Assembly (NCBI GenBank): GCA_023663825.1
Contig: JAMPGQ010000015.1
Coordinates: forward strand, 1-36,845
DNA length: 36,845 nt
Direction of reading: 5' to 3'
Origin: Anaeroplasma bactoclasticum
GTDB taxonomy: Bacteria; Bacillota_I; Bacilli_A; Acholeplasmatales; Anaeroplasmataceae
A program made the position numbers and the translations under genes. The notes under the pieces are model-generated. The model had not been told where the DNA came from. It made no database searches and saw only the letters and a list, made by a program, of their open reading frames with translations. Position 1 is the stretch's first letter, and the number at the start of each line of letters is the position of its first letter. Below, piece after piece: positions 1-36,845 of this stretch.

Positions 1-50
1 AATAGTGCAAAATTTGAGTAAAAAAAGAGTAAAATGTAAAAAATGGTTTA

Positions 51-98
51 TTTATCGTAAAAATTGAACGATAAAAAGGTTATTTTTTTTAGTATAAT
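51..98 (+). promoter_or_regulatory. Inverted repeat and -10 box ahead of the two-component operon
   Basis: TTTATCGT (51-58) and ACGATAAA (68-75) form a perfect 8-base inverted repeat with a 9-base centre. A TATAAT -10 box lies at 93-98. No good -35 box is present 17 bases upstream; the right repeat arm occupies that place (70-75). This suggests an activator-dependent promoter, possibly autoregulated by the LytTR protein, although LytTR sites are more often direct repeats. Confidence 0.45.
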
Positions 99-138
99 AG
101 TATTATAGTATTTGTTTTAAGAAGTGAGGAGAATAAAA

Positions 139-837
139 ATGAATATTTTAATTTTAGATGATAATATTGATGTAGCAGAAAATCTTTCCTTGAAAATAAA
201 AAATCTATTTCCAAATTTTAGTATTCAGTGTTATAATAGTGTTAATAAGTTTTTGCTTGATGTAGCAACTATCAATTCTGCAATTTTGTTTATTGATGTG
301 TTTATTACAAGAACCTCTGGAATAGTTTTATCCAAAGACATTGTTGCTAAGAATAATAGTTTACCTATTATTTTATATAGTGGGAAGCCAAGGGAAACCT
401 TTGATGTTTATGAAGGAAGCCATGTATATTTTTTGGAAAAGCCATTTGAATTATCCAAAATCGAGAAAGCAATTAAAATCGCTATCGAACATTTACAAAA
501 TGATTTCTTTTCTTTTTCCTTTGCTGGAAAGAAAAATATTATTTCTTTAAAATCTATTATATATTTTGAATCTTCAGCAAGAATTATTTCTATTCTTACT
601 ACTAGGGAAAAACAGCACTTTTACGGAAAACTAGATGACATTGAAGAAAAATGTAATGGATTATTCATAAGAGTCAGCAAAAGCTTTCTAGTCAACCCAA
701 ATTTTATAGAACAGGTGACTGATAATAAAATTTATCTGAAAAAGAATATAACAACAGAAGTTTTACCGATTATTTCTATTTCTAGACAATATAAAAGGAA
801 AGTTATGCAGCATGAATTATTTATTCCCTATAATTAA
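139..837 (+). CDS. LytTR-family response regulator
   Basis: This is a DNA-binding response regulator of the LytR/AlgR/AgrA type, 232 residues. The N-terminal receiver domain (about 1-120) shows the acidic pair D7-D8, the phospho-acceptor D53 in FIDVF, and the conserved lysine K101 in FLEKPFE. The C-terminal half (about 130-230) reads as a LytTR DNA-binding domain, with segments such as IIYFESSARI and FIRVSKSFLVN. The ATG at 139 is chosen because AGGAG at 127-131 sits 7 bases upstream; the GTG at 124 has no suitable site. The gene overlaps the following sensor kinase by 26 bases, so the two are co-translated partners. Family members usually control bacteriocin, quorum-sensing or cell-surface genes. 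No target or peptide gene is visible in this window. Confidence 0.9.
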   Translation: MNILILDDNIDVAENLSLKIKNLFPNFSIQCYNSVNKFLLDVATINSAILFIDVFITRTSGIVLSKDIVAKNNSLPIILYSGKPRETFDVYEGSHVYFLEKPFELSKIEKAIKIAIEHLQNDFFSFSFAGKKNIISLKSIIYFESSARIISILTTREKQHFYGKLDDIEEKCNGLFIRVSKSFLVNPNFIEQVTDNKIYLKKNITTEVLPIISISRQYKRKVMQHELFIPYN

Positions 838-2083
838 TTTAATATTAACTCTTGGACTATTTTGCTTAAGCTTTGAGATATCTAAAAAAAAGATAAATAT
901 TCTTTATTGCTTAAGCGCTTTTATTCTGCCTTTAATACTGCTATGCATATTTACAAATCATCCTTTGATTCTACCTCTTTTTGGGTTACAGTGGAATGTT
1001 CTTCTTGCGAGTTGTATTGCTTTAGAATTATTGCTCCTTATTCCTATAATTCAGAAGAAAAAGGAAGCAGCTATTACACTACTACTTCCCTTCCTCATCG
1101 ATCTTATCGCAAAGGAAATCGTAAGCATAGTTTTTAATATACCATTTAGCGAATTAAATCGACCAGAATTTTTTTACTTTACGACTTATCTATTTATTGT
1201 AATTTTTCTTTTCTATATTATCTCTTTCTTTGTTTTTAAGGTAATCTCAAATCGCAATCGATATGAAGAAGATAAAAGCTTTTTAGTCCTTATTTTTATA
1301 TTAGCAGGAATAGAAATAATAGCGTTTTTTATCATTAATTATAATTTATCAAAAATAATGATAACAAATCCTTCTTCTTATATTTATACAATTCTTTTTA
1401 ACCTTCTTCTAATACTTCTTTTTGGAATAACCATTTCATCTAGTATAATTTTATATAGAAAGATAAAAGATAAATATGCTAAAATCAATCAAATGAAGGA
1501 AGCTCTTTTAGAGAAAAATTATCAAGAGATTTATATTGAATCTCAGGAAGAATTATTTAAACTTAGACATGATCTTGCAAATGTAGTAGAAACAATTCAT
1601 ACATATCAAATACCTGAAATTAAAGAAATCAAGGAAGATTTGGCAAGTAAATTACGTGAACAAAAAATATTTTACACAGATAATAAAGTTATCAATTCTA
1701 TTCTCGTCAATAAAATAAAAGCAGCAAAAGAAAAGTATATTCTTGTTGAAGCAAATATTTCTATTCACCACGAAATTGGTATTTCTAACGCAGATATTAT
1801 TTCCCTCATTTCTAATCTTATGGATAATGCTATTGAAGCATTAGAAAATGAAGAAGATAAAAGACTGATTCTTGAAATTGGCACTACAGAGCATGGTATA
1901 GAAATTCTGGTGAAAAATACTTGCCATGCAATTCATAAAACTAAAAAGTCAAATCCAAAATATCATGGATTCGGACTGAAAATCATTAAAGAAATCATCA
2001 ATAAATATAAAGGAAACTACACATCAATTCTAGAAAATCAAATGTACACTACAATGATTTTCATTCCTTATAAGACAATGTAA
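812..2083 (+). CDS. GHKL sensor histidine kinase (AgrC/ComD-like)
   Basis: This is a membrane sensor kinase of 423 residues, the partner of the LytTR regulator. About seven hydrophobic segments fill residues 1-212. A short coiled-coil linker follows, then the H-box LRHDLAN with H253 as the likely phosphorylated histidine. The ATP-binding GHKL domain shows the N-box NLMDNAIEAL (335-344) and the G-box GFGLKIIKEI (386-395). This layout matches AgrC/BlpH/ComD kinases that sense peptides, but no AgrB or AgrD-like gene is present, so the signal is unknown. A 13-base inverted repeat overlaps the stop codon and ends the operon. Confidence 0.88.
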   Translation: MNYLFPIINLILTLGLFCLSFEISKKKINILYCLSAFILPLILLCIFTNHPLILPLFGLQWNVLLASCIALELLLLIPIIQKKKEAAITLLLPFLIDLIAKEIVSIVFNIPFSELNRPEFFYFTTYLFIVIFLFYIISFFVFKVISNRNRYEEDKSFLVLIFILAGIEIIAFFIINYNLSKIMITNPSSYIYTILFNLLLILLFGITISSSIILYRKIKDKYAKINQMKEALLEKNYQEIYIESQEELFKLRHDLANVVETIHTYQIPEIKEIKEDLASKLREQKIFYTDNKVINSILVNKIKAAKEKYILVEANISIHHEIGISNADIISLISNLMDNAIEALENEEDKRLILEIGTTEHGIEILVKNTCHAIHKTKKSNPKYHGFGLKIIKEIINKYKGNYTSILENQMYTTMIFIPYKTM

Positions 2084-2121
2084 GGCTAGTTCAGATTGGT
2101 TTTTACATTGTCTTATTTTAT
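2071..2121 (+). terminator. Intrinsic terminator of the two-component operon
   Basis: TAAGACAATGTAA (2071-2083) and TTACATTGTCTTA (2103-2115) are perfect 13-base inverted arms around a 19-base loop, followed by a T-rich tail. The left arm contains the kinase stop codon. The far side overlaps the 3' end of the opposing nuclease gene, so it could serve both strands. Confidence 0.75.
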
Positions 2122-3124
2122 TTATCAACAAGCGCCTTATGTTCAGTAGCAATTTCTTTTTGCAACTCTTCTTCGCTAGGCAAGTATGTTCTATATTTCG
2201 AAGTGAAAATTTGCGTGTTTTCCTCTGATAAAGTATAATGTACAACCGAATCATTTCTATCTGCACATAGCAAAATACCGATAGGGGATTATCTCCTTCG
2301 TTCATCATTTCACAAGTGTAGTAGTTAACATATATTTGCATTTGTCCAATATCTTGATGCGTAAGCTTACTAGTTTTCAAATCGATTAAGACAAAGCATT
2401 TTAAAATATAGTTGTAGAAAACAAGATCTATATAAAAATGCTGAGTGTCAAAGGAAATTCTATGCTGCCTACCAACGAAGCAAAAACCACGACCAAGTTC
2501 AAGTAAGAATTTTTGTAAATGGTCCATAAGAGCTTGTTCCAAGTCAGATTCGTAGAAACTCGAGTTCTGTTCCAATCCCAAAAACTCTAACACATACAGA
2601 TCACGTATAATATCTTCAGGTGTTCTAGCAGTTTCTTTTTTAGTAGTATCTTCTACTACATCGTAATTTCCATGGCTTGCAAGTAAACGATGATAAGAAA
2701 AGGTATTCATCTGTCGTTCCAACTGACGCGTACTCCAATTTGCCCTGATGCACTCATCCATATAAAATTTGCGTACCTTTTCATCTTCAACTTTTAGAAG
2801 CATTCTGTAATGAGTCCAACTCAATTGGTCACGCAGTGCGTGGCGAATTGGAAAAGCAAGATAAAATTGACGCATATATTTCAAATTTGTGACAGTAAAA
2901 CCTTTCCCATAGTCAGCTGTCATTTTCTTTGAAAGCTCTTCAATCAGCTTAGCCCCATAGTCAGCAGCTTGATTACCACATTGCTTATCAACAATACTTT
3001 TACAGATTTCCCAATATGCTTCCACCATTGCAAAATTTGCAGTGGAATAAACCTTTGCTCGTGCACTCGAAAGTATCTTTTTAATTTGTTCATAAAATGT
3101 TACATCCATTATTTCATTAGCCAT
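2118..3124 (-). pseudogene. YhcG/DUF1016-family PD-(D/E)XK nuclease, frameshifted
   Basis: The N-terminal part (DUF1016_N, about residues 1-160) contains YWEICKSIV, FTVTNLKYMRQFY and LSWTHYRMLL. The C-terminal nuclease part contains FYIDLVFYN and CFVLIDLK, the PD-(D/E)XK-like core. After MNEGDNP the reading frame breaks at a CCCC run (complement of 2284-2287). Adding one C restores the family continuation PIGILLCADR and a natural stop at 2118-2120. Without it the frame runs on to 2030 in non-homologous sequence, inside the opposing kinase gene. The start at 3124 follows AAAGGAG. Family members are accessory nucleases found in or near restriction and defence loci. The break could be a real mutation or a homopolymer sequencing error, and it removes only the last 50-60 residues. 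Confidence 0.8.
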
Positions 3125-3271
3125 AATTTTTCTCCTTTAATAGTTATACTATCTTTTTTCACCTCTGTGGGGAAAGATATCAAACCACATATCAAATACT
3201 ATTTTTATTTTGGATTATCTCCTAAGTCTTTTTGCTAATCACTCTTCTGCCTCCGTTGTCTTATTTTAGAG

Positions 3272-3422
3272 TGGAAAAATAAAAGCGTGATGAATTTTAT
3301 TAGTACATTGTACTAATCATTTTCAATCACGCTATCCATTCGGAAAACCACTCTACTACATTCAATTGTCTAAAGCCATCTATAGGAAGTAGAGCTCTTA
3401 CCTATAAACTTCTTCTAGCTAC
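3272..3422 (-). ncRNA. Structured leader RNA, copy A (unassigned class)
   Basis: The RNA is read right to left from an extended -10 (TGGTATAAT, complement of 3429-3437). A first stem pairs 3401-3408 with 3379-3386. Its loop contains GCTCTAC (complement of 3389-3395), which can pair with GTAGAG (complement of 3351-3356) to form a pseudoknot. A long 3' hairpin with outer arms AGCGTGAT/ATCACGCT and inner arms ATTAGTACA/TGTACTAAT ends in TTTTATTTTT. A homologous copy lies at 23039-23195 and the stems covary between the two. The next gene downstream is the frameshifted DUF1016 nuclease, about 150 bases further on. The rest of the 3125-3588 gap holds no gene that I can see. Confidence 0.6.
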
Positions 3423-3588
3423 ATATTTATTATACCAAAAAGTGTATTTCTTTTGAGAAGTATACACATATAGTTTTTTATATTTTTTTAATTCTTTTAT
3501 GATAGGTTTTTGGGAGTACTTTTAACAACTTAAATTTTAAAGTATACTTCAAATTTAAAACCAGCTATATATGCTTTTTCATCTTCAT

Positions 3589-6340
3589 TTAGGATTTTCT
3601 TCTTATCCAATTGATAAACACAACTAGTTCATGAACAATAAGAGGAAGTAATGATAATCCTAACATAATTCCCCATTCTATTCCTGTTAGGCTATAAGTA
3701 GAAAATACATCTTTAACACCTGGAGTTTGTACGACAAACAATTGTAATACTATACCTGTGAAGAAGGCAATAAATAACATCCAGTTCTTATCTTTAAATA
3801 TATGGATAAAGCTATAATTTACATTACTCATACCTAACATATGAAATAACTCACATAAGGCTAAAGTTGTAAATGCCATAGTCTGTGCCTGATGTAGTAA
3901 ATGTGTATTACTATTATATAAAGTTTTAATTTCAGATAAAGAAACTGCACCATTTAGCCAGCCACAGGTAAAATATGCCATAATAACAGCAAATGTAATC
4001 ACGATGCCATACCCTAAAGTTAAAATCAAACCACCATGAGCAAAAATACTTTCCTTAGAATCTCTAGGCTTTTCCTTCATAATGTCTTTATCCTTAGGCT
4101 GCATACCTAATGCAATCGCAGGTAAGGAATCTGTAACTAAATTTACCCATAATAGATGAATTGCAATTAATGGCGTAGGAAGTCCTAAGCAAATTAAGAA
4201 AAACAAAGCAAACACTTCAGCAATATTACTTCCTAAAAGGAAGAATACTGTTTTACGTATATTGGCAAAAATGCCTCTTCCTTCCTCTACTGCTTTTTCA
4301 ATAGATGCAAAATTGTCATCCGTTAAAACCATATCTGCAGCCCCCTTAGCCACATCAGTGCCTGTGATTCCCATTGCAATACCTATGTTGGCTGCCTTTA
4401 AACTTGGAGCATCATTCACTCCATCTCCAGTCATTGCAACCGTATTTCCAAGAGCTTGGAAGGCTTTAACAATATCTACTTTATTCTGCGGAGAAACTCT
4501 GGCAAATACACGTGCCTTTTTACAAATCTCTTTCAGCTGTTCTTCAGTTAAAGTATCTATTTCTGCTCCTATATGACACTCCTGTATTTTTTCACATATC
4601 CCTAATTCCTTAGCTACTGCATAAGCTGTATCCTTATGATCCCCTGTAATCATTATGGTCTTAATTCCAGCAGTATTAAATTTTTCAACAGCTGACTTGG
4701 CTTCTTTTCTTGGTGGATCTATCATAGCTACTAAACCTACAAAAACCATATTTTCTTCTGTTATAGATTCTCCTTTTGCATAAGCTAACGCTAATACACG
4801 TAAAGCCTTGCTAGAAAAATAAGAATTGGCTTCATTGATTTTCTCAATATCTGCATCTTCTATTTTTCTAATTTTACCATCTTCAAGAATATGTGTAGTT
4901 CCTTTTAAAATACTATCCAAGGCACCTTTTGTATAAATGATAGTCCCTTCATTTGTTTGATGCTTGGTAGACATCATTTTACGTACACTGTCAAATGGTA
5001 ACTCATTTGTTCTTGGAAACTGCTCTTCTAAATCTTTTTTAGGATAACCAAAGTTATTTGCAAACATAACCAAAGCAATCTCTGTTGGATCTCCATATAA
5101 ACCTTCATCTACTGTAGCATTTGAACAAAGACTCATTCCCTTTGCTAGAAGCTGAATATCTCCATCCTTATTTTCTTTAGCAAATTCTTCACTCTTATAA
5201 TATTTTCCTTTTGCATATGCCTCAACAACAGTCATACGATTTTGAGTTAATGTTCCTGTTTTATCTGAGCATACAATTTGAACAGCTCCCAAGGTTTCAA
5301 CACTTGGTAGCTTTCGAACTACTGTATTTGCCTTTACCATCTTTTGCACACCAATAGATAGCACAATTGTCACAACTGCAGGTAAACCTTCAGGAATTGC
5401 TGCAACTGCCAAAGAAATCGCAGTTAGAATTGCTTCAATATAAGCCTCAAGCATGCTCCCTTTACCATCAACACAAATCCAAATAATATCTACAATTAGA
5501 ACTGCCACTACTATTGCAAATGTTAAGATTCCTAAAACCTTAGATAGCTTTGCAAGTACCTTTTGTAGTGGAGTTGCCTCTACTTTGGTCTCGGAAATTG
5601 CACCTGCAATTTTACCGATTTCAGTATTCATTCCCGTATTGCTAACAATCCCTAAACCTCGCCCATAGCTTACTGTTGTTGACATATAAGCACAATTAAA
5701 ACGGTCTCCTATTCCAACTTCATTTTGGAATACTAAAGTCGCATTCTTTTCTATAGGAACAGATTCTCCTGTTAAGGAAGACTCATTAATCTTCAAGTTC
5801 ACACTTTCAATCAATCTTAAGTCAGCCCCCACTGTATCTCCTTCTTCTAATACAACTACATCACCAACAACCAGCTGACTTGATTTGATTTTTTTTGTGC
5901 ATTCCATCACGGATTACAGTAGATTCTGGGCTTGACATTTTCTTTAGTGCCTCTAAAGAACTTTCTGCTTTAAGCTCTTGAATCGTACCAATGACAGAAT
6001 TCAAAATAATCACTGCAAGAATTATGATAACATCTGGCCAGTCTCCTGTAGATAAAAAGGCAAAAGGTTCATTTGCTTTTAAAGTAACAATGGTCTCATA
6101 AATAGATACACCCAATGTCACAGCAATTGCAGCAAATAAAACAAATATCATTGGATTGTTTAATTCACTCAAAAAGATTTTAAACCAAGACTTCTTCGTT
6201 TTTTCCTTTATTTCATTTGGTCCAAATAAAGACATTCGCTGTTCTGCTTCCTCTGCTGTAAGACCTTTTTCTAAATCAGTATTTAAGATTTCTTTTGTTT
6301 CTTCAATACTCTTCTGTTCAAATTTTATACTCTCTTCCAT
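3589..6340 (-). pseudogene. Cation P-type ATPase (P2A type, probable Mn2+/Ca2+ exporter), frameshifted
   Basis: This is a P-type ATPase of about 915 residues if the frame is repaired. The first segment (6340 to about 5861) starts MEESIKFEQK after AAAGGTGG and holds the N-terminal cation-ATPase region and the first two membrane helices. The second segment (5910 to 3589) has TGES, the type IIA helix motif PEGLP, the phosphorylation site SDKTGTLTQN, KGALDSIL, MTGDGVNDAP and the C-terminal helices. The frames part at a run of eight A (complement of 5889-5896). Seven A would give a seamless RDGMHKKIKSSQLVVGD. Loss of function, transcriptional slippage or a homopolymer sequencing error are all possible. 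A manganese riboswitch precedes the gene, so Mn2+ export is the likely role, with Ca2+ as the alternative. Confidence 0.85.
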
Positions 6341-6351
6341 ATTTCCACCTT

Positions 6352-6512
6352 TAAAAAATAAAACAGGCACTAGCCTGTCTATAGTATAGTATATCACAAG
6401 ACAAGCATAGTAATACCACTATACTTAAGTCTTGATGTTTCAAGTAATTCCGGAAGTTTCCTTCGTCCTGACGAAATATACTACCATATTGGTCATCTAC
6501 TCCCTTAAGTGC
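6352..6512 (-). promoter_or_regulatory. yybP-ykoY manganese riboswitch with terminator
   Basis: The leader carries both conserved parts of the yybP-ykoY aptamer: the L1 segment GGGAGTAG (complement of 6498-6505) and the L3 side CGTCAGGACGAAGGAAAC with CTTCCGG. Closing arms ACTTAAG and CTTAAGT bracket it. The hairpin ACAGGC-ACTA-GCCTGT at 6363-6378 with a U-rich tail lies directly ahead of the ribosome binding site, so control is by transcription termination. In this class Mn2+ binding turns on export genes, and P-type cation ATPases are a known target. Confidence 0.85.
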
Positions 6513-6516
6513 TTCT

Positions 6517-6545
6517 ATCATATCGCAAATTTATTTCTTTGTCAA
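6517..6545 (-). promoter_or_regulatory. σA promoter of the manganese riboswitch/ATPase unit
   Basis: TTGACA (complement of 6540-6545), a 17-base spacer and TATGAT (complement of 6517-6522) form a near-consensus promoter. Transcription would start about 7 bases before the aptamer. Confidence 0.8.
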
Positions 6546-6611
6546 TTTCTTTAATGTATTTATGTGAAAGATTCCAAAATCCCTTTTTTTAAAAAAAATT
6601 TTAAGGAATCA

Positions 6612-6641
6612 TTGACAGTATACCCCATATAGGTATATAAT
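6612..6641 (+). promoter_or_regulatory. csoR-copA promoter with CsoR operator
   Basis: TTGACA (6612-6617) and TATAAT (6636-6641) are 18 bases apart. Between them TATACC (6619-6624) and GGTATA (6632-6637) form a dyad around CCATATA, which matches the known CsoR operator style (TACCCCATATGGGTA-like). A bound repressor would cover the promoter, and Cu(I) binding would release it. Confidence 0.8.
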
Positions 6642-6663
6642 AAAATAAGAATGAGGTGTTACT

Positions 6664-6957
6664 ATGGAATGTTGTAGTGAAGAAAAAAAGACATATCGTA
6701 CTGAAGAAGACAAAAAAATTTTAACAAATCGTTTAAATCGAATTGAAGGACAAATTAGAGGCGTTGCAAGTATGATTCAAGATGACCGATATTGCGATGA
6801 AATCTTAATTCAGTTATCTGCTATTGATAAATCTATCAAATCCTTTGCAAATTTCATGTTAGACAAACACATAAAAACCTGTGTCAAGGAAAATATATTA
6901 ATTGGAAATGACGAAGTGTTAGATGAAATTGTTGACTTATTTAAAAGATTTCAGTAG
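6664..6957 (+). CDS. csoR: CsoR-family copper-sensing repressor
   Basis: This is a 97-residue DUF156/CsoR-RcnR repressor, an all-helical protein that binds DNA in its apo form. The LNRIEGQIRGV signature is clear. The Cu(I) ligands C44, H69 and C73 are present with spacings of 25 and 4, identical to those of characterised CsoR (C36, H61, C65). This argues for Cu(I) rather than Ni/Co or formaldehyde. An extra Cys pair at residues 3-4 is not part of the usual signature. The start is supported by GAGGTG 7 bases upstream. The gene leads an operon with copA, whose start lies within about 10 bases of the csoR stop. Confidence 0.92.
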   Translation: MECCSEEKKTYRTEEDKKILTNRLNRIEGQIRGVASMIQDDRYCDEILIQLSAIDKSIKSFANFMLDKHIKTCVKENILIGNDEVLDEIVDLFKRFQ

Positions 6958-6966
6958 GTGAATATG

Positions 6967-9408
6967 ATGAAAAGAAAATTTAAAATTGAAGGAATGACTT
7001 GTTCTGCCTGTCAAAGTCATGTCCAATATGCAGTAGAAAAGCTAGATGGAATAGAAACATGTAATGTAAATCTACTTGCCAACACAATGGATGTAACTTA
7101 TGATGAAACAATTTTAAAAGATGAAATCATTATAAATGCTGTTGAAAAAGCAGGTTACAAGGCCTTCTTAAATGAAAAAAAAGAAACTGTTAAAACAAAA
7201 CAGGAGGATCATAAAGGTAGGACTTTAATTATAGCTCTTGTATTTGCTTTACTTGTGTTTTATTTGGCAATGGGACCAATGATGCATATTCCTATACCAC
7301 CTATATTTGAAGATAATCCGTTAATCCTGGCCATTACAGAGTTTCTTTTAACTCTTCCTGTAATTGTATTATATCGTAATTATTATATCAATGGATTTAA
7401 AAGACTTTTTAAACTTTCTCCTAATATGGATAGTTTAATTGCATTAGGCTCTTCTGCTAGTTTATTATATGGTATTTATATTATTTATCTTATGGCATAC
7501 AGGTTAGGTATAGGACAAGATATAACTCATTTAGCTCATGAGCTTTACTTAGAATCAGCTTCTACTATTTTAGTTTTAGTATCTGTAGGAAAATACTTAG
7601 AAGGAAAGTCAAAGAAAAAAACAAATGCTTCTATCGAGAAGCTTATGGATTTAGCTCCAAAAACTGCACTTTTAATCCGAGATGGAAAAGAAATAGAAAT
7701 TCTTGTTGAAGAGGTTAAACTTCATGACCATATTATCGTAAAAAAAGGTATGCAGGTTCCTGTAGATGGAACCATTATTGAAGGTAGTGGCTCATTTGAT
7801 CAGAGTAACATTACAGGAGAAAGTATCCCTGTTTATAAAGAAATGAATGAGGAAGCAATTTCTTCTACGATTTTAACAAGTGGTTATGTAGTCATTGAGG
7901 CAACAAAGGTTGGAGAAGATACTACGATTCATACAATTATTAAATTGGTTGAAGAGGCTGCAAATTCTAAAGCCCCAATCTCTAAACTGGCAGATAAAAT
8001 CTCCTTCTTCTTTGTGCCTGTAGTTATGCTGATTGCCATTATCAGCTTTACTATATTTTGTTTCTTAGAAGGTCCAAGCTTTGCATTCGGTATAGGTATA
8101 TCTGTTTTGGTCATCGCCTGTCCTTGTGCGTTAGGATTAGCAACTCCTGTTGCCATAATGGTAGCTACAGGTGTAGCAGCTAGAAATGGACTACTAATTA
8201 AAAATGCTGAAATCCTAGAAAGAACGCATTCAATAAAAACAATTATCCTAGATAAAACAGGAACAATTACAGAGGGTAAGCCTAAAGTAGTAGATTACTT
8301 ATGTTTTACAGAGGATAACCTTTTAAGAATTGCCTATACTCTAGAACAAAAATCAGAACATCCACTTGCTTCTGCAATTGTTGCTAAAGCAGTAGAAAAC
8401 AATCTTGAACCTTATGAGCTTGAAAAATATGATAGTCATGCAGGATTAGGGATTGAAGGAACAATTGAAAAACAAACCTATTATATAGGAAACAAAAACT
8501 ATTTAACTACTCTTGGAATAAAGCTAGATACTTTAGATTCAAGAATCCAAAGTGTTTGTAAACCTGGAGTTACTCCTTTATTTGTTGCAAAGAATAATAT
8601 TTTTATAGGTGTCATTGCAGTTAAGGATGAAATTAAAGAGAATTCAAAGGAAGGTATTGCAAAGCTAAAGCAGTTAGGATTAGAAGTGATTATGCTTACT
8701 GGAGATAATGCTTCTACTGCTGCCAGCATCGCAAATGAGGTTGGGATTGACCGTGTTATCAGTGATGTTCTCCCAGATGAAAAACAAAGTGTTGTTAAGG
8801 CAGAACAGGAAAAAGGCAAAAAGGTAGCCATGGTAGGAGATGGCATTAATGATGCTCCTGCCTTAATGAGTGCCGATATTGGTATCGCTATAGGAAGAGG
8901 TGCAGATATTGCAATAGAGGCTGCAGATATCATCTTAGTCTCTAATTCTTTATTAGATGTTTATAGTGCTATTAAATTAAGTAGACGTACAATAAATAAT
9001 ATTAAAGGAAATTTATTCTGGGCATTTTTCTATAATGCCATCGGTATTGTCTTAGCAGCTGGTGTATTCTACTATACATTCCATATTAAGCTCAATCCGA
9101 TGATTGCAGCTTTAGCAATGAGTTTTAGTAGTGTATTTGTTGTAACAAACGCACTAAGATTAAATACATTTAAAACAAATAAAACTAAACAAAAAGGAGG
9201 GAATATGATGGAAACAATTACATTAAGCGTTGAAGGAATGATGTGTAAGCATTGCCAAGCTCACGTTGAAAAAGCATTAACTGGTGTTGCTGGAGTTGAA
9301 TCAGTTGAAGTTTCATTAGAAAAGAAATCTGCAACTGTAACAGGAAAAAATCTTTCTAAAGAAGCTTTAACAAAGGCTGTTGCTGAAGCGGGCTATGAAG
9401 CAAAATAA
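6967..9408 (+). CDS. copA: Copper-exporting P1B ATPase fused to a C-terminal CopZ domain
   Basis: This is a Cu(I) efflux ATPase of 813 residues. An N-terminal HMA domain has the metal site GMTCSACQ (C12, C15). The membrane part carries the CPC motif in VIACPCALGLATP. The catalytic part has LDKTGTITEG, SEHPLAS and MVGDGINDAPAL. After the last membrane helix the frame runs without a stop into a second HMA domain, GMMCKHCQAHV, over the final 67 residues. This domain resembles a complete CopZ chaperone and has its own ribosome binding site inside the gene. The start is taken as the ATG at 6967, 6 bases after AGGTG; the ATG at 6964 is possible. The bidirectional terminator at 9439 closes the operon. 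Confidence 0.93.
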   Translation: MKRKFKIEGMTCSACQSHVQYAVEKLDGIETCNVNLLANTMDVTYDETILKDEIIINAVEKAGYKAFLNEKKETVKTKQEDHKGRTLIIALVFALLVFYLAMGPMMHIPIPPIFEDNPLILAITEFLLTLPVIVLYRNYYINGFKRLFKLSPNMDSLIALGSSASLLYGIYIIYLMAYRLGIGQDITHLAHELYLESASTILVLVSVGKYLEGKSKKKTNASIEKLMDLAPKTALLIRDGKEIEILVEEVKLHDHIIVKKGMQVPVDGTIIEGSGSFDQSNITGESIPVYKEMNEEAISSTILTSGYVVIEATKVGEDTTIHTIIKLVEEAANSKAPISKLADKISFFFVPVVMLIAIISFTIFCFLEGPSFAFGIGISVLVIACPCALGLATPVAIMVATGVAARNGLLIKNAEILERTHSIKTIILDKTGTITEGKPKVVDYLCFTEDNLLRIAYTLEQKSEHPLASAIVAKAVENNLEPYELEKYDSHAGLGIEGTIEKQTYYIGNKNYLTTLGIKLDTLDSRIQSVCKPGVTPLFVAKNNIFIGVIAVKDEIKENSKEGIAKLKQLGLEVIMLTGDNASTAASIANEVGIDRVISDVLPDEKQSVVKAEQEKGKKVAMVGDGINDAPALMSADIGIAIGRGADIAIEAADIILVSNSLLDVYSAIKLSRRTINNIKGNLFWAFFYNAIGIVLAAGVFYYTFHIKLNPMIAALAMSFSSVFVVTNALRLNTFKTNKTKQKGGNMMETITLSVEGMMCKHCQAHVEKALTGVAGVESVEVSLEKKSATVTGKNLSKEALTKAVAEAGYEAK
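9208..9408 (+). CDS. copZ: Nested in-frame CopZ-like copper chaperone
   Basis: Inside the 3' end of copA a strong ribosome binding site AAGGAGG (9194-9200) stands 7 bases before an in-frame ATG at 9208 (another ATG is at 9205). Translation from here would give a 66-residue HMA protein with GMMCKHC, the size and motif of free CopZ, which carries Cu(I) to CopA. It may be a free chaperone made alongside the fusion, or a leftover of a former separate copZ whose upstream stop was lost. Expression is inference. Confidence 0.45.
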   Translation: METITLSVEGMMCKHCQAHVEKALTGVAGVESVEVSLEKKSATVTGKNLSKEALTKAVAEAGYEAK

Positions 9409-9438
9409 ATCATTCAAAAGCCTACTTCCAATATAGAT

Positions 9439-9480
9439 TATAAAAAGCGAAGAATTTTTTTAGTTCTTCGCTTTTTATAA
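9439..9480. terminator. Bidirectional terminator between copA and the lipoprotein gene
   Basis: TTATAAAAAGCGAAGAA and TTCTTCGCTTTTTATAA form a 17-base perfect inverted repeat around a short T-rich loop. A and T tracts on both sides let it work in both directions. Confidence 0.85.
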
Positions 9481-9498
9481 TTTAGTATAAATTGGAAT

Positions 9499-9930
9499 TT
9501 ACACTTCAACTTTTACATCAACTATTTTAATCCCTGCATCTTTGATTGCTTGTTCTGTTCCACAATAGACAATATTCCCAAATTTTTCGTCGTTTTCGAT
9601 TTTAACTAATGAATTATAGTTCTTACATTTTTCTTCCAAGATGTCATATACTATGTCACATCGCCAAGAATCAGTTAATCTAAAAAAATAGATATACTCA
9701 GTATCTTTGACTGCTTCTACTAAGGTACCATCAATATTCGAACTAAACATTACGAAAAACTCATGATAATTGATATTGCCACAGATTTCTACTTCATAAC
9801 CATTATTTGCAAGCTTTATTTGCATTTCTTCATTTGTCGGATAATAAGTTCCACCCTTATCATCCCCACAAGCACACAATGCAAGGGTTAAAACAAATAA
9901 AATGCTTGCAAATATAAACACTCTTTTCAT
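9499..9930 (-). CDS. Small predicted lipoprotein of unknown function
   Basis: This is a 143-residue exported protein. A positively charged start (MKR) and a hydrophobic stretch lead to LCAC, where C21 would be the lipidated cysteine (L at -3, A at -1), followed by a flexible GDDKGG. The remaining 120 residues mix β-type and charged segments with four more cysteines (EICGN, WRCDI, EKCKN, VYCGT), possibly two disulphides. I recognise no family. The gene stands alone between the copA terminator and the htpG terminator. Its ribosome binding site AGGG is weak. Confidence 0.65.
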   Translation of the reverse strand: MKRVFIFASILFVLTLALCACGDDKGGTYYPTNEEMQIKLANNGYEVEICGNINYHEFFVMFSSNIDGTLVEAVKDTEYIYFFRLTDSWRCDIVYDILEEKCKNYNSLVKIENDEKFGNIVYCGTEQAIKDAGIKIVDVKVEV

Positions 9931-10040
9931 AAATCCCTAGTATAATCAAATTGTACTTAATAATTATACAATCTCCTTCTTTAAAAGTTTTATTTTTGTA
10001 GTTATGAGCACAACATAACTTTAATATCAACAAACATTTT

Positions 10041-10097
10041 AATAGTAAAATAGTTACACGCAGTTGCTTTGCTTGTAAGGTATTATGCGTGTAACTA
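10041..10097 (-). terminator. htpG terminator
   Basis: TAGTTACACGCA (10051-10062) and TGCGTGTAACTA (10086-10097) are perfect 12-base arms. On the htpG strand they are followed by TTTTACTATT. The 23-base loop is long for a terminator. Confidence 0.65.
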
Positions 10098-10113
10098 TAT
10101 GGAAAAAATTTCT

Positions 10114-12006
10114 TTATTTAACTGAATTTACCATTAGTTCACATAAACTATTTGAAAATTCCTGTGGATCTGTTGGAAGAATTCCTTCCATTAATAAAGC
10201 CTGTGTATATAAAAGCTTAGCATATTTAGGTAAGCTTTCTTTATCCTTAGCATAAGCTGTTTCCATAGCCTGAAATACTGCATGATTTGGATTGATTTCT
10301 AAGATACGCTCGGCCTTCATTCCATGACCTTGATGCTGAGCCTGTAAAACACGCTCCATCTCAAAGGATAAGCCTTCTGCAGCGGATAAACAACAAGGTG
10401 CTTCTACTAGACGCTTAGAAAAGATGACATCCTTACATTCAGGTAAAGCCTTTTTGATATCCTCTAAAATATCCTTCTTCTCTTCCTTTAGGTCATCAAT
10501 CTTTTTAGCAGCCTCTTCATCAATTAAATCCAAATCTCCTTGATTGATGGATTTAAATTTAACTCCATCATATTCAGCTAACACCTGTAGCATAAATTCA
10601 TCTACATCATCAGTTAGGATTAGAACATCATAGCCCTTATTCTTAATTAAATCCATTTGAGGAAGCTTTAATACTGCATCCTTATCCTTACCTACTGCAT
10701 AATAAATATCCTTTTGACCTTCTACCATTGCCTCTTTATATTCAGCAAAGGAAATACGTTTTTCTTGATTTAAGCTAGAAAGAATGATTAAATCCTTTAA
10801 GGAATCCTTTTTAGCACCATACTCTTCATATAGACCAAACTTAAGATTTACACCATAGTCATTGAAGAATTCTTCATACTTTTCACGGTCATTTTTAAGC
10901 ATACGACCAAGCTCTGCAAGAATCTTCTTTTCTACATTTGTGGCAATCTTCTTGATAGAACGATCCTCTTGTAGCATTTCACGAGAAATATTTAAAGGAA
11001 GATCTGCTGAATCTACTAATCCTTTTACAAAACGCAAGTATTCTGGAATTAAATCCTTACACTTATCTAGAATGAATACTCCCTTTGTATATAATTGTAG
11101 ACCTCTTTCATTTCTGTCATTAAAATCATAAATTGGCTTCTTTGGAATAAATAACAAAGCATTATAGGTAAGCATTCCTTCAACATTTACATGAATGGTT
11201 GTGATAGGGTCCTGATAATCCATAAATTTAGATTTATAGAAATTATTTAACTCCTCATCTGTAACTTCACTTTTATTCTTTTTCCAGATAGGAAGCATAG
11301 AGTTGATTGTTTCAAGCTCTAGATGAGTATGTTCTTCCTCATCCTTGTCATCCTTCTTTTCATCATATTTAGTCACCCATGTTTTAATAGGATATCTTAC
11401 ATAATCTGAATATTTCTTAATTAATTCCTTAATCTGATATTCATCCAAGTATTCATCATAATTAATATCCTCAGTATTTTCTCTTAAAGAAATAACAATC
11501 TGGGTGCCAAAATCCTTCTTATCACATTCATCAATGTCATAAGAATCTAAGCCTAGAGATGTAAATACATGAGCTGTACCATCAGTTACAGATTTTGTAT
11601 AAACTGTAATTTCCTTTGCTACCATAAATGCTGAATAAAAGCCAACACCAAACTGCCCAATAATATCTACATCAGGAGTCTTTTCACTAGCAATCTTTTC
11701 CAAAAACTCTTTACTACCACTCTTGGCAATCGTTCCTAAATGATCAATTAAATCTGCCTTAGTCATACCAACACCATTATCTGTAATAGTTAAAGTACGA
11801 GCCTCTTTGTCAGCTTCTACTAAAATCTCATAGGCATCTGCTGCCTTAGAAGAATCTGTTAAAGATAAATAATGTCTCTTATCTATCGCGTCACTTGCGT
11901 TAGAAATTAACTCTCTTAAAAAAATTTCTTTATGCGTATAGATAGAATTAATCATCATATCTAACAAACGCTTGGTTTCTGTTTTAAATTCCATTTTTTC
12001 TTTCAT
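10114..12006 (-). CDS. htpG: HtpG, Hsp90-family chaperone
   Basis: This is a cytoplasmic ATP-dependent chaperone of 630 residues, the usual HtpG length. The N-terminal GHKL ATPase domain shows RELISNASDAIDK, TDNGVGM and GQFGVGFYSAFMVA. The middle domain shows NISREMLQ with the catalytic arginine region, and the C-terminal dimerisation domain ends near NSLCELMVNSVK. The start at 12006 is 7-8 bases after GGAGG; the internal ATG at 11994 (MEFKTETK) has no site. It is transcribed alone from a consensus promoter and ended by a hairpin. No CIRCE or CtsR-type element is obvious between promoter and start. Confidence 0.96.
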   Translation of the reverse strand: MKEKMEFKTETKRLLDMMINSIYTHKEIFLRELISNASDAIDKRHYLSLTDSSKAADAYEILVEADKEARTLTITDNGVGMTKADLIDHLGTIAKSGSKEFLEKIASEKTPDVDIIGQFGVGFYSAFMVAKEITVYTKSVTDGTAHVFTSLGLDSYDIDECDKKDFGTQIVISLRENTEDINYDEYLDEYQIKELIKKYSDYVRYPIKTWVTKYDEKKDDKDEEEHTHLELETINSMLPIWKKNKSEVTDEELNNFYKSKFMDYQDPITTIHVNVEGMLTYNALLFIPKKPIYDFNDRNERGLQLYTKGVFILDKCKDLIPEYLRFVKGLVDSADLPLNISREMLQEDRSIKKIATNVEKKILAELGRMLKNDREKYEEFFNDYGVNLKFGLYEEYGAKKDSLKDLIILSSLNQEKRISFAEYKEAMVEGQKDIYYAVGKDKDAVLKLPQMDLIKNKGYDVLILTDDVDEFMLQVLAEYDGVKFKSINQGDLDLIDEEAAKKIDDLKEEKKDILEDIKKALPECKDVIFSKRLVEAPCCLSAAEGLSFEMERVLQAQHQGHGMKAERILEINPNHAVFQAMETAYAKDKESLPKYAKLLYTQALLMEGILPTDPQEFSNSLCELMVNSVK

Positions 12007-12037
12007 ATATTTTCCTCCATTTCAAATTACATAAACT

Positions 12038-12066
12038 ATTATATACTTATATTTTGGCACTGTCAA
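12038..12066 (-). promoter_or_regulatory. htpG promoter
   Basis: TTGACA (complement of 12061-12066), 17 bases, TATAAT (complement of 12038-12043). This is a full σA consensus. Confidence 0.85.
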
Positions 12067-12140
12067 TAGTTGTTTGCCAAATATTTTTATTTTCTTTAAA
12101 AACGCGAAAAATAAAGTATAATGGTATTAGGTGATGTTTT

Positions 12141-12800
12141 ATGCTAGAAGGATTTAAAATAAACTGTTTTCCTCTAAATCGTGCCATCCGAGTATCAATA
12201 GCCTTACCAAAGGACTATAACAATACCTCAAGATACTATCCTGTAATTTATTTTTTAGATGGCCAAAATCTTTATAAGGATGAGGATTCCTATAGAGGGG
12301 TTTCTTTAGAATTAGAAAAAATAATAGAGGAATTGGCTTTTGAGGAGAAAGAAGCTATCTATGTGGGTGTAGCAGCTGCTTCTAATCCAGAACGCAGAGT
12401 TTTAGAATATGAATCTAAGACTTTAGCAGAATTCATCATTTCTACAATTCACCCATATTTATCTAGTAGATATCGAATAAACGATTATGTCTACTCCTTT
12501 GGATGTTCCGAGGCTTGTTATACTGCTATTACATTAAATCAAAGTGAAATATTTAAAGGAATGATTCTTCTATCTCCTATTCTTAACATGGATTTAGTTA
12601 GGGATTTATCTATTCAGGAAAATAACTTATGCTACATCTATTCAGGAAAATCAGAAGAAAATGGAGTTTGCTTCCATAACACAAATTCGTTAAAAGAAAT
12701 TTTCACCAATGCAAAAATAGTTACTGATGAAAATGCACAACATAATGAAGCTGCTTGGAAATCAAAAGTTTTAGATGCATTAAATTATCTCGTTCTATAA
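12141..12800 (+). CDS. Esterase of the α/β-hydrolase (Esterase D/BesA-like) type
   Basis: This is a 219-residue putative serine hydrolase with no signal peptide, hence cytoplasmic. It follows the enterobactin-esterase-like plan: an early strand YPVIYFLDGQNLY, the segment VGVAAASNPERRVLEYESK, the nucleophile elbow SFGCSEAC (G-x-S-x-A rather than the classical GxSxG), and a late histidine in ENAQHNEAAWK. An acidic residue nearby would complete the triad. Substrate is unknown; relatives cleave siderophore or small acyl esters. AGGTGATG precedes the ATG and a TATAAT lies at 12117-12122. It diverges from htpG and ends at a hairpin (12814). Confidence 0.75.
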   Translation: MLEGFKINCFPLNRAIRVSIALPKDYNNTSRYYPVIYFLDGQNLYKDEDSYRGVSLELEKIIEELAFEEKEAIYVGVAAASNPERRVLEYESKTLAEFIISTIHPYLSSRYRINDYVYSFGCSEACYTAITLNQSEIFKGMILLSPILNMDLVRDLSIQENNLCYIYSGKSEENGVCFHNTNSLKEIFTNAKIVTDENAQHNEAAWKSKVLDALNYLVL

Positions 12801-12813
12801 TCTTACTAAATAT

Positions 12814-12842
12814 TACCAGCCCAAGGGGTTGGTATTTATTTT
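12814..12842 (+). terminator. Terminator after the esterase gene
   Basis: TACCAGCCC and GGGGTTGGTA fold into a tight GC-rich hairpin followed by TTTATTTTAT. The same T-rich tail contains TATAAT, which may be the -10 box of the next gene. Confidence 0.65.
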
Positions 12843-12866
12843 ATAATGAAGATGGATGATGATATA

Positions 12867-13826
12867 ATGAAAAAAATACTTATTTTTCTAGTAGCGCTTG
12901 GAGTCTTATTCAGCATAAATATATTCCCAAAAGCTAATGCTACTACAGAAACAAGTAGAGCAGGGATTGTAGAAACAGCTGGTGCAAATCTGAATGTTAG
13001 ATCAGATAGTTCTACTTCTTCTGTAATTATTGGTAAAGTTAAAAATAATGCTTATCTCACCATAATTAATGAAAAAGGAAGCTTCTTTTATGTGGAATAT
13101 TTAGAAAATACCTATGGGTATGTACATAAGGATTATGTAAGAATTCTTTCCAACAATGTCAAGAAAGTAAATACTGGGGATGGTTCAAACTTAAATGTTC
13201 GCAAAGGACCTTCTACAGCCTATCAACAATTTGAAAAGATTAAGCACAATGATTATGTTGTCATATTATCTAATAGTGGTTCATTTTCAAAGGTTTTATT
13301 TGAAGGAAATAAAGTCGGATATGTTTCTAACGATTATCTCGTAAGTGTGTACACCTATAGTGCAGTAAAACTATCTGTCGAAAGCTATAAGCAGTATGAT
13401 TCCCGCTGGGCTTATTTAACCTTAGGTACAAAAGGAAAAACTATTAAAGAAATTGGGTGCTTAACGACCTGTATGGCAATGAGTGAAAGTTATAGAACTG
13501 GAAGCACAAAAACTCCTGCAGCTATAAGAACCATCTTTAGCTATACTAAAGATGGTTCGTTATACTGGCCTAGCAACTATACTACTTCAACTTCTAGCAA
13601 TTATCTAAGTACAATCTATACAAAACTGAAAAATAATCAGCCTGTTTTGATTGGTTTAAAAACTGCAAATGGAGGACAGCACTGGGTATTAGTTGTAGGC
13701 TTTACAGGAGGAAATACACTTACAACAAGTAATTTCTTAATTCATGATCCTGCTTCTAGCAAGACTAGATTAAGTGAAGTTATGACAAATTATCCAAGTT
13801 TCTACAAAATTGCTTATTATAAGTAG
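12867..13826 (+). CDS. Exported SH3b-SH3b-C39-like cysteine peptidase
   Basis: This is a secreted or cell-wall protein of 319 residues. The signal peptide covers about residues 1-25 (MKKILIFLVALG to KANA). Two bacterial SH3 domains follow, at about 33-95 and 100-160, each with the NLNVR motif and a GYV-type final strand; such domains bind peptidoglycan. The C-terminal part (about 165-319) is a C39-like peptidase fold with the nucleophile region EIGCLTTCMAM (C198), the histidine in GGQHWVLVVGF and the acid in LIHDPAS. Wall turnover or processing of an extracellular peptide is plausible. The start at 12867 puts the signal peptide at the N-terminus; the upstream ATG at 12846 would add seven acidic residues and is disfavoured. 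Confidence 0.85.
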   Translation: MKKILIFLVALGVLFSINIFPKANATTETSRAGIVETAGANLNVRSDSSTSSVIIGKVKNNAYLTIINEKGSFFYVEYLENTYGYVHKDYVRILSNNVKKVNTGDGSNLNVRKGPSTAYQQFEKIKHNDYVVILSNSGSFSKVLFEGNKVGYVSNDYLVSVYTYSAVKLSVESYKQYDSRWAYLTLGTKGKTIKEIGCLTTCMAMSESYRTGSTKTPAAIRTIFSYTKDGSLYWPSNYTTSTSSNYLSTIYTKLKNNQPVLIGLKTANGGQHWVLVVGFTGGNTLTTSNFLIHDPASSKTRLSEVMTNYPSFYKIAYYK

Positions 13827-13878
13827 AAGAAAAAAGGCATTTGAGCAGTTCATCACAGTTTCAAATGCTTTTTTCTTC
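13825..13878. terminator. Bidirectional terminator between the C39-like peptidase and sirtuin genes
   Basis: GAAGAAAAAAGGCATTTGA and TCAAATGCTTTTTTCTTC form a near-perfect inverted repeat. It starts at the peptidase stop codon and overlaps the last codons of the converging sirtuin gene. Confidence 0.75.
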
Positions 13879-14580
13879 CAATTTTTGAACAACATCTATA
13901 ACATCCTCATTAAAAACAAGCTCGGCTTTAGAATCATAAGAAGTCGATGATTTATTAATTAAAATTAAATGCTTTCCAGAAAAATACTGTAGATAGGATG
14001 CGGCTGGATAAACAACCAATGATGTTCCTACAACAATCATTGTATCTGCTTTTGTAATAGCATCTATAGCCAGATATACCACCTTATCATCTAATGGTTC
14101 CTCATATAATACAACATCAGGTTTAATCATACCACCACAGCTACAATAAGAAGGTCTATGTATATCAATATCCTTTACGTTATAAAACTTATGACATTTC
14201 ATACAATAGTTTCTTAATACACTTCCATGAAGTTCATAAACCGTTTTACTACCTGCCGCTTGATGAAGACCATCAATGTTTTGAGTTACTACTGCAGAAA
14301 TGTTTGATAGTTTTGCAAAATATAAATGTGCTAAATTCGGTTTGGCATTTGGATATACCATTTTATCTCCGTAAAACTCATAAAAAAGCTCTGGCTTGTT
14401 CATAAAAAAAGAATGGGAAATGATTTCTTCAGGAGAATACTGTCCATACTGTTTACTATAAAGTCCTCTTGAAGAACGAAAATCTGGAATACCAGATGGA
14501 ACAGAAATACCAGCACCCGTGAAAACGACAATTCTTTTACTTTCCTTTATTATATTTTTTAATTGCTCATATTTATCCAT
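13861..14580 (-). CDS. cobB: Sirtuin, NAD-dependent protein deacylase
   Basis: This cytoplasmic enzyme of 239 residues removes acetyl or acyl groups from lysines using NAD+. The NAD site shows TGAGISVPSGIPDFRS, then TQNIDGLHQAAGS and the catalytic histidine in ELHGS. A four-cysteine zinc site is visible as CMKC and CSCGG. GTSLVVYPAA and LILINK complete the Rossmann part. The ribosome binding site CGGAGG is 6 bases before the ATG. It lies downstream of lemA beyond a hairpin and ends in a bidirectional terminator shared with the converging peptidase gene. The gene name follows common usage for bacterial sirtuins; the acyl specificity cannot be read. Confidence 0.93.
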   Translation of the reverse strand: MDKYEQLKNIIKESKRIVVFTGAGISVPSGIPDFRSSRGLYSKQYGQYSPEEIISHSFFMNKPELFYEFYGDKMVYPNAKPNLAHLYFAKLSNISAVVTQNIDGLHQAAGSKTVYELHGSVLRNYCMKCHKFYNVKDIDIHRPSYCSCGGMIKPDVVLYEEPLDDKVVYLAIDAITKADTMIVVGTSLVVYPAASYLQYFSGKHLILINKSSTSYDSKAELVFNEDVIDVVQKLEEKSI

Positions 14581-14602
14581 ATTAACCTCCGTTAGATAAA
14601 AG

Positions 14603-14629
14603 AAGCTTTACTCAAACCGAGTAAAGCTT
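14603..14629 (-). terminator. lemA terminator
   Basis: AAGCTTTACTC and GAGTAAAGCTT are perfect 11-base arms with a 5-base loop. On the minus strand a short T-rich stretch follows, just ahead of the sirtuin ribosome binding site. Confidence 0.7.
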
Positions 14630-14635
14630 TACTTT

Positions 14636-15205
14636 TTAAAATTCCATTTTTACGTCTTGTTTCTTTGCTTCTTCAGCTTCAAAGTATTCTTTCTTAGTGA
14701 ATTTAGAACCTGCAACTATTGAAGCAGGGAATTGTAGAATTGCCTTATTGAAGCTTGCAACATTTGCATTGAAATTGCTACGAGCGGCCTGTAAATTTTC
14801 TTCAACCTCAGATTGTGCCATCTGTAAGTTATGGAACATTTTATCTGCCTTTAATTCAGGATAACGCTCAGCAACTATATTTAATTGCTTTGATGCTGCG
14901 CTTAATTGCTCATTAAAATTTGCTTTTTCTTTTAAAGATGCATTTACTCCAGGATTACGCATTTGAACGACTTCTATTAAAGTTTCTTTTTCATGCTTCA
15001 TATATCCCTTAGTTGTATCCAACATTTTAGTTAATAAATCAAATCTTTTTGTTAAATACACATCAATACGAGATTCTGAATTTTCAACATCTTGTTCCAT
15101 ACGGATAAATCTATTTCGTGTTGAAATATACCATCCAATTATTCCAATGACAAGTAAAAGAATAACTCCGACAACCACAAGAATAATAATAGTTGTTTTA
15201 TCCAT
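14636..15205 (-). CDS. lemA: LemA family membrane protein
   Basis: This is a 189-residue protein with one N-terminal membrane helix (about 4-27) and a helical domain, the usual LemA plan. Typical family segments are YISTRNRFIRMEQDVE, RFDLLTKMLDT, ERYPELKADK and ARSNFNANV. The exact role of LemA is unknown; it is anchored with its bulk outside the helical anchor and is often next to a TPM-domain or M48 peptidase gene, which is absent here. The ATG at 15205 follows GGAGG; a TTG at 15220 would overlap that site and is rejected. It has its own promoter inside the end of metK. Confidence 0.9.
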   Translation of the reverse strand: MDKTTIIILVVVGVILLLVIGIIGWYISTRNRFIRMEQDVENSESRIDVYLTKRFDLLTKMLDTTKGYMKHEKETLIEVVQMRNPGVNASLKEKANFNEQLSAASKQLNIVAERYPELKADKMFHNLQMAQSEVEENLQAARSNFNANVASFNKAILQFPASIVAGSKFTKKEYFEAEEAKKQDVKMEF

Positions 15206-15248
15206 AAATAATTCCTCCAATCAAAAATTATTTTTTTTCATCTATCTA

Positions 15249-15277
15249 ATTATATACTGAAAATCAGCAAAAAACAA
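15249..15277 (-). promoter_or_regulatory. lemA promoter
   Basis: TTGTTT (complement of 15272-15277), 17 bases, TATAAT (complement of 15249-15254). It lies just after the metK stop codon. Confidence 0.65.
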
Positions 15278-15279
15278 CA

Positions 15280-16437
15280 TTATTTCAACAATAAATTTTG
15301 CAAATCTGCAATTTTATCACATTTTTCCCAAGGTAAATCTATGTCTGTTCTACCAAAATGTCCATAAGCTGCAGTTTGAAGATAAATTGGACGTTTTAAA
15401 TTTAAAATGTCAATGATTCCTTTAGGTGTAAGTGGGAACACCTTGCGGATAGCTTCAGATATTTTTTCTTCACTTACAACTGCAGTGCCAAAGGTGTCAA
15501 CAAGTACAGAGGTAGGCTCAGCAATACCTATAGCATAAGAAATCTGAATTTGACATTTCTTAGCTAATTTTGCAGCAACAATATTTTTGGCAATGTATCT
15601 TGCCATATAAGTTGCACTACGGTCTACCTTAGATGGATCCTTGCCTGAAAAGCATCCACCACCATGTGGAGCTGCTCCACCATAGGTATCTACAATAATT
15701 TTTCTACCTGTAAGTCCAGAATCCCCTGCAGGTCCACCTACAACAAAGCGTCCTGTTGGATTAAATAAGTATCTTGTATTCTTATCAACCAAATGAGGAG
15801 GTAAAACCTTATCCACTACTTCTCTTTTGATATCTTTTGCAAGAGTCTTCATCTCCACATCAGCTGAATGCTGAGTAGAAATTAGGATTGTATCAATTCT
15901 TGAAATCAGGCCTTCTTCATCATATTCAACAGTAACCTGTGTTTTTCCATCTGGTCTTAAATAAGGTAAAACATTCTGTTTTCTAACCTCTGTTAGCTTA
16001 CGAGCAAGCTTATGTGCAAGAGATATTGCCATTGGCATATATTCTTCTGTTTCATCACAGGCATAACCAAACATTATCCCTTGATCTCCTGCCCCCTGTT
16101 CGTGATTACTTGTTTCATCTACACCTAACGCGATATCTGGAGACTGTGGATCAATAGCGGATAATACAGCTAAATTATCTGCATCAAATCCATATTTTCC
16201 TCTTGTATAACCAATATCTGCAACTGTTTTACGAACAATTTTTTGCAAATCGACATAATGATCTGTTGTTACTTCCCCAAATACCATTACTAAGCCTGTT
16301 GTACAAATCGTTTCACAAGCAACTCTTGCATTTGGATCATGAGCCAAAATATCATCTAAAACTGCATCTGAAATTTGATCTGCTATTTTATCAGGATGTC
16401 CTTCAGTAACTGACTCTGAAGTAAATAGTCTACGCAT
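15280..16437 (-). CDS. metK: S-adenosylmethionine synthetase
   Basis: This enzyme makes SAM from methionine and ATP. It has 385 residues, the standard length. Motifs include [16 protein letters not shown] near the start, the adenine loop [30 protein letters not shown] and the P-loop region [17 protein letters not shown]. The true start is the ATG at 16437, 7-8 bases after GGAGG; an upstream frame extension to 16497 is not homologous. It overlaps the TSCPD gene by 8 bases and is the last gene of the run that starts at priA, which matters because a SAM-clan riboswitch heads that run. Confidence 0.97.
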
Positions 16438-16681
16438 GAGTTGCCTCCAAAATAGCTTTGGCAAGCTGATCAGCACAGGAAGTTGCTCTTGGTCCACAAG
16501 AATTTCCCTCTAATAAGCGAACAACCTCTTCTGCAGGTTTACCCTCTACTAATTTACTAATAGCTTTCAAATTGCCATTACAGCCCCCCATAAAACAAAC
16601 ATTATGTAGATTGCCATTTTCATCTAAATCAAATGTAATTTTTTTTGAGCAGGTGCCCTTAGTTTCATAATTAAAAGTCAT
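16430..16681 (-). CDS. TSCPD domain protein
   Basis: This is a small protein of 83 residues carrying the TSCPD domain, which is also found at the C-terminus of B12-dependent ribonucleotide reductases. Cysteines are conserved in [24 protein letters not shown] and TSCAD, so metal binding is likely. Its function is unknown. The ATG at 16681 follows AAGGAGAAG. It overlaps the membrane protein gene by 11 bases on one side and metK by 8 on the other, so it is translationally linked to both. Confidence 0.88.
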
Positions 16682-18002
16682 TTTCTTCTCCTTCATTTCC
16701 ATCATATATTTTTTCAAATTCATCTTTAAAACGATCAAATCGTTCAAACACATTTCTATCAAAGTAAACATTAAAATGTTCACATAAATACTGCATAGTC
16801 ACCTTATGGCTATATGCTTTTTTATAGGATTTAATGCTACGCATTGTAACATAAAGCTCACAAATTAATATGATTTGTGCAGCTATTTCATTTTGTATAG
16901 AATTCATTCTTTGAATAAATTCTTCTGTATTAGACCCCTCAAATGTAGATCGTATCATCGCCTCGCATTTTCGTTCCAACTGTAATCTAGAAATAATGAT
17001 ACTTCCTAGAGTGGTTTGTTCTTTTAATAGAGCATATTTTTCATCCTCATTCATACTAGCATCTGGTGAAAAGGTTACACTTTGTTCAATATGAATCTTA
17101 GATTGAATTTCTATCATTTTAATTTCTTCATCTGGCAAGCTTAAAAGCTCAGCCATACGCTTAGCCATTTTAGATACGATATAAATATTTTGCTTATCTT
17201 CTTCACTTCTAGAGGAATTATCTAGCGTCACTTCAAATATTTTGGTAACAACATTTGAAAAATCCTCTTGAACCTCTCTACGTTTAATTAGCTCCTTTTT
17301 TCTTTCCTCTTGCATATAACCACTCATTGTTACGATGCTATACAAAACCAACATATAAATGCATAACAACAAAGTTCTAAGCACAATATCCCTAAAACTC
17401 TCCCCTGTAAAAAATTCAGTAAGAAACTTGCTGATATCCTTTGCAAGCTCAGACCAAATAATAGAATAAGTTACCGAAAAATGCAAAGCAGTTACAACTA
17501 TCAGTGTCCATACAAATACTGTTTTTAACAATTTTTTATTTTGATAAAAGGAGCAAATTGCCAAGGAATAATAGATTAAAATATATCCACATTCCTGCAA
17601 ATATTTTATTTCTCCAAACTTAAGCTTAATATAAATCACAACAGCTAAGGTAAGCATATAAAAGCATGAAAAATAGCTTGCAATTTCTTGGGAGGAATAA
17701 TTGCTAGGATCTCTATTAATACTTCTCTTTAAATAGAAATTCAAAAAGAAGGTTACAAGAAATAATAAAAATGCCAAAATAAAATTCGTGCTCTCACCAA
17801 ACGATAACAAGGTAAAGATTAAGGTGAATACTAGGTTCGACAAAAAAATAATGTTTTTAATAACAATATTTTTTCTATACAACACCTGGGTTTCATTAGC
17901 TATATCAATTCCACTTTCAAAGCCAAAGGCATTGTTAAAAAATTTTGTGTTTTTAATTTTTTTGAAAAGCCGAGTGTTTTTTATTATATTCTTTAACGAC
18001 AA
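16671..18002 (-). CDS. Membrane protein with a degenerate HD-GYP-like domain
   Basis: This protein of about 443 residues has six or so membrane helices in residues 45-235. The cytosolic C-terminal part follows HD-GYP layout: IVSKMAKRMAELLSLPDEEI, then SKIHIEQ where the family has HDIGK, then LGSIIISRL, and a closing segment SYKKAYSHKVTMQYLCEHF that parallels the end of HD-GYP domains. The metal ligands and the GYP residues are missing, so it should not hydrolyse c-di-GMP and may only bind a ligand or partner. The start is uncertain. A TTG at 18002 has AAGGGGG 8 bases upstream, while the GTG at 18011 lies too close to that site. Confidence 0.6.
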   Translation of the reverse strand: MSLKNIIKNTRLFKKIKNTKFFNNAFGFESGIDIANETQVLYRKNIVIKNIIFLSNLVFTLIFTLLSFGESTNFILAFLLFLVTFFLNFYLKRSINRDPSNYSSQEIASYFSCFYMLTLAVVIYIKLKFGEIKYLQECGYILIYYSLAICSFYQNKKLLKTVFVWTLIVVTALHFSVTYSIIWSELAKDISKFLTEFFTGESFRDIVLRTLLLCIYMLVLYSIVTMSGYMQEERKKELIKRREVQEDFSNVVTKIFEVTLDNSSRSEEDKQNIYIVSKMAKRMAELLSLPDEEIKMIEIQSKIHIEQSVTFSPDASMNEDEKYALLKEQTTLGSIIISRLQLERKCEAMIRSTFEGSNTEEFIQRMNSIQNEIAAQIILICELYVTMRSIKSYKKAYSHKVTMQYLCEHFNVYFDRNVFERFDRFKDEFEKIYDGNEGEENDF

Positions 18003-18028
18003 GTATCCCACCCCCTTGTTTTTCTTTC

Positions 18029-18037
18029 ATTATACCA
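18029..18037 (-). promoter_or_regulatory. Extended -10 promoter ahead of the HD-GYP-like gene
   Basis: TGGTATAAT (complement of 18029-18037) is an extended -10 element with no good -35 box. It would let the downstream genes, including metK, be transcribed apart from priA-fmt. Confidence 0.5.
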
Positions 18038-18046
18038 TATCTAACA

Positions 18047-18958
18047 TTAAATGACATCAAACTCTTTTAAAATTTTTTGTCCGTTGACAAAATCCTTTGC
18101 AGGAAGCATCTTTTTACCAGGTACCAAAATCAAATCTAAGCTTACTGCATCATCCTTTGCCTTAACTAAAACTTGTTTCTTTAAGGACAAAATTGTACCA
18201 GGCTTATAATCTGATGTGTCAAATACTACTTTTGCTTGAAAAACCTTAAGCTTCATATCTTTAAAAACGATGGTAGCCCCAGGCTCTAAAGAAAGTCCTC
18301 TTATTTGACAAACAATATCTTTTGCAGGACGGTTAAAATCAATTATTTCTTCCTCAGAAGTTAAATTAGGTGCATAGGTAACCTCATCTTCATTTTGTAC
18401 CTCACCAGAAAGCTTTCCAGTATAAATATCTTCAATCACATCTAAAAGTAAATCTCTACCCATATAGGATAGCTTTTCAAATATCGTGCTTGAAGTATCC
18501 TCTTCTAAAATTGGGCATTCTCTTTTGGCATACATAACACCTGCATCTAGTTTCTTTGCCATCTCTATAATTGTAATTCCCGTAACTATATCTCCGTTCA
18601 TGATAGAACGCTGAATAGGAGCTCCACCACGATATTTTGGAAGTAAGGATCCATGTACATTCATTGTCTTTTTAAATAGTGCTAATACCTTAGAAGGAAT
18701 ATACTGTCCAAAGGCTGCAGTTACTAATACATCTCCAGAAGCTTCTTTGATGAATTCTACATTTGCCCCAACCTTTTCAGGCTGATAAAGAGGCAAGCCT
18801 AAACGCTTTGCTGTTCTAGCTACAGGCGTATCCATCCACTCACCTTTTTTCTTAAGCTTATTTGGCTGGCTGATGACCAATACGATTTCATATTTTTTAT
18901 GTAATGCTTCTAAAATAGGCACTGAAAATTCTGGTGTTCCCATAAATACAATTTTCAT
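18047..18958 (-). CDS. fmt: Methionyl-tRNA formyltransferase
   Basis: This enzyme formylates initiator Met-tRNA with 10-formyl-tetrahydrofolate. It has 303 residues. The N-terminal domain has FMGTPEFSVPILEAL and the catalytic signature VHGSLLPKYRGGAPI; the C-terminal OB-like domain begins near residue 205. priA ends only 4 bases upstream, so the two are cotranscribed, a common arrangement in Firmicutes. Confidence 0.96.
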   Translation of the reverse strand: MKIVFMGTPEFSVPILEALHKKYEIVLVISQPNKLKKKGEWMDTPVARTAKRLGLPLYQPEKVGANVEFIKEASGDVLVTAAFGQYIPSKVLALFKKTMNVHGSLLPKYRGGAPIQRSIMNGDIVTGITIIEMAKKLDAGVMYAKRECPILEEDTSSTIFEKLSYMGRDLLLDVIEDIYTGKLSGEVQNEDEVTYAPNLTSEEEIIDFNRPAKDIVCQIRGLSLEPGATIVFKDMKLKVFQAKVVFDTSDYKPGTILSLKKQVLVKAKDDAVSLDLILVPGKKMLPAKDFVNGQKILKEFDVI

Positions 18959-18962
18959 ATTC

Positions 18963-21281
18963 TCACATCCTTGTTATCTTAATATTCACATCTTTATTTG
19001 TTTGATACATTGGATAAATTTCGCTAATCTTATCCATAACGGCATCTTCTACAATTTTAAGCTGAATCGTAAAACGATATGTATCATGTAAGCGAAAAGG
19101 AAGAGCTTCTGCTGGTCCTAAGATTTCACTTTCCTTAGCTACCGATTTTAGTGCCTGTATCATACGAAAGGCCTCTGTCCTAGCCATAGATAAGTTTTCA
19201 GATTCTATCATAATTTCAATTGCTAAAGAAAAGGGTGGCATACCTGTAATCTTTCGATTAGCAATTTCCTTTTTAAAGAAACCATCAAAATCATTTCTCA
19301 TTGAGGTTTCTAAAACAAAATGCTCAGGCTGATAGGTTTGGATAATGACCTCACCCGTTTTTTCTCCACGTCCAGCCCGACCAGAAACCTGTTCAATTAA
19401 ATTAAAGGCTGTCATATTAGAAGCATAACTAGGATAATGTAATGCCAAATCTGCATTCACTACACCTACTAATGTTACATCTGCAAAATCTAATCCTTTA
19501 GCAATCATCTGTGTTCCTACCATAATATCTGCCTCATGATTCTTAAACTTTTCAAAAGCAGATTCATAATCCACAATCTTAGAGGTTGTATCCAAATCTA
19601 CACGAAGCACCCTAGCTTCTGGAAGTAAATTCTTTATTTCCTCCATTACCTTTTCTGTCCCACTACCAACAAATCGAATTTTAGAGCTTCCACAGGATGG
19701 ACAATTTTCCACATTCATTTGTTTATACCCACAATGATGACAGACAAGCGTATTCGTGCTAGAATGATAGGTAAGAGATACATCACAATGTGGGCACTGA
19801 ATAACCTCACCACAGCTTCTGCACATTACAAAGGAAGAATGCCCTCTGCGGTTTAAGAATAATATAGATTGTTCATTTTTCTTATAAACCTCTACTAATC
19901 TTTTTTGTAAAGGTTTTGAAAACACAGATTTATTTCCTAATTTCAATTCTTCACGCATATCCACAAGAGTCTTTTTTGGTAAAGGATGCTCATTTGCACG
20001 TGTTGGCATAGAAAGTAATTCATATTCTCCTTCTATAGCCTGATAATAATCACATACATTTGGTGTAGCACTTCCTAATATGAGTGGGCACTGATGAGTC
20101 TTACTTCTAAGCTTAGCAATTTCAATGGCACTGTATTTTGGATTATTATCCTGAATATAGGATTGTTCATGCTCTTCATCAATAATGATAATTCCCAAAT
20201 GATCTAAAGGAGCAAATATCGCTGATCTAGCTCCAATCACAATACGAACCTGATGCGTTAATATTTTCTTCCATGCTGTATAGCGATCATAAACAGATAA
20301 TCTAGAATGTAATATAGCTACTTCATTGCCAAAATGGCTTTGAAAAATTGCAGTTATTTGAGGAGTTAAGGAAATTTCAGGGACTAAAAGTAAGGCTTGT
20401 TTTCCTGATGCTAAAACATCCTTAATCCAGTGAATATAGACTAAGGTCTTTCCACTTCCTGTTACACCATGTAAGAGATAGGTTTTAGTCTCGTTGTAAT
20501 GTATAGAGTCGTAAGCCTTTTTTTGAGATGCATTTAATTCATATGCTGGAATTTCAGATACTAAGATATTATCCTGTTCTAATACCTCTTTCTTGTAGGA
20601 ATCAAGAATGCCTTGCTTGATTAAAGTATCAATTACTCCTTTAGAAAATCCTGTGTTTTCTAATACCATAGGAATTGATGTTGCATCATCTAATTCCTTA
20701 AGATATTCTAAAAGCTGGATTCCTTGTTTACTTTTAGGAGAAATTGTATCATCTTTTATATAGATATATTCAATCGTTTTTTCTTTTCTGTTTCGTTTGA
20801 ATCTTGTATCTAACTCTACAATACCCTCTTTATGGGCTTTAAAGATTCTGTTTAGTTCCTCAGGAGTACGATTATCAATCCAAATTTCTTTTTTGCCTTT
20901 AAATATATCTTCTAGTTCTAAAGGAATCTCCTTTACCCTAGCAATCTTTTGATATTTGATTTTTAGAGCTGAAGGAATCATTGTCTGTAAGGCTACAGCG
21001 TAATAGGAAAAGTTATGATTTGCAATAAACTTTGCAAGTCCAACAAATTCTTCATTTAAGACAGGATAAACATCTATGATATCACTGATTTCACGTAGTT
21101 TTTTCTTAAAAGCCGTTTTCTCTTTGAGTTCTACTACAAATCCTAATACTGTTCGATTTCCAAAAATCACACGAACTCGATAACCCACTTTCAAAATAGA
21201 TTCTAAATGAGATGGAACCATATAATCAAAGGTTTGATTTACTTGTTTAGCTGCAATGTCCACAACAATGCTTGCAATCAT
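18963..21281 (-). CDS. priA: PriA, primosomal replication restart helicase
   Basis: PriA is a 3'-5' superfamily 2 helicase that reloads the replisome at stalled forks. It has 772 residues. The DNA-binding N-terminal part starts IASIVVDIAAKQVNQTFDY. Helicase motifs are GVTGSGKT (Walker A), DEEHEQSY (Walker B), GSATPN, FLNRRGHS and QVSGRAGRG. Two zinc-binding clusters are visible (CRSCGEVIQCPHC and CHHCGY to CPSCG). The start follows AAGGATGGG. A leader with a SAM-clan riboswitch and terminator lies directly upstream, which is unusual for this gene. Confidence 0.96.
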   Translation of the reverse strand: MIASIVVDIAAKQVNQTFDYMVPSHLESILKVGYRVRVIFGNRTVLGFVVELKEKTAFKKKLREISDIIDVYPVLNEEFVGLAKFIANHNFSYYAVALQTMIPSALKIKYQKIARVKEIPLELEDIFKGKKEIWIDNRTPEELNRIFKAHKEGIVELDTRFKRNRKEKTIEYIYIKDDTISPKSKQGIQLLEYLKELDDATSIPMVLENTGFSKGVIDTLIKQGILDSYKKEVLEQDNILVSEIPAYELNASQKKAYDSIHYNETKTYLLHGVTGSGKTLVYIHWIKDVLASGKQALLLVPEISLTPQITAIFQSHFGNEVAILHSRLSVYDRYTAWKKILTHQVRIVIGARSAIFAPLDHLGIIIIDEEHEQSYIQDNNPKYSAIEIAKLRSKTHQCPLILGSATPNVCDYYQAIEGEYELLSMPTRANEHPLPKKTLVDMREELKLGNKSVFSKPLQKRLVEVYKKNEQSILFLNRRGHSSFVMCRSCGEVIQCPHCDVSLTYHSSTNTLVCHHCGYKQMNVENCPSCGSSKIRFVGSGTEKVMEEIKNLLPEARVLRVDLDTTSKIVDYESAFEKFKNHEADIMVGTQMIAKGLDFADVTLVGVVNADLALHYPSYASNMTAFNLIEQVSGRAGRGEKTGEVIIQTYQPEHFVLETSMRNDFDGFFKKEIANRKITGMPPFSLAIEIMIESENLSMARTEAFRMIQALKSVAKESEILGPAEALPFRLHDTYRFTIQLKIVEDAVMDKISEIYPMYQTNKDVNIKITRM

Positions 21282-21313
21282 ATCATCCCATCCTTTCCTT
21301 CTTTCTTTATAAT

Positions 21314-21439
21314 AAAAACCATCGTAATGATGGCTTTTTAATCAGTAACATTCTTTTGCCATCATACAAGCATTAGCACCTTACTTAAAAGGTTGCTGAA
21401 GAGTCACAGAGCTTGTCTCTCATCTTCTCTTTATGGACA
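21314..21439 (-). promoter_or_regulatory. SAM-clan (SAM-I/IV-like) riboswitch with transcription attenuator
   Basis: The leader RNA shows the SAM-I core in order: ATGAGAG, CTCTTCAGCAACCT, AAGGTGCTAA. These match the S-box pieces flanking P3. CAAGC (complement of 21411-21415) can pair with GCTTG (complement of 21367-21371), as in the S-box pseudoknot. The P4 arm is absent, as in SAM-I/IV variants. ATGATGGC after the core (complement of 21358-21365) is exactly complementary to GCCATCAT, the left half of a terminator (complement of 21314-21338, CCATC/GATGG with a T5 tail). Ligand binding should therefore favour termination. Confidence 0.6.
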
Positions 21440-21445
21440 CAATGT

Positions 21446-21474
21446 ATTATACCTTTTTTTATAAAATTTTACAA
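21446..21474 (-). promoter_or_regulatory. Promoter of the priA leader
   Basis: TTGTAA (complement of 21469-21474), 17 bases, TATAAT (complement of 21446-21451). The start would fall near 21439, at the beginning of the riboswitch. Confidence 0.8.
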
Positions 21475-21512
21475 TAGAAATTATAAAACTATTTTATATT
21501 GTCAAGTGTAAG

Positions 21513-22745
21513 TTACTTGGAACTTTTTTTGATAGATTTAGGGGCGGGTTTTTTGACCACATTTGTAGATTGAATAGGCTTTGGCTCTGGTTTTACTGAT
21601 TTTACTGGTGTTTTTTTGGATGATACTAGTTTCTTCTTAGACGCTTCCTCTTGATTAGATTGAGACTTTAGATTTTTTAAAGCCAGCTGTGGATGTGAAG
21701 ATTTAGTACTTATTGCCTTTGATTCGATTGCTTTTGTAACCTTGACAACCTTTTTCTGCTTTTCGATTTTTTTTAATTGTTCTAAATCATACTCCTTTTG
21801 AGTAATTAAAGCTTTGCCTTTAGGTTGTGATAACAATCCCTTATTTATTAAAGATTTTTGTTTCAATTCCACAATAGCAGATTTAAAACGTTCTGTCACA
21901 CCATCCTGTAAAACCTCTACACCATTATTAAATAATTTCTTAAATAATTTATAGATCGTTGGTCTACTAGAAAACATTTCAAATTCAATTTGCTGAACAT
22001 AATAATGCATTCTTGCAAGACGCTCTATAGAAGCATCTCCATCTGCAAAATAATTATCTATATCGGCACATACTTTTGTACAATCTCTAGAGCATTCCTT
22101 AGCACTATTTAAATCTTTAATAATTGGACTAATTAACGGATAAAAGCCGATGATTAGGATCAAATATTGGCTTGTCTCTTTTTTCAAAAAAATGGCACCC
22201 ACAAAAATAGCAACAATAGCAATTAAAATGAATAAATAAATATAAACAACTCTACTTAATAAATATTTATTTGTTGCAGCATTAATTCTGCAAATATAAA
22301 GGTAGCTATAATCATCTGTAATATCCTTTGGAACGCATACCGTATGATATTTCTCCTGCTGTCTCATTTTAGGAATTCCTCTTCGAATTGCTAGTTCATT
22401 CAAATCATTGGTAAGCTCACGATCATATTCGATTTTAGAGAAGGTAGAACCTGTAATTCCTGTTTCATAAAGCTGTAAGGAATAAATCGCATAATCCTTA
22501 TGCTTATTCACAAAAGAACTTGTTGATTCATTTATTAAAGTGATTGCAAAAGAAATAATCGTACATATAACATCAGAAATTTGATTGGTTTTAATCTGTG
22601 GTAAAACCGTAATAACAACTGGTATAATCGCTAACAGATATAAAAGAATCCTTATGATTTTTAATTCAAAAAACAAGCGATTTGAAGCATAGTAAAATTT
22701 GGCGTACTTATCTAATGCGCAACGTTCACTGACTTTATTCATCAT
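21513..22745 (-). CDS. Four-helix membrane protein, possible S-4TM-like, with a Lys/Pro-rich tail
   Basis: This is a 410-residue protein. Helix pair one spans about residues 30-72 (IIRILLYLLAIIPVVITVL and following). Helix pair two spans about 165-210 (LFILIAIVAIFVGAIF, YLILIIGFYPLI). The segment between is about 95 residues and soluble. A conserved-looking region follows (YVQQIEFEMFSSRPTIYKLF). The last 110 residues are rich in K, S, P and Q and probably disordered. The paired helices with a following basic R-P segment recall the S-4TM pore-forming effectors of nucleotide-dependent conflict systems, but I see no nucleotide synthase nearby and the match is by eye. A consensus promoter drives it alone. 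Confidence 0.5.
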   Translation of the reverse strand: MMNKVSERCALDKYAKFYYASNRLFFELKIIRILLYLLAIIPVVITVLPQIKTNQISDVICTIISFAITLINESTSSFVNKHKDYAIYSLQLYETGITGSTFSKIEYDRELTNDLNELAIRRGIPKMRQQEKYHTVCVPKDITDDYSYLYICRINAATNKYLLSRVVYIYLFILIAIVAIFVGAIFLKKETSQYLILIIGFYPLISPIIKDLNSAKECSRDCTKVCADIDNYFADGDASIERLARMHYYVQQIEFEMFSSRPTIYKLFKKLFNNGVEVLQDGVTERFKSAIVELKQKSLINKGLLSQPKGKALITQKEYDLEQLKKIEKQKKVVKVTKAIESKAISTKSSHPQLALKNLKSQSNQEEASKKKLVSSKKTPVKSVKPEPKPIQSTNVVKKPAPKSIKKSSK

Positions 22746-22779
22746 AAGATTACCCCCTCCTATGCTTTTGCTGTTTTTA

Positions 22780-22808
22780 ATTATAAGGGGTATTTACTTT
22801 TTTGTCAA
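22780..22808 (-). promoter_or_regulatory. Promoter of the four-helix membrane protein gene
   Basis: TTGACA (complement of 22803-22808), 17 bases, TATAAT (complement of 22780-22785). The -35 box lies inside the end of the small HTH gene, so the two genes need not share a transcript. Confidence 0.8.
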
Positions 22809-23021
22809 TAAAAGGCATGCCTTATTTGTTAATAATCTGCGATAATTTGACTTTTTTTGACCATTATCATAAATCAATTTTTCTTCTTTAAAAATGCGTA
22901 TATACTTTGTTACAGTTGACCTACCCAAATAAAGACATTCACACATTTTTTCTATAGTAAAAGAAGGATGCTCAGCAATGAATTGAAGCAATTTTATTTC
23001 AGTTTCATTATATTTTCTCAT
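22794..23021 (-). CDS. Small winged-HTH DNA-binding protein
   Basis: This is a 75-residue protein. Residues about 7-52 form a helix-turn-helix of the HTH_11/DeoR-like type (LLQFIAEHPSFTIEKMCECL, then GRSTVTKYIRIFKEEKLI), followed by a short basic tail. No ligand domain is present. The start at 23021 has AGGAG 8 bases upstream; an upstream extension to 23093 lies inside the leader RNA and is rejected. It is directly downstream of structured leader B, whose terminator-like hairpin ends next to its ribosome binding site, so the leader probably controls it. Confidence 0.7.
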   Translation of the reverse strand: MRKYNETEIKLLQFIAEHPSFTIEKMCECLYLGRSTVTKYIRIFKEEKLIYDNGQKKSNYRRLLTNKACLLLTKK

Positions 23022-23038
23022 TTTTCTTTTCTCCTTAA

Positions 23039-23195
23039 AAAATAAAAGCGTGATTAAATTTGATGAATACAATTTTGTACTCATCATCTTCAATCACGCT
23101 ATCTTACCAATGTAAGAAACTCTCTCTACGACAATTTAGTTGTCTTAAGCCATCTATAGAAAGTAGAGCCCTTATCTATAGACTTTTACTAGCCA
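23039..23195 (-). ncRNA. Structured leader RNA, copy B (unassigned class)
   Basis: This is the homologue of the RNA at 3272-3422. The first stem pairs TCTATAGA (complement of 23175-23182) with TCTATAGA (complement of 23153-23160). The loop GCTCTAC (complement of 23163-23169) can pair with GTAGAG (complement of 23124-23129). A small GACAA/TTGTC hairpin follows. The 3' hairpin has outer arms AGCGTGATT/AATCACGCT and inner arms GATGAGTACAA/TTGTATTCATC, ending in TTTTATTTTTT. Compared with copy A, pairs change on both sides (for example T·G to C-G, G-C to A-T). The hairpin abuts the ribosome binding site of the small HTH gene. Confidence 0.65.
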
Positions 23196-23200
23196 CCTTC

Positions 23201-23238
23201 AATATATCACAAAAAATGAACTTTGTGAAGTCCATTTT
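23201..23238 (-). promoter_or_regulatory. Leader B promoter embedded in the udk terminator
   Basis: TTCACA (complement of 23224-23229), 17 bases, TATATT (complement of 23201-23206) form the leader B promoter. The -35 box falls in the loop of a hairpin AAATGGACTT/AAGTTCATTT followed by a T run, which is the likely udk terminator. Confidence 0.65.
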
Positions 23239-23856
23239 TTATTTTACTATATCTTTTATTTTTGCAGCCAAAATTTCAATTGCTACATCATGCTTCGTGT
23301 CATTAGGAATAATGATATCTGCAAAACGCTTTGTAGGAGCAACGTATTCATCATACATTGGTTTTACAGTACTTAAATATTGCACAATTACACTATCTAA
23401 ATCTCTGCCACGTTCATGAATATCTCTTTTTAATCTACGAATAAAACGAACATCTGGATCAGACTCTACATAAATCAAGATATCACTTAAGCTTCGAATT
23501 CTAGAATCGTATAAGGCAAGGATTCCTTCTAATATAATTACCTTAGTTGCAGAAATAGAGATTGTATCTTCCTTTTTACGATTATGCTCCTTAAAGTCAT
23601 AAACTGGGGAATGAATTGTCTGCCCATCCATCAATTTTGATAAATCTTCGTATAATAAGTCTAAATCAAAAGAATTCGGATGGTCATAATTGATTTTCCT
23701 TCTTTCCTCTAAAGATAAGTCATCTAAAGCCTTATAGTAATTATCCTGACAAATGACTGCCACATCCTCTGAATGAAAATGATGGATAATCTCATCTACA
23801 ACTGTAGTCTTTCCACTTGCTGTACCACCAGCTATTGCAATTAAAATTGGTTTCAT
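23239..23856 (-). CDS. udk: Uridine kinase
   Basis: This enzyme of the pyrimidine salvage pathway phosphorylates uridine and cytidine. It has 205 residues. The Walker A motif is AGGTASGKTT, followed by CQDNYYK, NYDHPNSFDLDLL, VILEGILALYD and the R-rich lid region RRLKRDIHERGRD. The ATG at 23856 follows GGAGG; a start at 23874 lies upstream of that site and is rejected. It ends at a hairpin that also holds the leader B promoter. Confidence 0.95.
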   Translation of the reverse strand: MKPILIAIAGGTASGKTTVVDEIIHHFHSEDVAVICQDNYYKALDDLSLEERRKINYDHPNSFDLDLLYEDLSKLMDGQTIHSPVYDFKEHNRKKEDTISISATKVIILEGILALYDSRIRSLSDILIYVESDPDVRFIRRLKRDIHERGRDLDSVIVQYLSTVKPMYDEYVAPTKRFADIIIPNDTKHDVAIEILAAKIKDIVK

Positions 23857-23922
23857 ACTCTTTCCTCCATACATCTCTTCTATTCTACCACAAATAAACT
23901 AAAATTACGACAAAAAATAAAA

Positions 23923-23936
23923 TCAGCTTAAGCTGA
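23923..23936 (-). terminator. Terminator at the end of the CinA-type gene
   Basis: TCAGCTTAAGCTGA is a palindromic hairpin that includes the stop codon and is followed on the minus strand by TTTTATTTTTT. Confidence 0.7.
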
Positions 23937-24407
23937 CTTTAAAAGTTCAAGTAATGTATCGATAACAAAGGTAACAGAAGCGACTCTTACCTCAGTTCTA
24001 CCAATATTTCCAAACTGCTTTGTATAGGTATAAATGGCTCCGTTAATATAAAATCCAAAGCAGACCATCCCAACAGGCTTTGTAGGTGTTGCTCCTGTAG
24101 GGCCAGCAATTCCTGATATACCAACACCTATATTGGCATTTGCTTTTTTAGCACAGCCGATGGCCATTTCTTTTGCAACCTCTTCACTTACCACCCCATA
24201 AGCTCCTATGGTTTTTTCTTTGACATTCACTAATTGAACCTTTGCCTCATTTGCATAGGTCACAAAAGCCATATCAAAAACCTGAGAAGCTGCTGGAATC
24301 TCTACAATATTAGATGCCAAAAGCCCTCCTGTGCAGCTTTCTGCACAGCTTATTTTAAAATTTTTATCAATTAATACATCAACTAGTTCTTTATTTCTCA
24401 AATTCAT
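23928..24407 (-). CDS. pncC: CinA C-terminal-type nicotinamide-nucleotide amidohydrolase
   Basis: This is a stand-alone CinA C-terminal domain of 159 residues, the type shown to deamidate NMN in pyridine nucleotide recycling. Signatures are CAESCTGGLLAS, TYANEAKVQLV, AYGVVSEEVAKEMA and GISGIAGPTGATPTKPVG. The N-terminal competence/nucleotidase domain of full-length CinA is absent. The ATG at 24407 is chosen; AGGTG is unusually close to it. Confidence 0.9.
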   Translation of the reverse strand: MNLRNKELVDVLIDKNFKISCAESCTGGLLASNIVEIPAASQVFDMAFVTYANEAKVQLVNVKEKTIGAYGVVSEEVAKEMAIGCAKKANANIGVGISGIAGPTGATPTKPVGMVCFGFYINGAIYTYTKQFGNIGRTEVRVASVTFVIDTLLELLKSA

Positions 24408-24474
24408 CACCTATTTTATAGTTTAACACATTTTTTTAAAAATAAAAGAAAAATGTCAAAAAACAATAAATTGG

Positions 24475-24759
24475 CTATGCTCCTTTTTTATGATTTAAGT
24501 GAAAAACCACTTCTTTTAACTCATTGCAGATGGTTTCTACTTTTTCGTTTAAGAATGCATCATCTAAAGTGTCAATTTTTAATAAATAATCTGTAGAAAC
24601 ATGTAAGTACTTTGCCATTTTTGTAATAATATCACTATTCATTAGGGTTACTTCATTTACGTAATTATCTAAAGTTCTTCTTTCAATCTCTAATTCACGA
24701 GCAATTTCTTTTTTATCTAAGCCTCTTCGCTTGATAATTTCTGCTAATCTAGTTTTCAT
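24475..24759 (-). CDS. Small XRE-type HTH protein
   Basis: This is a 94-residue protein. Residues about 1-60 form an XRE-like HTH (RLAEIIKRRGLDKKEIAREL, RRTLDNYVNE, IITKMAKYLHVSTDYLL); the rest is an acidic helical tail that may dimerise. The start follows AAGGAAAT. It is the last backbone gene before the accessory island and could be a regulator of either neighbour. The target is unknown. The 217-base gap upstream holds the terminator of the island operon and no gene. Confidence 0.8.
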   Translation of the reverse strand: MKTRLAEIIKRRGLDKKEIARELEIERRTLDNYVNEVTLMNSDIITKMAKYLHVSTDYLLKIDTLDDAFLNEKVETICNELKEVVFHLNHKKGA

Positions 24760-24950
24760 ATTTATATTTCCTTCCTTTTCTTTATTTTACCATTTTCTTC
24801 ACATTCTTTCTTTGTTCAGAAAGAAAAACACAGAAAAAGAAATTTATTTCTAAATATAACTTAAAAAATTTAATTTTAAAAACATAAGTTAACTTCTCCA
24901 TTTTTTAATTATATTATAATTTCTAACTCAACAAACTATAATAGTAAGCT

Positions 24951-24985
24951 TAAAAATAAAGAAAGAGAGTACCAATCTACTCTCT
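24951..24985 (-). terminator. Terminator of the GHKL ATPase operon
   Basis: AGAGAGTA and TACTCTCT (24964-24971 and 24978-24985) form a hairpin that contains the stop codon of the last operon gene, followed on the minus strand by TTCTTTATTTTT. Confidence 0.75.
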
Positions 24986-25717
24986 AACATTTACTGCTAT
25001 TTTCAAAAATTTTGGATAGATGATTTCATAGATTTCTTCTTGTCTCATCACATCGACGAGCATAACTGAACCTATCTTTGAAGTTTCCTTAACCATCTCT
25101 GCGCTTTGCTTATTCGTTAATGCAATATTCAAACGCTCACAAATATCTTTTTGAGCACGTATTACAGCTAAAGTGACATTTTTCAACATCCCCATATTTC
25201 GATAACAAAAATTTCTATAGGTTTCAACATTCGTCAATAAATATTTGGTTAATTCATATTTATCTTTTTTTGTTGCATCTACTGAAATTTGAACCATAAA
25301 GAAAAATCTTGATACTGCACCTAGCATTAAAGATCTTCTTGAATTTGCAATAAGCCACAAAGAAGAAATCAAGGATGGGCTTGATAAATCACTTGTAGTT
25401 TGTGCCACTTCATAGGCTTTTTCAAATGTAATCCAAGCCCAAAATCTAGGGTTACATAAAATATATCTTGGAAGATAACTTAAATGCTCATATAAAGTAA
25501 TGCTATTTTGGAAAACCATTTCTGCAGAAGAAGATGCAGTTAAAGAAAAATCTTCAATAGAATATTCTTTATTCTCATAAGGATCAAAGCCAAGATATTC
25601 TCTTATCCATAAAGAATCTTTAGGATGTTTTAGGATTTGGTTATATACCTCCTCAGGATTTTTTTGAAGCGTAATATATGCTGCTTCTTTCATAAATTTA
25701 ATATTGATTTCCATCAT
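24977..25717 (-). CDS. DUF6339-like protein, third gene of the GHKL ATPase operon
   Basis: This is a helical protein of about 245 residues with no membrane segment or signal. Segments such as NSITLYEHLSYLP, NPRFWAWITFEKAYE, SRRSLMLGAVSRFFFM and DKYELTKYLLTNVETYRNF resemble the DUF6339 pattern of an LYE.L.L start, a W-rich strip, an R.L..N..R.W strip and a d.YeLT.~LL strip. The resemblance is from memory and no catalytic motif is apparent. The ribosome binding site GGGAGG lies inside the upstream gene and the two overlap by 20 bases. It may be a target-binding or effector subunit acting with the ATPase. Confidence 0.6.
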   Translation of the reverse strand: MMEINIKFMKEAAYITLQKNPEEVYNQILKHPKDSLWIREYLGFDPYENKEYSIEDFSLTASSSAEMVFQNSITLYEHLSYLPRYILCNPRFWAWITFEKAYEVAQTTSDLSSPSLISSLWLIANSRRSLMLGAVSRFFFMVQISVDATKKDKYELTKYLLTNVETYRNFCYRNMGMLKNVTLAVIRAQKDICERLNIALTNKQSAEMVKETSKIGSVMLVDVMRQEEIYEIIYPKFLKIAVNVRE

Positions 25718-26603
25718 CGATACCTCCCATTGTCATTGTTAAGGAAAAAATATCATCTAAAGCCTTTGTTACTGGATTATTTAACAATCTTTGGGCCTCA
25801 TTGTATGGATTCATTTGCATGAAAATCTCATCTGTTATTTCTTTTCCATTACGATTTTCATAGGCAATACAAAATGCATTAAACCATTTATTCTCTATCC
25901 GAAGGTTATCGACTTGATTCCCTATTCTTTGCATTTCTGCTAGTGCATAGCTTAAAGCAGGCACTGCAATAATAGAAAAATATAGATTTTGAAATTTTTT
26001 TAGTTGCTTTGTTTTATCATATTCATTCCACTGTTCTGCTGGAAGAGATATAATAATTTTATCATCTGATAAATCCACTTTCATTGTTTTATCATCAATA
26101 TTATTATCTTTTATCATTAAAAAAATAGAAGATTTTTCTCCAGAGTCATCCTCATTAAATTCAATTCTACTCGTATATCCATCATCTACGGCAAGAATGT
26201 CATTTTTTTCAATATAAAATTCATAATCACTATATTCTGCTAAAAAGTCATTGCTCTTAAAGCTTGGAATATCCTTTATCGCAACAACGAATAAAGAAAT
26301 ATCTACTTTTCCACTGACATCCATTAAGGGGATTTTAATATCATTCATATCATTTGTAATAATATAATGCTTCCTAAGCATTGTTTGAGCGCATTCAACA
26401 ACAAGAACAACCTGTGCATAGCCTGCTTCAATTAAAGAGGTGAGATATTTACAATCAATATTACATTGGATATCATCTAAAATAAATTGTGTTTTCGTAA
26501 TAACCTCATTATACTTAAAGGAAATACTAGAATTTCTATATTGTGAATATAGTGGATTATTGTTTAATAATGGATATGGGAAAAGTCTTTTACCTACGCG
26601 CAT
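25698..26603 (-). CDS. Unknown protein, second gene of the GHKL ATPase operon
   Basis: This is a 301-residue protein that I do not recognise. The first 130 residues look β-rich (FKYNEVITKTQFILDDI, AQVVLVVECAQTML, VDISLFVVAI). A charged middle region is followed by a helical C-terminal part (LYFSIIAVPALSYALAEMQR, NEAQRLLNNPVTKALDD). No signal peptide or clear membrane helix is present. The start follows GAGGT and overlaps the ATPase gene by 14 bases; the DUF6339-like gene overlaps its end by 20. The packing suggests the three products form one complex. Confidence 0.65.
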   Translation of the reverse strand: MRVGKRLFPYPLLNNNPLYSQYRNSSISFKYNEVITKTQFILDDIQCNIDCKYLTSLIEAGYAQVVLVVECAQTMLRKHYIITNDMNDIKIPLMDVSGKVDISLFVVAIKDIPSFKSNDFLAEYSDYEFYIEKNDILAVDDGYTSRIEFNEDDSGEKSSIFLMIKDNNIDDKTMKVDLSDDKIIISLPAEQWNEYDKTKQLKKFQNLYFSIIAVPALSYALAEMQRIGNQVDNLRIENKWFNAFCIAYENRNGKEITDEIFMQMNPYNEAQRLLNNPVTKALDDIFSLTMTMGGIDDGNQY

Positions 26604-28476
26604 ACACTCTTACCTCACTGCTAAATAATTCTGCTTGGTCTGTAATCATTTCAATCTTAATTCTCTGGTTTTTACTCATAGAAAACTTAATTTTTCTTCT
26701 CCCTAAAACCTGTGCTTGAGCACCATTAATCGTCCCTGCAAATATAGAAACTGGCATTTTAGTACCACTATCATCTAAGGCATATAATTCTAATATGACA
26801 TCTCTTTCATCATAATTAGAAGTAAAAACAATAGCATACATACGCATCTTTTTATTGACACACATTAAGTAATAGGACATTCCTTTAAGCTCAGTAACCT
26901 TCATAATAGTATGATTTTCTTTTAATAAATCATCCCTTCTTTCTCCTACTCCAAAGCCTAAATTACCAGTTGATCTTGGTTGAGAAGGGGACAATAGTTC
27001 TTTTTGTTCTACAATCTCTATTTCTTCTTCTCCATTTTCATCTTCCACATATGCATTAAGCTTTAGATTAGTTGATTTGACCTTTTTGGTTGTAATGGTA
27101 GGAGTATCCAATATTCCTTTTTGAATATCACTTTCTTTATCCTCATCTTCTGTTCCAGGAATGAAATTACCAGCACCAGCCACTTCTGTTTGAAAGTTAT
27201 CGCTAGTCATTAGATGTTCTGTGATGAGCCTTTTGATTTCATCTAATAGATGTTTATATAGCGCCCTAATCTCAGCACGTTTTGAATCTTCTTCGATTCG
27301 ATTAAACTCCCAGTTGGTATGCTGTGGATTTTCTATGTTACGTAAAAGAGCATTCACCTCATTATTTTCAATGATGCACATAGCACTACAAGGTAGAGTC
27401 GTAATTTTTTCAATGTCACGAATCTTCATTAATGGATGCCTTATCATGACACAACCATTAGTAGCAAGGTATTCATGTTCAGCATCAAATTCCATCAAAT
27501 ATAATTTTGCTTGCCCTAGCGAACCAAATTGAATCATCCCCTCATAACGATGCTCAACATCAGTTAATAATATATATTGAGATATGACAGACTTTCTATT
27601 AGATTTATTAATCAATTCTTCGTTATAAACAATATCTTGAAGGTTTTCCTTATTCAAAATAATATCATCTACAACAACCTCCAAATCTTCATAAACAATT
27701 GCGCTAATAAAGCTTTCCAAAATTTTCGAAATGATATCTTCTTTCCAGCCTGTTGGATTTTTAAAGCCCAAGATGAAAATATCCGTTCCTGTTTTTCCTT
27801 TTCTTTTATACTCTTTATCTAGATCAAATTCACCAACTATAGGTTCATTTTTAACAGAGGAACCAAAATACCCTATACCTATTGTTTTTTCCGTAGTTCC
27901 TTCCTGCTTAGCAGAACAAAGCTTACAGATTCCCTGATAGCCCTTTTCTTTTTCTTCTGTCACTGTAGAATAAAACACAGTGTTAAAATGAGAAGTTACA
28001 AAGGTTGCAAATTTACCAATACCTTTAGAACCACCACTTGTTGCAGATTTATTAGATAAACCAGATCCATGAACCATATAATGCCAAGGTGTATTATCTC
28101 CTCCACTCACACCTACAAGACCTTTTGTATTAAAGTCACTGATTCTAAGACATTCTATCTTATCTTTTTTTATTTGTTCTACCATCTTATCTAGCTGATC
28201 TGAAATTTTTTTGTTTGAATCCCAGGTTTCTTTACAAGCTAAAAGCTGTTTTTCAATTAATTCAACCTGAGGGATTTCTTCTCTTTTTATAGAAAAGGAT
28301 TTAAACTCAATTCGAACTGGCCCTTTAACATTTTCTCTTCTTGCATCTATGGAATTTTGACAAAGCTCTCTTGCCAGGGATGCAATAGGATCCTTTTTAA
28401 AGGTTTCCATATCTGAGGTATCTAAACCTTGATCTTGAGTATATCCATTTCCTGGAAATCTCCAAGTATTTTCCAT
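26590..28476 (-). CDS. Hsp90-like GHKL ATPase, first gene of a three-gene operon
   Basis: This is a 628-residue ATPase. The Bergerat ATP site is visible: motif I SLARELCQNSIDA (E37, N41), motif II LRISDFNTKGLVG (D114), motif III SGGSKGIGKFATF (about 147-159, G152, G154) and a motif IV-like GTDIFILGF. Hsp90-type middle and dimer domains are not recognisable. An acidic linker (GTEDEDKESD) and a β-rich C-terminal domain follow. This resembles MORC/paraMORC-type GHKL ATPases found with bacterial restriction systems more than HtpG. GGAGG precedes the ATG by 9 bases. A weak promoter, TTGTTT-17-TATTAT, may lie about 50-80 bases upstream in the gene-free 28477-28702 stretch. Confidence 0.75.
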   Translation of the reverse strand: MENTWRFPGNGYTQDQGLDTSDMETFKKDPIASLARELCQNSIDARRENVKGPVRIEFKSFSIKREEIPQVELIEKQLLACKETWDSNKKISDQLDKMVEQIKKDKIECLRISDFNTKGLVGVSGGDNTPWHYMVHGSGLSNKSATSGGSKGIGKFATFVTSHFNTVFYSTVTEEKEKGYQGICKLCSAKQEGTTEKTIGIGYFGSSVKNEPIVGEFDLDKEYKRKGKTGTDIFILGFKNPTGWKEDIISKILESFISAIVYEDLEVVVDDIILNKENLQDIVYNEELINKSNRKSVISQYILLTDVEHRYEGMIQFGSLGQAKLYLMEFDAEHEYLATNGCVMIRHPLMKIRDIEKITTLPCSAMCIIENNEVNALLRNIENPQHTNWEFNRIEEDSKRAEIRALYKHLLDEIKRLITEHLMTSDNFQTEVAGAGNFIPGTEDEDKESDIQKGILDTPTITTKKVKSTNLKLNAYVEDENGEEEIEIVEQKELLSPSQPRSTGNLGFGVGERRDDLLKENHTIMKVTELKGMSYYLMCVNKKMRMYAIVFTSNYDERDVILELYALDDSGTKMPVSIFAGTINGAQAQVLGRRKIKFSMSKNQRIKIEMITDQAELFSSEVRVYARR

Positions 28477-28702
28477 AATCTAAACCTCCATTCTATTACT
28501 AATTAAAAAGGATTATTTTCTTTACCACTGAATATAATACACATTATTACAAAATAAAACAATACTTTTTCAATTTTTTAAGTATTTTAAGATTATATGA
28601 TATATTTTATATATTGATAAAATATCTATTAATGGGACACTCCCAAATATTCCTAAAGAGTCAATTATCAATACCATTAGACTAACTTTCAATATTTAGA
28701 TT

Positions 28703-29488
28703 TTATCTATCAAAATCTCTAAGTCTTCTAAAAAAAGTAGATCTACTTATGTTTAATATTTTTAGTGCGTCATTTAATGAAACAATTTCATTTAAATAAT
28801 CATGGGCTACTTTATTAAATAATAATGGATCTACAGAAATTTGTTTTCTTCCTTTATAGGAATTATTATTTTTAGCTCTATTAATTCCATTTCTAATTTT
28901 ATCTTTTTTTAAAAGATACTCTTTAATATAAATAGGCATTAAAAGATTATAATAATCTTTTCTATTTCTATCATTTATACTTATTTCTTTACAGTATAAA
29001 TCACCACCGTAACAAATAATATCTAACAATTTTTTATTTAAACCATCTGATCTATTTGCTAACGCAAACATAGAATTTAATCGTATTTCAGGATTATCAT
29101 CTATTTCCAGCCTTCTTTTAACATAAAGTCTATCACCAGAATACCTCATATCTGTTCTAATAAGCCATTCTAGTTTGTTCAACGATTTCATATCATATTT
29201 ATTTAATAATTCCCATAAATCTTCTCTGTTTTCACTAGGTGTTCGTTCAGAAATAAATACAGGTGTTATATTAATTCTTTTATAACACTCATATTTCTTA
29301 TCCAAATCTAATCCTGGAATTCCTTGAAATAAATAAGAATCTAATAGATCTATAACATTGTAGTGAGGGTAAAATAAATATTCAAAATCACCATTTTGAT
29401 ATTCAACATACTCTATATCTGCTATTTTATAAATGAAATTATAATCATCTTTTAAACATATAACACCACTTGTAATTAATTTATTCAT
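28703..29488 (-). CDS. HTH partner of the HipA-like kinase
   Basis: This is a 261-residue protein. The first 215 residues are of unknown family, rich in Y, D, K and R. The last 45 residues (about 215-261) form a resolvase-type helix-turn-helix: LLFNKVAHDYLNEIVSLNDA then NISRSTFFRRLRDF. The start follows GGAG within the end of the kinase gene, with an 8-base overlap. The layout suggests an antitoxin or autoregulator that binds the direct repeats around the operon promoter, but the order is kinase first, unlike hipBA. Confidence 0.6.
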   Translation of the reverse strand: MNKLITSGVICLKDDYNFIYKIADIEYVEYQNGDFEYLFYPHYNVIDLLDSYLFQGIPGLDLDKKYECYKRINITPVFISERTPSENREDLWELLNKYDMKSLNKLEWLIRTDMRYSGDRLYVKRRLEIDDNPEIRLNSMFALANRSDGLNKKLLDIICYGGDLYCKEISINDRNRKDYYNLLMPIYIKEYLLKKDKIRNGINRAKNNNSYKGRKQISVDPLLFNKVAHDYLNEIVSLNDALKILNISRSTFFRRLRDFDR

Positions 29489-30347
29489 ATTTTTTCTCCA
29501 TTAAACTTAAATATGCTTGTTTTAAAATTTTATCATATCTTTTTTTTATCATATATTTATAAAATTCTTTGTGTTTTTCTGTAATGAAATCAGTTGATTC
29601 GATTAATTCATCTATCTTATCTTGGGTGTATAAGCTACAAATCTTAACAACAGCATCGTTACATTCTTTAAAGGATAAACTATTTATAACATCATAATAT
29701 GAACTTTTCTTTCCTTTAAGTTTAATTTGAGATGTTGGAAACTCATAAATTCTCTTATTGGTCTCTTCATCTGATTTCATAATTTCTTCCATTATCGTCT
29801 CATCTATCATTTGTGGGAAAAGACAAGAACCATTGTCAAAAATAGGAGCTATAGTATATTTATTATTCTTCTTTAGAAATCCCCAATTACTTCCATGCCG
29901 ATCAAAATTACCAATTAATGCATCTACAACAAACATTTCCCAAAAAGTTTTAATAGTTTCATTAACGTTAGTTAATTTAGAATTATCACTTAACATTTTC
30001 ATAATGTCCTCGTAAGTATATTGATATTTTTCTTTATCATTATCTAACGAGCTTTCTCCGACAGCATTGAAAGGCACAAACTGAAAATTATCAACATTGA
30101 AATTTTTACATGCAACCACTTCTTCTCCGTTATATATTCCTAAATATGTTTCTTGTACTTTAAAACCTAACAATTCAAAAATATGAGAGCCTAAATACTC
30201 AGAAATATGATTGAATACTTTACTTCCGAAATTAGTATATTTTTGGAACTTAATCATATATTCACTATCTCCAATCATAATACCAATTTTTCTTTCAGAA
30301 CCACCATAATATGTTTGAGTTTTTTCATAGTTAGAAAAATCAATCAT
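29481..30347 (-). CDS. HipA/CtkA-like protein kinase
   Basis: This is a compact kinase of 288 residues. The catalytic loop is LIGNFDRHGSNWGF (D149, R150, H151, N154) and the metal-binding DNG follows in IAPIFDNGSCL (D171). The strand with the likely ATP lysine is EYMIKFQKY. No separate HipA N-terminal domain is present, so it is closer to CtkA/PI3-4-kinase-like short HipA proteins, which phosphorylate translation factors or other proteins and act as toxins. The ATG at 30347 has AGGAG 9 bases upstream; the frame start at 30371 lies in the operator. It overlaps the HTH gene and its promoter is flanked by two direct repeats. Confidence 0.8.
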   Translation of the reverse strand: MIDFSNYEKTQTYYGGSERKIGIMIGDSEYMIKFQKYTNFGSKVFNHISEYLGSHIFELLGFKVQETYLGIYNGEEVVACKNFNVDNFQFVPFNAVGESSLDNDKEKYQYTYEDIMKMLSDNSKLTNVNETIKTFWEMFVVDALIGNFDRHGSNWGFLKKNNKYTIAPIFDNGSCLFPQMIDETIMEEIMKSDEETNKRIYEFPTSQIKLKGKKSSYYDVINSLSFKECNDAVVKICSLYTQDKIDELIESTDFITEKHKEFYKYMIKKRYDKILKQAYLSLMEKKYE

Positions 30348-30368
30348 AAATTCATCTCCTCGTAATCT

Positions 30369-30451
30369 CAATAGAGTTCTATTTATATTTTGGCACTTCT
30401 ATAATAACACATAAACGAAATGGTGTCAATAGGGTTCTATTTATATTTTGA
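30369..30451 (-). promoter_or_regulatory. HipA-like module promoter flanked by two direct repeats
   Basis: The promoter is TTGACA (complement of 30424-30429), 17 bases, TATTAT (complement of 30401-30406). Two copies of a 25-base repeat, core ATAGRGTTCTATTTATAT, lie at 30369-30393 and 30427-30451 in the same direction, 58 bases apart. One overlaps the -35 box and the other the transcription start region. This is a typical two-site repressor layout. Confidence 0.7.
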
Positions 30452-30713
30452 GACGCTTTTAGTCAAAAATAATAATCAACACACTTAGCTTGCAAGTAAC
30501 AGAATCTAAAAGAAACATTACCATTATTGATGTAGTAGGTTTTAGAACCAATATCTCTCTATAATTTGTTATTTTATATTCTTATTATGAAACTTGTAAG
30601 TTATTGCTTTAATTAAGTCTTTTATAAATAAATCACCTATCATATGCTCATATTTATAATATACTATGACAGGTGAAATGTCGAGGGATTATGCATGATT
30701 TTTTAAAATTTAC
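30452..30713. other. Gene-free stretch with a 14-base direct repeat
   Basis: No reading frame here has a credible start and ribosome binding site. A 14-base word TAGCTTGCAAGTAA occurs at 30486-30499 and again at 30736-30749, beyond the terminator of the next gene. It may be decayed flanking DNA of an inserted segment. I see nothing else in it. Confidence 0.4.
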
Positions 30714-30742
30714 TAATAAAAAAACAAGCTACAACTAGCTTG
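30714..30742 (-). terminator. Terminator after the Pro/Gln-rich remnant
   Basis: CAAGCTA and TAGCTTG (30725-30731 and 30736-30742) with a 4-base loop, followed on the minus strand by seven T. This is a good intrinsic terminator. Confidence 0.75.
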
Positions 30743-30756
30743 CAAGTAAATTGTTA

Positions 30757-31104
30757 TTAGAATCCAAATGGAACATTGCCCATAGGTGGAACAAACCCTT
30801 GGAAGTTTTGTGGACTAACATTTGGTGTTGTAGTAGGTTGGGGACCAAATGGGTCTGTGCCTACATTTCCTTGATATTGTCCTGGCATCATTGGTTGTTG
30901 TGGATATTGTGGATAGAAAATAGGCTGTTGAACTATTGGTTGGCCTTGTACATATTCATTAATCATTACATTTTCTGCTGATGTAGAATATGTAGGAATG
31001 TTGATATGACGCTTTACACAATTATTTACAACATGTGTACATCTCAACTTAACTGTGTAATTATAAATCTTTTTATATTCTATAAGTAGGAAAATATGAA
31101 TCAT
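30757..31104 (-). pseudogene. 3' remnant of a gene with a Pro/Gln-rich tail
   Basis: The frame encodes up to 115 residues and ends in a low-complexity tail rich in P, Q, F and G (QQPIFYPQYPQQP, PPMGNVPFGF). Before it lies IPTYSTSAENVMINEYVQG. The ATG at 31104 has no ribosome binding site and the N-terminal piece is not domain-like, so this is probably the C-terminal part of a larger protein whose front was lost when the AbiE-type module arrived. A real terminator still follows it. The segment 31034-31071 is a near copy of 33324-33361. I do not recognise the family. Confidence 0.45.
31034..31071 (+). repeat. Imperfect 38-base direct repeat, copy 1
   Basis: This copy matches 33324-33361 at 34 of 38 positions in the same orientation, 2,290 bases apart. 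The pair brackets the AbiE-type module. Confidence 0.7.
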
Positions 31105-31159
31105 GTTAGCAATACTATCAATGTTAAATATAAATTAAACTATAATAGTATCAATTTTT

Positions 31160-32227
31160 TTAAACTAAGACTTCGATATGCTTATTTTCTTCTTCACATG
31201 CCATCATAAGTTGGTGGTATAAGTCTATGCCTAAATTTTGACGTATATACTTATGTTTTTTACCAATAAAAGTATTGATAGGTTTAGCTTCCTTATTAGA
31301 TATTTTATCATACAAAATAAAAACACATAAAATATATACTTTAGCAGCCATTGTCAATAATTCTTGAAACTTAAAGTCATGTACGATAAAGTTTTTAAAC
31401 CCTTCATATCCTTTTTTTAATATTGAGTAGTCAGTTAATGTCCCACCTGTTTTACCTTCAGTTAAAATTAATTTATAGGCTTCAATAGAATCTTTTAAAC
31501 ATTCATTGTGCGTTATAGACAAACCTCTATTTTTAATTTGAACATTAGCAACATTATGATAGGTTTCTTTAACTATCTCTATATTCTCCATCTTATCATA
31601 TAGTTTAGAAACATCATAGAGTTGCTTTATTATTTCAACATGCTTTGAGTAAAACTGATTGGGTCTTCTGTATAATATACCTATAGTATTTGGAGCAAAA
31701 GCGGTTAATTTATCTCCTAACATTTCATCTATTGATGGAATTTTGACCTTTAGCAATGGATTTGTTGTCTTAATAAAATGACTTTCAATAGGCATATTTT
31801 GCAAATTCATATATTTAAAATCATCAAATACTATATCCAATAATATATACGGCATAACATCCTTAGGGCTAGAGTATATCGACTTATAATAAAATTTAAA
31901 ATGTTTTTTTATGATCTCTATAGGCTTTCTTTTATCCTCTTCAATTTTAAGAAATAATTCATCCTTATATCCCATTATTAGTTCAACTATAGAATTCTCT
32001 TTTCCTTTATCCATTAATATATCGATGTCAACTGAAAATCGATTGAATTCATTCAACAAGAGCATTAATGAAGTACCACCCTTAAAGATAAAATCAATAT
32101 TCTCTCTAGCTAATCTTTCAAGTAAATAAAAAGCATAAACCACTTTTTCATATGTTATTTTTCTTTGTATATTTGTTCCTGCTTGTTCTTCTATAAATTC
32201 ATTTGTAAAGCATTCCTTCTTAATCAT
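31160..32227 (-). CDS. AbiEii-type nucleotidyltransferase toxin
   Basis: This is a 355-residue protein of the AbiEii/AbiGii nucleotidyltransferase family. The diagnostic motif is FKGGTSLMLLLNEFNRFSVD with IDIL (G50, G51, T52, S53; D67, D69), and DKLTAFAPN follows. Such proteins act as toxins of type IV or related toxin-antitoxin systems and can abort phage infection; some modify tRNA. The start codon overlaps the upstream antitoxin stop in an ATGA arrangement, so translation is coupled. Residues 300-355 are helical and charged. Confidence 0.85.
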   Translation of the reverse strand: MIKKECFTNEFIEEQAGTNIQRKITYEKVVYAFYLLERLARENIDFIFKGGTSLMLLLNEFNRFSVDIDILMDKGKENSIVELIMGYKDELFLKIEEDKRKPIEIIKKHFKFYYKSIYSSPKDVMPYILLDIVFDDFKYMNLQNMPIESHFIKTTNPLLKVKIPSIDEMLGDKLTAFAPNTIGILYRRPNQFYSKHVEIIKQLYDVSKLYDKMENIEIVKETYHNVANVQIKNRGLSITHNECLKDSIEAYKLILTEGKTGGTLTDYSILKKGYEGFKNFIVHDFKFQELLTMAAKVYILCVFILYDKISNKEAKPINTFIGKKHKYIRQNLGIDLYHQLMMACEEENKHIEVLV

Positions 32228-33012
32228 CTAAATTCACCACTTTCTACATCAAATCCAATATAATCCAAGTAATCTAATATTTTTCGTTCAGAATGCCTCT
32301 TTTTGGCATATCTTAATACTGTGCTCATATTTATCTGATAATATTTTAATATTTGATAAAATATGTTATATATTTCATCTGAAAATAGTATTTTATAAAT
32401 TTCATCCACTAAGAAATCTACAAGTATCTTTTCAATTTTAGGTACAGTTACAAAAGTAAGTAATTCATTTCTTCTACTTATTCTTCCAACATAAGATAAG
32501 TCTCTCTTGATAATAGGGCATTCTTCATTTAAAGTTCTTACAATGTACAATTGCGCATTTTTACTATATTTGGACATTATCAAATAATCTTCTTCATAAA
32601 TTGCCAACTTTCCTTCTTCTAGTAATAAATTCAAAACAAAATCTTTTGCATAAGAATAAGTTTCAACTATTGCTATATTGCTAATCATTTGTAATGAAGT
32701 TAAATGAGAAAACGCAGTAGTATTCCAAAGCGAAACAATAATACCTGGGGATATTTTTTCTATTCTATGTTTCAATTCAGGATCAATTTCCAAATGAAAA
32801 TTAAATGCTCTTCTGTATCCACAAGGTTTCAACTTTTTTGTTCCATATTTATATAAAACATTATGTCTATACATATCCAACAAGTAATAATTATAATACC
32901 TTTCATTTCTATTAGGAAATAACTCAAAAAAGAATTTTTTGAATTCATCCTCATTAATAACATTTCTCATATAAATATAATTATTTATCATTTGTAATTC
33001 ATGCATTTTCAT
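32224..33012 (-). CDS. AbiEi-like antitoxin/regulator partner
   Basis: This is a 262-residue protein upstream of and coupled to the AbiEii-type toxin. It resembles the AbiEi/DUF6577 kind: a short N-terminal segment, a basic region (YKYGTKKLKPCGYRRAF), SPGIIVSLWNTTAFSHLTSLQ with the serine-rich SLW.T strip typical of these antitoxins, and a helical C-terminal half ending in YAKKRHSERKILDYLDYIGF. It should repress the operon and neutralise the toxin. The ATG at 33012 is chosen because GGTGATG lies just upstream and because the frame before it is occupied by the operator repeat. Confidence 0.7.
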   Translation of the reverse strand: MKMHELQMINNYIYMRNVINEDEFKKFFFELFPNRNERYYNYYLLDMYRHNVLYKYGTKKLKPCGYRRAFNFHLEIDPELKHRIEKISPGIIVSLWNTTAFSHLTSLQMISNIAIVETYSYAKDFVLNLLLEEGKLAIYEEDYLIMSKYSKNAQLYIVRTLNEECPIIKRDLSYVGRISRRNELLTFVTVPKIEKILVDFLVDEIYKILFSDEIYNIFYQILKYYQINMSTVLRYAKKRHSERKILDYLDYIGFDVESGEFR

Positions 33013-33025
33013 TGGCATCACCATT

Positions 33026-33153
33026 TTCAAATTTTTGGGGCATTTTTGATTTACGCCCCGTTTATTTGATTTTAGCAAAAAAACAATAATAAATCAATAC
33101 AAAATTCAAATTTTTGGGGCATTTTTGATTTACGCCCCGTTTATTTAATTTTA
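33026..33153 (-). promoter_or_regulatory. AbiE-type module promoter flanked by two 49-base operator repeats
   Basis: Two 49-base copies with one mismatch lie at 33026-33074 and 33105-33153, period 79. Each contains GGGGC and GCCCC arms 13 bases apart. Between them sits the promoter TTGATT (complement of 33092-33097), 17 bases, TAAAAT (complement of 33069-33074). One copy is upstream of the -35 box, the other covers the start site. The AbiEi-like protein is the likely binder. Confidence 0.75.
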
Positions 33154-33193
33154 AATAAAAAACCACAAACAGAGAGATGAATTCTCTTTTTGT
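33150..33193 (-). terminator. Possible terminator downstream of the fic gene
   Basis: AGAGA and TCTCT arms with flanking ACAAA/TTTGT pairing form a hairpin around 33165-33193, followed on the minus strand by GGTTTTTTATTT. It would stop readthrough from the fic gene into the AbiE-type operon. Confidence 0.5.
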
Positions 33194-33240
33194 AGTAAAT
33201 TAAAGTCCAATACTTGAGACGTTTTTTAAGCCATAGTGAT

Positions 33241-33361
33241 TTATTTTTTAAAATTATACTTGATATGTACATCATATTTCCTTTTCCCTGTATTATTAAT
33301 TACCACTTCTTTTACTAATTTGTTGTATACATCTCGACTTAACAATGTAATTATAAATCTT
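33241..33361 (-). pseudogene. Possible serine recombinase C-terminal remnant
   Basis: Directly after the fic stop codon, in the same frame, about 40 codons read RDVYNKLVKEVVIN then KYDVHIKYNF before a stop at 33241. This resembles the closing strand pair of large serine recombinases (L(V)xxIVVxxxxxxxIxxKF). There is no start codon or body of the enzyme. It may mark a former integrative element. Its upstream part is repeat copy 2 (33324-33361). The call is based on a short pattern only. Confidence 0.3.
33324..33361 (+). repeat. Imperfect 38-base direct repeat, copy 2
   Basis: This is the partner of 31034-31071, with four mismatches. It abuts the fic stop codon. Confidence 0.7.
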
Positions 33362-33363
33362 AT

Positions 33364-34419
33364 TTACCACTTAGACATCAATTCATATAAGAAAGTATTT
33401 TTATATATTTTTTCCTTTCCTACTTTCTCTTCAATTAAAAAACCGGCATCTACAAGTTCATGTAAATATTTAGAGGCAGTATTTCTTGTTATATTTAAAT
33501 TATTCCTTAAATACTCATTCTTAGTATAGAAATCATAAAACAAATAATTTATCAATTCCATAGAATACAATTTAGGACATTTATCCCGAATTAAAATACT
33601 AGCCTTTTCCATTAAATTTTTAAAACTTTCAATAAATTCAATAGTGAATTGGCTCATTTCTTCAACACCCTTGATCATATACAATAAATAATCTTTAATA
33701 TATTTATCATTTAGTCTCATATTATATAAGCATTCATAGTAAGTGGATTTTGTCTGATTGATATATTTACTTAAATATAAAATTGGCAAGTTTAATTTTT
33801 TTTCTAATACTAAATACAATACATTTAATATTCTTCCTGTTCTACCATTTCCATCATGAAAAGGATGAATGGATTCAAACTGATAATGTATCATAGCCAT
33901 TTTAATGATAGGATCCACATCCTCTAATTCCGGATAATTTATATATCTTTCTAAATTACTCATATAATCTCTGATTTCAGATTCCCCTTGTGGAGGAGTA
34001 TGCAAAACCTCTTTTGTCTTAGTATTTAAAATTACCGTGCCTGGAATTTTTCTAATACCGCCAACATTTGGTTCTATTATAGAGTGAATATCAACTATCA
34101 TATTCGTAGATATATATCCCTTATCTAATAAATTTGAGTATCCAGTTAAAATAGCCTGCCTATAACCAACAACTTCTTTTGAATTAGCATTATTCGTTTT
34201 TAAAGTGATTTCTTTAAAAATTTCATCAAACGTTGTAACAATGTTTTCAATTTCGCTTGACTCTTTAGCCTCACCCAATGTAACTGCATTCAGAATAATA
34301 TGAGGATTAGGTAAAAGTCTTATTAAGCCATTTAATTCACCTAATTTATTATTAGCTTTAGATAATGCTTTTAAAATATCAACATCATCATAATTATACT
34401 GAATTGGTAATTTGTGCAT
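33364..34419 (-). CDS. Fic family protein (class II) with C-terminal winged HTH
   Basis: This is a 351-residue protein likely to transfer AMP (or another nucleotide moiety) to target proteins. The Fic core motif is HPFHDGNGRTGR from H185, complete with the catalytic histidine. An N-terminal inhibitory helix with SSEIEN (about 54-59) fits class II, where the glutamate blocks the ATP site. The C-terminal 70 residues form a winged helix (LRNNLNITRNTASKYLHELV), suggesting self-regulation or DNA targeting. AGGTG precedes the ATG. An inverted repeat covers its promoter. No separate antitoxin is needed for this class and none is adjacent. Confidence 0.92.
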   Translation of the reverse strand: MHKLPIQYNYDDVDILKALSKANNKLGELNGLIRLLPNPHIILNAVTLGEAKESSEIENIVTTFDEIFKEITLKTNNANSKEVVGYRQAILTGYSNLLDKGYISTNMIVDIHSIIEPNVGGIRKIPGTVILNTKTKEVLHTPPQGESEIRDYMSNLERYINYPELEDVDPIIKMAMIHYQFESIHPFHDGNGRTGRILNVLYLVLEKKLNLPILYLSKYINQTKSTYYECLYNMRLNDKYIKDYLLYMIKGVEEMSQFTIEFIESFKNLMEKASILIRDKCPKLYSMELINYLFYDFYTKNEYLRNNLNITRNTASKYLHELVDAGFLIEEKVGKEKIYKNTFLYELMSKW

Positions 34420-34438
34420 ATTAACACCTCTTGCTCAA

Positions 34439-34480
34439 ATTTTATCATTTTTTGTGCACGTTGTCAATGCCTGCACAAAA
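34439..34480 (-). promoter_or_regulatory. fic promoter with overlapping palindromic operator
   Basis: The promoter is TTGACA (complement of 34462-34467), 17 bases, TAAAAT (complement of 34439-34444). TTTTGTGCA (34450-34458) and TGCACAAAA (34472-34480) form a perfect 9-base dyad on the -35 box. A further TGCACAAA half-site is found at the start codon of the gene itself. Confidence 0.75.
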
Positions 34481-34561
34481 TAGTTTTGTTGTTAATGCGA
34501 TTGCATTGATTTCATTTGAATTGTCATTTCATAGTTAAGAAATTTCTTATATACCATAATT

Positions 34562-35809
34562 TTATCTTGTACTACATTTTTGCTTTCTTAATTCTATTTT
34601 TGGCAGCTCTTCCCAAATTGTTTTTTCAATATATAAATTCCTCTTTTCTTCTGGAAGTTCCAGGCTGTCAATTAAAGAATATCCTAAAACATTGTGATAT
34701 CCATAAGTTGTTTTCCCTTTAGAAATAATAGCTAAATAAGAATCACCTACTAATCTTTTGGTAATTAGTTCAACATCATATAAAATTACAGGAATATTAT
34801 TTTTTATCAGTGCCATATAAATTTTAATGACATCTAAGCATGTCCAAAAATTATTTCCTGATAATCCAAGATAATAGCCATCATCTTTATCTATAATGTA
34901 TAAATCTGCACGATAAAATGAACGCCCTGGCAAAATTTCAAATGTATGATCAAAATGATGCTTACTTTCTTTATACCAATTATTAAAGGCTTCTAAAGAA
35001 TGTTCATCTATTTTACACAATCCTTGATCTCTACCGTCTGCATTTTTATAAAACAATTCTTTAGGAGTGATATTATTATCACCTTTTCCTATTGCGTTAT
35101 AGGCTAATTTACAGATTTCATAATATTTGCTTGAAGTCATATCTTTGATTAAAGATAATTGTTCGTTTGATTGGGACTTTGCTCTTTTGATAAAATCATG
35201 AATATCAATGCTAGATAATTGGGAAAAATAATTTTTCTTTTGTTCTGGCTCGATTTCCCAAAAATCCTTTAATAATAATATTCCTTCACGCAATTCATAA
35301 TCTAAATTGGTTTGAACATAGTCATTATAGTCTGTTTCTTTTGCAAGCCTTACAAAATCTTTAACAATTTCATATGTAAAGCTTACAAGTTCTTCTTTAT
35401 TTTCTTCCCATCCTCTAGCGTTTAGTGGATCCACATTTAAAATGATATGATTGTTGATTGCGATTATATAATACTTTTTATTATTGTAAATCACTTTTCT
35501 AAATTCAAAATAATACCAATAGCTTTCTTTAGGATATTCTTCTTCCCAAAGCTTTTGATATTCCTCATAAGTTGAAATCTCATAATAATCAACACATTCC
35601 TCATAACTATAAAAATCTTTTATACTGCCTTTTTTTGCCTCATAATAGAAGCTAAAATAATAGTCTTCGCCTTTTGAAGCCTGCTTGATATTGCTAATTA
35701 AACAATCAAACATATCATCCAATATTGCTATTGTCTTTTGATCTACAATGATTGACTTATAATTATAATGTTTAAATCTATCGATTTTTGGTGCCGCTAA
35801 TTTTCTCAT
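34562..35809 (-). CDS. Unknown 415-residue protein
   Basis: I do not recognise this protein. It is acidic and rich in Y, E, D and K, with many aromatic pairs (YYFSFYYEAKKG, YWYYFEFRKV). No membrane segment, signal or cysteine motif stands out. The C-terminal third has strand-like segments (LYIIDKDDGYYLGLSGNNFW, DSYLAIISKGKT). The ATG at 35809 follows AGGAGG by 6 bases; the longer frame to 35833 covers that site. It is the second gene after the 118-residue unknown gene and before fic, all on the same strand. Its place among toxin-like modules makes a mobile-element or conflict role possible. Confidence 0.6.
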   Translation of the reverse strand: MRKLAAPKIDRFKHYNYKSIIVDQKTIAILDDMFDCLISNIKQASKGEDYYFSFYYEAKKGSIKDFYSYEECVDYYEISTYEEYQKLWEEEYPKESYWYYFEFRKVIYNNKKYYIIAINNHIILNVDPLNARGWEENKEELVSFTYEIVKDFVRLAKETDYNDYVQTNLDYELREGILLLKDFWEIEPEQKKNYFSQLSSIDIHDFIKRAKSQSNEQLSLIKDMTSSKYYEICKLAYNAIGKGDNNITPKELFYKNADGRDQGLCKIDEHSLEAFNNWYKESKHHFDHTFEILPGRSFYRADLYIIDKDDGYYLGLSGNNFWTCLDVIKIYMALIKNNIPVILYDVELITKRLVGDSYLAIISKGKTTYGYHNVLGYSLIDSLELPEEKRNLYIEKTIWEELPKIELRKQKCSTR

Positions 35810-35860
35810 AAAGACCTCCTCTAAATAGTGCAACAGGCTGTCACACTAAATTAATCCTTT

Positions 35861-36217
35861 TTAACACACTTTCCAAACTCCATCAGGGCGCATTCTTGCA
35901 AAGGCTAATAAATGATATACTGCCCTTTTAGCATTTCCTTCTGTAGATTCCCAATAATCATTTGAAACATCATCAGAAAGTAAATGAATTAAATTTTCAA
36001 GAAATTCGAATGTTTGGTAAGCAAACTTGCCATTAAGATAATCCAATGATAATCCGTTTGTTTTTGACTCATATACTCTACTATAATTATATGTAACTGA
36101 TAGCCACAATTCTTCTGTTCCGCCTATACAATAATTACTACCAAACATTTGGTGTTTAAATGGCAATTTAATAGTTTCTTTGGTGACAGGGTCTATTAAA
36201 TAAATACTCCATCCCAC
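35861..36217 (-). CDS. Conserved hypothetical protein of mobile-element type
   Basis: This is a 118-residue protein starting with a GTG codon 9 bases after GGAGG. The segments SIYLIDPVTKETI, GGTEELWLSVTYNYS, DYWESTEGNAKRA and ARMRPDGVW look like a compact globular family that I associate with plasmids and integrative elements of gut Firmicutes; its function is unknown to me. It is transcribed divergently from the XRE regulator, whose operator sites overlap its promoter. Confidence 0.65.
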   Translation of the reverse strand: MGWSIYLIDPVTKETIKLPFKHQMFGSNYCIGGTEELWLSVTYNYSRVYESKTNGLSLDYLNGKFAYQTFEFLENLIHLLSDDVSNDYWESTEGNAKRAVYHLLAFARMRPDGVWKVC

Positions 36218-36273
36218 AATAATAATCCTCCTCGTAAATTTTCAACTCCAACTAGGTATTTTTTACGCGATAT

Positions 36274-36375
36274 GTAATATTTGCATATTTATATTACCAT
36301 ATGTAATAAATGTTTTCAAGTGATATTTGCATAAAAAGGGAATAACTTGCATTTATTACATTTTCATATTATAAT
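36274..36375. promoter_or_regulatory. Divergent promoters with XRE operator array
   Basis: Rightward: TTGCAT (36347-36352), 17 bases, TATAAT (36370-36375). Leftward: TTGAAA (complement of 36314-36319), 17 bases, TAATAT (complement of 36291-36296). Related sites lie on them: ATGTAATAAATG (36301-36312), CATTTATTACAT (36350-36361), ATTACCATATGTAAT, and TTTGCAT words. The two outer sites are perfect inverse copies. One repressor could shut both promoters. Confidence 0.7.
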
Positions 36376-36400
36376 ACATATAAAAAAAGGGGAATATCAT

Positions 36401-36766
36401 ATGGCATTTAAAGATTCATTAAAAAAACTAAGAATAAGGAATAATTTAAATCAAATAGAATTAGCTGATAAATTAAATGTGAAACAATATGTAATATCAA
36501 GTTGGGAAATTGGAAGAAGCGAGCCTTCTATAAATCAATTAATCGAATTATCTAACATATTTAAAGTTCCCGTTGATTATCTTCTAGATAAGGATGTTGT
36601 ATTGGTATCTTCAAAAGAAGAATTTAATGTTGTAACAAATGAAATGATAAAAGATTCAATAGATGATTTTGAAGATTGTATTAATAAGATTAGAGATAAC
36701 TGTTCTGTTGAACAAAAAAAAGAGATTTCAAATATCTTAAAATCTCTTTACAATATCACAAAATGA
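36401..36766 (+). CDS. XRE-family repressor-like regulator
   Basis: This is a 121-residue protein. The N-terminal HTH_3 domain (about 4-60) shows LKKLRIRNNLNQIELADKL, VISSWEIGRSEPS and LIELSNIFKVPVDYLL, the cI/Xre pattern. The C-terminal half is an acidic helical region that probably dimerises (SIDDFEDCINKIRDN). The ATG at 36401 follows AAGGGGAA; a longer frame back to 36347 lies in the promoter. It is transcribed away from the two unknown genes and its -35 box overlaps an operator-like site, so it likely represses itself and them. The remaining 79 bases to the window end hold nothing visible. Confidence 0.88.
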   Translation: MAFKDSLKKLRIRNNLNQIELADKLNVKQYVISSWEIGRSEPSINQLIELSNIFKVPVDYLLDKDVVLVSSKEEFNVVTNEMIKDSIDDFEDCINKIRDNCSVEQKKEISNILKSLYNITK

Positions 36767-36845
36767 GTTTTTCTTATCAGTATGATTCGATGAACAAAAG
36801 AAATAAATAAATTTATTCCTCTAGAAGTAAAAACCTCTAATTTAG

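Follow-up and report, generated by a model that had tools for sequence, protein, structure and literature searches.

The window, the whole 36,845-nt stretch of DNA analysed here, contains two copies of a pseudoknotted RNA, whose family is new in that it is absent from Rfam 15. The family is dispersed over one bacterial genus and the gene that follows the RNA varies from copy to copy, neither of which could be seen by the earlier note on this DNA. The RNA probably represents a new module with a control or antitoxin-like role. As a system, it is a variant of the modules composed of a non-coding RNA (ncRNA), a terminator, and a gene. Our tentative proposal is that this genus-restricted structured ncRNA is prematurely terminated, that low read-through leads into accessory genes, and that the RNA product is antitoxin-like. 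A structured RNA family placed ahead of several unrelated toxin- or defence-like genes in a lineage of uncultured gut bacteria would mean either a further, repeat-free antitoxin RNA or a shared sensor that controls accessory genes. RNA antitoxins are, to our knowledge, known from few architectures.

Anatomy of the RNA at the udk Locus

The features of the copy at the udk locus (copy B) and of its downstream gene are listed below.

23206-23038, reverse strand: structured RNA copy B from promoter to terminator, with the promoter followed by a pseudoknotted domain of ~100 nt and then a strong intrinsic terminator
23201-23229, reverse strand: sigma-A-type promoter, TTCACA (23229-23224)-17-TATATT (23206-23201), with an extended -10 TG
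23208-23227, reverse strand: dyad CACAA-N10-TTGTG over the promoter, a possible operator to which HTH75 may bind
23100-23194, reverse strand: RNA core (P1-P4), from alignment, fold, and covariation
23194-23191/23151-23148, reverse strand: P1
23183-23171/23163-23151, reverse strand: P2 hairpin
23164-23170, reverse strand: P2 loop GGCUCUA (7 nt), the 5' strand of the pseudoknot, with CUCU invariant in 27/27 copies
23144-23140/23134-23130, reverse strand: P3
23124-23128, reverse strand: UAGAG, the 3' strand of the pseudoknot, with 97.8% of cells paired and one pair changed on both sides
23117-23112/23107-23102, reverse strand: P4
23037-23099, reverse strand: long intrinsic-terminator hairpin GCGUGAUUGAA...AAUCACGC and U tract, from the fold, with 7/11 lower-stem pairs changed on both sides
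22794-23021, reverse strand: HTH75, a 75-aa winged helix-turn-helix protein with a weak HTH_Mga/MarR-like match, the read-through gene of the RNA

The promoter of copy B begins right after udk (23239-23874). The earlier note had proposed a leader with its own promoter, and such a promoter was found. One correction is needed: 23206 is where the -10 box begins, and transcription is predicted to start near 23194. The terminator stem-loop occupies 23099-23048 and the T tract ends at ~23037, 15 nt upstream of the HTH75 gene. The ribosome binding site AAGGAG (23036-23031) and the start codon ATG (23021) follow, in agreement with the long hairpin and U tail that had been read next to the ribosome binding site of a 75-residue HTH protein. 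The pairing proposed between the loop GCTCTAC and GTAGAG is the same helix as GGCUCUA/UAGAG, one pair longer.

Distribution and Novelty of the RNA Family

The element at 3272-3422, which the earlier note considered related, is the same RNA as copy B, with the same anatomy (78% identity, E 1e-27). Here it is called copy A. The first full-length gene after it encodes a nuclease, and this arrangement recurs at another locus of the genus (G3_C8b).

3271-3424, reverse strand: copy A, from 78% identity, alignment, and fold
2030-3124, reverse strand: DUF1016/YhcG-type PDDEXK nuclease, separated from copy A by a gap of ~150 nt

A search with copy B revealed about ten copies in its own genome. Six are full-length, two are cut by contig ends, and several are degenerate, retaining mostly the terminator. 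With a covariance model, the search of related genomes that the earlier note had suggested yielded 27 full-length copies, with compensatory changes among them. All come from one Anaeroplasmataceae genus, in which 8 of 11 genomes carry full-length copies, several of them just one. Among 55 genomes from the rest of the family, 160 from the order, 395 from the class, and 392 from the phylum, there was no match; the filter used was strict and may miss weak ones. A weak match in G054, of the same order (E 0.001), was dropped because it has no terminator. An exact-pattern scan of 84,980 species matched only Anaeroplasmataceae or "uncultured Mollicutes" MAGs, and the scan of viral contigs gave no match.

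The earlier note recognized no known riboswitch in this element, and Rfam gives the same answer. At the gathering level of Rfam 15, only an unrelated SAM riboswitch (21356-21439) was found in the window. At relaxed thresholds (E up to 5), nothing was above chance, and the divergent family members were also unmatched. The abiF RNA (RF03085) was not matched at either threshold. No earlier description of the family was found in a comparison that stops short of the 3161 candidates of PMC8040213. The suggestion of a new cis-regulatory RNA or sRNA thus stands, since no Rfam family matched and compensated homologues exist. RNA families confined to a single genus can escape Rfam-style searches.

Conservation of the Secondary Structure

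The fold energy is 6.4 SD below that of dinucleotide shuffles for copy B and 4.4 SD below for copy A. In the alignment of 27 copies, 93.7% of cells pair under the named structure, and no slid version comes near. The covarying stems claimed from two copies are borne out: 19 of 44 pairs changed on both sides versus a shuffled mean of 6.2 ± 1.3, figures that represent support and not a probability, as the shuffles ignore relatedness among copies. Changes on both sides are found in P2 (6), the two parts of the terminator (7 and 3), and P1, P4, and the pseudoknot (1 each), with none in P3.

In the divergent copy G5_C9, the P2 stem is almost wholly different while the 7-nt loop is the same, and the loop consensus of the family is an invariant RRCUCUR. 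The pseudoknot pairing CUCUA/UAGAG is replaced by CUCUG/CAGAG in G10_C29, a double change, and it is weakened in C33 and C58. The predicted pseudoknot rests on near-invariance and this one compensatory change, and the evidence for helices is strongest for P2 and the terminator.

Genes Downstream of the RNA

Of 29 copies, 25 have a promoter at a constant distance upstream. The terminator is followed within 70 nt by the start of a same-strand ORF of 75 aa or more in 18 of 27 copies, and in eight of these the distance is 13-15 nt. Because such a gap is too short for a separate promoter, these closely spaced genes would depend on read-through. The close partners are HTH75, a 162-aa protein, 151-aa and 115-aa proteins, RhuM with a Fic/Doc-like C-terminus, and a RecQ-like helicase. 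Genes for DUF1016 nuclease, Fic, and DUF4143/AAA_14 are found further downstream of some copies. The partners are united not by being HTH genes but by their accessory, often toxin- or defence-like character. The identity of the RNA core is 0.907 for copies that share a genome but not a partner and 0.913 for copies that share a partner but not a genome. The RNA tree is poorly resolved.

The 162-aa partner is observed at four loci, sometimes in tandem, and is under purifying selection. Three tandem copies of its gene (L068 3189-4933) and two (L081 3174-4286) lie behind a single RNA, the extra copies having no RNA of their own. It is not followed by any recognized antitoxin gene. The low-confidence predicted structure of the protein (pLDDT 52) has as neighbours almost exclusively MazF/CcdB, along with AbiQ, CptN, and ToxN (Z 4.8-6.1). 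PF13958 gave no match in G003, G007, or G009, and a profile comparison of this partner to ToxN gave none either. In the profile of the 115/151-aa partner, the N-terminal half matches MazF (hhalign E 2.6e-4, probability 42%). The structure model of the second partner is also poor (pLDDT 39) and had no useful fold match, and plain Foldseek and PDB sequence searches returned nothing significant. Support for a toxin-like nature of these partners, as judged from predicted structures and profiles, is moderate. No relatives of the 162-aa protein were found in phage or plasmid records.

The RNA and the partner gene are not always together. At C33, only a decayed remnant of 21 codons is left of the 162-aa gene, and the RNA has drifted with its pseudoknot damaged. 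G2_C31 is accompanied only by a short remnant of the 115-aa gene. G5_C9 and G3_C6 are intact RNAs with no partner ORF, and the next operon, abrB-hsp20, has its own promoter. G004 and G023 encode homologues of the 162-aa protein without this RNA. The homologue in G004 (L135 ~900-1500) lies after a different, duplicated promoter and leader with a strong hairpin, which could be another leader type.

HTH75 and Its Neighborhood

The HTH75 ORF shows dN/dS of 0.11-0.43 over six species, indicating that it is a real gene under purifying selection. HTH75 is the partner in six species, at the udk locus every time. At this locus, the RNA and HTH75 occur jointly in G0, G3, G6, G7, G9, and G10. G1 and G5 lack both, and there a membrane-protein gene comes directly after udk.

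The dyad CACAA-N10-TTGTG, located between -35 and -10, is exact in all six udk-locus copies and in none of the 23 other copies. Copy B has the single exact match within the window. This distribution suggests that HTH75 may regulate its own promoter through the dyad.

The membrane protein (21513-22745, reverse strand) has weak similarity to SMODS-associated S_4TM. Its gene follows udk in most members of the genus and occurs sporadically in the family. It has a strong promoter of its own, TTGACA-17-TATAAT (12/12), which overlaps the end of HTH75. It was considered as a target regulated by the RNA and rejected because of this promoter and because G1 and G5 retain the gene although they lack the RNA.

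The SAM riboswitch RF00162 (21356-21439, reverse strand, 52 bits) is upstream of the gene at 18963-21281, whose N-terminus looks like priA as judged by eye only. Four related genomes (L069, L071, L085, and L086) have it at the same position.

Possible Function of the RNA

In our proposal, the promoter would produce an RNA of ~155 nt, whose 5' ~95 nt would fold with the P2 loop RRCUCUR paired to UAGAG and flanked by P1, P3, and P4. The terminator would stop most transcripts, leaving free RNA in excess. Where the gene lies close behind the RNA, it lacks a separate promoter and would be expressed by read-through. The accumulated RNA would then check the low-level, often toxin-like downstream protein, by analogy with type III antitoxins but without repeats, much as RCd22 checks AbiF. 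At copy B, HTH75 from read-through would probably feed back on the promoter via its dyad.

The observations that support this proposal are the covariation, the constant-distance promoter, and the closely spaced promoterless ORFs, together with the joint presence or absence of the RNA and HTH75 at the udk locus, where the S_4TM-like neighbour with its own promoter is not the partner. The resemblance of the 162-aa and 115/151-aa partners to MazF and type III toxins, the purifying selection on HTH75 and the 162-aa protein, and the decay of the RNA alongside the 162-aa gene at C33 also support it.

Type III antitoxin RNAs are tandem repeats of 34-50 nt that bind and thereby neutralize their toxins, which are ToxN/CptN/TenpN endoribonucleases with the MazF fold. 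The type III systems (ToxIN, CptIN, and TenpIN) have one promoter, a pseudoknotted RNA, a Rho-independent terminator, and then the gene. The same order is found in 18 of 27 copies and at copy B, and the small partner protein of some copies has a predicted fold resembling MazF/ToxN/CptN. In contrast to type III systems, the partners here are varied and not recognizably ToxN, and the partner of copy B is a winged helix protein. A canonical ToxIN locus is present in the same genome (L160 1501-2260, C25:19501-20879). It has two adjacent ToxN genes (PF13958), the second of which is preceded by a 34-nt × 3.0 array that is unrelated in sequence to this RNA. TRF finds this array, and the same search finds no tandem repeats at copy B.

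The proposal is also supported by a layout equal to that of RCd22-AbiF. In C. difficile, RCd22-AbiF has a sigma-A promoter, a 132-nt ncRNA, a terminator, and a toxin gene without its own promoter; the distance from the transcription start site to the ATG is 168 nt, there is no second promoter, and mainly the short RNA is made (PMC12373285). Copy B shares the order of promoter, ncRNA, terminator, and gene, with ~173 nt from the predicted start to the ATG. It differs in that the RNA is pseudoknotted without a duplicated motif and the partners are not AbiF- or Cas13-like. In type III loci and RCd22-AbiF, the short RNA has been demonstrated to be in excess, with only little read-through mRNA (PMC5086642, PMC12373285).

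Several observations count against the antitoxin reading. Nothing found here marks HTH75 or the RecQ-like partner as a toxin. In type III systems, antitoxin and toxin co-vary (PMC5086642), whereas the partners of this RNA are mutually unrelated and the RNA core does not clearly track them. There are no tandem repeats in the RNA, G5_C9 and G3_C6 are intact without a partner ORF, and the 162-aa homologues in G004 and G023 are without the RNA.

It is possible, although doubtful, that the RNA is a cis-acting attenuator, the pseudoknotted domain sensing a genus-wide signal and controlling termination before the ribosome binding site of accessory genes. A compact pseudoknotted domain followed by a terminator adjoining the ribosome binding site is common to this RNA and to attenuation leaders and riboswitches, and the RNA lies directly before a terminator and ribosome binding site in 18 of 27 copies. 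One RNA core before unrelated genes, without clear partner tracking, is what is expected of a shared sensor, and the lower stem of the terminator is more conserved in sequence than a plain terminator needs. Unlike those leaders, the family has no Rfam match, has mixed partners without a common metabolic theme, and includes two stand-alone intact copies with no dependent gene. A pairing between the pseudoknot strand and the 3' arm of the terminator is available in ~18-20 of 27 copies but is missing in the HTH75 type, including copy B. A simple helix search, which would miss a protein-mediated switch, found no mutually exclusive antiterminator common to all subtypes. Leader-peptide attenuation was rejected, as the frame from one recurrent ATG ranges from 2 to 40 codons and no leader peptide is conserved.

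Less likely still is a broad form of the antitoxin reading. One pseudoknotted RNA scaffold would serve as antitoxin or control RNA for many unrelated effectors (MazF-like proteins, RhuM/Fic, DUF1016 nuclease, and winged helix proteins) and would have spread as interchangeable read-through modules, forming a new repeat-free class of RNA-controlled accessory or defence module. Whether one RNA controls many unrelated proteins is the interesting question.

It is rather unlikely that the RNA is a multi-copy trans-acting sRNA family, acting on mRNAs or a protein through the RRCUCUR loop or other exposed strands, with the downstream genes as passengers. The copy number, the own promoter and terminator, the stand-alone intact copies G5_C9 and G3_C6, and the single copies in several genomes fit this explanation. 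However, the conserved loop is occupied by the pseudoknot, a promoterless ORF is closely coupled in most copies, and six species have the RNA alongside HTH75 at udk.

A dispersed repeat or non-autonomous mobile element that has no RNA function, to which about ten copies per genome and remnants retaining only the terminator hairpin might point, is very improbable and largely refuted by the compensatory changes on both sides in 6 of 7 helices; the similarity spans promoter to U tract with conserved ends that are not inverted repeats, and the udk-locus copies have kept their position across six species while diverging with compensatory changes.

Terminator-Only Remnants

Terminator-only remnants include C17, C50, C3, G9_C35, and G7_C22. 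The GCGTGAT stem is still conserved in those at L088 4960-5080, L089 5040-5159, L015 3638-3755, and L013 3419-3536, where the coordinates for L088, L089, and L013 follow the RNA orientation or the contig stretch. These remnants are likely to terminate the preceding genes.
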